Shown piece after piece: positions 1-64,000 of a DNA stretch of 64,000 bases (the first letter of the stretch is position 1; each line of letters begins with the position of its first letter). Where the stretch lies: positions 124,001-188,000 of the forward strand of contig JAPJBO010000295.1 in the NCBI GenBank assembly GCA_030068145.1, given 5' to 3'. The notes below the pieces were generated by a model. It saw only the letters and a list, made by a program, of their open reading frames with translations, was not told where the DNA came from and did no database searches. Position numbers and translations under genes: made by a program. This DNA comes from Diplonema papillatum (Eukaryota > Euglenozoa > Diplonemea > Diplonemida > Diplonemidae).

Positions 1-54
1 TACAGTCTGCCCACGACGTGGATAATGGCCGAAAACGCAACCGAACAACAAAGG

Positions 55-112
55 TACCCGGAGACTGTAAAAGCCCAGAGTTTCAAGCGAGCTTACGCTC
101 TAAAAACTGTTC
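55..112 (+). repeat. Dispersed ~50-base repeat, copy 1
   Basis: Matches the copies at 38170-38222 and 41420-41470 (same strand) and 21727-21772 (opposite strand). Shared core: a GAGAC...TAAAA start, then TTTCAAGCGA, ending in CTCTAAAA. The arms around the TTTCAAGCGA core can pair (AGAGTT with AACTCT in the better copies), so it may be the end of a transposon family. Homology with the 41.4-kb copy extends a little upstream of position 61. Confidence 0.6.
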
Positions 113-782
113 TAAAGTGCATCAATTTTCCATCAGAATCCAACCACCGTGCCGGTTGAGTGCCGGCAAGCGCTCAGAAACTCGAAAATAATTTTTGTAG
201 GAAACCCTGCTTGCAACAACCTTTGTTTTCAAAAAATCCGTTTGACGAAGGTTACCCGAAGACGTTAGAATACCGGAGTCTAGTCAGTCAAGCAAACTCT
301 CAGTCTAAAACCATCATTCATGCCTGGGCGACTTCGCACCTGACATGTTCCCTGACGGTCTAATGCTACATAAACACGGGAAAATTAAGTGTCGCTTGTC
401 CATGCGTGGGTAGGTAAACCAAAGAACGAGAGAGAACACCCCAGTGCAGTTTAGCCAAAATGCTGCCGCAACATATCCTTTTCTCCGACTTTTTTGTGCG
501 CAATCAAACAAGCAAACACTTTCACTCTGTAAACGTTTCAGAGCCAGTCCATACATATCCCTAACCACCACCTTACCATTTGATTTGGCCAATTCGCCAC
601 TTCACGCCCAGCCGCTCGGACTGCATGTCAAGTTCAAACCACTACAGCACCACTTCTTTGCGACTTTTTAGTAGAACCGCTACTACTGGGTGCCTCCTTA
701 TTCTTATCCCGATTCTGCCTTCGCAGTACGCTCGCACAGCGTGTGCGAAGAGATAGCTCGCAAGTTTATCAAAGGTGTAATG

Positions 783-934
783 CCCTTATATCCCACTCAA
801 AACAAATTTGTGCCCTTATATCCCACTTCAAAACAAAATTTGTGCCCTTATATCCCAGATTGGGATATAAGGGCACAAAATTGGTTTGAAGTGGGATATA
901 AGGGCACAAATTTGTTTGGGGTGGGATATAAGGG
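783..934. repeat. Large palindrome built from CCCTTATATCCCA units
   Basis: Three units of CCCTTATATCCCA, spaced by A/T-rich linkers, run into three inverted units TGGGATATAAGGG. The centre is GAT near 859. The two halves would form a hairpin of about 70 base pairs with few mismatches. A degenerate single unit of the same family (TGGGATATAGGGG) lies near 45389. The unit also resembles the CCCTTATAGCCAC monomer of the arrays at 38.5 and 40.4 kb, which suggests a solo terminal or fold-back structure of the same transposon group. Confidence 0.75.
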
Positions 935-3900
935 AAATTTACCTTTATCAAAGCGTAACGTTCAACCTACTACCGCTACTCACCACTTCACCGCCACTTC
1001 GATTGAACCACGACTGGGGGATATTAGGTTTTGCTACAAGGTTTACTACAACCTTGGCCAGCGCCATCGCGATTTAGGGTTATGTATGAAACTAGTCTGG
1101 AAGAAGGAAACAAGCCATTAGGCAGCCAACGCTTTTTTTTAATCAAAAGGCCGCAGTTTGTGCACCATCCCCCCCCAACACCATAATCTCTTCCTGCGCA
1201 GGAGGCAACCTGAGCACATCGAAAAAAGGCCATACCAGCCCCACAACCCTGACGCGCCTAGGTTAAACCGCTGCCAGCATTTACGGGTGCATCCCGTCTT
1301 TATTACCGGAGCATGTACTACGCAGCATTGCGTTGGTGGACTCTACAGGGAGAACTGACGTCGCACAGGCTTTCGTCTTCATCCGCAAATCAGCTGTCGG
1401 TCAAGCTTCCATAAGTTCAGCAGCGACTGACCAGTGCAACATGTCGGTTCTCGAAACGTTTTGTCGTGCGCTTGCGTCTGAGGGCACATATCCCGCTAAA
1501 GCGTCCGATCATCAATGCACGTGTGGCTTGTTGTATTCACCGCCATCGGTTCCGCAAAGAAAGCCAAGACTATCAGATGGTACTTTGCAAGCGCCAAGAT
1601 GAAGAAATTTTGCTTCGCGGTTTCTGGGGTGAGCATTTCTGGAGCTGGAGCTTGCACAGACACGAATCAATGGGCAATCAGAATTAGTTGATTAATGATG
1701 GTGAAAATCAAGGTAGCTATTCTTAGTTCTTCGCAGGTAGACGGGGGATTACTTTCTAATGACGGTTTCCTCCACCCGTGTTAGCAGTGGCGTAGTTGAA
1801 GCAGCCGTTGTTCCAGAAATGTTCCATTCCGTCCATCTGCACTCCTTACGTGCAGACTCCACCACGTTTCACACCCCACCCCACGCCCTGCTTTACTGTT
1901 CCAGGGCGGCTACCATGGCGGGTCAAGTCTAACATTTTCAAGTAGGGAACAACCGCCTTCTGGGTGGACCAGCCTGTCTCCGAGAATTATAGCTCCTTAT
2001 CCACGATAACGGGGACCTTCGGTGCTCTGCAGTAAAACAAGCACCGAAAAAGGAAGACCTGCCCTTCCCCGCTCTTTCTCTCGTTGGAACGTGTGTTCAA
2101 TACTCGAGCCCCGGTTTCGCACCAAACACAACGGTGCTACGATTTGCTCGTACCTGGCTCGGGACCAGCAATCGTGCTTTGAGGCACGAACGCAGTAGTC
2201 CTGGCCACGGCTCAAATTTCAGATGATATTATTGATGATTTTCCCTCGTTTTCCCGTGTTAAGTTCGGTATTGGAAATCGGTCATCACGGGTGCCAGCTA
2301 CTCGGAGGACCTTCGACTGCCACCAACCCAGGCTTGTCGTCGTCAGTTGTAGCCTTTCGAGCAGAGTCGCAACATGTGAAAGTCTCTGTATCCACGGCTC
2401 TTCTCCTGATGAAATACTGCTTCGCCATGCTATGCTTACCGTACATGTACATTACGTGCATACCCCGTGTTTAAAAACACTTTGACCCGGCTTCGCCACT
2501 TGAATACTGCCGACCTTAAACACGGGTGGTGGGTAGATATGGAGATAAAATGTGTCACCTGCTTCGTACGAAAGACTTGAGGAAATTGCAAAGAAAATCT
2601 AGCCGTGTGTCCTCTTCTCCCCTTTTCCGTGTCTCGTCTAGCTTTATATTTCTTTCTGTGTTTTCGGATTTTTGGTCTCTTCTCATTTCGTTTTTCGCTC
2701 GTTGTTCGCTGTTGTTGGATTTGCAGCCATTCGCCACGCAAAAAGAAAAATACAGAAAGGTATTGGTGTGCCAACCTCGCGATATCCCGGTTACCACTTT
2801 TTCTCTCTTGCCTGCTCAACAAAATTTCATGCAGAGGACTCCCCACAGCACATGCATAGGACTCTTGCCACAAGTGCACAAGATATACGCTATCAAGAAC
2901 ACAGAGGAGAGGCAACAAAGTGGGCGCCCGGACTGACGCACGATATAAGCATAGTGTGATACAGTAAAAAGCTTGCTCTCCCAGCCCCCACCCACCGACT
3001 GCATAGCAGGTAAGCTGAAGCTCACAAGTATAAACGAAAGATTGATTGAAAAAATATCAAAGAAAATGCACGCCACTCTCTTGCAAACCGATAAGAGGGC
3101 ACGAGGACGACCGCCTCCAACCCCCAACTGGGCATCGAAAACTCTTACATGCCACCCAGTGGAGTCTGGCCTCAGGAGCTAGAATTGACGAGCGTGTGCC
3201 CGAGCCATCTCCCGAAAGGTGGGATACTCCCAAAACCCGTGGAAATGCGCACATGAAAAGCGGGCGAGAGCCGGCTTTCTAACTCCAGCTTGAGGCCGGA
3301 CTCCATCGTGAAGGATTATTGAACGTACTCCCACCAGACATCCACACCTGGGCCACACTTGTCGATGCACTGGGAGGCTGCAGAACTCAAAACCTCGTCG
3401 GCAGACCACCTCTCTTCTGTCTCCCAACCGCACCGCTCTTACCTCGTTTCTATCATCTTCACCGCGCGAGGGAGGCAGATAACTATAACGAAGCACACGA
3501 AGGAAAAGAAGAAATGACAAACGAAAGACAATCGCAGTTTTTTTTATGGCAGTTGCTTGCTGAAGTTCAGCTAAAAAAAAGGGAAAAAGATAAATCAAGT
3601 ATGCGTTTCTTCGATTGTTCTGCACGTTTTTAGACCTGCTGCTCTCTGCGCCCCGCTTCAAGTAGCGTGTACTATCCGACATGCAACCCCTTGTTTACGG
3701 CCGATTTTGATTTACTTGTGATGATTTACTGGAAAGGGATTCGAAGTCAAGTACCGTTGTGTGGGGACCCGAAAAGTTGACGAAAGTGCTTGGATATGAC
3801 GAAGCTGGGGAAACCCATCAAATAATCCTGTTGCCTTGTTGGTCCATCAAGAACGGGGGGGTTACAGAGTTTGTGTCCCAGGGATATGCACAAGGATTTT

Positions 3901-4707
3901 TGTCGCGTCTTCCGATTCCGCAACTCGAAAAACTCAAACCCCGTGGGTTGGTCGATACGCGATGGTCAGCGCACAGAGACGAACCTTTTGGGGCTTCGCG
4001 GGGCAAGAGCCGCAGTCGGGCATTAGGTATTGCGACTTTTGTGTCAACGGTGTCAAACGCGTTATGTAGTGTGAGGGGTCGATTTATTCTGCCGCCTTCA
4101 TTTGGGAGAGACATGGCGCGACTCCCGTATGTCGTCCCGGCGATTTGCACAGCTGTTGCCAGTTGCCCCATCTGCCTGGTATCGCCTTCGCCGCTGATGG
4201 CGAGTCGTTGCTTCACCGCTCAGGCTGGGTCGGCACGTCCTCTCAGTACGTGCCGCAAAAGCAGATGCAAATCATGCTACCTTTTGTGTTCGGAATTCGC
4301 GTTTCAAGCTTAGAAAGCACCCGCCAGGTGTAGCTATCCAGAACACCCGCCCATAGTACATAACCGACCGCACGCAGGGAGACAAGAAAACACCCCCTTG
4401 TTCCATTATTCTTCCCGCCGCGCGAAGGAGCACACTTTCCGCCGAACTAAGAACCTCTCGCTTTCGTCCCCCCTTCCCCGAATCCCAACCAACGTCATCC
4501 CACACTTCTCGACGACGAGTACAAAATTGAAACGACCCACAACCGGCTAACTCGCCAGGTGCAAGTAGAGAGGAGGAGCCGGGATCTGCGGCAGAAGGAA
4601 TCAACCACTTCTGTGCTGCTCTGACGCTTCCTCGGGGGAAAGCAGCAAAGAAAGCGAGAACGAAAAAGAAGGAAGGAACCTTTTCTTTTTGTTCCCCCCC
4701 CCGCCCG

Positions 4708-6276
4708 ATGAAAGCAGACACCGCCAGCGCCGATGGGCCACAAACGCCGGCGCCGCAGGGGGCCGGCAGGCGGAAAAGATGCCCGAGCGCGCGGACCTAC
4801 GCGGGTTACGTCAAGCAGCGAAAGTTAGTCGGGTGTCGCAGTCTCGGGGGCTGGTACCACGGGCCTGCGACCAGCATCATCCGGAAGATGACAACCACGA
4901 GGTCCCTTGAAAAGCACCGCGGCTGCGTGAACGCCGCGAGTTACAACCAGGGGGGCACTGCGTTGTGCAGCGGGTCTGACGATACGTTTGTGCACGTGTG
5001 GGACGTCAGGGCGGATTACAAGCATGCGACAGAGCTGATGACGCCGCACGCTGCCAATATCTTCGCCACCGCGTTCTGCCCTGGGGACGAGGACATTATC
5101 GTCACCGGCGGGCGAGACGGCCTGGTCTGCGCGATGAATGTCGTCACCGGGACGCAGAACGTGCTGTCCCGCGGTCGCGCGCCTGTCATGGGCACCGCCT
5201 TCTCTTCCAGACACCCGATGACAGTATTCTCCGCGCACGGTGGCGGCAAGATCAAAATGCTCGACCTGCGGCAAAAGGGAGAATCCAACGTGCTCACTGG
5301 TGCCCCGGGGTTCTACACACAGGACGCGACCATGCTCGAGTTCAACCCCCTGCAACCCGACATCTTCGTCGTCGGGGGACCATCGCCGTACGCCAAGTTT
5401 TACGACCTCCGGTACCTACGGGCGGAAGACGAAGAAAGGCACTTCTTGCAAGTCTCGCACAAGGACATCGTCAAGCGCTACAACCACCACAAGATTACAG
5501 GTATTTCGGGGTTGAAGTGGCACGAAAACGGACGGGAGATCGCGGTCAGCTACGTGGGGGAGGCTGCCGACGTTGTGGTGTACGACGACTTGCAAACGGT
5601 CGGCAAAAAGGCGAACGGAGACAGGATGATGGTCGACAATTGCAGCGAAGCCGGCCCTTTCGCAAAACCCGCCAGCAGACCCGATGAAGAAGATGCCTCT
5701 CCTCCCGCCGAGAAACCAGCGAAAGCTACGGCGGCGACAACGGCGAGCAGCAGTGATGAAGAGGAAGATGAGGAGGATGAGGAGCTCGACGAGTACGCCC
5801 GCTCCTCGTCGCACAAAGACTTCGAAGACACCAGTGCAAGCTATTTGTACCCAGAGGAGTACCGCGAGTTCAGGTACCCGCACCGCAGAAACGCAAGCAC
5901 CACCTCAAAGCAAGTGTGCTACTTCCACGACCACCAGTACATCGCTGCGGGCACGGACGATGGGATGGTTGTGTTTTGGAGCAGGAAGACGCGCCGCGTG
6001 GTACACAGAACGAGAGGCGACAGAGAGATTGTCAACGGCGTCGTACCGCATCCGTACTTGCTCAACCTCGTCGCCAATGGAATAGACTCGAGCTTGAGAG
6101 TGCTAGCGCCGCGCGGGTTTGCAACAAAGGAGGACTGTGGTGACGTGTACAAGTTCAGCCAGGCGCGGCAGGTGTTTTCCTTCATCTTCGACGAGACGTT
6201 TCCGTTCGTGGGCCTTGTCCCCCCGAGGGAATCTGATGATGAAGATAGCGACGACCCCAACTCCGACTTCATCTGA
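4708..6276 (+). CDS. WD40-repeat protein, DCAF8-like (probable CUL4-DDB1 substrate receptor)
   Basis: A 522-residue protein in one open exon. It has an N-terminal basic stretch and WD40 repeats from about residue 67. The first complete repeat reads GCVN...SGSDDTFVHVWDVR, with the WDxR (DWD-box) signature that DDB1-binding WD40 proteins use to dock on CUL4-RING ubiquitin ligases. Further blades include GGRDGLV, an FYDLR and IAVSYVGEAADVVVYDD, the last two like DCAF8/WDTC1. An acidic, Ser-rich linker (about 320-375) interrupts the propeller before the final blades (IAAGTDDGMVVFW, LVANGIDSSLRV). The C-terminus is acidic. Inferred role: substrate receptor in nuclear or cytosolic protein turnover. 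The start is uncertain: the ATG at 4888 (MTTTRSLEKHRGCVN) is a credible alternative nearer the first repeat. No intron is needed. Confidence 0.8.
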   Translation: MKADTASADGPQTPAPQGAGRRKRCPSARTYAGYVKQRKLVGCRSLGGWYHGPATSIIRKMTTTRSLEKHRGCVNAASYNQGGTALCSGSDDTFVHVWDVRADYKHATELMTPHAANIFATAFCPGDEDIIVTGGRDGLVCAMNVVTGTQNVLSRGRAPVMGTAFSSRHPMTVFSAHGGGKIKMLDLRQKGESNVLTGAPGFYTQDATMLEFNPLQPDIFVVGGPSPYAKFYDLRYLRAEDEERHFLQVSHKDIVKRYNHHKITGISGLKWHENGREIAVSYVGEAADVVVYDDLQTVGKKANGDRMMVDNCSEAGPFAKPASRPDEEDASPPAEKPAKATAATTASSSDEEEDEEDEELDEYARSSSHKDFEDTSASYLYPEEYREFRYPHRRNASTTSKQVCYFHDHQYIAAGTDDGMVVFWSRKTRRVVHRTRGDREIVNGVVPHPYLLNLVANGIDSSLRVLAPRGFATKEDCGDVYKFSQARQVFSFIFDETFPFVGLVPPRESDDEDSDDPNSDFI

Positions 6277-7316
6277 GTTGTGCTGAGCACAGCTTGCGAG
6301 GGAGATGACCCACGAACAAATGCCCAAAGTAATTTGCCGATGTCAGAACCGGCCGACAAGCTGAGCACTGCCGAGTGTAAAAGACGCAGGTATCATGCGG
6401 GAGGAACCGCGTGCTGGCGATGCGAACAAGGATCATTTGTTGTTCAGAATCGGCAAAAGGCAGAGGCGTACCCTATTCGGGCACCAAGCCGCGACTGACA
6501 CTGAGGATGTTGACTGCGATTTCGACTGTTTTTTTTGTATACGTGAAGGAAGTGGTCCGGCCGTTGTCTCCAACCTCTCCAGCCAGGGCAGCGCTTCTGT
6601 CAAGACTTCCGCAATTCGCAGGGGAAGTGGATCTCATTGTGTCTTGCTGCTGTGCACCTGACAAACACGACCACCCCCGCCCCCAAACGAGCATGAGCGA
6701 CAGTGTTCTGTCTAACCTTAAACTAAGACTTCCTCCCCTCGCACGCTTTTCGGCCAAACCTCTTGGATATATTATGTTGCCCCGTATGTAAGCTAGCCGT
6801 AAAAAGACCACAACCGTCTCGATGCTCGGCAGAAAACGTCTCGTAACTCGCAGTGAGAGAGGCACGAATCCTCCTCTTCTGCGCCACTTTGCTTTCTTTA
6901 GCGTCTGCCCTGGTCTTCGTTCAAAGCAACCAACAGCATGCGCGCGCCGTTCTTCGTTTTCTCTATCGGTTTCTTGCCTGACTTCGCTCCTCGGGGGCTC
7001 TTTACCTTCTTGCTAACGTACGGAGGGTGCTTCCTTCAACTCGCGAGAACATGAGCGGGTCTATATTTTCCCGAAGGCTTTTCTGTGAACAGTTTCATCA
7101 TACCGCCCCTATTGGCAGTGCCATCATAAACTGCATGCGAAGGGCGGCCGCGAATGCAGTTGCATCCCTCGACGAGAAGCCGACGACGAGAAGCGACACT
7201 ACTGGCACAGCAGCCGTCCAACGACTCCGCAGCAATAGTCTTAAAAGGCCAAAACAATTCGCAACTCAATTCCCTTGTCGCTGCCTTACTTGGGAAAATG
7301 ACCGTCGAGGGGCGCA
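6277..7316. other. Intergenic stretch, no gene seen
   Basis: About 1 kb between the WD40 gene and threonine synthase. Open frames here are short, overlapping and without recognisable domains. It must contain the 3' end of the first transcript and the promoter of the second; no motif stands out. Confidence 0.5.
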
Positions 7317-8942
7317 GTGGCCTTTCATTTTGTGAAACGATGTCAGAACAGTAGTGCTACGAGTACCCGACGAATATTCTTCGAAAAACAGGGTGAGGGG
7401 ATTGCGCGGGAAGCGATGAGGACCGGCGTATTGCAGAGGGCGAAGCGGCTGATGACGTACCGCAGTACGAGGGGAGGTTGTGAAGGGGTCAGCTTCGCGA
7501 CCGCCGTCACGACGGGCTATGCACCCGACGGCGGGCTGTACGTGCCTGATACCGTACCCGTGGTGTCAAAAGAGTCTCTGCTTCAGTGGTCAAAACTGTC
7601 CTACGCGGACCTCGCCTTCGAAGTCCTGAAACCGTACGTTGGCGAAGACATCTCGGACGAAACCCTGCGGCAGCTTCTTCGGGCCAGCTACTCCGTGTTC
7701 CCGGATGAAGTCGTCCCCGTGAAGGACGTCGGCACGTTGAAGGTGGCGGAACTGTTCAAAGGCCCGACGCACTGCTTCAAGGACTTGAGCATGCAGCTCC
7801 TCATCCGGTTTCTCGGTCACTTCAGCGAAGCGACCGGCAAGCGGCACACAATCGTCGTCAGCACGACGGGCGACACCGGCCCGGCCGCCGTCGACGCGGT
7901 GAGCCGGCTTGCGGGGAAGAACACGAAAATCCACTGCTTCTACCCGCACGGCCACGTCTCCCGCACGCAGATGCTGCAGATGACGACGGCGGAGTCGGAC
8001 TGCGTGCGCGTCGAGCCGTTCGAAGGGGGAGGCGACGACATGGATGCGCCGATCAAGCGGATCCAGCAGGACACCGCCTTCGCCGCCAAGCACGGAATCA
8101 TGGGCTGCAACTCGTACAACGTCGCCCGCCCGCTGATCCAGGCCGTCCACTACTTCTGGGTGTATTTCCGGTCGGTTTCGTCGTCCGGCCGCGACCTGGC
8201 GGCGCTCCCGCCGCTGACGGTGGTGCTGCCCGTCGGCGCGCTGGGGAACCTGGCGGGCGGGCTCTACGCCCGCAAAATGGGGATCCCCCTCCAGAAGTTC
8301 GTCGGCGGGTGCAACGTCAACGACATCACCTTCCGCGTCATCACCAGCGGCGAGTTCCACCGTGCCGACCGCATGCTCAAAACAGTGTCCGACGCGATCA
8401 ACATCCAAGTGCCGTACAACTGGGAGCGGATCATGTACTACCACTTTGGGGAAGACCCGCGGTTGATAAAGGAGATGATGACGACCATGGAGAACACGCA
8501 GAAGGTGACTCTGACGGCGGACCAGCTGGCGGAGATCCAACGCGTGTACGCGAGCGCCCGCGTGACCGACGAAGAAACGCTGGCGACCATCAAACACGTG
8601 TACGAAGCGCACGGGTATCTCATCTGCCCGCACACCGCCGTCGCCTTCAACGCAGCGAAGCAGCGGGGGTACGGCGAGGCCGGTGCCACGGAACTGGTCA
8701 CAGTCCTCGCAACTGCGAGCCCGTGCAAGTTCCAGGAGGCGGTGGAAAAAAGCGTTGGGGCGGCTGCTTGGAAGCAGTTCAAGGCGTCGGCTGAGTACCC
8801 CGACAACGTCCGGTTCGAGAGCGTCTCAGACGCACAGCTGCACCCTCGGATCCGCTACAAGAGCCAGCCACGCCTCGAAGACGCGCAGGCAGAATGGGAG
8901 CAACTGCTCCGCCAGCAAGTCGAACAGTTGAACAGCGCGTGA
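7317..8942 (+). CDS. Threonine synthase (PLP enzyme, fungal/bacterial Thr4 type)
   Basis: Converts O-phospho-homoserine to threonine, the last step of the aspartate-family pathway. The conserved start of the mature enzyme is MTYRSTRGG...GYAPDGGLYVP, beginning at 7452. The Schiff-base lysine sits in GPTHCFKDLSMQ (Lys codon 7779-7781), and the phosphate-binding loop is STTGDTGPAAV. The length from 7452 (about 496 residues) fits the Thr4 class. The open frame extends 45 codons upstream, with Met at 7317 and 7413. This extension is Arg/Lys-rich and nearly free of acidic residues, so it could be a mitochondrial or plastid targeting peptide, or simply 5' leader. The related vertebrate THNSL2 acts on phosphorylated hydroxy-amino acids, so that function is a less likely alternative. 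No intron is needed. Confidence 0.9.
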   Translation: MAFHFVKRCQNSSATSTRRIFFEKQGEGIAREAMRTGVLQRAKRLMTYRSTRGGCEGVSFATAVTTGYAPDGGLYVPDTVPVVSKESLLQWSKLSYADLAFEVLKPYVGEDISDETLRQLLRASYSVFPDEVVPVKDVGTLKVAELFKGPTHCFKDLSMQLLIRFLGHFSEATGKRHTIVVSTTGDTGPAAVDAVSRLAGKNTKIHCFYPHGHVSRTQMLQMTTAESDCVRVEPFEGGGDDMDAPIKRIQQDTAFAAKHGIMGCNSYNVARPLIQAVHYFWVYFRSVSSSGRDLAALPPLTVVLPVGALGNLAGGLYARKMGIPLQKFVGGCNVNDITFRVITSGEFHRADRMLKTVSDAINIQVPYNWERIMYYHFGEDPRLIKEMMTTMENTQKVTLTADQLAEIQRVYASARVTDEETLATIKHVYEAHGYLICPHTAVAFNAAKQRGYGEAGATELVTVLATASPCKFQEAVEKSVGAAAWKQFKASAEYPDNVRFESVSDAQLHPRIRYKSQPRLEDAQAEWEQLLRQQVEQLNSA

Positions 8943-10247
8943 TCACTCCGGCCGACCACAATAGCAGTAAAAGGACGGGTCAAATATTAACACCTGTGTT
9001 ATTATTCGAATTGTCCAGCACTACAAAATATCCGGGGAAGCATGATATGCATGATGGGCCTGATGTGTCGAACAGTAGCAGGATCAAAAAAGTAGTAAAG
9101 GGTTTGAAACCCAGTTGCGTGTAAAATACCTGTCATTATTCGACCCCCCCTTTAACACACCCCGGACTTCAGCACCCATATACTAGAGCCAATGCGGGAG
9201 GGAAAAAATGCGGCAGTGGGTCCCACTCCCTCATTGAGGGAGTGCCACTCCCGCATTGGGGGAGTGAGACCGACCGCACAAACGACCGCAAAACCACTCC
9301 CGCAATCCGGAGTGGGAGTCCGGGGTGCAATAAAAGAAAAATAAATTTGCTCGCTCCGCAGCATGATCGAAACGGTCTCGCATGCTCGCCACTGCTACAT
9401 ATCATGCGCGCGGCATTGGAGCTCATCGACAAACAATAAAGCAATCTTCGGTTGGGTATCAATTACTCGCCAGCTTGCACTCATCTTGTTGGATCGCTCA
9501 CGATCCCTGAGTCGAAGTGCCCTGGGTATCTTCCGCTGGGCGACCTGCTTGTTGCCCTGCTGGCACTATACCCTCACGGGGCCCTCGATTCTTTTTGTTG
9601 AACGTAGGCAACTTCTGCACAGGGAATAGTTGACTAGACTTCTTGCGTTTGTGGAGTCGAAGTCGAACGAATCCGAGACAATAGCCACCCCGACCCCTTT
9701 CGGGGGTGGGGGAGAAAAGTATACACACGGTCGTCCGTCTTCTCGTCTTTAGGAACCTAGACTCAACTATTCTCTCGGCCAATCAAACCAAGAAAGGGCG
9801 GTCACGTGGGCGAGTCCCTTTCGTTTTCTTTTTGCATCAGCACTTGCTTTGCAGGAAATCCTGCCAGTTGCGAGCGTGAACAGTCGCCCATAGAACGAGA
9901 AGCGAAAGGGCCCCCGCTGGGTCCATATCGGCTGCAACTTGCACGGAAACGCTGACAGGGGTGGTGAAATGCAGCCTACCAACGCGGCGCAACCGAAAAA
10001 AGGAGTACCATCCCTTGGCAAGTGATATTGTGTTCAGCGTTCTGCAAGTCTTGCGACTGACACCCCTCTCGGTCGGTCATCCCTGTTGGTCGTGCGTCGA
10101 GCAACCCTCGTTAGAAATACACTCCCTCGGCCACTTTCCCGAGTTCCAATACTCTGACTTCGTACGCAGTGTACAAATTGTAATTTCCTCGCACAGAAAT
10201 CGACCAAGAAAAGAAGAGAAAAGAAGACAAAGAAAGAGAAGAACACA
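8943..10247. other. Intergenic stretch with a MITE-like repeat
   Basis: No convincing coding region. It contains the small inverted-repeat element at 9158-9327 and a GC-rich hairpin near 9687-9714 (CCACCCC pairing with GGGGTGG). The purine-rich run just before 10248 (AAAGAAGA-type) looks like the kinesin 5' leader. Confidence 0.5.
9158..9327. mobile_element. Small MITE-like inverted-repeat element
   Basis: Perfect 11-bp terminal inverted repeats, CACCCCGGACT at 9158-9168 and AGTCCGGGGTG at 9317-9327. Inside are several CACTCCC...GGGAGTG hairpins, for example around 9210-9270. It has no coding capacity. I see no clean target-site duplication, so the exact ends and superfamily are open. Confidence 0.5.
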
Positions 10248-11429
10248 ATGGACGCGCAGCTCGAGAAGGACAGAGCCGCCCTGCGACCGCCGCCGCGGTT
10301 CATGCAGCAAGGCGGAGCCGTGCCCAGCCGCACTTCGTCGGTGCCGGCACCGCATGGCGACAAGCCGGCGACGAAGAAGAAGTCGACGAAGGCCGGGACG
10401 AAGCCGTCGGCGAAGGCGAGCTCATCGGGGCTGGGATCCTCCGTGAAGAGAAGCAGCACCAGGGGACCCACCGCGACGGGCGGCCTTCGGAAGGCCGGAG
10501 GGGCTACGAAGCCGACGGACCCGATGGCGCTGGCGAAACACGAGATCGCAGCGCTCACCAAAGAGCTAAAGAAGGAGCGCGACACGTCGCAGGCGAGAAT
10601 CGACAACCTCACGAAGGAGGCCAACACGCGCATGGACGAGTACGAGATCCTCATCGGCAAGCTCCAGCGTGAAAACGCGGAGAAGGAGCGCACCATCAGA
10701 GACAAGATCGACGAGATCGTCAAGATCGAGAGGGCGCGCGATGCCAGGTACAAGCAGTACGAGCAGTACATCGGCGATGGCGAGAAAGTGAGGGCCGAGC
10801 TCTTGAACAACCTGATTGAGCTGAAGGGCAACATCCGCGTATTCTGCCGTGTCCGCCCCATCCTCTCCCGCGACACGGTGAACACAGCTGCTGACGCCAG
10901 TGACCACTTTGACTTCCCCGAGTTCACAGACCACCGTGTCGTCGAGGTGAAGGACGTGCCGGGACACGCTGGTATCATGGGCAAGAAGGAAGACGCCATT
11001 AAGACGATGCAGTTCACCTTCGACCGAGTCTTCGACAAGCAGTCGACGAACCCGCAGGTTTTCGACGATATTTCGCAGCTGGTGCAGTCTGCCCTCGACG
11101 GCTACAGAGTCTGCGTGTTCGCCTACGGCCAGACAGGGTCAGGCAAGACGTTCACGATGGAAGGCCCCGACCCGGGTGTCAGCTCTGACAGAAGCGGCAT
11201 GATTCCTCGCGCCGTCCGTCAGATTTTCGAAAACTGCGAATGGAAGACCCGACAGACCGGCTTCCGCTTCAGGCTGCTCTGCTCCTTCGTCCAGATTTAC
11301 AACGACAACATCCACGACCTGATGAACTCCCCGAACGACTATTTGACAGGCCCCGGCAGAGACCCGATCAAGCACGAAATTCGCAACACCGAAACCGAGA
11401 CAATCATCACCAACGTCAAGGAGGAAGAG
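10248..11429 (+). CDS. Kinesin-14 (C-terminal motor), exon 1
   Basis: A minus-end-directed microtubule motor for spindle or cytoskeletal work. Exon 1 encodes residues 1-394: a basic, low-complexity tail (1-100), a coiled coil (about 105-190), then the class-defining neck LKGNIRVFCRVRPIL directly N-terminal to the motor. The P-loop GQTGSGKT is at residues 294-301. The exon ends at ...ITNVKEEE. The 3' boundary is set by homology: joining GAG|GTCCGC at 11429/11430 to CAG|GTAACG at 19171/19172 gives [15 protein letters not shown]. This restores the exact spacing of ncd-type kinesins between the ITN strand and the NR...SSRSH loop. The donor GTCCGC is atypical. The open frame runs on to 11462, but those residues do not fit the family. 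ATG at 10248 follows an A-rich leader and opens a good context. Confidence 0.88.
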
Positions 11430-11504
11430 GTCCGCTACGTTTCCTGTGCTTCCCAATTGTAGAAGAACAAAAAAGAGTAGGTCGTAGGAGAACAAAGAAA
11501 GTAA

Positions 11505-12390
11505 GCGAAGTGGTATCCTCACTCTCAAGAGAAAGCCACATCCCTACCTTCTCCCAGGGCCGAACCACCGAAGCCCCCAAAAGACAACGACAACCTCAAC
11601 CCACGTGATAAACTTCTCAAACGAGAGCTAAAACTCATGTCCAGACTGAGAAAAATAGGATTGCAGCCGCGATCCGTAGCTGGAAATGGCAACTGCCTGT
11701 TCCTGAGCTTGTCTTACGAACAGGGAGACCAAATGGCCCTCCGCAACGAGCTAGCAGACTACTGGGAATCGCACAAGAGTGACTTGAAGATTCTGCCCGA
11801 CCTTGACCTCTCCCAGTACATGTCAAAACTCCGCGAGAACTACACATGGGGAGACTACCTTTCACACGCAGACAGTAGGTGAGTCAGGCACCCCCGTAAT
11901 GCTCGGATATATCGCTCAAGTGCATTACATCCCAATACGGGGTCCCTTTTCCGACAGACTGTTCGCCAAATTCCACAACCCACACGCGGACCCTCCACGC
12001 AACCCTTCCACCGCTTCCTCGACAAGTACAGAGGAACTGGCGTGCCCGCGTGATTTACCCCTACCACAGAAGCACAACCGGAACATCCGGCAGCTCAACC
12101 AAAGTCACCAGAGCAGCCTCCCGCTCGACTGGACTCAACACACCGTGCCGAAGTGTCGCTTCTGTGGTGCAACGACAACAAGGTCCGGAAACCCGTTCGC
12201 AAACTGGTTCGGTGTAGGCATGCACGAGAGAACTTGCGACGGAAACCCAAGAGGACTTCACAGTCCGAGCCCAGACAGGAATTGGCCCAGCACGTACCTG
12301 GCGCGCCTGACCCAGCGAGCTACGAGGGTCTCAACAAAATATCAAGTTCCCAATTACTTCCAACTTTCTCCTTTACCTTGCATCAAATAG
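11505..12390 (+). pseudogene. OTU cysteine-protease segment plus C2HC zinc finger, frame-disrupted
   Basis: Two frames together resemble one protein. The first (open from 11505 to 11882) reads RSVAGNGNCLFLSLSYEQ, the OTU catalytic loop (usually DGNCLF) with the nucleophile Cys codon at 11694-11696, then SKLRENYTWGDYLSHA, which matches the OTU YI..LR...TWGG segment. The second frame (to 12390) continues with GTPVMLGYIAQVHYIPI, placing a candidate catalytic His near 11917-11925. After a Pro/Ser-rich linker it holds CRFC...HERTC, a C-x2-C...H-x3-C finger. The shift falls between about 11865 and 11890, so the product is broken here unless spliced or frameshifted. No ATG precedes the OTU loop except 11637. 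It is probably an extra 5' ORF of the LINE, but a separate fragment is possible. Confidence 0.65.
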
Positions 12391-12644
12391 GTGCCACGGC
12401 AAGTTTTGGCAGCCGCTGCTTAACAACGGCAGTGCATGCTAATCCATGTGGTTCATGTACTTAAAAGAACTCAATGCTTAACAACCATCGATTTAAAAGC
12501 TACAGTTTCTGTACTTTATTGGCTGCTCACGCGGCCGGTAAAGTGCGCCCGGACAACATCCAGGACAAACACCCCCTTAACACAACAGCGGTACCCACCC
12601 GCTTAAAGAACACGAGCTGCCCGCTGCTCACCCAAACGGAAGCG

Positions 12645-12970
12645 ATGGACAGGATCAACGTCCTGATCCAGGAGGCGCGGGGGATGGCTGAGCACGCCGC
12701 CCTCGACGAGCTGGATGCCGTTTACGGCATCATCGACGTGGCAACGACGCTGCTCAGGCGTAGGATCGAAGCGCGGAGCGGCAAGCCGGCGCAGCAACCA
12801 CCAAGGCAGCAGCAACAGCAGCAACCGAAGCAGCAGCAGCAGCAGCAGCCGAGACAACAGCAGCAGCAGCAACCGAAGCAGCAACAGCAGCGACCGCAGC
12901 AGCAGCAGCAGCAGCAGCAGCCGAAACAGCAACAGCAGCAGCAGCAACCGAAGCAGCAACAGCAGCGACC

Positions 12971-13011
<41 letters not shown>

Positions 13012-14504
13012 GGCAACCGCAACAGCAACAGCAACAGCAACACCAACAGCAACAGCAGCAACACCAACAGCAGCCGCAGCAGCAGCAACCACAACGCCCC
13101 CGGCAAGGGAACGCGCCCACCTGGGCGGACGTGACCAGGCGGCCCCCGCCGCCCTGCGAGATCGACGCCGCCGACTGGGACGCGCCGGTCCTCCCAGAAC
13201 CCAACTTCGAGGCGGTCGGGGCTGGGCTCTGGGTCGCCCCCAGCGCCGCCGCAGCAGAGGAAGCGAAGGGACCCGCTGCGGATGCGGTGGACGTCGCGGA
13301 GCGCGACGGGAAGCGGGTGCGCCTTGGCGTGCTGTGCCGTGAGACCTTCAGCGACGCGCGACGGGGCCCCGTGCTGATGGTGGGCGGAAGGGTACAAGAG
13401 ATGTACCTGTGGACGGGCGGAGAACCGGTGCGCCAGCGGGGGCAGGTGACAGTGCAGAGAGTGCCCGTCGGCGCGGTGAAGCCGACCGCTGCCACGACGG
13501 TGCTGGCCTTCGTCGTGGCCCGCAAACACGCGTCGGAGGAGACGTGGTCTTGCGTGGAGAAGGACCCCCGCACGGCGCTGACACGCCTATGCCGAAGGGC
13601 CGTCAGGGCGGCCCTAAAGATGGACATACGTGTCCGCGACGACACCATGTGGGGCGTGTCGTCGCAGCAGGGGCGGCGCGAGCTGGTCGTGCGGGTGCCC
13701 CGCGCCCATGCCGACGAGATCCTGGCCAGCTCCGGTCGGGATGGCTGCTTCTGGCGGTCGACGGAGAAGGCGTGCCGGGACAGCATGCCGGTGGTCGCCC
13801 TGCAGAAGGGGGCCACGAGGGCGGTCGCCCTGGAAGTGGCGAAGCGGGCAGGCGGGGCGGCCGCCGGTCTCGTGCTCGCCGGCAAACGCCTCCTCGTACG
13901 CGCACGCAGCGACGCCGCGCTGGAAGAGGTGCGTGCGGCGGCCGGCGAACACGCCGCTGCCTCCCTCGAATCGAAGCCGCGTTTCCTGCTCATGGGCGCG
14001 GCGCCACGCGAGCACGAGGCGGACGTGGAGCACGTCCTGCGGCAGGCCGGCTGGCAGGCTGACGTCGTCACGTCGTTCCTGCGAGGTGGGGCGCGGGTCT
14101 GCGTCGTGACGTCGGCCACCGACCCCCCGTTCCGCGTGCTGCAGCGGGAGAAGGCACCCGACCTCCGGGTGAATCCCTTCGACGGAGGGGAGATGCCGAG
14201 GGAGCAGCGGGAAGCGGCGGATGCGGCTGCCGGCGCCGGAGGAAGACGAGCCGCAGCCAGCAGCCCCGCCGGCGGCCCCGCCAGCAGCCCCGCCGGCGGC
14301 CCCGCCAGCAGCCCCGCCAGCAGCCCCACCAGCGGCCCCACCAGCGGCCCCGCCAGCGGCCCCACCAGCGGCCCCACCAGCGGCCCCGCCAGCGGCCCCG
14401 CCAGCGGCCCCGCCAGCGGCCCCGCCAGCGGCCCGGAAGAAGAAGGCGAAGGGTCAGCTTCGCTTGGAATGCGAGTCAGCGCGTGCAAGACTTGCACGAG
14501 CTGA
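12645..14504 (+). CDS. LINE ORF1: Gln-rich gag-like protein
   Basis: The frame is open from 12474, and I take ATG 12645 (MDRINVLIQEARGM) as the likely start, giving about 619 residues. The order is a short helical head (to about 45); a long poly-Gln region with sporadic Pro/Lys/Arg/His (12794-13110); a TWADV motif and a folded, Arg-rich central part (13140-14210); then a Ser/Ala/Pro/Gly tandem-repeat tail (14255-14440) ending at TGA 14502. TWADV-like motifs and basic RNA-binding cores are typical of LINE ORF1 proteins; I cannot see a CCHC knuckle. Inferred role: binds the element RNA as a ribonucleoprotein. The stop is immediately followed by an open frame in the same register (see the UGA-CUA entry). 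Confidence 0.75.
12794..13110 (+). repeat. CAG/CAA (poly-Gln) repeat in LINE ORF1
   Basis: About 315 bases of CAG and CAA codons with interspersed CCG, AAG and CAC codons. CAG/CAA mixing limits slippage but still implies repeat expansion. The repeat is likely to vary between copies of the element. Confidence 0.9.
14255..14440 (+). repeat. GC-rich tandem repeat coding Ser-Pro-Ala-Gly
   Basis: Tandem units of 12 and 15 bases of the type AGCGGCCCCGCC. In the ORF1 frame they encode SSPAGGPA and SGPTSGPASGP repeats. The neighbouring frame encodes AAPP repeats and is also open, a side effect of the composition. Confidence 0.9.
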
Positions 14505-14507
14505 CTA
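14502..14507 (+). promoter_or_regulatory. Candidate stop-codon read-through site, UGA-CUA, between ORF1 and ORF2
   Basis: ORF1 ends at TGA 14502-14504, directly followed by CTA. The same reading frame then stays open without any stop from 14505 to 18764, although the first in-frame ATG after it lies far inside the AlkB-like domain (15168). UGA followed by CUA is the best-known leaky stop context in eukaryotes, used for read-through by alphaviruses and some cellular genes. Read-through would yield an ORF1-AlkB fusion, released from the endonuclease-RT by the 2A-like peptide. This is inference from frame and context; no RNA or protein data are at hand. Confidence 0.6.
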
Positions 14508-17500
14508 CCTCCACAGCCCGCACCCGGCGCCAGTGGCCCCGCCAGCCCATTACGGGTTGCCCTGCGCGCGAGGCCCTCGTTCGGGCTGCCGAGTCCTAGC
14601 ACCCCTGCTAGGCAGTTCGATCACGCAGAGACGGAAAAAGAGAATTCCTGCTCCTCTTCTTTTCCCCTCCCTCTCTCTCACGGCGCGTCTGGCCTCAATC
14701 GCCCGGGAGTGAAACCCCGAGGGCCCGGTTTTGCGCACAAACAATCCCCCTACAATAGCCAGTGTGCCCGGCCAACTTGCAACGAGGGCCCCCCCGCCAG
14801 GGTGGAGGGACCCATCCCGGGGCTAAGTTTCCAGGCGATCCCTCGGGATCTTCTGGATAGACTGAGCCGAGCACCCGAGCTCAACCCGGAAGCCCCATGG
14901 GGAAGGCTGGGGGGTGGACACAGCAGGGAAACCCAGCAGTGGGGGCACGCCTATCGACTAGGTGAACCCCCGATCAGACTGGAACGGGGTATCCCCGAGG
15001 GGCCCCTGAAAGAAGCGGCGGATCTCATACGTGACCGCCTTGGGTGGGAACCGGACCAGTTGCTGGCCAACTGGTACCGGAGGGGAGTGGGGATCAACCC
15101 CCACAAAGACCAGAGAGAACTGGGTCCGAGGGTAGCGACCATATCGCTCTTGAGCGACACGGTCATGGAATGGGAGAGGGGGAGCCGGAGAGTGAGAACC
15201 CCTCTGCCGGTCGGCACACTGTGCCACATGGAAGGCGAGGCCAGGAACCTGTGGACACACGGGATTCGTCCCGATGATGTCGCACGCGACCGGGTCTCGC
15301 TGACCTACAGGGCCGTGCGCGAGGCCGCCTCCCAAAGTTTGCAAGGCCGGGACACCCCGCAAGAAACTCCCATACCCCCCCCGCCCAGCCCTCAGGCATC
15401 CACTGCACCCCCCCAACATCAGTCCAGCCCCGCGCCACGGACACTTTTGCTTCATCACCAAAGAACTCTACAATCAATCAAAGAATCAGCAAGACAGCGG
15501 CTGATAACCGCGGGGGACGTCGAACAAAACCCTGGTCCCGGCCGCGCGGAGATGAGGTTCGCGACGTTAAACGTAACCAACCTACTACAGTATCTCCCAG
15601 CGGCCGACGCGGTGGAAGCGGATCTTCTCTGCTGCCAGGAGGTGACACTCCTTCCGTGCAAACGGGTGCAGGCGGAGGAATACCTGCGGAAATGGTGCTG
15701 CCACTGGGGTCTGCCACCACCCGGAAGACTCTGTAGGAACTCCGGTAGTCGCTCGACGATGAACGCCGCGAACGGAGGGCTCTCCACTCTAGTACTGAGA
15801 CCGATACCGGCGTACGATACGATGACGGCGCTCTCGCACGCAGCAATACGGTCCCCGGACCGAGTGAGCCATACGGTAGTAGCAACAGGGGCCGGCAACA
15901 CGTTCGTGCACGTGTTCAATGTCTACTGCCCTTCCGGAAACGGGAGGGCGGAGAGCGAGGAGCGTGAGGACATGCTGGAGAAGATCCTCTTCGCAGCGGC
16001 GGATAGCCTCGGTGACGTCCCCATAATGGTGATGGGTGACCTGAACACAGAAGAAGACCGGTCCCCTGTACTGCGGAAGGCACTAAGGAATGGATGGTCC
16101 GACGCAGCGGAACTGCACCATGCGCGTACCGGTGACACACCACCACCACCGACCTTTACCAGCGCCCGGACATCGGGCACGAGGATCGACCGCATACTCC
16201 TCAACCGAATAACGACGGGAGCTTTCCGCCAATGCGTCACCACCGCGGTGAACGTGCCGGGACACCGGCTCGTGACAATGACCCTGGACATTGCGGCGCT
16301 GCGCCAAATCGTGTGGCGATTTAAAGTACCGCGGGAAATCTCTACGGAGGGGGGACCCAAGTGGGGCCTCTCGGACACAGAAGCTTACAGGGAAGCCGTA
16401 CAGAGACTGGCCAACTCCGATTTCGCGGAACGGCTGGCAGCACAGCGAGCGGAAGAGGCCTGGCTCGAGTGGTCACGAGTCAGTGAGCAGTACTTGCAGG
16501 ATGCCTTCGGAATCCCTGCGGAAGAAAGGGGAAGAAGTACGGGACGGGGGATAAAGACGTCACCTAAAAGAGTCTGTATCACGGCAAGCACTGCGAGCGA
16601 CGGGTCGGGGGCGGCGAACAGCAGACAGCTACGGCTCCGGAAGGCCATCCACAGGATGGAACGCATCTGCAGCTACCTTGCGCAACGGCGCGGGCCGGAG
16701 GCAGTTCCGCATGAGGTATCCCGTTGCTGGCAGAACAGCAGGCGGCTGGCACAGGCGTGCATGAAAGATGGCCAAGGGACAGAAGGATTCCCGGATCATG
16801 AGGAGGCGAAGCAGCTTCTCACGGCATTGCGGGAAGAGACGAGCAGGCTCGGAAAGGAAGGATCGGCGGCCAGGTTTACGAAATACCGAGACAAGCTGAA
16901 CGAGAGGGCCGATGCGAGCAGACGATGTCTGACAACCATCTGCGCCGGACGCGCTGAGCCGTCGGGGGTGTTGCGAAAGGGGGCGGGAGTGACTGCAAAT
17001 GTTGACGAGATGGACGAGGTGCTGAACACTGCGTGGGACCCTATCCTGCGTAAGTACAAGGACGGGCCAGAGCCGGAGTACGAGCCGTTTCGGGATCGGT
17101 TCCGGGATCACATCGGCCCACATATGATGGAAGCCGGAACAATCACGGGGGAGGAGCTGCGAATTCTGCTGAGGAAGAAGCCGAAGAAAAGCGCGTCAGG
17201 GGTGGATGGCTGGCGTATGGCTGAACTGCGGGAGTTGCCGCTCCCCCTGCTGAATGCACTTGCAGACGTCATGAACCTGGTCGAAGCAACTGGAGACTGG
17301 CCGGCAAGCATGACAACTGCGCTGGTGTCGATGGTGCCGAAGGATGAGAGTCAAGACCCGCTGCACACAAGACCGATAACCGTCACATCCGCCGTGTACC
17401 GCTTATGGGCCTGCCGCAGGCTGGCGGACATAGTTCTGTGGCAAGAGGAATGGATCGAAGAAGGACAGAAAGGCTTTCGACCGGGTCACCGGATCGAGGA

Positions 17501-18764
17501 CGTCTTGATGGAAATTGGGCTCGAGATGGAGGACGCCTTGTTAGACGGGGAGCCGCTCTACGGTGTGGCGCTGGACTTCCGGAAATGCTTCGACATGGTC
17601 CCGCGAGAGATAGTACTGCGCTTAGCCGAGGACTTAGGATTGCACAATCGGGTTCTCAAGCCGCTGAGGGCTATCTACAGACTGCTCGCGAGACGCTTCA
17701 AGCTACCATTAGGGGTGGGCAGGGAGTTCAGTGTGACCAACGGTATCCTTCAAGGGTGCCCTGTATCCGTCATACTCATCAATGCCCTGCTGTCGGTAGT
17801 GATGAAAGCGGTCAAGAAAGAAGCGGAGGGTGTGAGTCCAAAGTCATACGCGGACGACGCCACACTGCTGTCCAGGCTGTCGGAGGCCGCCCTGCAAAAG
17901 GGAGTGGACGTAGTAGACGAGTTCTGCACACTCACCGGGATGGAGCTAAACCTCCAGAAGACGGTCGCGTTCTCGACGAGACGTAGGCATCAGTCGACTC
18001 TCAAACTCCGCAGCGTGGATGCGCTGCTGCGGTTTAGCAAATCCGTCAAGTGCCTCGGGGTCCTAGTCTCGACGGCGAAGAATAGGACGGAAAGGTCCGA
18101 CTCGGAGAGGGTGGAGAAGGCGGCTGCCCTGGCGGAAGGCCTCCGCCATGCGCCGTTCCGGTACGAAAAGCGGGTCCGGATTGTGCAGTCGAATGTGCTA
18201 CCGGCGGCGCTGTCAGGCTGCTCTTTCGCGCCGGTATCGAAGGTGGCGATGAAACGGCTGACGACGTCGGTGATGGGACTGATCTGGGGTGGATCCAACC
18301 CGAAGCGCGCGAGGGAGATGGTCCTAAACTTTCAGGAGAAGGGCCACCTGACGGATCCCGGTACATGCCTAGCATATAGGGTGACGACAGCGTTTTACGC
18401 GGCGTGCGAGAGGTTGCCACGACTGCTGCCTCTGATGGAGAGCATCCGGGGAAGATACGCCGAGGGGGACCCACCCCTGGGGCCAGTTGGACTGGCGATG
18501 AGGAGCATGGAGGAGTGTGGACACGTATGGGGACCCGGGCCCCTGTCTCGCACGCTGAGGAATGGTGCAACATATGACCCGTTAGCCTCGGCACCTTCGA
18601 AGAGGGGACATGAAGTTAGGGCGGACTTGAGGGCGAAGACGTGGTCCCGACTGGTGGCGAGGCGGCCGGGATTTGAGGGCATACAGAGAGCCGACCTGGA
18701 GCGGACGAACTCCTTCTGGAGGATGCGTGAATGTCCCGCGCACACCGCGAGGGTAAAAGAATAA
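14505..18764 (+). CDS. LINE ORF2 polyprotein: AlkB-like dioxygenase, 2A-like peptide, APE endonuclease, reverse transcriptase
   Basis: An open frame of about 1,420 codons continuing ORF1 in phase. AlkB-like domain (about 14820-15315): LLANWYRRGVGINPHKD with the HxD iron ligands (15102-15110), the distal His in NLWTHGI (15258-15260), and RVSLTYR with the two Arg of the AlkB family (15291-15311). The 2A-like DVEQNPGP follows at 15516-15539. APE endonuclease: MRFATLNVTN, CCQEV, NVYCPSG, VMGDLNTEEDR, TRIDRILL and a PGHR end. RT (about 17150-17900): SGVDGWR, ALDFRKCFDMV, NGILQGCPVS and SYADD (YADD codons 17847-17858), then a thumb/C-terminal part to 18764. I see no RNase H domain and no clear CCHC. 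The GTG at 14709 is unlikely to be the start; read-through from ORF1 explains the lack of an ATG. All visible catalytic residues are present. Confidence 0.88.
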   Translation, partial: LPPQPAPGASGPASPLRVALRARPSFGLPSPSTPARQFDHAETEKENSCSSSFPLPLSHGASGLNRPGVKPRGPGFAHKQSPYNSQCARPTCNEGPPARVEGPIPGLSFQAIPRDLLDRLSRAPELNPEAPWGRLGGGHSRETQQWGHAYRLGEPPIRLERGIPEGPLKEAADLIRDRLGWEPDQLLANWYRRGVGINPHKDQRELGPRVATISLLSDTVMEWERGSRRVRTPLPVGTLCHMEGEARNLWTHGIRPDDVARDRVSLTYRAVREAASQSLQGRDTPQETPIPPPPSPQASTAPPQHQSSPAPRTLLLHHQRTLQSIKESARQRLITAGDVEQNPGPGRAEMRFATLNVTNLLQYLPAADAVEADLLCCQEVTLLPCKRVQAEEYLRKWCCHWGLPPPGRLCRNSGSRSTMNAANGGLSTLVLRPIPAYDTMTALSHAAIRSPDRVSHTVVATGAGNTFVHVFNVYCPSGNGRAESEEREDMLEKILFAAADSLGDVPIMVMGDLNTEEDRSPVLRKALRNGWSDAAELHHARTGDTPPPPTFTSARTSGTRIDRILLNRITTGAFRQCVTTAVNVPGHRLVTMTLDIAALRQIVWRFKVPREISTEGGPKWGLSDTEAYREAVQRLANSDFAERLAAQRAEEAWLEWSRVSEQYLQDAFGIPAEERGRSTGRGIKTSPKRVCITASTASDGSGAANSRQLRLRKAIHRMERICSYLAQRRGPEAVPHEVSRCWQNSRRLAQACMKDGQGTEGFPDHEEAKQLLTALREETSRLGKEGSAARFTKYRDKLNERADASRRCLTTICAGRAEPSGVLRKGAGVTANVDEMDEVLNTAWDPILRKYKDGPEPEYEPFRDRFRDHIGPHMMEAGTITGEELRILLRKKPKKSASGVDGWRMAELRELPLPLLNALADVMNLVEATGDWPASMTTALVSMVPKDESQDPLHTRPITVTSAVYRLWACRRLADIVLWQEEWIEEGQKGFRPGHRIEDVLMEIGLEMEDALLDGEPLYGVALDFRKCFDMVPREIVLRLAEDLGLHNRVLKPLRAIYRLLARRFKLPLGVGREFSVTNGILQGCPVSVILINALLSVVMKAVKKEAEGVSPKSYADDATLLSRLSEAALQKGVDVVDEFCTLTGMELNLQKTVAFSTRRRHQSTLKLRSVDALLRFSKSVKCLGVLVSTAKNRTERSDSERVEKAAALAEGLRHAPFRYEKRVRIVQSNVLPAALSGCSFAPVSKVAMKRLTTSVMGLIWGGSNPKRAREMVLNFQEKGHLTDPGTCLAYRVTTAFYAACERLPRLLPLMESIRGRYAEGDPPLGPVGLAMRSMEECGHVWGPGPLSRTLRNGATYDPLASAPSKRGHEVRADLRAKTWSRLVARRPGFEGIQRADLERTNSFWRMRECPAHTARVKE
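15516..15539 (+). other. 2A-like ribosome-skipping peptide DVEQNPGP
   Basis: The codons spell GDVEQNPGP, an exact match to the D(V/I)ExNPGP consensus. The peptide bond between Gly (15534-15536) and Pro (15537-15539) would not be formed, leaving the AlkB-like part upstream and starting the endonuclease-RT with Pro. The upstream residues (SIKESARQRLITA) are the usual helical lead-in. Known in trypanosome and some animal LINEs. Confidence 0.88.
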
Positions 18765-19171
18765 AACAAAACTACGCACTTCTTTTCCCTATTTCTTTTT
18801 CGTCGCTGGCGGAAACGCGTGAATGTTTCTGGCGTTGGTTGCTCTCCAAAGAGAACAGCTTGCGCATGTTGCGCAGGTTTCCGCATGCGAAGCCCGGAGG
18901 GCCAATTCGAAAGTCTCGACGGCCCAACCTGAGCCATGATGTCCCGATCTTTCTTTTGCGTAAGTTGAATTTAGATCGTCGCGTGAGAGATTGGCTACCA
19001 GCAAGAGACCACTCGGACCGGCGCAGTTACACGGGCCGTTTAAGAAAAATTGTTTCCGGTATCTCCGACTGACAGTCGCAGGCGACTAGATGCCCGCACG
19101 AGTCCTCATCGCTAGCAAGTGGGTAGCGTAAAAGCGACTTCTCCCTTTCACTCTGGCCTCAAAACACACAG

Positions 19172-19669
19172 GTAACGGACGAAAAGACGGTCTTCAAGCT
19201 GCTGCAGAGAGCTGCGGACAACAGAAAGGTGTCCGGACACAACCTGAACGAGGTGTCGAGTAGGAGTCACTCTGTGTTCATCATGAAGATTAAGGGTGTC
19301 AACGAGGCGACGCAGCAGGAAATGATGGGCCAGCTCAACCTGATCGACTTGGCCGGTAGCGAACGCCTCGCGAAGAGCGGGTCTGAGGGCGACCGATTGA
19401 AGGAAACTCAACACATCAACAAATCGCTCGCCTGCCTGGGCGACGTTATCATGGGATTGGGCAAGGGCGACAAGGCGGTGCCTTTCAGACAATCGAAGCT
19501 GACGCACCTTCTGCAGCCGTCGATGACCGGTCAGTCGAAGATGCTCATGTTCGTCAACATCAACCCCATGGGTGAGCACCTTCAGGAATCTCTCTGCTCC
19601 CTTCGCTTCGCAGCCAAGGTCAACGCTTGCGAGATCGGACTTGCTAAGAAGCGAGTGACCTCGAAGTGA
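19172..19669 (+). CDS. Kinesin-14, exon 2 (rest of motor domain)
   Basis: Starts at the acceptor CACACAG|GTAACG in phase 0 and encodes [36 protein letters not shown] (switch I, SSRSH), [12 protein letters not shown] (switch II, DLAGSE), [21 protein letters not shown] and the closing [21 protein letters not shown]. About 20 residues after the motor end the protein at a stop, which confirms a C-terminal motor. With exon 1 the protein has 559 residues. The ATG at 19229 is internal, not a separate start. Confidence 0.88.
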
Positions 19670-21011
19670 TTTCCCCCGTCTTCTGAACAAGCACCAGCTT
19701 AGTTGGAAATACTCTCGAGACAGCCGCCGTTGCAAAGTAGAGGAATTGTGCCGCAACCCAATGCTGGTGCGGGTGGCGTTGCAAATGTTTCCCCCTCCTG
19801 TCAGTGGAATACAGGCGGCACCCTACGAGTATTTTCCTTCTCTTTTTTTCGTGTTCTACTTCGCCAAGCAACCGGAAACCCTTGCGAATCCGTTCGTTTT
19901 TACGTTTGCCTTGCTCTTGTTCCCCTTATGACTACCCACACCCAACTCCTCCCCAATTGACTTCGACCAATGACTCTATCGAAGCGACGCTCCTGCTCAC
20001 GGCACGAGCGCAAAAGTCTTTTGCACGATTCCTCGTCACCCTTCAAGTCGTCCGGGCCTGGACACATTGCGTCACCCGGCAGAGGGACCTGCACCCACTC
20101 GAGATGCCCGTCCAACAAACCCAAATACGAAATGCGAACACCGGCTCGCAAGCGAAAAAGAAAAGCGGACTGCACGTCCTTTTCGAAATCGTCAACAATT
20201 AAACCTATGCGCAGAAGTGGTGCGAGTCTGCTGGATGCTCAGCCGCCCACGTCCTAGGATGCCCAGTCGGCGAGTGTCTCGTTTGCTCTTGCAGCGCACA
20301 TTGCAGTTTTGTTCATGAAGTGCACGGGGGGCGAATCACGTTGGGTAGCGAACACAGAAAGAAACCGGGTTTGAAAGCCGTTTAGACCGCGCGTTCCTTT
20401 CTACACCTTCCACCCCTCGTGTTTACCCTTCCTTTTTTCTTGAGCGTGCCCTTGAGTCGTCCGAACAGAGCAAATCTCTCTTTGGAAAGACAAATATGAG
20501 CGTCCGACTGGCTGCTGCTATACCACTGCTTGTGTCACATTGTGTGTGCAGCTTTGCTTTGGCACCTCGCATTTCTTCCGCAAGAACACTCGTCGGTTTC
20601 GTCTTTTTATATCTTTATTGTGGCGATCTGGAGTAATGTTCGTGAGCCGCCACAGTTGGGTAGCGATTTCCAATGTCTTTTTCTTTCGCTTTTTCTATTT
20701 TCCAGTCCGCACCTTGTTCTTGTTTGCGGTTGTGTCTGGTGTTTATGTTTCTGGCTGTCGTGGCTTGGAAGCGTGCTCTAAACAAACCCTGCGGCGTCAG
20801 AAGAGCGACCTACACTTCCGGATGTGTCAGACCCCACTGCAGTGTTTGTCGTCTTCCGTAGTCGGCCCGCTAGAGCGAAACATACAAACGGGACGCCGTT
20901 CTAGACAAGGAGCGTGTTTCTTCTCCTTTCTTTTTTTTTAAAATATGCGCTGTTTTAGGAAATAGCCAAGGAGACCGCCAGCTGCGAAATTACCAAGGGA
21001 ATAAGTATGCT

Positions 21012-21051
21012 GAAACCTACATGAAGAGGTACTGCTGGTCATGTAGGTTTC
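21012..21051. repeat. Perfect 12-bp inverted repeat with 16-base loop
   Basis: GAAACCTACATG at 21012-21023 pairs without mismatch with CATGTAGGTTTC at 21040-21051. It could be a transcript stem-loop, a small RNA precursor end or a protein-binding palindrome. It is too short to classify. Confidence 0.6.
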
Positions 21052-21726
21052 ATGGTGAAGTAAGCGTTTACGTTTGTAGTCGTTTCGCTTCTTCCCTCTA
21101 CCTTCCGTCGAAATAAGCACTGGGCGGCGCCTCGACGATTTCTTCTTCAGTTCTGAGGAAAGTCTTCTCTTGTGATCCCCACACACACACACACACACAC
21201 ACCACACACTCCTCGTCCCTCATGCCCCTTTGCGCTTTCTCCCACCTTTCTGTTTCTCATGTACTTTTTTTCTTCCATCGTTACCTCGTTCGAATGTCCC
21301 TCCTCTCTCCCCCCGCATTTTACATCTCTCTCTCTCTCTCTTGAGACAAAGTTCCTTTTTCTTCTTCTTTTGTGTTTCCCGTTCACTTCATGCAGGCTCG
21401 ACCAGTATTAATCGCCTTAATTTCTTTGTTCGTGTCCCATCTACTTTTTCCGCTCTTTTTCTTTACCTTTTTCGGGGATGCTTCACGTTACGCCCCCTCG
21501 AAACACGAAGGCTGCCCTTAGGAGAGTTCTCCTGTGTCTTGGCACGCTGACCTGTAGCACTCTTTTATCTAAAGACCGCATGTGAAGTCCGTTTCCTTCG
21601 CACCGACGCGCAAGCAAATTCAAACAAGTCTCTGCAAAAGGAACGAAGCTGATTGCAGCCACGAGTCAGTCTCCGAGAGCAGTAGATGTCTCAGCATCTA
21701 AAAGCCGTCGTTGGTATCAGCTTCCT

Positions 21727-21772
21727 TTTAGAGTTACAGTTCGCTTGAGATTCCGGGGTTTTAGGGTCTCTT
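21727..21772 (-). repeat. Dispersed ~50-base repeat, inverted copy
   Basis: The reverse complement reads GAGACCCTAAAACCCC... then TCTCAAGCGAACTG and AACTCTAAAAG, nearly the same as the copy at 41420-41470. It lies just upstream of the gene starting at 22100. Confidence 0.6.
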
Positions 21773-22099
21773 TTCTGACAGTGCGTGCGAACGCAAGCTG
21801 CGACTTTGGTAAAATTAGTCGCGCAGCCATGAAATGGTTCTGGATGGTTGTTCGTGGAGCGACAGCGAATCCACAAAAGCCTTCGACGGCGCACTGAGGA
21901 AGCGCGTGCATCGAACTTCGGGAATGTGCGCCAAAGTTGCAACAAAAGGCAACCTGGTGGGAAGTGACGGATCCGTCGCTTACTCCATGCTTTCTTTCGA
22001 GATAGGTTGGCACGGTAGTGATGACCACAAAAACTCGTACAGGTGGGTGGGGGAAAGGCCTCTTGGTCAAAACGGGTGAACGGAGAGCAGGGTACTGGG

Positions 22100-23779
22100 A
22101 TGGACTCAGAGTCCTCGTCTGTCAAGGGCTTTTTGTCCGATGGTGACAGCGGCTCGACGCGCTCGCTTGAAGAGGAGCGAAACCCTCTGCAGGTCGAAGC
22201 TGAGGAGGTAGAAGAAGAAGAAGACGACGAGAGCGACGAAACCCGCTCACTCGAAGCCGCCCCGGCAGACATGCCAGATGCAGGCGCAGCACCTCCGGCG
22301 GTGGCGGTAAGGCGAAGTGAGCCAGTGACGAGCGTGCAGGGGCCATCGCATTCGTTCGTGTCAGAAACGGATGATGACGGGTTCATGGCAATGGCAACCC
22401 TGGGCGACGTGGAAGCTTTCGAACAAAGCTCCGCAGCCGGAGAGCCGCATGGGTTAATCAAAGCAACCGACCCGAAGCTTCTGTCAGACCCCGAAACGTT
22501 GTCAATTGAAAGAGACGCACTCGAAGGCATCGGCACGAACCAGCTACGACCTGAGCTCCGCTCCATCGAACGCACTGGCATGACACAACTACGAAACCAC
22601 GCTGAATCGCACGTGTACGCCAACTGGTTGAGGAAGGTCCTCGACGTGCACAGAGCGAGGCACATTAAAGTGTGCCTGGCGTCTCTTTACAAAGGTAAGC
22701 CCAGGGCCATGTACCTCTTCGACCGGTTACGGAGGCGGTACTGGGCAGCGTTCAAGGGCGCTCCTGAGAAGAAGCCCATTGATGCTTTGCCTCTGCTGTC
22801 AGGCACTGTAACGCTGGAAATTCTGCTGAACGCAGACGAAACGAGCTGCGTGGGCAAACCCCAACTGCCGGAGCAGGTGGCGACCTCGATGGGCAGAAGA
22901 GCCGCCGGAGTACTGGTCGACGCGGTGTCAGTCAAATTCACGAGCGAAACACTGCCTGCTGGGTGCGGGAACTTGAAGGACAAGCTGGTTATCATCGACG
23001 CGAAGGCGATTACCCTCATCTCGACGACGACGTCGGGTGCGAGTTACGGCGCCCTGACCGGCAACGTGCAGTTCCGCGTCGAATTGGTGCCGTTGCTGCT
23101 GGGGGGTGCCGTGGTCGGGACTGTGGGGTCCATCGTACTTCCGCAGTACGAGCTCAACCTGCCCATCTCAAGGCCGGTCCAAAAGGGCACCGCCCGGGTG
23201 CTCCTCGCTCAAAATGCTGCAGTGACCGTCACCTTCGGAGCCGAAGTGCCGGAGCGGGCGCGCGGCGTGGGGCAGGTGTGGGTGCTGCAGCTGCAGAAGG
23301 GACCCGACCGGGTGCATCGGCTCGAGTTCAGCCGCAGCCCGTACATCGAAGGCGCGCCGGGTCCCGCGGTCGACGCCCCCGCCCTGACGGGCGAGCAGGT
23401 CAACGACCTCAACCACAACCGCCGACTCGCGGGCGCCCCGGCTCGCAGCAAGAACTGGGCCGCCGTCAACGACAAGGAAAACGGCTTCCGGGTGCTCCTG
23501 CCGTTGCCGGAGGCCGGGTTCTGGTACCCGGAGGAGCTTTCGGACCTGGTCGGCGAACACGTCATCAGGGGGTACACCGTCACCGTCGACACGCAGCAGC
23601 ATGCGACCGACGTCGAAGAAGCGCGTGTCTACGTGGCTCTTTCTGAGGAGCGCGCTTCGTCTCTCATATCGCAGCAGGCGACCCTGCAGCTTCAGTACGA
23701 GGGCAAAACCTTCGCAGTGCGTCTCCGCACCAAGTTCAGCAAGCACCACAAAAAGAATGCCAAGGAGCTTTTCCTCAAG
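22100..23779 (+). CDS. Unrecognised acidic protein, exon 1
   Basis: I do not recognise the family. Exon 1 encodes 560 residues: an acidic, Ser/Glu-rich head (about 1-85, with a run of Glu/Asp), a linker with SERD-type helices, then a folded part of about 370 residues (from NHAESHVYANWLRKVLDVHRARHIKV to HHKKNAKELFLK). That part alternates hydrophobic strands with short polar loops. ATG 22100 (MDSESSSVKGF) is preferred; the frame is open upstream to 22043 without another ATG. The exon end at AAG|GTCTGC (23779/23780) is inferred because the next exon continues a helix in phase 0. The donor GTCTGC resembles that of the kinesin intron. Confidence 0.65.
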
Positions 23780-24158
23780 GTCTGCCAAGCTTGTCTTAAC
23801 TGTTTGGCTGGTTGCAAGTTTTAGCCGATTTGAATTGTGTTAACAATGCGTTGTTGGTACTAAAATTAGTAGTCGGCAGCGTACTACATGAAACTTACCA
23901 AAGCAGGTGAGTTCCGCGAAGCAGAGCCCTGCCTGAAGTTTTGCCCATTCCAGTACAGTGGCCACATTTGTGTTTCGTTTTTAGTCTCCCGATGATGGGC
24001 AAAAGATTAGTTGCTCGAAAGCACTTCCCTGACCTCAGCTCCCGTACAAGCCGGGTTATCGCAACTCATGTCAGGTCCTTTTCCAAGGAGCCTGTTCGTA
24101 GGACAGTCAAAACAGGAATTTGCGAGGTGCTCAAATACGATTCACCCACCTCCCACAG

Positions 24159-24368
24159 ATTGCGCGTGCAATTGAAGTACTGATGCTGTTCAGGCGGGCC
24201 GGCGTCCATCCCGCTGACGGCACGTTCGCCTTCAGTGAAGGCGATCTTTACCACGACGATACGGACCGCGCCGCGAAGCAGCCTCCCCCGAAGGCGAGCA
24301 GCAGCAAGAAGCGGAAGGCTCCGTCCCCGTCGAAAGTACCCGAAACCAAGAAGAAGCCTCGCCAATAA
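24159..24368 (+). CDS. Unrecognised acidic protein, exon 2 (basic tail)
   Basis: Follows the acceptor CTCCCACAG and continues in phase 0 as IARAIEVLMLFRRAGVHPADGTF, extending the ...KELFLK helix of exon 1. It ends in a Lys/Pro/Ser-rich tail with SSKKRKAPSPSK, a likely nuclear localisation signal, and a stop at 24366-24368. The whole product would be 629 residues, acidic at one end and basic at the other, and I infer a nuclear location. The 379-base intron has a pyrimidine-rich 3' end. Confidence 0.6.
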   Translation: MARAIEVLMLFRRAGVHPADGTFAFSEGDLYHDDTDRAAKQPPPKASSSKKRKAPSPSKVPETKKKPRQ

Positions 24369-25743
24369 GACCCGGGGTGAGCGTGCTGACGTGTCCAACA
24401 AGGCCACTGCCAGCACAAAGTGTCTAGCTCGCCAGGGTTTCGTGGGTCTGGCGTTATGCCTCGCGGAAGCGTTATCCAGATCGGGCAGTGTTCACGGGAG
24501 TCAAAATGTGCGAGGCCCCTCCGTGGGCATCATTCACGAGTCCATTCGGCATCGCATGACTGCTGCCCCTTACCGTCTGCAACGCCGTCGCCGCTGATCG
24601 CGTTCATGACCGCTCGCGTGTGTACACGAAACTAAGTTCAAATGTCCAAAGGTCGTTCCCGGAACCTCACACACCATTTCCGTGTGAACGCGGACCGCAT
24701 GTATCCACTACATCGTCATACCTGTAACTGCGTCGTTGTGCAGAATTGAAGGGTCGCCTCGCGGCTCGAACTCGCGGGGAGTGTGTCTACAGACTAGTTA
24801 GCGGGCGGTTCGCCATAACCGGCTGCACCTTGGTGTCCTCGTGCCCTGCCTTCGCGCCATTTGCGAAAAGTCTTGCGTTTTTCGCAATTGCGGCAATTCT
24901 GAGCGTCAGAAAAAAGCCGAAGTGGGTCCGACGATCCCGTAGCTTGGTAGCGTGGTATAGCTTGCTTGAAGAAGTTGCCAAGAGCGCTCCTTCAGGTGGA
25001 ATCATCGGTCAGGAGCGGACCTCTCTTCATGCAACTGTGGGCTTCGTGCGCGTGCTCGCTTTGAGGCCCCCAACCCCAAACAAAGGCTTTGTGAATTGAT
25101 TGACTGCTTACCTGCTCAGAAGCCCGAAGGCCCACTCTTCCCGACATAGTAAGGGAACGAAAATCACCCGAGAAAGACGGAACTCTGCCCTTCGACTCTC
25201 AATCGTATCATTTCTCGATGTGTCACTCCCCTGCAGCCGCCTCTCGGCGGAAAGAAAAAGAACGTCAAAGAAAGCCAAAGAAAATAGGACATGGTCGAAG
25301 AAGCGAAACATCACAGAGGACATGAGCGCACATGAACGCGATTCCATTTTATTTTTCCCCTCTCAATCTTCTGAGTTGAGCCGCAGGACTGGGTTAGGCT
25401 GAAAGTCGCTCGTAGAATATGTTGTTTACTCAACTGGTAGAGAGCGGCGCACTTCCTGAAGCACATCTCCCTTTGGGTGTGGGCTTGACACCACAAGCCT
25501 CGCACACGTAGAAGATGCTGTGTCTGACATGAGCCTGCGTCAGGCCAATGGGAGCAAGGACACTGTCCGAAGGCGTCGCCCCAGCTTACCCTCGCTGAGA
25601 TCACTGACGATGCCGTGGGCCACCTCCTCAGCTTTTTCCTATCCTGTTCGTTCCGAGCAAAACTTTTCAGGCCGCGTTGCAGTCCGTAAACAATGCACGA
25701 CGCAGGACGTGGGTGGACGGGGGGAGCGACAGGAAGCTGATCG
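24369..25743. other. Stretch without a recognisable gene
   Basis: Short frames only. A segment near 25425-25445 (ACTCAACTGGTAGAGAG) looks like a tRNA D-arm, but no acceptor, anticodon or T-arm fits around it. Confidence 0.5.
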
Positions 25744-26376
25744 ATGCCCGATGATGATATCGACTGCGTTTCAGAGGAGATCGCGCGGCACAAGCAAGCC
25801 ATCAACGAGTTGAGAAAAAGGGAGAAGAAGATGCTGCGCGAAAAGAAGCTTGCAAACACAGCCCCAAGACGAACGACCCCCAAAACCACTGAAACGGTCA
25901 CCAGCGGCGCGACCACAGCGCGCTCCTTGAATGAGGTCGAAGGCGTCATTCACGCAGCGCTGACGGACTGGAAGCACAACCGTTCGGCTGAAGAAGAAGA
26001 TGATGCAGTGCTGAGTTACATTGTGAACACGATGCTCGGCTCTGGGGATTTGCACCATGCTTTAGGCGAGAGCCCCGTGTCGCATGCGAAGGCAACTAAA
26101 ATCGCGCAACGGCTGCTGGCGTACTACAAGGAGCACAGCAGCGACGTCGAGGCAGCGGCGCTGCTCGAGATCTTAGCGCAAGAAGGCCTGGCCCAGCACA
26201 TCCTCTCACCTTCCAGGTCGCCAAAGCGGCCTCGGTGCAGCATTTGGGATGAAGATCCGTTTGCGTGGTGGCACGTCCGCCCCGATTACAGAAGCAACCC
26301 GCAATCCATCCGGTCGCGCCTGCATGAACTGACACACAGATGCGAGGAGCTGAGCGCCATGTTAGTAGTTGTGTAG
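25744..26376 (+). CDS. Small unrecognised coiled-coil protein
   Basis: A 210-residue open frame from ATG (MPDDDIDCVSEEIARHKQAINELRKREKKMLREKK). The first 40 residues form a strongly charged helix likely to be a coiled coil. A Thr-rich linker follows, then an alpha-helical middle (EVEGVIHAALTDWK, LSYIVNTMLGSG, ATKIAQRLLAYYKEH, AALLEILAQEG) and a last helix after a Ser/Pro/Arg-rich link. I do not recognise a family. It could be a complete small gene or a 5' exon of the large gene at 27.4 kb; the intervening kilobase shows no exon I can defend. Confidence 0.45.
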   Translation: MPDDDIDCVSEEIARHKQAINELRKREKKMLREKKLANTAPRRTTPKTTETVTSGATTARSLNEVEGVIHAALTDWKHNRSAEEEDDAVLSYIVNTMLGSGDLHHALGESPVSHAKATKIAQRLLAYYKEHSSDVEAAALLEILAQEGLAQHILSPSRSPKRPRCSIWDEDPFAWWHVRPDYRSNPQSIRSRLHELTHRCEELSAMLVVV

Positions 26377-27378
26377 TCATGGCCTTTGTACTTTGCGTTG
26401 AACCCAGCTGCAATTCCTGAAAAGGAACCCCCATCGAAGACCAGAAAATCCATGCATAAATGCCTCTTCTGGGACATCTCTTTTGAGGCTAATGGAAGGG
26501 TTCATTTTCGGGGATCTCAACTTTGGATGGATCTCGTAAAAGGGCAACACAGTCTCGGTGGTGGTGGCGCTCTTAGGCGATGATCCAGGCAGCTGCTTCC
26601 CGGCTCTCTGTCGAAGGCCCGCCGAAGGGGACTCACAACCGCGTAGTCTCGCCCGCGTCAGGCAATGATGCAAAATGAAGAAGGCCAATGCTTTCTGACA
26701 AGCGCGACAATTGGTTCTCCGGGTGGACTGTATTCTAGACTAAATGTATTGTGCGAGCTGTCGTCTTGCTGAGCAACGCTTCTTTCAGTGTACGGAAATT
26801 ATAAAATGAGAAGCAAAAAAGCAAGATACCGACTGTTGATTCGACTTCCTTCTTTTTTGGACAGCGTCAGGAGACCGCCGCGGGCAGTGGACGCGTTCTC
26901 GTGGCGAGTTGAGTGACTCAGTCATCCGGTTTGCGGAACTGCCGTTGTGCCACCATAGGGTGCATCCTGCGCCACTCAGGGCGCACTCGTCCCTGCCTGG
27001 AAGTGGATGGCAACAGACCAATATGTTGCCACAGGTGCCTTTTTCACCGGTGCGATTGCTGAACCTCTTGGCTTGGACCAAAGGCCGCGGTGGAAGCACA
27101 TCCTGCAGAATCAAAACCGAGGCCAGGTCCCGTTGTGCGGTCGGGCAGATCCAAACCGCATAGGCTTCTTCTCGTTGGCGGACCCATCCTCGGAACGGAT
27201 GGCTAACGGCCATCGCTTCCTTGCAACCCAAGAGCAACTTGCAGGAAAGATATCTTGTAGGTGGCTCCACAGAGCCGAGTCACCACCAACGGAAGTGCGC
27301 AGCTTGATGTGATTTTCCCACACAACAGACTTGGTGGCCGAAGAGGAAAACGCACACCACCTCCCCCTTCCCTCGTTC
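26377..27378. other. Stretch without a recognisable gene
   Basis: About 1 kb before the SLOG-SLATT gene. Frames on both strands are short and unrelated to known domains. It should contain the promoter of the following gene. Confidence 0.4.
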
Positions 27379-28527
27379 ATGGGTCAAGCGAAGTCGAACC
27401 CAGTTTACGATGACGACGACATGGAGGAACTGCTGCCATCGGGCCGCAGGCAGCCTGAACTGGTCATCGTTAACGAGGGTACATCGGCGTACAACATCCT
27501 GCGAAGGGTGAATGTAATCCGACAACGCGGAAGACTCCGGGGAGACCTAGTGGAGTGCACTGCCAGCGGGTGGCGGTACATGAACAGCACCAAACCGGTG
27601 CCACTGGGCGAGAATTCAGCGCTCGTGGTGCCAGCTACAGATGCGCACGACGTGCAGCCGGGCACTGTGATCCGTGTGATAGGCTCGGTGTCCTTCGCGC
27701 AATTCGTCACCAGCAAAGAGAAGAAGCTGAAAATGGAAAAACGGCGGATCTTCGACGAGTTCCGCAATGTGTCTGGCATCAAAGAGTTGCTGCCTATAAC
27801 AATGCCGCAAGTTGACCGGAGCACAATGCGTGCCACGTCGATGGGCGGGGGACGGGCCGGCTGGGAACAAGAAGCCTTTTCAGGCTACGAAGTCTTTGAG
27901 GACACAGACGACTCCGACGATGAAATAGCCCCCGATGAAGTGCCCCCGCCTGTTAAGGACGTGGAACAATACCGTGCCTGGCAGGCCGGCCTCAAACGGC
28001 ATCAAGTAGCTCGTTTTCTGAAGCAATACCTCCACCGATCAATCCCAGCAGCAGCGACGTCTATGGGCGCCGTCGTACTGGTGACGAACACCGTCGTCAA
28101 CACACCAGCTGGGGTCGTTGTTGGTGATATTGCTCGTGCCTTGAACAAAGGCATGTTTGCTGTCAGATCACGCGCCCCGGAAGAAATTGTGCTGCAGTCC
28201 GTGCAGCAGCGAAACGAAGGCCACATCGCCGAACCGACGCTGGTTTGTGTACACACGTGGGAGACTGCGGTATGCCGTATTGGAGTACTGGATCGCTACG
28301 TGTCAATCCGGTTGGAGACACCCCGGACCTGGATGAGTATCTTGCGGTTCGTTGAAGCCGTGGCCGATGAAAGCAAAGCGCCTGTGTATCATCAGACCTC
28401 TGGATCAGTTTCTCTGCGCGAAATAATAAGCGAGGAGCAGAACAACCCCAGAAGAAAGTCAAGACAAGAAAGCAAAACAACTCAAGCGACAATCAAGAAT
28501 CACAGAGTAGCGAAATGGAGAAGGTGA
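27379..28527 (+). CDS. SLOG-SLATT giant protein, 5' exon (N-terminal half of SLOG/LSDAT domain)
   Basis: The ATG at 27379 opens MGQAKSNPVYDDDD; Gly2 and Ser6 make a plausible N-myristoylation signal. The frame runs to 28527. After an unrecognised N-terminal part and an acidic linker (SGYEVFEDTDDSDDE), residues coded at about 27990-28290 align by eye with the first half of the TRPM-type SLOG/LSDAT fold. FLKQYLHRSIPAAATSMGAVVLVTNTV corresponds to the TRPM helix and GAWIITGG strand, and LVCVHTWETAVCRIGVL to its IGVATWGTVHRREGL. The second half of the fold lies in the next exon, which argues that both belong to one gene. The donor is not resolved: candidates are GTGTAT at 28384, GTTTCT at 28408 and GTGAGA at 28525, so the true coding end may precede 28527. 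Confidence 0.6.
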   Translation: MGQAKSNPVYDDDDMEELLPSGRRQPELVIVNEGTSAYNILRRVNVIRQRGRLRGDLVECTASGWRYMNSTKPVPLGENSALVVPATDAHDVQPGTVIRVIGSVSFAQFVTSKEKKLKMEKRRIFDEFRNVSGIKELLPITMPQVDRSTMRATSMGGGRAGWEQEAFSGYEVFEDTDDSDDEIAPDEVPPPVKDVEQYRAWQAGLKRHQVARFLKQYLHRSIPAAATSMGAVVLVTNTVVNTPAGVVVGDIARALNKGMFAVRSRAPEEIVLQSVQQRNEGHIAEPTLVCVHTWETAVCRIGVLDRYVSIRLETPRTWMSILRFVEAVADESKAPVYHQTSGSVSLREIISEEQNNPRRKSRQESKTTQATIKNHRVAKWRR

Positions 28528-28762
28528 GATGTCAACCACGTACAATCGAGCAATCGTAGATCCCAGAAACTAGAAACAGAACGTTCAGACTGTCCTGATT
28601 CTGAGAGATGTGTCGAATCAGCGCTGGCAGTCCTGCGTCTACTCTCTTTTTTATAACCAGTTTTCTCCGTAACGTAAAGGTAGGAGTGGTCTTCGGCAAT
28701 TAACAGTAGAACTGGGGTTTTTGCACTTAGGCATGCACCAATCTGGCTTTCTCTCTTTTTAG

Positions 28763-28769
28763 TACTAAC
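28763..28769 (+). other. Candidate intron branch point TACTAAC
   Basis: A perfect match to the consensus branch-point heptamer, just after a T-rich run and 35 bases before a GTGCAG acceptor (exon start 28804, phase 0). A further acceptor candidate is ATCAG at 28887. It supports an intron between the two large open frames. Confidence 0.45.
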
Positions 28770-28803
28770 AATCTTGCGGGTTGCCCTTCAATGTATTGTG
28801 CAG

Positions 28804-31800
28804 TCAAGCAAGAGAAAGCACGTATTTATCGGAGCTACGCAATATGTCGCTCTTGTTTCCTTACAACCGTCACACACCCCTGATCAGGAAGAAGGCGCGA
28901 TGCCGGTTCAGCAAGCCGTGGGGGCGGTGCCCGAGTTACTGCCGGAGTTCGACGGGCACGTGCTCCTGACCACAGAGAGGGACGAGGCTGTTGAGCCGGC
29001 CGGGCATTCGGCCGTTGTCGAATGCTGCGCAAATTTGATGCGAACACTGTCCGAGGGCAACGACGCCGGCAGCAGTAAGAAACAGCTGCCAAACCGCAAA
29101 AAGTGTTCCGGATTAGCATTCATCCTCATGGGAGGCACCCACACCGCCGTGGAGGAGGTTCAACAAGCAGCGGAGGCAGGGTGGCCGATTTTAGTCCTCG
29201 AAGGCAGCGGTGGCTACGCGGACACCATCTGCAAGACCATTAAAAGGGTGGAAGAAGTGGCCGGCTCGCAGTCTTTGGACGATTACCGAAACTGCCTGGG
29301 CACCGTTTCCCCAAGAACTTCGAGTGTCATCAACTCCGGCTGCGTGACCATCGTGCGCAAAGGAACCAGCACTGAAGAGTTTCACAAAATTATTGAGCAG
29401 TCAGCGACGTACGACCAGACGCTCTACAACGCGTGGGCCAAGTACGCGACTTGGGAAGAGAACAGCCAATACTGCCGCGCTCTGTTCATCCAGCTACAGA
29501 TCCTGGTCCTCGCTTTGGGGATCATGGCCATAGGACTCTCGATTTTCCAGACATTTCTTCAGCTGCAGTACCCGGGGGAGACCGGCATTAACAAGACGGG
29601 CGCCCATAGTGCGCACTCGTCAATCATTGGCCAGATCTACACGTGGATAGGCCTCGTCGTCGTCATTCTGCCGGTTGGCCTCTCGCTTGTGGAAGCTATC
29701 GAAAATAAACTAAACGCAGGCGGCCGGTGGGTAGCCCTTCGTGCTGCGTCTGAGACACTGCTCCGTGAGATTTATCTTTACCGAACTCAAACGCTAGCTT
29801 ATTCAAATGCGGCTGTGCGAGCGAGCCAGGAGAAGGCGATGCACAGTGCCATTGATCACTGCAGTGTACAGGACGAAGATGAGCAGGAAAGCTTGCCAGA
29901 GGATCATCCTGACGGCACCGTTGATCGCAAAATTGAGGAGAATCTAAGCAAAGCGGACTGCAAGCCGTTCAAGTCACGGCAGGAGCGCCTCGGACACTGG
30001 GTCGAGATTCTCATAGGTGACCTGCAAGACAGCGACTGCGGCAAAAACTCGTTGCAAGACTACGCAGGCCCGCTCCCGCCCCATCACATCTTGCTGAACA
30101 ACGACAACGGTTGGGCAGACCTGACTCCCGAGGAATACGTGGCATACCGCCTGCAACCTCTAATTGCTCGGTACGAGCGGGCCGCAAAGCACTACGAAAC
30201 GTACGTGGAGACGTTCACTATCTTCAACTACCTTCTCGGTGCTTTGGGTACCCTTTTGGCTGCGCTGTCGTCGATGCCCCCAGTCGAGGAGTACAACCTG
30301 CAGGCTTGGGTCGCCCTGACCACTGGCGTTAGCAATGCATTAACGCGGTACATGGACTACGCACGGATGGACTTCTTGCAGAAGAAATCGAACAAGATGC
30401 GAATGGAACTCCAAGATGTGCAGTCGTGGTGGGACAGCCGGAAGGGAAGCGAAGCAGGAACGCAGCACGTGAGGAACGGCCTCGTGACACAGGTGGAGTC
30501 TTTAGTGACGGGCGAGTTGATCGAGTGGTCAGGGCAGATGAAAAAGGCGATGGACAAATCGAAAAAGGATCGTACCCCGAACGAAGACACGGCGGACGGC
30601 TCGAAGCAAGACGCAAAGACTGAGGAACAAGATCAAATCAATCAACTGAAGGAGCTTGGCCTTGCTGACATCAACGCCGACGGTCTGAAGATAGCTTTGG
30701 AAAACCCAAACGGTGCAGAAGCCGCCCGCATATTCGACTCGATGACCCGCCTTGCAAGCCACATTGAGAAGAATACGGGACTCGAAGCCGACCTGGTGCT
30801 GGAGCACGACCTCATAAAGGAGCAAAAAATGAAGCTGGACGCGTTGAAACACGTCGTAGAACAGTACCTCGACGACGCTGGGAACCTGCTGGACGTTAAC
30901 CTTGGCGGCATTGTCATGACAGACTTCGTCCCTGCTGACCTGGCGGCGCGCCTGAAGGTCGCTAAAGACCGGCGAAAGATGTTTCGCGACATCGACAACT
31001 ACAACCCGAGCCTTCTTTCCCGCGCCGACTGTGTTAATATCCTGGCTGCCGGGGGCCACGGCATGTTGCAAACCGTGCAAGCCCTGCCGCAAAGGCAGAT
31101 GCTCGAAACGCTGAAGGCAGCGTTCGTTGATCAGCTGCACGAAGAGTTGATCGCCGGGTTAAAAAACTTCAAAATCTGCATCTACGATCTCATTCCGCGC
31201 GATGAGATGTTGATTGAGTTGCTCTTCGAGCTCAGAGACATTGGCCACGTGGAGTGGAGGGAGATGCTGAGCTCAGACATATTGAGTCTGATCAAAAACG
31301 AAGAAATCCACGGACGGATGCAAGAGCTGAACGAGGTTGCTCTGCGTGGGCTGCTGAAGCGAGCGGACAAGTTGTTCAAGAGCAAGACTGCGCAGATGTT
31401 TCAAGCTGTCATCGAAAAAATTGGCCGCCTCGACGCGGAGGAGCTGTTCTCCAATCAAGCGTCCAAAGCGGAAGTCTTTGATGCGCTTGACAGCTTGCAG
31501 AACCTCCACTTGGCCTTCATGAAGAAGGACCAGCTCCTCGCGGCACTGCCCGCTTCTGTCCGTTCTCTTCCCCACCTGCGAAACAAGCCGCAGGCTCAGA
31601 TTGTGGAGTACATTACTACGATTCGAAACGGGTTCAGCGCGTCGCGTATTTTCAACGCGTTCAAAGTCGACTTCGAGCGGTCCCTAACCCAGAATAACAC
31701 CGGGAAGAGCGTCCTCACCACAGTCCTGAGAAACAAGCGGCTATGCGACAGGTTCGTTTTTGCGGTGAAGTCGGTTTCGCAGGTGGAAATCAATCGCTGC

Positions 31801-40650: not shown

Positions 40651-41419
40651 TGGCTATAAGATAATTTGCCCTTTTTTTTTCCGTTGGGGTTTTAGTTGCA
40701 GAGTCCCCTTCTGGGATGGGAGTCCCACCTCCACCCTCAAAACGGGGGGGGGTTCGCGTAAAAGGTTCTTTTTGAGGTCGGACCAGCGCGACCCCACTCC
40801 CGGGGGGTCGCAGTCCGGTCACAGTATGCTGCAGCCTGTCGGTCGCGCATCGCACACACAGGGTTCATGGGGTACGGGGCTGAAGATTGCTTACACAGTT
40901 GGACTTGGAGCAAACAGGTTGCCGCCATCATTGCAACCGCAGAAGGTCTCAGAATCTAAAGCGTTGACAAGCACAGCAAGCAAATTAGGGGTTGCGGTGT
41001 GTGTCTGTGGCAACTCACGTTCTTGCTTTCTTTCCTCACATTACCAACACCCCCTTTCCAGAATTCATTTTTTTCCCCAACGACAGCAAGCGTCAGACTA
41101 GCTCTCTATTTCTAAAAATCAAGTTTCATCACGCCCCCGTGGCGGGGTCCATGCCACTCTGTGCGGATTTCGACCGGTGTGACCTGCGAAGTCGGCTTTG
41201 GAGATAGAAGATGACTGCTCTTCCTGAGGTGCCGCAAGCATTAGTCGCAAGACAGGTTGATTCGCTCTGGCAACACAGTGGCCGGAGAACCAATCGCTTC
41301 TTCTCCAGGACCGCCTCGAACAGGAATAAGTGAACAAAAACATTCTTTCTTGCTCTATTAAAGTGGCCCGCCAGGGTAAAAATCCAGGCTCCCTAAGAGA
41401 ACGCATTAAACAACGGTCA

Positions 41420-41470
41420 CACGGAGACCCTAAAACCCCCAGACTTTCAAGCGAACTTTAACTCTAAAAA
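41420..41470 (+). repeat. Dispersed ~50-base repeat, copy
   Basis: GAGACCCTAAAACCCCCAGA, then TTTCAAGCGAACTTTAACTC and TAAAAACTAAC. It is the best-preserved copy, and lies just upstream of the zinc-finger frame at 41477. Confidence 0.65.
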
Positions 41471-41476
41471 CTAACA

Positions 41477-41917
41477 ATGGCGCACCTGAGACCGCGATCG
41501 CAAAAGAACAACTGGCGACGATCTTGGCAAGCGTGGCCGCTTCAACACCTGCAGAAAACCCTGTACGGAGTGTCAGTCGAAGGATGCAACGTCATTTGTG
41601 TGTGCGGGTTCGTGATCACTCCCCATTCAGGGAAGATCACCCGTTCTCAGAATTTTCCACGCCACATGGTAAGGTGTCCCACTCTTCGGGGCAAGGTACC
41701 AACCGCACTCAAGACGAAATTTGATAGTGTGAGCTCCAGCCAAAAGACGGTCAACAAAGGAATGGTTGCAAAGCGCAAGGCCCCTCCGCAAGGTGTTCAG
41801 CAGCTTACCAACTTCCTCGAGGGGGCAGCTTTCAAGATCCCGCGAACAGAAGCTGCAGCACCGCCCGAGCCTGTGTCCGCACCACCAGAAGCCTGTTCGC
41901 AAGGGGGTACCTGCTGA
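41477..41917 (+). CDS. BED-like zinc-finger frame, probable first part of the hAT-like transposase
   Basis: 146 codons from ATG. The CNVICVCGFVITPHS...NFPRHMVRCPTL segment has the C-x-C...N...H-x4-C spacing of BED-type fingers, which sit at the N-terminus of hAT transposases. A Lys/Pro/Ala-rich linker follows. It lies in the same orientation and about 0.4 kb upstream of the main transposase-like frames, and could be spliced to them; the exon end is not defined. Confidence 0.5.
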   Translation: MAHLRPRSQKNNWRRSWQAWPLQHLQKTLYGVSVEGCNVICVCGFVITPHSGKITRSQNFPRHMVRCPTLRGKVPTALKTKFDSVSSSQKTVNKGMVAKRKAPPQGVQQLTNFLEGAAFKIPRTEAAAPPEPVSAPPEACSQGGTC

Positions 41918-42360
41918 TGCAAACCTCGAACACCGCGAATAGTCACCTCTTTCTTTGACGCGTGAGCGACCCTTTCCAAAGCATGAGTCATTTTCCCCGC
42001 CGAAAGACGCAATTCAGCTGGCCAATGGACCCACTGGAGCACGTGTAGCAGCATCATTTGGAAACATTCTTCTTTTGTGTTGAAGATCAGCTGTCTTGCG
42101 TTTTTTCCATTTCGGATTTACCCACCAAACCTACTAAGTCCTGCCAAATCACGTGCCAGCGCCCCCGAAGCCGGCCCCCGCCAGGCCGAAGCTGACAACA
42201 CCGTGTAAGAAGGGTCGACAGACGCCGACGACACCACCACGTATGAAGAGGGCGCGTCAAGCGTCCCCGAAGGCGACCAAGGATAGCGAAGAAGCTCGCT
42301 CCGACCGAGCCGACCCGAGCAACACCGCCAAGGACAGGGGCAGAAACCGAGCCGTAAAAA

Positions 42361-44767
42361 GTGCACCTGGTCGCAGGTTACCGAACCGTAAAAGTGCACC
42401 TGCTCAATTGTTTCCCCCCAACTGTAGGAACACGTGTTGGCAGGGAAATGGTCTTTTTGAACATGCGCTTTGTGATCCCCGATGGCAGTCGGACTGGCAA
42501 CTACCAAGTGGAGTGTGCCTCCTTTGCAGATGTTCAGAGGAAAGCAGCGGCGATTGGGTTCGCAGTCTTGGGGGACTATGTTCGCGTGGCTCACGCTGAT
42601 CCGGCTTCTGTGAGCATCTACCAATGCACGGTAGTAGTTGCTCAGGACTTTTCCTGCCTACGGGATTCGTATTGCGTTCTGGTCGATAGCATCCCGTACG
42701 AACGATCCGTGCTGAAGGATGCTGAAGACGTCGACTTGATGAAAACGGTCGACTACCTGATGTCGGAAAGGGTGAAGATCCGGCGTATTCCAAGAATGCT
42801 TCTCACATTGCGAAATGTAAAAGCGACGCGGCGGCAGGTTGAGCTGGCATGGCAACAAGTACTCGTCCGGAGGGACATCGAGTTTTTGAAGGCCATTGAA
42901 GAGCGACCTGTTGCTCTTCAATACGACACGGTTCCCCTTGATAAGGGTTCACAGTGGCACGGAGACCACTTCACTGCGACATGACGAGGTTCAGACGGAA
43001 AGATGCGCTGGCACCACGTGAAAGTCTACATCACGAACCAGCAAGACACGACGTCAGTCAACACCTGTATGGCAGACCTGTTCGAGTACTTCGAGTCGCT
43101 CACGGCGAAGCTTCGAGACATCGGTGTTCTCGGAGAATCTGCGAACTTCGAAAAGGACAGGTTCTGCATGATACACGTTGACCGTGCAGCGGCTGTGTCC
43201 GGAATAAGCGGCGTGAAAGTGTTCGAGTCGATGCACCGGATGCACAGACTATGCGTCGGCATCGCAAAGTCGCTGGCCTTTGATAAGCAGATGCCAGTCG
43301 TGTGTAGCGCCGCAAACTACGTGGCCTCATCAGCCGAATTCGAAGTTTGGCTGACCAATGAAAGTGTGGGAAAGATTGAATGCATCAGGTCTTTTCTGTG
43401 GCAGCGCGCAACTCCGGGCCGCTTCGGTTCTGCCGTGGCAGCTGCCTTCTGTCTGAGTGCCCCTGTCCATGAGCCTGGCATCACGGTCTTGTCCTTGCTG
43501 CTCCGAGCAGCACAGTGCCCATGCAGACGAGTCGAAGACGAAGACGCGCATACGGACAGAACTGGGCGGACGAAAAGCGCAAAACACTGTGCGGCTTCTG
43601 GGGCTTGCGTTCGCACACATCGTGTACCCCGCGCTGCGTGCTGTGTGGCAGTTCGCAAGCGGTGACCACCCCTGCGATACGTTCACTGCGGGCACTGGGA
43701 AGGACATATTTGCGACGATTGCTGTGGCAGCCCTAAAAGCAGATTGTTCTCGCCTGCAACAAAGGAACACCACCATTCTGCAGGCTCCAGTTGAATGCTC
43801 CGTATCTGTCAGCACGCTATCGTGGACGAGCAAGAAACCGCAGTTGTTCAAGCCAGACCCCCAAGCAGCCCAGTACCTTGACGATAACCGGCCCAAAGGA
43901 GCTGAAAAGGAGAATCTGTCGAAGTACTTCGGCAACAGGGGTGTCAAAGTAAAAACGATGACCCCGCTGTCACAGTTCGTCGAAGACGACACAGCGTTCC
44001 TGAATGCAGTGTGTCATTTCCTTGTGTGCGGGATTTTGTTTGAGTTTGACAACTACTGCACGGGAATCAGCCCTGATCTGTCTCGCCCCGTGACCCTCGG
44101 GCCAAGCCTCCTGGAAGGATCTTGCGGAAAGCTCAAGCGCGAGGTTGCTGAGCAAGGTTCCATCAAAGTGAGGGATGCTTGTCTGCGAGCAAAGCTCTGC
44201 GTGCACGAAACGCACCTGTCGTTCCTGGAAGAGAACTCGCTTGACATTACAAAGATTGTCAACGAGCATATTAGTCGGAGCATCGAGTGTTTAGCTGCCC
44301 GCAAGAAGAGACTTGGTGCGGAGAAACTCCTAGCACTTAGAAAGAAGCAAAAGACCGTTACGGAAGCGAATGAGCGGAGGGAGAAAAGAGCAGCCCTACT
44401 CGCTACTGTGCCAAGGAGATTCGACTGCGAAGTCAGTCTTTGGACGAAGCTGCTGCTGGTTGAACAGGCTCAAGCACGGGGCACAAAGTCGTGCCAATCT
44501 TGGACGAAGGCTAAGCTTGTCAAGCACATCAGAGAAGCCGATGAAAACTTGTCGGCTCGTGAGCTTGAGCAACAGGCGCTATCCCGAGGCCTAAAGGTGA
44601 AGAACCCGCGACATCTTCTAAAAAGGCTAATTTCTCATGAAGACCTTCCGGATGAGGTCTTGCGGTCTCGAAATGATGATGAATACGACGACTCTGACAG
44701 AGACTCAACTCTGGCATCCGAATCAGACTCAGGAGAAGAGCCGCCGCAAAAGCGCAGCAGAACGTGA
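42361..44767 (+). pseudogene. Transposase-like region of the hAT-like element, interrupted
   Basis: Three overlapping or adjacent frames look like one protein. 42361-42984 and 43003-43665 share a frame and are parted by one TGA (42982-42984). The third, 43457-44767, is in the next frame, with the shift somewhere in 43450-43545. The probable acceptor AACTGTAG near 42425 suggests that coding starts there. I cannot identify the DDE residues. The C-terminal part is rich in Lys/Glu helices and holds two SAP-like motifs (LLVEQAQARGTKSCQSWTK and ELEQQALSRGLKVKNPRHLL), then an acidic/Ser tail ending in PPQKRSRT (possible nuclear signal). SAP motifs occur in Zisupton-type transposases. Position between the matching TIRs, not homology, is the main reason to call it a transposase. 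Confidence 0.5.
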
Positions 44768-45074
44768 GGCATGTCGCAAAATCACCCAATTGTCCAATGG
44801 TCCAATTGCACCCCGAAATGCCACCCAGAAACTTCAATTTGTTTCCCCTTCGTGAGCCACAGCTTCGGGTTCTCTTGTTCTCCCGCGGTTTCGGGTTCTC
44901 TTGTTCTCCGTAAGGCACATCTTTTACGTTAAACGTGGCAACACGAGCGTGCGTAGCAGGCGCAGAAACAGTGGGGTAGCTCCGATACTCGTGGCTCCGC
45001 CGCATAAGGGAGCTCCTGAGCACCAGGAGAGCTGGGGAGTTCACCAGGCAAAACAAAATAAAAAAGTGAGACCC

Positions 45075-45155
45075 CCCCCCCCGGCACAAACCCGGTACAA
45101 ACCCGGTACAAACCCGGTACAAACCCGGCACAAACCCGGCACAAACCCGGCAATA
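45075..45155 (+). repeat. Tandem ACAAACCCGGT units, right block
   Basis: Six to seven units with the same order of GT- and GC-ending units as at 38374-38432, ending in CAATACTTGG. It lies 70-150 bases inside the right end of the 7.5-kb element. Confidence 0.8.
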
Positions 45156-45223
45156 CTTGGATATGATCACACCATTTTCGGAGAGTGACTTGACCGGTCG
45201 AGCGGTCGAGCCTGACTGCACTG

Positions 45224-45305
45224 GGTGTTACCGATAAATAATTTCTGTTACCGATAAATAATTTTGGTGTTACCGATAAATAGTTTCTGTTATCGATAAA
45301 TAATT
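45224..45305 (+). repeat. Tandem GTTACCGATAAATAATTT units, continuation of the split left array
   Basis: Four units beginning with the 8-bp target duplication. This is the far side of the array broken by the insertion at 37748. Confidence 0.85.
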
Positions 45306-45669
45306 TTCGATCCGAAACAACTTGGTACCCGTGAAGGCTAGGTAGAAGCCCTCTTCAGGCACATTTTGCGCCCGGATAGCCGAAACTGGGATATAGGGGA
45401 CAAGATTTAGTTGCTGGAGAAGTGATTGCTCTGCCGCCCCCAAAGCCCAATCTGTTCAGCTGTGTTGATCACTTGGCTTTTCTGTGTCGAGAGAAGAGTT
45501 CGAGTAAGGTTTCGTATATCACGTTACTGCCATGACGGCACCATGGCACTACGATCGAACAGACAGTCAATCAGAGTTGTCTTGTCGGAACGGTTCATCG
45601 GAGTAAAGCATTTGGTAGAGGAGTCAAAACTCAACTTTATCATAAAGAATACATACACCAGCAGGTCAA

Positions 45670-45900
45670 AGAAAGGGGGGAAAGGTGGAAAATGCAGATC
45701 AAACGGGAGTAGAATGTGCGCACGCTTATCCGACTCTTGACTTACTATGCCGTGTTCTGAAAGCTGTCGAGGGGCCCCTCCATAGGTTCTCGCATGATTC
45801 GTTCGCCTTTGAAACACTATCCGTTTGTAGTAAGCTTCGCAATTGTGTTCTTGTAATATCTAACCGAATGGTGGGTGGCGGATTTCCGCGCTCGTGCGCA
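45670..45900 (-). repeat. Inverted copy of the 38835-39060 arm
   Basis: The reverse complement matches 38835-39060 in order with about 80-85 percent identity by eye. Confidence 0.7.
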
Positions 45901-46857
45901 AGACACAATTATGCTGCTTTGCAGTGCAAGCCGAACCCGGTTCGCGACTTCGGTTGCGGTAAAGTGTTACAAAGTCTTCGGCTTTCAGATCCGGATACGC
46001 CTTATGCAACATGATAGTTAGAGGTCACTTGAAGGATACCCGTGTGCAGCGTTCGAAAGAGTTTGCGTATCTGGAGTCTTATTTTTTTGGGGGGAAGGCC
46101 CTTTTGACCCTGGATTTTTCGAGAAGATTTTTGAAACAGCCCAAAGATATTCGTCGTTTCCTGATATTCGTCCAGCGTAATTGTTGTCCAGATTACTGAC
46201 CGTGAGAAAGGGCCCCAAGTACAAGCTGTCAATTCTGTCTGAGTGCGCGACACAGATTACCGATACCGCGTGCCTTCTGTGCCAGGGGTCGGATACGTTT
46301 ACTTGCTGTCCGGTGCTAACGTTGTAGAAGGCCCACCTATCAGCCTGAGTTCAGCTCCACAAGGTTCGTTTCGTTAAGGCAACTCATGATCACTTCGGTG
46401 TGAGGGATTAGTGGCAGAAACGTTGACTTGGCCAAGAGTTGCCACAAGCCACCACAGCACAGAAGCGCAGCCGAGGGCATCCTGCAGGAGAAGTCATAGC
46501 TGAGAAACGCAAGCCTGCAGCTTGTGTTCTCGGATGAGTCAGGCGCGAGGCAAGCACCCACCAGCCTCAGAGTTGAGTCGGGAAGGATACATGTCGATAA
46601 TCCTTGAGTGGGCATATGAAGCGCATGATTGCGGAAAAGGACAAGAAAAAGAGCATGTGACCACCATCTATTGTAGTCGCCGTGGCCCGTTGCATGGGCG
46701 TAGCATGAGCACCTGCGGTGGGTTGAAGGGGTGCAGGATCCAAGTTTTGGGTCCAAGTTTTTGGTCCAAGTTTTGGGTCCAAGTTTGGGTCCTAGTTCCA
46801 ACTTGGTTCAACACTGGTTCCCTGCCACCAAAGGTTGTTGCCGCACAAGTGCTTTGT

Positions 46858-46943
46858 CGTTATCTAGTCTGCCCGAGCATAGTCCACCGATTAAAGCACA
46901 TCTATGTCGTTATCTAGTCTGCCCGAGCATAGTCCACCGATTA
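46858..46943 (+). repeat. 50-bp tandem duplication
   Basis: TTATCTAGTCTGCCCGAGCA, then TAGTCCACCGATTA, occurs twice, about 50 bases apart. A short TCCAAGTTTTGGG tandem lies just upstream (46738-46790). Confidence 0.8.
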
Positions 46944-47214
46944 TAGATCATCACACGCAGGCCTCGAAGGTTTTGCTTCCTGCTGGTTCGTTTCCACTGC
47001 GGTTAGCCACATACGATGTCGTGAGCTAAACATCCTCAAGAACGGACAAAAACACTCACCCATTTTCCCATTCTTCAGTTGTCAAAAGAAACGATCATTT
47101 TCTTCTTCTCAAGTGTTGCGCTCCTCCAGAAGGCTGTTCGCAGGGATGTCCCGTGTTCAAGATGGATACCGTCAGAACTCAAATTTCTCATCCATCACAA
47201 CAAGGAGGGGGTGG

Positions 47215-47405
47215 GTAACACGAAATTATTTATCGGTAACAAGAAATTATTTATCGGTAACAGAAATTGTTTATCGGTAACAGAAAATTATTTATCGGTA
47301 ACACGAAATTATTTATCGGTAACAAGGAATTATTTATCGGTAACAAAATAATTACTTATCGGTAACAAAAAATTACTTTATCGGTAACAGTTTCCGATAA
47401 ATAAT
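47215..47405 (-). repeat. Inverted GTTACCGATAAATAATTT array, right end of the outer element
   Basis: Eight units reading AATTATTTATCGGTAAC on the plus strand, followed by the CCCGATTTAAGTACGTCCG end box. Confidence 0.85.
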
Positions 47406-48609
47406 TTCCCGATTTAAGTACGTCCGATATGGGGTTTTCCGTTTTTTTTTTATTTTTATGAAAAACCGAAACCGGAAAACCCCGGTTTCTGAAACCGGGA
47501 AACCGGGATTCGAAAGTCCCCTGCCACAGTGTTAGTGTCGCCTGCATCCATCCCATGTTAGTGTCGCCTTCATCCATCTCATGTTAGTGTCGCCTTTTCG
47601 CATGGAAAGCACTGACACGGGAATACGGCTTCAGTATGGGCTTCGTATTCATGAACAGGTCTCACCTTGAAGCAATGGAAGTCTTAAACAAATGACACCA
47701 AGCATCATCGTCTCTTTGCTCTGCACATGCTGCAGAGGAGACTGACGGTGGAAAGCAACGGTGGTAGCCAGTGGTATCAAATGTCACTGTAGTAGACAGC
47801 ATGTCACGGGTAATTCCGAACGGGCTTCGTCACTGAAGGTGCAGACTTCCTCCGGATAGTGGAGCTCCTTGTAAGGGACGAAAGCGCGAAGTTGAAGAAG
47901 AGATGACGGTCAACAAAAACACAACGGTCGCCGACTACAGTGTCAACACCGCGGCTTTTATGGCAAAAAAGCGAAGAAGCCTTCCCAAAGCACCACTTCC
48001 GGGGTCTTTTTTTGTAGAGCCCCAACTTTTAGTTTCTGATGACGTTCTCCACGTGGACCCAATGTGCGATCCCCCACCGTGGATTTTGTGGAGTTCGCCC
48101 ATTGTGCGAGACCCGCAATGGCGGGATCCACAATGCCCCCCAGGACAAGCAAACTAGAACTTCTCACCGAGCCTACTGTCTTGCACGCTTCTTTGCAGAT
48201 TGATGTGCTGTTCGTCCAAAACAGAGCACTCTTTTGTTAGTCGTAATAGGTGAGATTATCCGTTCCTAAGTGTCAGGTGAGTGGCTCTCCACGAGGCAAC
48301 CTCTCAACCGAAGACAAATCAACCAGTATTTTACACTACATCCGCAGGCTCTGCAGCACCCGTATTTCAACGTGAACCATGCCAAGGCACGCCAACTGCA
48401 GAAAGTGTCCGCTCAGAACCCACCAGCCGCTTTTGCGCTCGCACCGTGATTATCCATCATTGCCCCGTCTAGCTTTTTTAATTTTTAAAAGCAGCATTTT
48501 TTTGATTGATGCTACTTACAAGAGATGATAACGCAAACGACTTCGCGGTGTTGACCACGCACGCCTGGCTTTGTGACACCAGCAGCGGCCAGCTATGCTC
48601 GACGTATGC

Positions 48610-49984
48610 GTGTCTTTGTACTTTTTTTACGTTCGGGTTGTAGAGCACAGTGACACGGGGCCCGCTTTTTTCTCTCATGTGCCAAGCAAGTTTGTCACTG
48701 CTGTGCAGGTTAGTTGCCCACAATTTCCCGGGTTTGCTTGACTCTAAGGGGTTGCCTGTACGCTGAGCCTGCTGGTCGGGGTGCTCGAGCACTGGAGAAC
48801 ATAAGACAAAACAACGACGAGGACACGCCGAGACACGTTGGCGTATTGCGAACTGATCTGAGCGGCGCTGCGATGCATTCCGCAAAAGATGGCGGAACAC
48901 TGCTACTGCTTGCCTGCCCTCGACGGCCCACGAACGACGCTCTGCTTTTTCAACGAAACCACGCATTTCTTCAACAACAAACCTACGCAATTCTCTTCCT
49001 GCGTTCGATTGTCTTCGACGTCTTTTGGATTTCTTTGGTCCCACTTACTCTTTCCATGCCAACCTTTGCTTCGGCTTTGTAATACCTCCACTACACTTTG
49101 TTCCGTCCCTCCCCTTTTCCATCGTGTTCTCGAACGATTTTCATGCCTCCATCCCCAGCCGATGCCGTCAAGGAACTGAGACAGTTGTCCTGCTCAGCCT
49201 CCAGAAAACGATGTTCGCTATCGCCACGATTTCTTTTTTGCTCATTCCTTTTTACTTCCACCGTTTAACCGTCATCACATTCCTACAAGTTTTCGCCGAC
49301 ATTTCACAATGAAGAGTTAAGTGTTGGTCGCTCCTTGGTAGTGGCCCCGGTCTTTGACACAGAGGCGCAACACCAAACGAGAAACAAACATGAAAATATA
49401 CAAGTTCTGACAGTCTGGTCCCAGCGAGCACCTGGCTACATGACACATCGGCGATGATACTCTTCTCAACTCTTTTTGCCGATTTGCATCGTTGCATGCC
49501 CTCCACCACTCTCCCCAGCCAGCCTCTGGAATAGACAGTGAGAAAATGAATTCCATCGACAGCTCAAACTGTCGAGAAGACAACGGACAGGACAACTCGC
49601 CACACTTCAGTGTGTCGTTGGTAACGTGACAAACACCGTAAAAACGCGGGGTTTTGGCTCGTATCGCAAACGATGCACCCTCTTCGCTTCGGCATGTTCC
49701 GCCATCTTTTGCGGAATGCATCGCAGCGCCGCTCAGATCAGTTCGCAATACGCCAACGTGTCTCGGCGTGTCCTCGTCGTTGTTTTGTCTTATGTTCTCC
49801 AGTGCTCGAGCACCCCGACCAGCAGGCTCAGCGTACAGGCAACCCCTTAGAGTCAAGCTAACCCGGGAAATTGTGGGCAACTAACCTGCACAGCAGTGAC
49901 AAACTTGCTTGGCACATGAGAGAAAAAAGCGGGCCCCGTGTCACTGTGCTCTACAACCCGAACGTAAAAAAAGTACAAAGACAC
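48610..49984. mobile_element. 1,375-bp element with near-perfect 290-bp inverted repeats
   Basis: 48610-48899 and 49695-49984 are reverse complements with about one visible mismatch. The ends are GTGTCTTTGTAC and GTACAAAGACAC. The 795-bp interior has no recognisable gene. Near-identity of the arms points to recent origin (a fold-back or MULE-like non-autonomous element). The 7-bp flanks CGTATGC and CGATTGC are only similar, so no clean target duplication is shown. Confidence 0.75.
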
Positions 49985-50580
49985 CGATTGCACACGGCAA
50001 CAATGCACGTGTACATGTTGTTTACGATGCACCAGACAACAACATTTACGTTTTGCTTTCCTAGACCGGTTCTTTTTTCCTCTCCCCCAGCTCTTTTCAC
50101 AATCACCGACTTTTCCATTCGTGCCGTCTCTCCTCTTTCTTCTCGTTTCCCGCGCAGGTATCTTTTATTTTTTACTCCAAACCAAACACCAAAAAAATGC
50201 CGATGCTGGAGGAAACAGAGAGCTCGCCGCCGCCAACAGTGCTGAGTGTTCTGAAACGAAGCTGATGGGAGCAAATCGTATAGTTGCTCTCAGCCAAAAG
50301 GCCCGAGTAGTATGCCCGGAATAGCGGAGAAAGTGAGAATACGAACCAGCAGAACCAGCAGAACCTTTGTCGGCGAGTGGCGAACACTTGATTTTTGCAG
50401 GCCGTCTTTCTTTTGCCTTGTCTCTCTTCAGGAGCTGAGCAGCCAGATCAGCAAGGGATCCTCGACAATTAAGTCGCAAGCCCCCTTTCGTGTGCGCTGC
50501 ATGGGCTACCAAAAGCTCGGCTTTTGCAGAACTGTCATTGACACACACACACAAATGGCGCGGCTGTTCTCTTCTATAAG

Positions 50581-51084
50581 TTGCACATTAGCTGGTGTGG
50601 TAAGAAGCGCTGCCCAAGTCGCCACCTATTGATGCTACCGAAGACTAGGTGTACCCAATATCTATGCTCTGATGCCGATAGGCTGCGGGGTTGTCTGACG
50701 TCATTACTCGCATCTGCATGGGGTACCGATGGCCTGCGGAACTCTGCTCTTTGGTTTCCCCAGCTTGCAAAACATGCGGAATGGTCACTGGCTCCAGACT
50801 CGTTCTCATTGTGTGGGTACTATCTTGAACGAAACATGTTGTTCCAAGCTCAACGGAAGACGAGGATCCACATTGGGCGGATTTCGTTCAAGAGAAGTAC
50901 ATTGACACAATTGGAAAGAAGAATACTTGAAAAAGGCTCTAAACAAGCTGGAGCAGGGTTGAGTACATCAACAGGTGAGTCCGAGCTTGCCGGTGGCCCA
51001 GAAGACGAGGGAACCAAACTGAAAAAATCGAAGAAGACGGCTGAAATACCATGGAGGGATCCGCGAAAAAAGACGAAGAAATAG
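50581..51084 (+). CDS. Possible terminal exon, basic C-terminal tail
   Basis: The frame reads LAKHAEWSLAPDSFSLCGYYLERNMLF, then RKTRIHIGRISFKRSTLTQLERRILEKG, a low-complexity Ser/Gly/Glu linker and a Lys-rich end (KLKKSKKTAEIPWRDPRKKTKK in outline). A CCCCAG acceptor near 50758-50763 precedes the protein-like part, so the first 60 codons are probably not coding. No family is recognised and no partner exon is found. Confidence 0.3.
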   Translation: MHISWCGKKRCPSRHLLMLPKTRCTQYLCSDADRLRGCLTSLLASAWGTDGLRNSALWFPQLAKHAEWSLAPDSFSLCGYYLERNMLFQAQRKTRIHIGRISFKRSTLTQLERRILEKGSKQAGAGLSTSTGESELAGGPEDEGTKLKKSKKTAEIPWRDPRKKTKK

Positions 51085-53283
51085 AATAACTCTGGAGTAC
51101 AACCAACCCTCATCAAAAACTCTCTCACCGATTGTACCATTTTTGACGCGTTTCGAGACAAGGTAGACAAGCAGAAGTTGGGCCACTGGTCAGTGCAGAG
51201 TCATCGCCTGCGGTTCTCTACTTGCTCAGTGAACCATGCGCACTTTAACCATTTTTGGAAGGCCTCCCGCAATCTTCATATCTTTGGCAATCTTTCACGC
51301 TCCGATGGAGAAGCAGGTACGCAAAAGAAGATGTTTCTTCCAGAGAGTTTCTGACGATTAAGAGTCACACTTTGTGTATCTCATTTATGCACAAAATGAA
51401 ACTCAAGTGTTCAGGCAACAAATCAAAACTGTGTTTGCTATCCAGTCCTGGGGTGCTTCCGAGTAAATATGTTGACTGAATTGGCTTGAATGAACGTCAC
51501 ACAAACGAAGATTGACGGAAAGTAACATATTGACGAATTTTGAACAGAATTCTGAAAGCGGACCTTGTCAAAGAACACGAAGACGTTCCCCGCCTAGGCA
51601 CTGTTTGAACATTTAGAGACCGAGAAAGGCGTTTCGCCCTTTGCGCAACCCCCCTTCTTCTTTTGCCGTAACAACCTGATTGAAGCACTCGTGTAATGTC
51701 GAAATGACCGTTTTTGGTAGCAACAAGGAACTGATCCTGGACACAAACAAACGAGTTACGGCAGGGAAGTCGTCACTGTTGCAGCCACACCAAGTCAAGG
51801 GAGTGCAGGAGGGGCCGCCCAGTGCTTATTTCGACAGAGGCTGGAGGGCAGAACCAATACAACTACAAATAGTTCTTTTTTATTGAACTTACATGCCACT
51901 AAACCCAGATTTACCTGCGTTTCGTGCAACACATTCTCCTTTGAACTTTTCAAGTGGCGGCCTTCTCGGGTATTCTCTACGAAGCAGTGCTAATCCAGAA
52001 AAGAAAGATTGAGCAATAGCTGGAAGTCCGCGCGTGTCTTGGTTATGTTGCAGAAGATTCTGATCAGAGCATTTCCACGGCGTGGCAGCACGGAGAGAGA
52101 GCGCACCAAAGAGCTGAATAAAGACCTGAACAACAATTCAGCGAAATAGTTCAGCGACCTTACTTCTTCAACCTCTGAGGAGCAAATGCAGCTAGGAAGC
52201 AGTTCCCCGACAATTGCTCAACTCGTGTGGCAATCTATCCGCTCAGCTCGGCACCGAAGGTGGGCTGACGGAAATCGCGTGGCACCCACTAGAGGGACAA
52301 AGGGATGATAGCGGGGGAAAAAAAAAACGATTTCGTTCAGCAGTGCAGCGGTTGCAGAAGTTTGTAGGCAACCGCTGCGGACTTTGCCAGGTATCTTGGT
52401 ACCCGAGACTGCACCGGAAGAGACTCATGTATGACAACGACTGACCCAGATGGACACCGACATTGCAAACAAGTGGTCTGAAGTGAGGGGTGCGTCCGTT
52501 GCTTTTGCCTTGGCAAGAAAGACGGATACCAACTGAACGTCAAGAGAGTTTCGCAGCACTGCATATCAGAATACCCGAGAGTTGGATATCACCAGCTCAG
52601 AGATATCATTCTCTGTATTGGATGTTGTTGCTCAAGCTCGATCAATGAACTTCAAGTCTCGAAGACTGACTTGCAGACAAGAACCCCGAAAGAAAAATCT
52701 ACTCTGACGCTGAGATTGAGCCTTGGTTGTACGTTCATGCAGCCCACCATTCATGTGTCGAAGGCTCAACGAAAGACGCTGAAAAGAAAAGAAAGAAAAG
52801 CATCCTAGAAAAAAGACAACTACTACTATCAAACTGGCACATGGCACATGCTGTCCTTGGGGAGGGGAGTAACCATGTCCCGAGCGGCTCAACATAAAGA
52901 AGTTCGCAGAACCTATACGAGCCGATGAATAAACGACAACATTCTTTTTCGAACGAAACCATTCTGACCTCCCACATCGCGAATACTTTTGTGTGTGCTT
53001 GCTTTCGGGGCAGCTTCGCGTGCATGTTCGTTGGGCGTTTCGCAGAGGGCACGATGCGTGGTGTGGCCATCAACACTTTTAGTCAAGGGCAACCGTTTCA
53101 TGTCATGTGCAAAAAAAGATCCACACAAAACAACGTAAAGCCAGACTGTGGGTTGAGGTTCTGTTCGGAAAAACGCAGGCGTTGCTACATGTTTGGTCAA
53201 GTTGACGCCCACCCGCGATGTCATCACTATGCGACGATTGTTGGGGTGCAACAGAAGCTCCTCAAGACAATGCTTCCCACTCT

Positions 53284-53284
53284 C

Positions 53285-53370
<86 letters not shown>

Positions 53371-53372
53371 GG
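53284..53372 (+). repeat. (AC)n microsatellite
   Basis: About 85 bases of almost pure AC dinucleotides with one CCC interruption near 53341. Long open frames crossing it on either strand are artefacts of the repeat. Confidence 0.95.
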
Positions 53373-56300
53373 CATCCGATGCTTTCCTGTGTGTTGACTG
53401 ACTCTTGGTCACCACAGTTAGCAGCGATCAAAAGTAAACAACACGATGAAGCCTTTCTGAAACCCCCGCTCCTTTTTTCCTTTGCTTCCTGGGGGCTCTG
53501 CATGGTCTGAGAAAGGTCTGATGCAGCGTTTTGTCTTGGCCTGCCAAAGGCTCTCTCATAAGCCGTGATTATTCCGCTGATGAGGAAAGCGTATTTGAGC
53601 TCTTTCTCTGCTCGGTCCAAATAGCGTGGAGGGGATCTTCATCCATTGTTCTCGCAAAACCATGACAGTGACCCGTACGTAAGGAGATCCTGGATCAGGG
53701 TCTTCCAGTTGTAAACAGCTCTTTTCCAGGTCGAGTCGAATCTGTGAACGTGGCAAAGGACTGTGCGTCATCTGTATCACCTAGTACTGAGGTAGCCTGC
53801 AGACGAGTTTTTGCGAGGAGCTGGCAGTTCTCCGCCATGGGGCGCATGTTCTTCCCGGCAGCAGCACCCCCCACCTACCTCAGCAACCGATAGTAAATTG
53901 CTAGGTATCGTGCGAGCGGCACGAGAGCCTTCAATTCAACCTGGAACCCCCCATAAACGGCAAAAGTAAAAAGAGAAAAGTGACTCTGATCAAAACGTAA
54001 AAAATGTGCAAGATCCATGCACACCATGGTCCTTGAACTTGCAAAGCAACACGAAAGAATTGAAGACGAATACTCTAATATATTTTGGTCTGTTTGTGTC
54101 CTCCCCCACCTGCACCCCTCCCAGCCCCCTTTCCCGAAACTTCATTACCGACCCTCGGGCCTGAGCTCGAAAATGTACTTATAACCAGAAAGTACGAATA
54201 AATACACAAGGCAGTTGCAATTTTGATTGCAGACACCTGTATTGAGTTCAAGTGCCACGAACCGCACCAAATGCGAAAGTTCCAGCCATATGTGTTCATG
54301 TGGCTCCTCGCAACTTGCGGACTCCATCTTACTCGGGAAATCGTATCACTCGGTACTTTCCTCGGCCTACCGGCACCTTGTCTCGCTCTCGCTCGCGCGA
54401 GAATCCTCTGCCGCCTGGCTCAGACGCACTAGCACTGGGTTTGCTAACGGTACATCAAGTCCCAGCCGTTAATTTGCAGCACGAGCAAGGAGTCGAAGAG
54501 CGAAAGAGGTACAAGGTTCCTGATGAGAAAAGCAAACAGGTCGTTCCTGTTAAGAAAAGCGAGCAGTCGTCCGCACACTTTGTTGCTAGGCTTGTGTCGT
54601 AATTGAGAGTCTTCTTGTATTCTGGATCATACAGGAGTTGAATCTGGCCAGGCTGACAGGACTTTTGATCCGAGTCCAAGGGGAAGTGAAAAGCTACCAG
54701 GAACAATGCTGGTGCAATACGCCCTGCGAAGAAGGACGAGACACCGTTCGGAAGCTGCTAACGCTACGAGGAACAAGCCGACATCGCCACTTGTGTGTCA
54801 TCGTTTCTTGCTCGGACATTCCAGCAACACCGGACCACTCCAAATACCTGCAATTCCAAAACCGTAAGGGCCAATTTCAGGTTTCGTGATTCAGCCACAG
54901 CCCGATGTCGAGAATCCGATTGTGTAATGTAAACGCGGTTTGTCCTCAATATCAAGATTGGGGCTTCCTTCCGGGTATTTGAAAGGATTAGTCCGCAACT
55001 TCCCCTTTCCCCAGAAGTTCCTCCTTCCATAGAATCTTTCAGCGCAGTTGCGTCATCATCTCCCCTACCTTCAATGCCCCTTCTAGCGACGGCTTCTGAG
55101 TAAAGGCACGCAACTCGACTCAGCTTTAGATGCACAATGTCAAAGGCTAAACCTAATCTAAGCATGCCGGGCATGACGAGATGTCACTCAACTCAAATGG
55201 ACGTGCTGGTTAAGAAGCGTGCTTGTCAGTGCTCCCGCGAATTCCTTTCTCTTCTTTTTTTGAAAGACCCTTCACCCTCTCCATCCCCTTCTTACTTTCC
55301 TTCCTTTCTCCGCAAACCTGAGTTGAAAGCGCTCCGTGTTTTCAAAGTCCCCGGCTTGGTGTGAAGCTGCATGGTCAGTGGTCTGATTTGAGGCCCTCTC
55401 CAATGTATGCCTGTGTTTGCTGTTCGGCGCAGGACGCTCATTATCTAGTCAGCTTCATGCCAGGCTCCACGCAAATAGCGTCTTCCTGCTGTTTATCAGC
55501 ACACTACTCCATGCTCATCCCACCCCGCGTCGAGTCGGCCATTTTATTTTGTCTCATCTGTTTTACCTTCACTTTTACGGCCACCATCCGCTTTCTGCTG
55601 TCCACTCTCTTTTAATTTGACTTGTTCTGAAGCAGAGTCTGACGAGGGTCCTACCCAAAGAATTCTCCGGTTTAGCCTAGTCGTCACCACCCGTTCGATT
55701 CCTGTCCGGGCACTCTTTCCGATTTGACAGTTTTCATGTTGTTCTGATTGTACCGACAGTATCTGCAGGAGCGCTCATTAACAAAACGAGGGAGTTCCTG
55801 TTTGTGTGTCACCTAGCACTGATTGCCTGCCCTGCGTCCGTGACACTGAATTGTAAGCCGTTTTGAACCGTTTTCTTCCACCTCTAAGGAAGAAGAGAAA
55901 CATAGCTTTGGTGTTTTACGTTCCTTTCTTTCTTTTTTTTTTTAATTTGCGAGCATGTTGTATTAGAGTCGTTTTTCTTCCCTCTCAGCGAGCGACAGAA
56001 AAAATAATTCAAGCGTTCTCGTTTTCGTCTCCTCCTTCGATCGGAGCTCAGGCTTCAGCGGCTTTTGGCCAGTTTGGACTCGTGCACAGTTTTTTTGTCG
56101 TGCATTGTCGTAGGCGTGTACTGTTGCTGAGTGCATTGCCACATGCTAGAAACAGCAAACTCTGAACTTCGGGTTCGTACCGAAGGTTCCATCTTTACAT
56201 GTACCAATGACTACCATGCTACAAGCAGTTCTTTGTACACGCGCTGTAATGCTTTCCATGGATCGTCCATTCGCCGGGTTAGGCCGTGCTGGTCCTGCTG

Positions 56301-56514
56301 ACGACAACTGTCTCGTATGCCCGGGGGGGGGATTTCTGTTTAGATCGAAATCTTATTGATCATCACCATCTACTCTCTTGTTATTTTCCCGTCTGTGCCA
56401 TGCATGCGAGAGTACCGTCAACCCGCCGGCGTTCTGTTCTCTCTCGCTCTCTCTCTCGGGAAAAAAAGTAAAATGTATTAACAGCTCTGCGGATTATCGG
56501 TTTCCAGGCGCTCT

Positions 56515-56994
56515 GTGCACGGGGCCCCTGTTGACAACGTGTGCTACCAGTGCGCGTCAAGCGAAGGGAAGACAAGCGACATTTGGAAGCTTTGCTATGT
56601 TCTGAAATCGTCGGGCTACGAACATATCGTACAAGAGGTTATCACTCGTGTCATCGCTGACACGAATAGTCGTTGGGAACAAGATTCGAGCTGTGTTACA
56701 GTGCCTGGAAGCAGCGGTGAGTTCCTGGAATTATCGCGAACTGTAAACTCATTGCGCGAAGCGAAGCTGAACACAAACATCAAGACCCTGTACTACGGGC
56801 AAAAGGGTGGGCACCTGCGAAAACTGGCTGTGACGAGGCGGCTCTTTAAGAATAATCCAGCAAAGAATGGCATTCCATTTCTTGAAGCACCAACGCCCGA
56901 ATGTGACGTGCAGTGCCTCATTCGCTTGGGCAAAGTGAAGCAAGTTGATGCATGGCCCGCGTATGCAATCTTTTTTCATACCAGCCACAGCTGA
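56515..56994 (+). CDS. Possible exon, unrecognised
   Basis: About 159 codons preceded by a TTTCCAG acceptor-like site (56499-56505). The sequence YEHIVQEVITRVIADTNSRW, FLELSRTVNSLREAKLNTN, IKTLYYGQKGGHLRKL and CDVQCLIRLGKVKQVDAW has the composition of a folded protein, but I cannot assign it. It may belong to an intron-rich gene; neighbouring exons are not visible. Confidence 0.3.
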   Translation: MHGAPVDNVCYQCASSEGKTSDIWKLCYVLKSSGYEHIVQEVITRVIADTNSRWEQDSSCVTVPGSSGEFLELSRTVNSLREAKLNTNIKTLYYGQKGGHLRKLAVTRRLFKNNPAKNGIPFLEAPTPECDVQCLIRLGKVKQVDAWPAYAIFFHTSHS

Positions 56995-57999
56995 AGTGTG
57001 AGTCAGAAGGCGCAATGAGCGGACCTTTGTTTGTGAAGCCACTAAAGTATGAAAGTCTGCAACCTTTTTCAAACTCGTTTTTTATCTCATCTTAAAACGC
57101 AGGCCGTCGCTCAAGCAACTACACTCGGAGGGGTTCCAATCAGCTGCATGCAACGGTGTCTACATAGTACCGGCCCGGGACCAAGTGCTGCATGTTCTCA
57201 CACCGCCTCCACAGAGTATGAGAATCCAATGGCTAATTGTTGTTCTTCCGTTACTCATCTTCTTATCGTACTATCTTGCATTTGCGTAACCAATAATCTC
57301 ATGCGCAGTTTCTGCCTGACGTTTTATTGGTATCCCACACTTGCAGCACGATGCGCACATCTTCTCTGCTCATACTGAGCCCACCGGGACTCTGTATTGT
57401 AGCTCATTACGTACATGATATTGCAACAGCTCGTTGCCTTCACCTGCTTGTCTGTTCGTGCACTGCTTTTTACCAAGATCTTTCAGCAAGTCTTCTGAAT
57501 AGCGGGTATGCACTCTTCGTGCGCATGTAAAAGCAGATCAGAGAATCGGTTTCAACCAACATTCGCGGTACGAAAAGCACTTTGGTCTCTCTTTAACTAT
57601 GCTTGGTACGCTTTCAAGATCCCAGTAGCATCGCAAACCTTTTCTTGTTTCGCGCTCTGCAAACCTTGTTGTCAAGCTGGTGGAGCGTTAGCTGTATTTG
57701 CTGTAAGAAAGGTCGGTCCGCTCTGTGCAGCTTTTCGAGACCGGCACGAACGCAATAGGGATAAACCGAATGCCTTGCGAGACTTTGAAAGACAAAGTCG
57801 CATCACCAGCGGTCGCTGCCCTCAACTTGAGCCGTCAAAAAAGGTGCAATTTGTGCCGGCAAAATTGATGCCGAAAACGCATGGTGCAGCAGATCTTCGG
57901 ATTGCTTGTAATGAACACCGAATCAGCTTTCGTAGGTGGAAAAACAACTGGGGTCGACTTTGAAGGCAAAAGCCCAAATGTGATGCACCAACAAAAACA

Positions 58000-60396
58000 A
58001 TGCGCACGTTTTCCACGATCCTGAACGAGAAGTGGCACTTCGAGTCAACACCGACCATCGACCGACTTCTTGATTGTTGTGCGAAGAACGCCGCTGATTC
58101 AGAACAAGCATTCGTTGGCCTGCAGAGAGATGGCAGGACGGCACTCGATTGCAATCAGAGTTGTCAGGAACTGACCCAAGACGATGAACTGCTTCTGGTT
58201 CGTTTGCTGGAAAGCAGGGCCTACCACGAAGAGCTTCCGGCGGTGCGATCTCAGCTCATGTGCTCAATGACACGACAGAGAAAAGTCAAAGGTGACAGGC
58301 AAGCGTTTTTTACTCGGGTGCTACTGTCTGGCCTTGCCGACAGCTGGTCCGCGACCAGAAAATCAACAGCATCGTGCATTGCCAACGTGCTCGAGCAGCC
58401 ATTTGCAGAGTTGTTGACAGTCATCAAGAGCAGGCTTTCGGCCGACGACTGGCGATTGGTGGATGGTGCCATGCTTGCCTGTCTGAGTATTGCCCGTGCC
58501 ACCAACTGCAGTTTGCCCCTGTCCATCGATGTGGCAACAGATGCTGTTGCCAGCCGCGAAGGCACCGCCGAAGAAACAAGAAACCAAACACAGTCGCCGA
58601 ATCAAACGTCCGCCGTGTCACACCACTGTGACCCATATGCCCTCATAAAGGGTTCCAGCGAACACGCCGATAAAAATATTGAATCATCTGCTTGCTTCTT
58701 CGAGGCGCACATACTGTTACTGGCACTTCGTCACCTGGCTCATGATCAACTATCTATCAAGGAGACGTCTGCTCGCTTCCTAGTATCGCTCGTCGACGCA
58801 ACGTGCAACCCCCTCTCTGTGACCCGTTTCTACCGACATCTTCATCGCGCTCTTCAAGACGGGGCCGAGGGGGCTCTCATGGTCTTCCAAGATATTCAGG
58901 CACGGCTGCCTCGAGATTGCGTGCGTGAAGGTTTTCGCAATGTCATGCAGCACCTGTCCAGCAAGTTCTCGGTCTCCAGACAACTGGCAGCATCATGTCT
59001 TGTAAGGTGCATGACTTCGAAAGACGTTGATGCCTGCCGCAGGAGAGAGTTGACGTCGTCCTTTTTGCAGCACGCATGTCAGGTTCTTGAAGCAGAGCAT
59101 ATTTGTCTGAGTGAGAAGAGGAAACCGGCAGCTGGGCAGGTGCGTGATGGTGCGATCTGGCAATCACAGGAAGGTGTCTTATTTGCAGTCGAAGAGTTGT
59201 TAATGAATGCAGATATTTCGTCGACGAAGCTGCTTCTCCTCGCTTCTCGCATCAGCGTCCTTTCCGACCGTTTTGAGCTCGTGCGCATGAAATCGCAAAC
59301 GGTACCTCATCTTATGCGCCAGTGCGTAGCTCTTTACATTTGTCCTGCCAGCTCTGTCTTGAACAACTCAGAAATGCTCTTCTGGTACATCTGGTACTCG
59401 CATCAGCTAGGACGGGCCCAGCTGGAAAAAGCTGCACTCGACAGTTTGGGGCAGATCTTAAAGTCATTAAACAAGTGTGAAGTCCATCGGTGCGGAGATT
59501 GTTCTTACGACGTGTGGGGCATCGCCTCTATTCTTGCAGGCGTTGCCTATTTCGGGTTGGAGCCGAGCCTAGTGTTGATGACACTCATACAGAAGGTCAG
59601 CGAGACTCCGCGCCACCTTGAAACCTTTGGCAAATTACTCCCTGCTGCGGTGCCGCATTCCACGGCGTACTTGCCAGCTGTAATTGATATCTTAGCCCGG
59701 CTTCTCTCACGCCCAAGCACAGATGTTGCCAGTGCATGCAACTTCCTCGAAGCTTTACGACGATGCAGCGTTTTGGTTTCCGCTGCAGCGCGCAGGGCTG
59801 CAGGCAAAAGCAGCGGAGCGTCGGCGGTCGTCATCTTCGACGCGACACCCGTAGTAAATGGACGCTACTTGACTCACTCGTTGGAGGTGGTGTGGGGAAA
59901 GCCATCTCATCCTAGTGTTACAACAACGCTGTCGGCGGCCACAGCGCGCATGATTGCTGAAGACCGTAGCAAGCTAGAACAAACGATTGCCGAAACGTGC
60001 TGTGCTCTTCTTGCAAACTCAACAACCGAGCCATCGGTGTGTCGGTACGCGCTGAGAGTCCTTGCAGATGGCAAGTTAACGGAACATGGGACGCGTCTGT
60101 TGTCGAGTCTATCTGAGCGTATGGTCGCCGCAGGTTATATGTGTTCCAGTGGAAGTATCGTTCCTGTCAAACAAGAAGAGCACGCAGACTTGCATGATTG
60201 GGATCTTGATAGCGAAGAGGACGAATGTTCCAAGGCGCCCGATGGCTGTGACAGTGGATTTATCAGCAACTGGAAGGCTGATGTAGCTGCATGTCTGATC
60301 GAAATCCAGCCAACCCTTCCAAATGAACACACTGACTTGTACAGCTGGATTTCTCACTCACTCCAGGAAAACACTGACAGGCTCGTGCACACGTAA
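58000..60396 (+). CDS. HEAT/ARM-like helical-repeat protein, unrecognised
   Basis: 798 residues from ATG 58000 (MRTFSTILNEKW). The sequence is almost wholly alpha-helical, with paired helices at 35-45-residue spacing typical of HEAT or ARM solenoids: LLSGLADSWSATRKSTASCIANVL, DWRLVDGAMLACLSIA, EAHILLLALRHLAHDQLSIKETSARFLVSLV, FSVSRQLAASCLVRCM, YLPAVIDILARLLSRPSTDVASACNFLEAL. There are no transmembrane segments. An acidic stretch (DLHDWDLDSEEDECSK) lies near the C-terminus. Solenoids of this kind are scaffolds (adaptors, importins, tRNA-modification or chaperone cofactors); I cannot choose among them. The same frame is open upstream (57508-57963), parted from this ATG by one TGA at 57961-57963, so a longer product or an upstream exon is possible. 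Confidence 0.65.
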   Translation: MRTFSTILNEKWHFESTPTIDRLLDCCAKNAADSEQAFVGLQRDGRTALDCNQSCQELTQDDELLLVRLLESRAYHEELPAVRSQLMCSMTRQRKVKGDRQAFFTRVLLSGLADSWSATRKSTASCIANVLEQPFAELLTVIKSRLSADDWRLVDGAMLACLSIARATNCSLPLSIDVATDAVASREGTAEETRNQTQSPNQTSAVSHHCDPYALIKGSSEHADKNIESSACFFEAHILLLALRHLAHDQLSIKETSARFLVSLVDATCNPLSVTRFYRHLHRALQDGAEGALMVFQDIQARLPRDCVREGFRNVMQHLSSKFSVSRQLAASCLVRCMTSKDVDACRRRELTSSFLQHACQVLEAEHICLSEKRKPAAGQVRDGAIWQSQEGVLFAVEELLMNADISSTKLLLLASRISVLSDRFELVRMKSQTVPHLMRQCVALYICPASSVLNNSEMLFWYIWYSHQLGRAQLEKAALDSLGQILKSLNKCEVHRCGDCSYDVWGIASILAGVAYFGLEPSLVLMTLIQKVSETPRHLETFGKLLPAAVPHSTAYLPAVIDILARLLSRPSTDVASACNFLEALRRCSVLVSAAARRAAGKSSGASAVVIFDATPVVNGRYLTHSLEVVWGKPSHPSVTTTLSAATARMIAEDRSKLEQTIAETCCALLANSTTEPSVCRYALRVLADGKLTEHGTRLLSSLSERMVAAGYMCSSGSIVPVKQEEHADLHDWDLDSEEDECSKAPDGCDSGFISNWKADVAACLIEIQPTLPNEHTDLYSWISHSLQENTDRLVHT

Positions 60397-60742
60397 ACCT
60401 TGAACACTTCCAAAGGGCGTTTGCCGAAGTCTCATGCGAGTGTCTGAGGCCTGTGGTGTAGAATATACGCTGCCTCACGTGTCATCGCATTTAGTTCTCT
60501 TCCGAAAAACTCCTTCGACTTTCGATCCTTCTCATTCTCTTGTCGAGGAATACTGACCTTGTTTTCCAACATCGCACACACCCTTCCTTTTAAAGAGCAC
60601 AAGCTACCACATAATAATGCACCTTGGCGTCTTTCGTTTACGGGCCCCGCCGGCTGGCCGTTGCACATCACATTCCATTCATTCGAGCACTACGTCAAGC
60701 AGGCCTCCAGCCAGAAAAGAAAGAAAAACGAATATCGAATCG

Positions 60743-60770
60743 AAAAAAAAAAAAAAAAAAAAAAAAAAAA
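60743..60770 (+). repeat. Poly(A) run of 28 bases, 5' junction of a LINE
   Basis: Pure A run directly before the LINE reading frame. The same arrangement (A-run, then LINE sequence) is seen three more times downstream. Confidence 0.9.
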
Positions 60771-63410
60771 TTATCGTCGAATTATACTCCGAAGCAGCGC
60801 CGGCGCACAACTGAAGTCGACCCTAAATGCAGAGATTCGGTCGATCCGAAAGAAATTGGACGCGGCCGGGCAACACCACAAGTCTCCAAACCTGTCATCA
60901 CCTTATCAGCCACCGATGCTGGAGAATCCCGCCGTCTTTACGGCGTTCCTCCGGAACAAATACCAATCTGACGCCCTACACCCACCGATAATCCTGCCCC
61001 GCGACGCCGTACCGATTGCGTTGTCGGCCGAAGACGTCAGCGCGGCGATAGCTGTCATCCGGTCCACTGCTCGAACAGCTGACTTCTCACCGAAGTTTTT
61101 AAAAACAATGTCAGAGAGAACTCTTGAGTCAACGACAGCTGAGCTCAACAGATGGACTCGTGAGGGCGTACCGGCGCGACAGCGAGTGTCTTGGATTTTC
61201 TTATTCTGGAAGGGGAAGGCGATGCGAACGTCGGATCCGAGGGGGTACCGGCCAATTGCAATAATGCCTCTCTTTGCAAAACTGCAGCACTCGGCATTGT
61301 ATCTGAAAATGAAACCGTTGGTACAGTCATTGGTCCAGATGCACGAGTTCCAGTTCGGATGCGGTAGGCAAAGCGGGGCGGCGCAGGTGGTCCTCCATGC
61401 ACGGGAGTGGCTGGAATCAGAGATGGGTTCTGAGGAAGACGACGAGCGCTTGCTGCTCCTGGTAGACGTCCGGGCCGCCTTCGACTCGATTCCGCACGGA
61501 AGGCTGATACAGACAGTAGAGAGGCTGCTTGGCCCCGAATGGGCGAAGACAGTAGCAAGGGTAATCGAGGGCCAGGAGGTGACGATTGTTCACTACGACG
61601 GGTTTACCCCGCCGGTCGGCTTGGGGCGAGGCGTACTCCAAGGCTCACCCCTCAGCGTACTCCTCTTCGTACTGTACACCTGCGAGCCCCCCCCGAGGGA
61701 AGAGACCCGGGCGTACGTCGATGATCTGGTGGCCCGAACAACAAGGTCACGCCTCCCAGCTACTTTTGGGGCGCTCCAATCGTGGTCGGCGTCGAAAGGG
61801 TTGGAGCTGGCTGAAGACAAGATCCTTGTATTGGCGAAGACTCCCTTCGTGTGGAGCACTGAACCTCACCGCGAGACCGTGAACCGCGCAAAACTGCTGG
61901 GTGCCTGCCTGCACGCGGACAGACGAACGAGAGGGTGCGAGAATGACGCGAAGAACTTGGAAAGGCTGGCACGCCTGGTAGACTTCACCAACTCCCACGT
62001 CTACCGCTCGACAAGACGTAAGTGTGCCTTCTTCCGCAGCCACGTACTGCCCACCCTGTCCATGCACTGCCTATCCTCCTGCTTCGACCCAAGAGCACCC
62101 AAGCTGGTAGCTTCTCACGCAAGTCTCTTCCCGAAGCATCGCCACAGTAGAGGGATTAAGGAATTTGCATGGTGCAAGGACGGCTTCGCGTGCCCGAACG
62201 TGGAACATTACGCGGCACTTCAACGAACGCGGGCGTACCTGGCTCACCGACCCAACGAAGAAAGGGACGCCCTCCCTGTAGCAGGCTTCCGTCGAAGGCC
62301 CCCCCGACAAACAGCCGTGGGAGAGGACATACTCTCGCAGATCGACGTGATGCTGGGCCGGGAATTCTTGTTGACGCATGATGTTGTGGTGGCGAGCGAT
62401 GGGGGTTTTCTCGAGGACGAATCGCGCGGGTCCGCCGGAGTCAATTTCGGAACGATGTCCTTCGGCTGCCTGCTAAGCGGAACCGTGACCTCGAGCACAG
62501 AGACCGAACTGGCGGCAATGATGCTGTTGGCAACCGTGCTGAGACGGTGGGATGTCGCCCCCGAGAGGGTTTCGTGGTACAGCGACAGCGAAGCGGCCAT
62601 CCTGCGAATCCGCCGAAAGGAGCCCGGTGACCCCGTGGCAGGCGTGGTCGGCGAGTATGAGCAGTGCCTCCGATGGGGTAAGGGACACGCCGACAACACC
62701 GACATCAACGGCGCAGATGAGGCGGCGACGCGGGCCCTCCAGGAGAGACTTCCGGTTCTGGACGTTGAGCTCCTGTATCGGAAGAACGGGGTAAGAGCTG
62801 TTTGCTGTTACGCCGCAGAGGACTTCCCGCAGCTGGAGAGCCCCATTCGGTACGTGAAGCGCGTGTGGCAGTACAGCCGGACAAAGACGGCGACGAGGAG
62901 CATACGGGAACTTGCGTCGGCGGAGACAACGAAGGGGAGTACGCTCCGCTCCCTCGAAGCACTGCCCGGCGCCGTGGACCTCTTGCAAGCGATTATCCGG
63001 CGAGCGGTGATGCCGCGAGCCACCCGGATCGCCTGCAAGCGGTGCGCGGCGCTGGCCAACGCGCAACACGTCCTGCTCGCAGATGATGCGACGCACAACG
63101 AAGTGTCCGACATCCGTCACGCATACCCCACCGACCCGCCACAACTGAAGGGACTGCTCGCGGACTTTGCAAAGAAACGAAGAGACACGATCCGGCACGT
63201 GGCGAAACGCGTGAAGGTCCTGTGCGACGACCCGTTAGCGGCACGGTGGTCCTCGCTAGTTTTGAGATATCTCGAGTAAATCAGCACTGCGTCTTGTGTG
63301 GGGGGCAACGGAAGAGGAAGAAGTGGAAAGAGAAGGGATCGGAGCGGTAGGGAAAAGGGAGAGTGAATGACTAACGATATCAACGGAAGGAGAAAAAAAA
63401 AAAAAAAAAA
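60771..63410 (+). mobile_element. 5'-truncated LINE with RT and RNase H, ending in poly(A)
   Basis: Starts abruptly after a 28-base A-run and ends in an 18-base A-run (63393-63410). No endonuclease is present, so the 5' half is missing. The RT-RNase H-zinc-binding C-terminus order is that of the I/Jockey/Tad-like LINE groups and differs from the LINE in the kinesin intron, which lacks RNase H. Confidence 0.85.
60772..63279 (+). CDS. LINE ORF2 fragment: reverse transcriptase and RNase H
   Basis: An open frame of about 835 codons, without an ATG of its own at the junction. RT: DPRGYRPIAIMPLFAKL, EFQFGCGRQSGAAQVVL, LLLLVDVRAAFDSIPHG, GLGRGVLQGSPLSVLLF and AYVDDL, with the catalytic YVDD at 61714-61725. 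RNase H (about 62380-62740): VVVASDGG (Asp 62398-62400), TSSTETELAAMM (Glu), WYSDSEAAIL (Asp 62584-62586) and DTDINGADEAATRAL (Asp), so all four carboxylates appear present. The C-terminal CKRC...H...H cluster (about 63037-63120) is a probable zinc-binding end. The frame is intact, so the insertion is probably recent. The truncated 5' end removes the endonuclease and any ORF1. Confidence 0.88.
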   Translation, partial: YRRIILRSSAGAQLKSTLNAEIRSIRKKLDAAGQHHKSPNLSSPYQPPMLENPAVFTAFLRNKYQSDALHPPIILPRDAVPIALSAEDVSAAIAVIRSTARTADFSPKFLKTMSERTLESTTAELNRWTREGVPARQRVSWIFLFWKGKAMRTSDPRGYRPIAIMPLFAKLQHSALYLKMKPLVQSLVQMHEFQFGCGRQSGAAQVVLHAREWLESEMGSEEDDERLLLLVDVRAAFDSIPHGRLIQTVERLLGPEWAKTVARVIEGQEVTIVHYDGFTPPVGLGRGVLQGSPLSVLLFVLYTCEPPPREETRAYVDDLVARTTRSRLPATFGALQSWSASKGLELAEDKILVLAKTPFVWSTEPHRETVNRAKLLGACLHADRRTRGCENDAKNLERLARLVDFTNSHVYRSTRRKCAFFRSHVLPTLSMHCLSSCFDPRAPKLVASHASLFPKHRHSRGIKEFAWCKDGFACPNVEHYAALQRTRAYLAHRPNEERDALPVAGFRRRPPRQTAVGEDILSQIDVMLGREFLLTHDVVVASDGGFLEDESRGSAGVNFGTMSFGCLLSGTVTSSTETELAAMMLLATVLRRWDVAPERVSWYSDSEAAILRIRRKEPGDPVAGVVGEYEQCLRWGKGHADNTDINGADEAATRALQERLPVLDVELLYRKNGVRAVCCYAAEDFPQLESPIRYVKRVWQYSRTKTATRSIRELASAETTKGSTLRSLEALPGAVDLLQAIIRRAVMPRATRIACKRCAALANAQHVLLADDATHNEVSDIRHAYPTDPPQLKGLLADFAKKRRDTIRHVAKRVKVLCDDPLAARWSSLVLRYLE

Positions 63411-63638
63411 CGCTAACCCAAACAACTTCCGCCGGTAGAGAAACCTCGCCTAAAGAAATCAACTGCCTTCGGGTAGGCTAGTCTGACACTAGTTGTCGTC
63501 GGGAAAAAAAAAAAAAAAAAAAAAAAAAAGACGTTAACCCAAACAACTTCCGCCGGTAGAGAAATCTTGCCTAAAGGAATCAACTGCCTTCGGGTAGGCT
63601 AGTCTGACACTAGTTGTCGTCGGGAAAAAAAAAAAAAA
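63411..63638 (+). repeat. Two ~94-bp LINE/SINE tail units, each followed by poly(A)
   Basis: 63411-63503 plus A26, and 63530-63624 plus A14. The units are about 93 percent identical by eye. Each ends with two small hairpins (GCCT-TCGGGT-AGGC and CTAGT-CTGAC-ACTAG) followed by TTGTCGTCGGG and poly(A). They look like extremely short 3'-end insertions of one retroelement family. The hairpins could be the RT-recognition structure. They do not match the 3' end of the LINE just upstream. Confidence 0.8.
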
Positions 63639-64000
63639 CGGGGATTGCCTGCACGCGGAAAAGTCAGTCACGGCATGTAAGCGAAATGATGGAAAGGTTG
63701 AACGATTCAGCCGCGCGTGTGCTTTAGTTCGGCAGTCCTACTTCCAGTCGACAAGAAGGAAGGCCGACCTTTTCCGGAGCCACGCCCTACCCTCCCTGTC
63801 AGCACACGTACTGTCACGATGTTTCCAACCCGACCATTGGAAGCTGAACGCGGCCTACAACTCCTTAGCACCGACGCACAGAAACAGCAAAGGCGTGCGA
63901 GACTACACGGCTAGTGGAATTGGCTTTCGCCTGACGCGGATATCGGACTACTGCGACGCGCAGAGGACACGGGCCCACATCGCAGCGAGGCCGCACACCC
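63639..64000 (+). mobile_element. Second LINE of the same family, 5'-truncated, running off the window
   Basis: Begins directly after the 14-base A-run. From 63643 it encodes DCLHAEKSVTACKRNDGK, then QSYFQSTRRKADLFRSHALP and SLSAHVLSRCF, colinear with CLHADRRTRG...VYRSTRRKCAFFRSHVLPTLSMHCLSSCF of the LINE at 60.8-63.3 kb. The frame is open to 64000. Identity is about 45 percent at the protein level, so it is a distinct subfamily, not a duplicate. Confidence 0.85.

Follow-up and report, generated by a model that had tools for sequence, protein, structure and literature searches.

The LINE in a kinesin gene

The window analysed here is a 64,000-nt stretch (C295:124001-188000) of the 271-Mb genome of the marine flagellate Diplonema papillatum. 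It contains a kinesin gene that hosts a LINE on the same strand, and on either side of the element an open stretch matches one half of the motor domain (profile positions 1-175 and 168-326). All element features described below lie on the plus strand. Similarity to another copy of the element, L039, starts at 12484 as judged by blastn. ORF1 (12645..14504, from the ORF list and the comparison with L039) has a Q-rich N-terminus and a conserved middle part. About 220 nt that L039 has close to the C-terminus are missing (junction at ~14434/14435), which corresponds to the loss of most of the C-terminal zinc-finger-like segment of intact copies.

ORF2 contains an AlkB-type 2OG-Fe(II) dioxygenase domain, a kind found in enzymes that remove methyl groups from RNA or DNA, placed between ORF1 and a module consisting of a 2A motif, an endonuclease and a reverse transcriptase (RT). 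The motif GDVEQNPGP (15513..15539) matches the D(V/I)ExNPGP definition given in the accessible text of PMC4981915 and is thus a predicted 2A ribosome-skipping peptide. It was found in all 38 unique copies of the window's own subfamily, A, and in subfamily D, while subfamily C has GDIEQNPGP. An APE-type endonuclease (EN; PF03372, 15579..16208, ORF residues 359-568) and the RT core (PF00078, 17361..18062, ORF residues 953-1186, YADD present) were identified with Pfam, and the RT region matches LINE-1 ORF2p with an E-value of 5e-21. The C-terminal part of ORF2 (18063..18752) is shortened, as similarity to L039 stops at 18752, approximately 590 codons before the end of the L039 ORF2. Three D. papillatum proteins (P0007-P0009) are 91-99% identical to the window element across most of EN-RT, and two of them (P0007 and P0008) extend beyond the point where the window ORF2 breaks off. 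The window copy is therefore a defective, 3'-truncated one.

An APE endonuclease followed by an RT in a single ORF, an ORF1 upstream and dispersed copies are among the hallmarks of an APE-type LINE, and all of these were found. The polyprotein of Ty3/Gypsy elements comprises a retroviral-type protease, RNase H and integrase. None of these three was detected by Pfam at E <= 1 in ORF2 (2007 aa) or ORF1 (703 aa) of L039. A sister LINE of the same species, represented by the protein P0022, has the order ORF1, two NPGP motifs and EN-RT, and AlkB is absent. Its N-terminus shares 56% identity with the L039 ORF1 over 188 aa. Because P0022 combines a homologous ORF1, 2A and EN-RT without AlkB, the comparison suggests that AlkB was inserted into an ancestral ORF1-2A-EN-RT polyprotein, P0022 being a database gene model in which an unseen intron is possible. 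The 2A motifs of P0022 stand in tandem between ORF1 and EN, at residues 303 and 387.

Other features were observed in the surroundings of the LINE. Upstream of it in the same kinesin gene, 11505-11882 encodes a fragment of an OTU-like cysteine protease (PF02338, E 6e-5) and so precedes position 12484, where the similarity to L039 starts. OTU recurs in the neighbourhood of the AlkB LINE: P0049, from a 3.5-Mb ENA contig and 29% identical to the window RT, carries OTU and RNase H according to a precomputed Pfam list. Farther downstream, two arms of a 290-bp inverted repeat (48610-48899 and 49695-49984) are 99.7% identical and about 800 bp apart. Tandem repeat families occur in both orientations (38461-38797 and 40322-40660; 37559-37748, 45225-45308 and 47214-47425).

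The AlkB domain and its carriers

A first-pass annotation had proposed an AlkB-like dioxygenase within a LINE, and both profile and structure bear this out. The domain (14814..15317) matches Pfam PF13532 with 50.9 bits (gathering cutoff 31.2, E 2.9e-13). Its AlphaFold model (pLDDT 81.9) is a double-stranded beta-helix, for which Foldseek and VIA return AlkB homologues. In AlkB proteins, HxD...H provides the iron ligands, and RxxxxxR and N-x-Y belong to the 2-oxoglutarate site. As the annotation had read them, HKD (15102..15110), the later His in LWTHGI (15258..15260) and RVSLTYR (15291..15311) take these positions of the iron and 2-oxoglutarate motifs in the AlkB alignment. HxD...H, RxxxxxR and N-x-Y are invariant in an alignment with five database AlkB proteins. 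A chance motif is ruled out by profile, fold and selection (see below), and the presence of an AlkB domain within a LINE architecture is virtually certain.

Human ALKBH5, ALKBH6 and ALKBH8 and E. coli AlkB share the fold and the active-site residues with the LINE domain, but they are cellular enzymes, whereas the LINE domain is borne by an element. Structural alignments with these four proteins gave ~18-29% identity. Among the matches listed, the closest homologue varies with the method: ALKBH5 with VIA, ALKBH6 with Foldseek and ALKBH8 by sequence, where it is the best match among solved structures in the PDB profile search. Since each method ranks a different ALKBH first, the substrate cannot be read from fold or sequence. 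The score for the E. coli-type AlkB equivalog TIGR00568 was 14.3 bits, far under the NCBIfam cutoff of 231.05.

The segment is shared by other copies of the family, whose lack of it would have refuted the annotation. When ORF2 was used as query, all 33 scored matches (of 4478 candidates) covered the stretch from AlkB to the end of the window copy without a stop, and for 21 of them the open frame measures 2004 or 2007 aa. A search started from the AlkB region scored 150 of 333 candidates, of which 149 were stop-free and one had an internal TAG. Sorted by identity, 51 of these 150 matches are at 99-100% and make up subfamily A, 20 are at 97-98% and make up B, and the remaining 79, at 82-90%, belong to C and D apart from one at 90%. 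A 24-base AlkB pattern with at most one mismatch was found at 225 genomic places, including those of the second carrier described below, compared to none for the reversed control. These 225 places contradict an assembly fusion with the host gene. Pseudogene debris was also rejected, given that the window copy is damaged but the family is intact. Each of the 38 unique family-A copies keeps all seven catalytic residues; this sample was obtained after removal of 12 duplicate loci and is biased toward intact copies, as the DNA copies compared were mostly best-scoring matches. The residues are also kept in subfamilies C and D and in the second carrier. Seven of 12 long loci, compared along the whole ORF2, diverge by only 0.07-0.27%, and therefore the AlkB LINE family multiplied recently. 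Upstream of the LINE, 4 of the 12 long loci (L039, L040, L046 and L049) have sequence of the element's 3' end, and several contigs (C769, C460, C64 and C398) carry two AlkB copies in the same direction ~6-8 kb apart, a head-to-tail clustering.

Selection was analysed with the Nei-Gojobori method, and Fisher tests were applied to synonymous versus nonsynonymous sites. For the AlkB core, the comparison of the window copy (A) with D gave a dN/dS of 0.14 at a dS of 0.45 (p 1.4e-13), that with C 0.22 at a dS of 0.17 (p 3.6e-5), and C versus D 0.14. The 2A motif plus the first EN residues gave similarly low values (0.22-0.24). The linkers reached 0.46-0.77 before and 0.46-0.60 after AlkB. Subfamily A has only 4 nonsynonymous variants and 3 synonymous ones, and A differs from B by 4 and 0 such changes, respectively, too few in both cases for judging selection. 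Between subfamilies, the sequence comparison thus indicates that the AlkB domain is under purifying selection, and it very probably has a selected function for the element.

A related AlkB domain was found within another type of protein, represented by P0004-P0006 of D. papillatum (family 2). P0004 contains an OTU match just under the Pfam cutoff (E 5e-4), and a fragment of the corresponding stretch in the genomic copy C6 matches RVT_1 slightly under the cutoff (E 2.6e-6). Outside AlkB, no significant alignment between P0004 and the LINE was obtained. The family-2 core is 78% identical to the window core at the protein level. At the nucleotide level, the similarity is 80-82% and begins and ends at approximately the domain edges. 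Seventeen genomic copies of family 2 at 97-100% and five at 86%, with frames of up to 4088 aa, were counted among 150 scored matches of 318 candidates, the other 128 (78-82%) being taken as LINE copies. Between LINE and family 2, AlkB shows a dN/dS of 0.23-0.29 at a dS of 0.44-0.59 (A versus family 2: Fisher p 3.1e-8), or 0.17-0.31 when the 86% type and subfamily B are included, and its divergence is about that between LINE subfamilies. The edges of the similarity, the 78% identity and this depth of divergence argue that the cassette has passed between two unrelated retroelement classes. Either element may have been the donor, as the outgroup of the AlkB tree sits on long branches next to a single family-2 sequence, at 60% support.

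A tyrosine recombinase suspected by eye in P0006 received no support from Pfam or NCBIfam. Of the 22 family-2 AlkB copies, 13 (e.g., C6:13173-13631) are minus-strand copies located no more than 16 kb from where their contig begins. This hints at a subtelomeric element, although some of the contigs may be short.

Probable expression across the ORF1 stop codon

ORF1 of the window copy ends at a TGA, with CTA after it (14502..14507), in the frame of ORF2. In fungi and animals, a UGA with CU(A) next to it forms a short context for readthrough, according to the accessible text of PMC4207609. The stop preceding AlkB, in frame, is TGACTACCT in 34 of the 38 unique family-A copies, and the other 4 have a different stop before AlkB in its frame. 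In L039, ORF1 (703 aa) has a zinc-finger-like end and stops at TGA. ORF1 is uninterrupted up to the UGA in 6 of 12 long loci, and AlkB comes next in the same frame. The context is TGACTA in A, TGACTC in B and TGACTG in C and D, with AlkB in frame in all four subfamilies and linkers from stop to AlkB of 309, 435, 267 and 297 nt, respectively; two copies of B and one each of C and D provided the ORF1-AlkB junction. The linker (14505..14813 in the window) is weakly constrained, with in-frame indels between subfamilies, and contains no ATG in the window copy. No in-frame Met precedes HxD in A, B (copy C817), C or D. The RNA structure downstream of the UGA is only modestly stable (z -1.3 and -2.2).

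The DNA of subfamily B resembles that of A only from about window position 14573 onward (98.8%), and its ORF1 is just 35% identical to the A ORF1 over 177 aa and has a cysteine-rich end of its own. Copy C817 nevertheless has TGACTC with a 435-nt linker and AlkB in frame, and copy C612 has a stop with a Leu codon after it, TGACTC occurring in that stretch. Because the same UGA-CU junction stands behind a different ORF1, our assessment of readthrough rose from reasonably probable to clearly probable. On the basis of reading frames and motifs that all four subfamilies preserve, we infer the order of expression to be ORF1, readthrough, AlkB, 2A and EN-RT.

The main rival to readthrough is that ORF2 (AlkB-2A-EN-RT) is expressed alone, by spliced-leader trans-splicing and non-AUG initiation. 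Diplonemids use spliced-leader trans-splicing. A figure legend of PMC10161547 lists this process in a comparison of euglenozoan features. The acceptor would lie after a polypyrimidine tract at ~14650-14685, and such a tract is present between ORF1 and AlkB; moreover, family 2 has an in-frame ATG directly before its related cassette. The LINE subfamilies A-D, however, offer no such ATG ahead of HxD, and this route does not account for AlkB remaining in the ORF1 frame across UGA-CU in all of them, even behind a different ORF1. We consider it unlikely, and translation through the ORF1 stop remains the preferred reading.

Subfamily B (L057-L059; C817 and C612) is itself chimeric, with a divergent ORF1 in front of an AlkB-ORF2 part that hardly differs from that of A; therefore, ORF1 modules have been exchanged too. 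A 2870-aa open frame in C769 was rejected as a natural ORF1-ORF2 fusion, since what lies upstream in it belongs to the 3' portion of a different LINE copy.

Proposed function and known systems

According to the proposed mechanism, ribosomes would finish ORF1 at UGA-CU, and a fraction would continue into AlkB. The 2A peptide would then break the chain ahead of EN-RT, giving ORF1, ORF1-AlkB-2A and EN-RT as products. If ORF1 binds RNA, as assumed from other LINEs, the fusion of ORF1 and AlkB would be carried on the element RNA, and AlkB, using Fe(II), 2-oxoglutarate and O2, would strip methyl groups from it. These could be host-placed marks or lesions that block the RT. The ORF1-AlkB product most likely serves to demethylate element RNA oxidatively, and we regard the account as a whole (a LINE family with its own AlkB, a readthrough product and demethylation of element RNA) as reasonably likely. 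RNA is somewhat favoured over DNA as the substrate, and host marks as targets rather than lesions have slightly less than an even chance. The D. papillatum genome paper (PMC10161547) describes, in its available text, machinery for 5mC and base J, genes for RNAi and 'a dozen' genes of the AlkB type. As neither m6A nor methyladenosine occurs in its main text, m6A as a target in this species is an assumption. A bolder reading, which we put forward tentatively, is that AlkB may be a mobile counter-defence cassette that moved as a block between the LINE and a giant-ORF element of the OTU/RT type, and that in the LINE a readthrough ORF1-AlkB fusion, brought to the RNA of the element, erases host epitranscriptomic marks.

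Other functions of the domain have to be weighed. AlkB might free the RNA template, cDNA or target DNA of m1A/m3C-type alkylation lesions that would otherwise block target-primed reverse transcription; the better structure or sequence matches to ALKBH5, 6 and 8 and the existence of a sister LINE, P0022, that manages without AlkB make such a repair role rather unlikely. That ALKBH8 is the top sequence match among solved structures, and that NCBI names P0004 a tRNA carboxymethyluridine methyltransferase, would fit an RNA hydroxylase or hypermodifier acting on tRNA or element RNA with no demethylation. A top match at 20-30% identity is a poor guide to substrate, however, and neither an RRM nor a methyltransferase domain was found in the ORF by Pfam, which renders this role quite improbable. 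Finally, a piece of a cellular AlkB could have been captured by chance and spread as a passenger by the recent burst. The family-A copies are indeed so alike that intactness by itself proves little, but purifying selection between subfamilies at a dS of ~0.45 and a second element class carrying the domain with a cross-class dN/dS of 0.23-0.29 have largely refuted a mere passenger, leaving it only a very small chance.

The annotation had also considered a LINE with an AlkB domain to be undescribed as far as known. In agreement with this, the literature searched, which comprised titles and abstract openings with subscription journals mostly outside, yielded no AlkB-bearing LINE, and as transposon-borne AlkB it gave only the orchid Ty3/Gypsy case. 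Some plant RNA viruses carry an AlkB domain and are likewise parasitic RNA-replicating genomes, but they are viruses and not LINEs. The orchid element (Alvarado-Marchena et al. 2022, PMC9289625), whose AlkB was active as a demethylase in vitro, is likewise described in the accessible text as a retrotransposon with an acquired AlkB/2-ODD domain. It is a plant LTR element in which an additional ORF encodes the domain, whereas in D. papillatum a euglenozoan APE LINE carries AlkB between ORF1 and 2A, and a related cassette occurs in a second class. L1Tc of Trypanosoma cruzi and APE-type LINEs of multicellular organisms also have an in-frame D(V/I)ExNPGP 2A (PMC4981915, PMC12846837). No AlkB is mentioned for them in the available text of these papers (0 occurrences in PMC12846837), unlike the D. 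papillatum LINE with its AlkB upstream of 2A. Fungal DNA transposons with TET/JBP, as portrayed in the accessible part of PMC12730594, also carry a 2OG-Fe(II) dioxygenase in several lineages, thought to act against methylation, but this is another dioxygenase family in DNA transposons.

A protein search with AlkB-2A among proteins of similar length (E <= 0.01) gave four matches among 3452 candidates, all from D. papillatum. When 55 other collected proteins were compared with the domain by BLAST, P0002, which is the protein of the window itself, and P0003-P0006 were the only ones to contain it. As close domain relatives, 3 pattern-matching stretches in viral_contigs and 25 in genome_contigs were considered, and none was confirmed. 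AlkB and LINE modules are each known, and their combination and exchange are new as far as searched.

Within the literature searched, LINEs were not known to encode a nucleic-acid dioxygenase of the AlkB kind themselves. With a recent high-copy family whose domain is under selection, direct action of a transposon against RNA or DNA methylation becomes testable. Since a related domain also occurs in a second, unrelated element of the same genome, these results suggest that AlkB is useful to retroelements of D. papillatum, and a cassette in two unrelated retroelements of one genome points to a shared pressure.

This matters for annotation as well. The genome paper infers dynamic methylation control from its 'a dozen' AlkB-type genes, and the passage in question (PMC10161547) is silent on which of them sit in transposons. 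Four D. papillatum proteins, P0003-P0006, carry a retroelement-type AlkB, and an overlap with that dozen is possible. In one of these annotated proteins, P0003 (DIPPA_14024), the C-terminal end is a piece of the LINE AlkB (96.8% identity over 125 aa), which results either from an error in the gene model or from exonisation of a LINE fragment.
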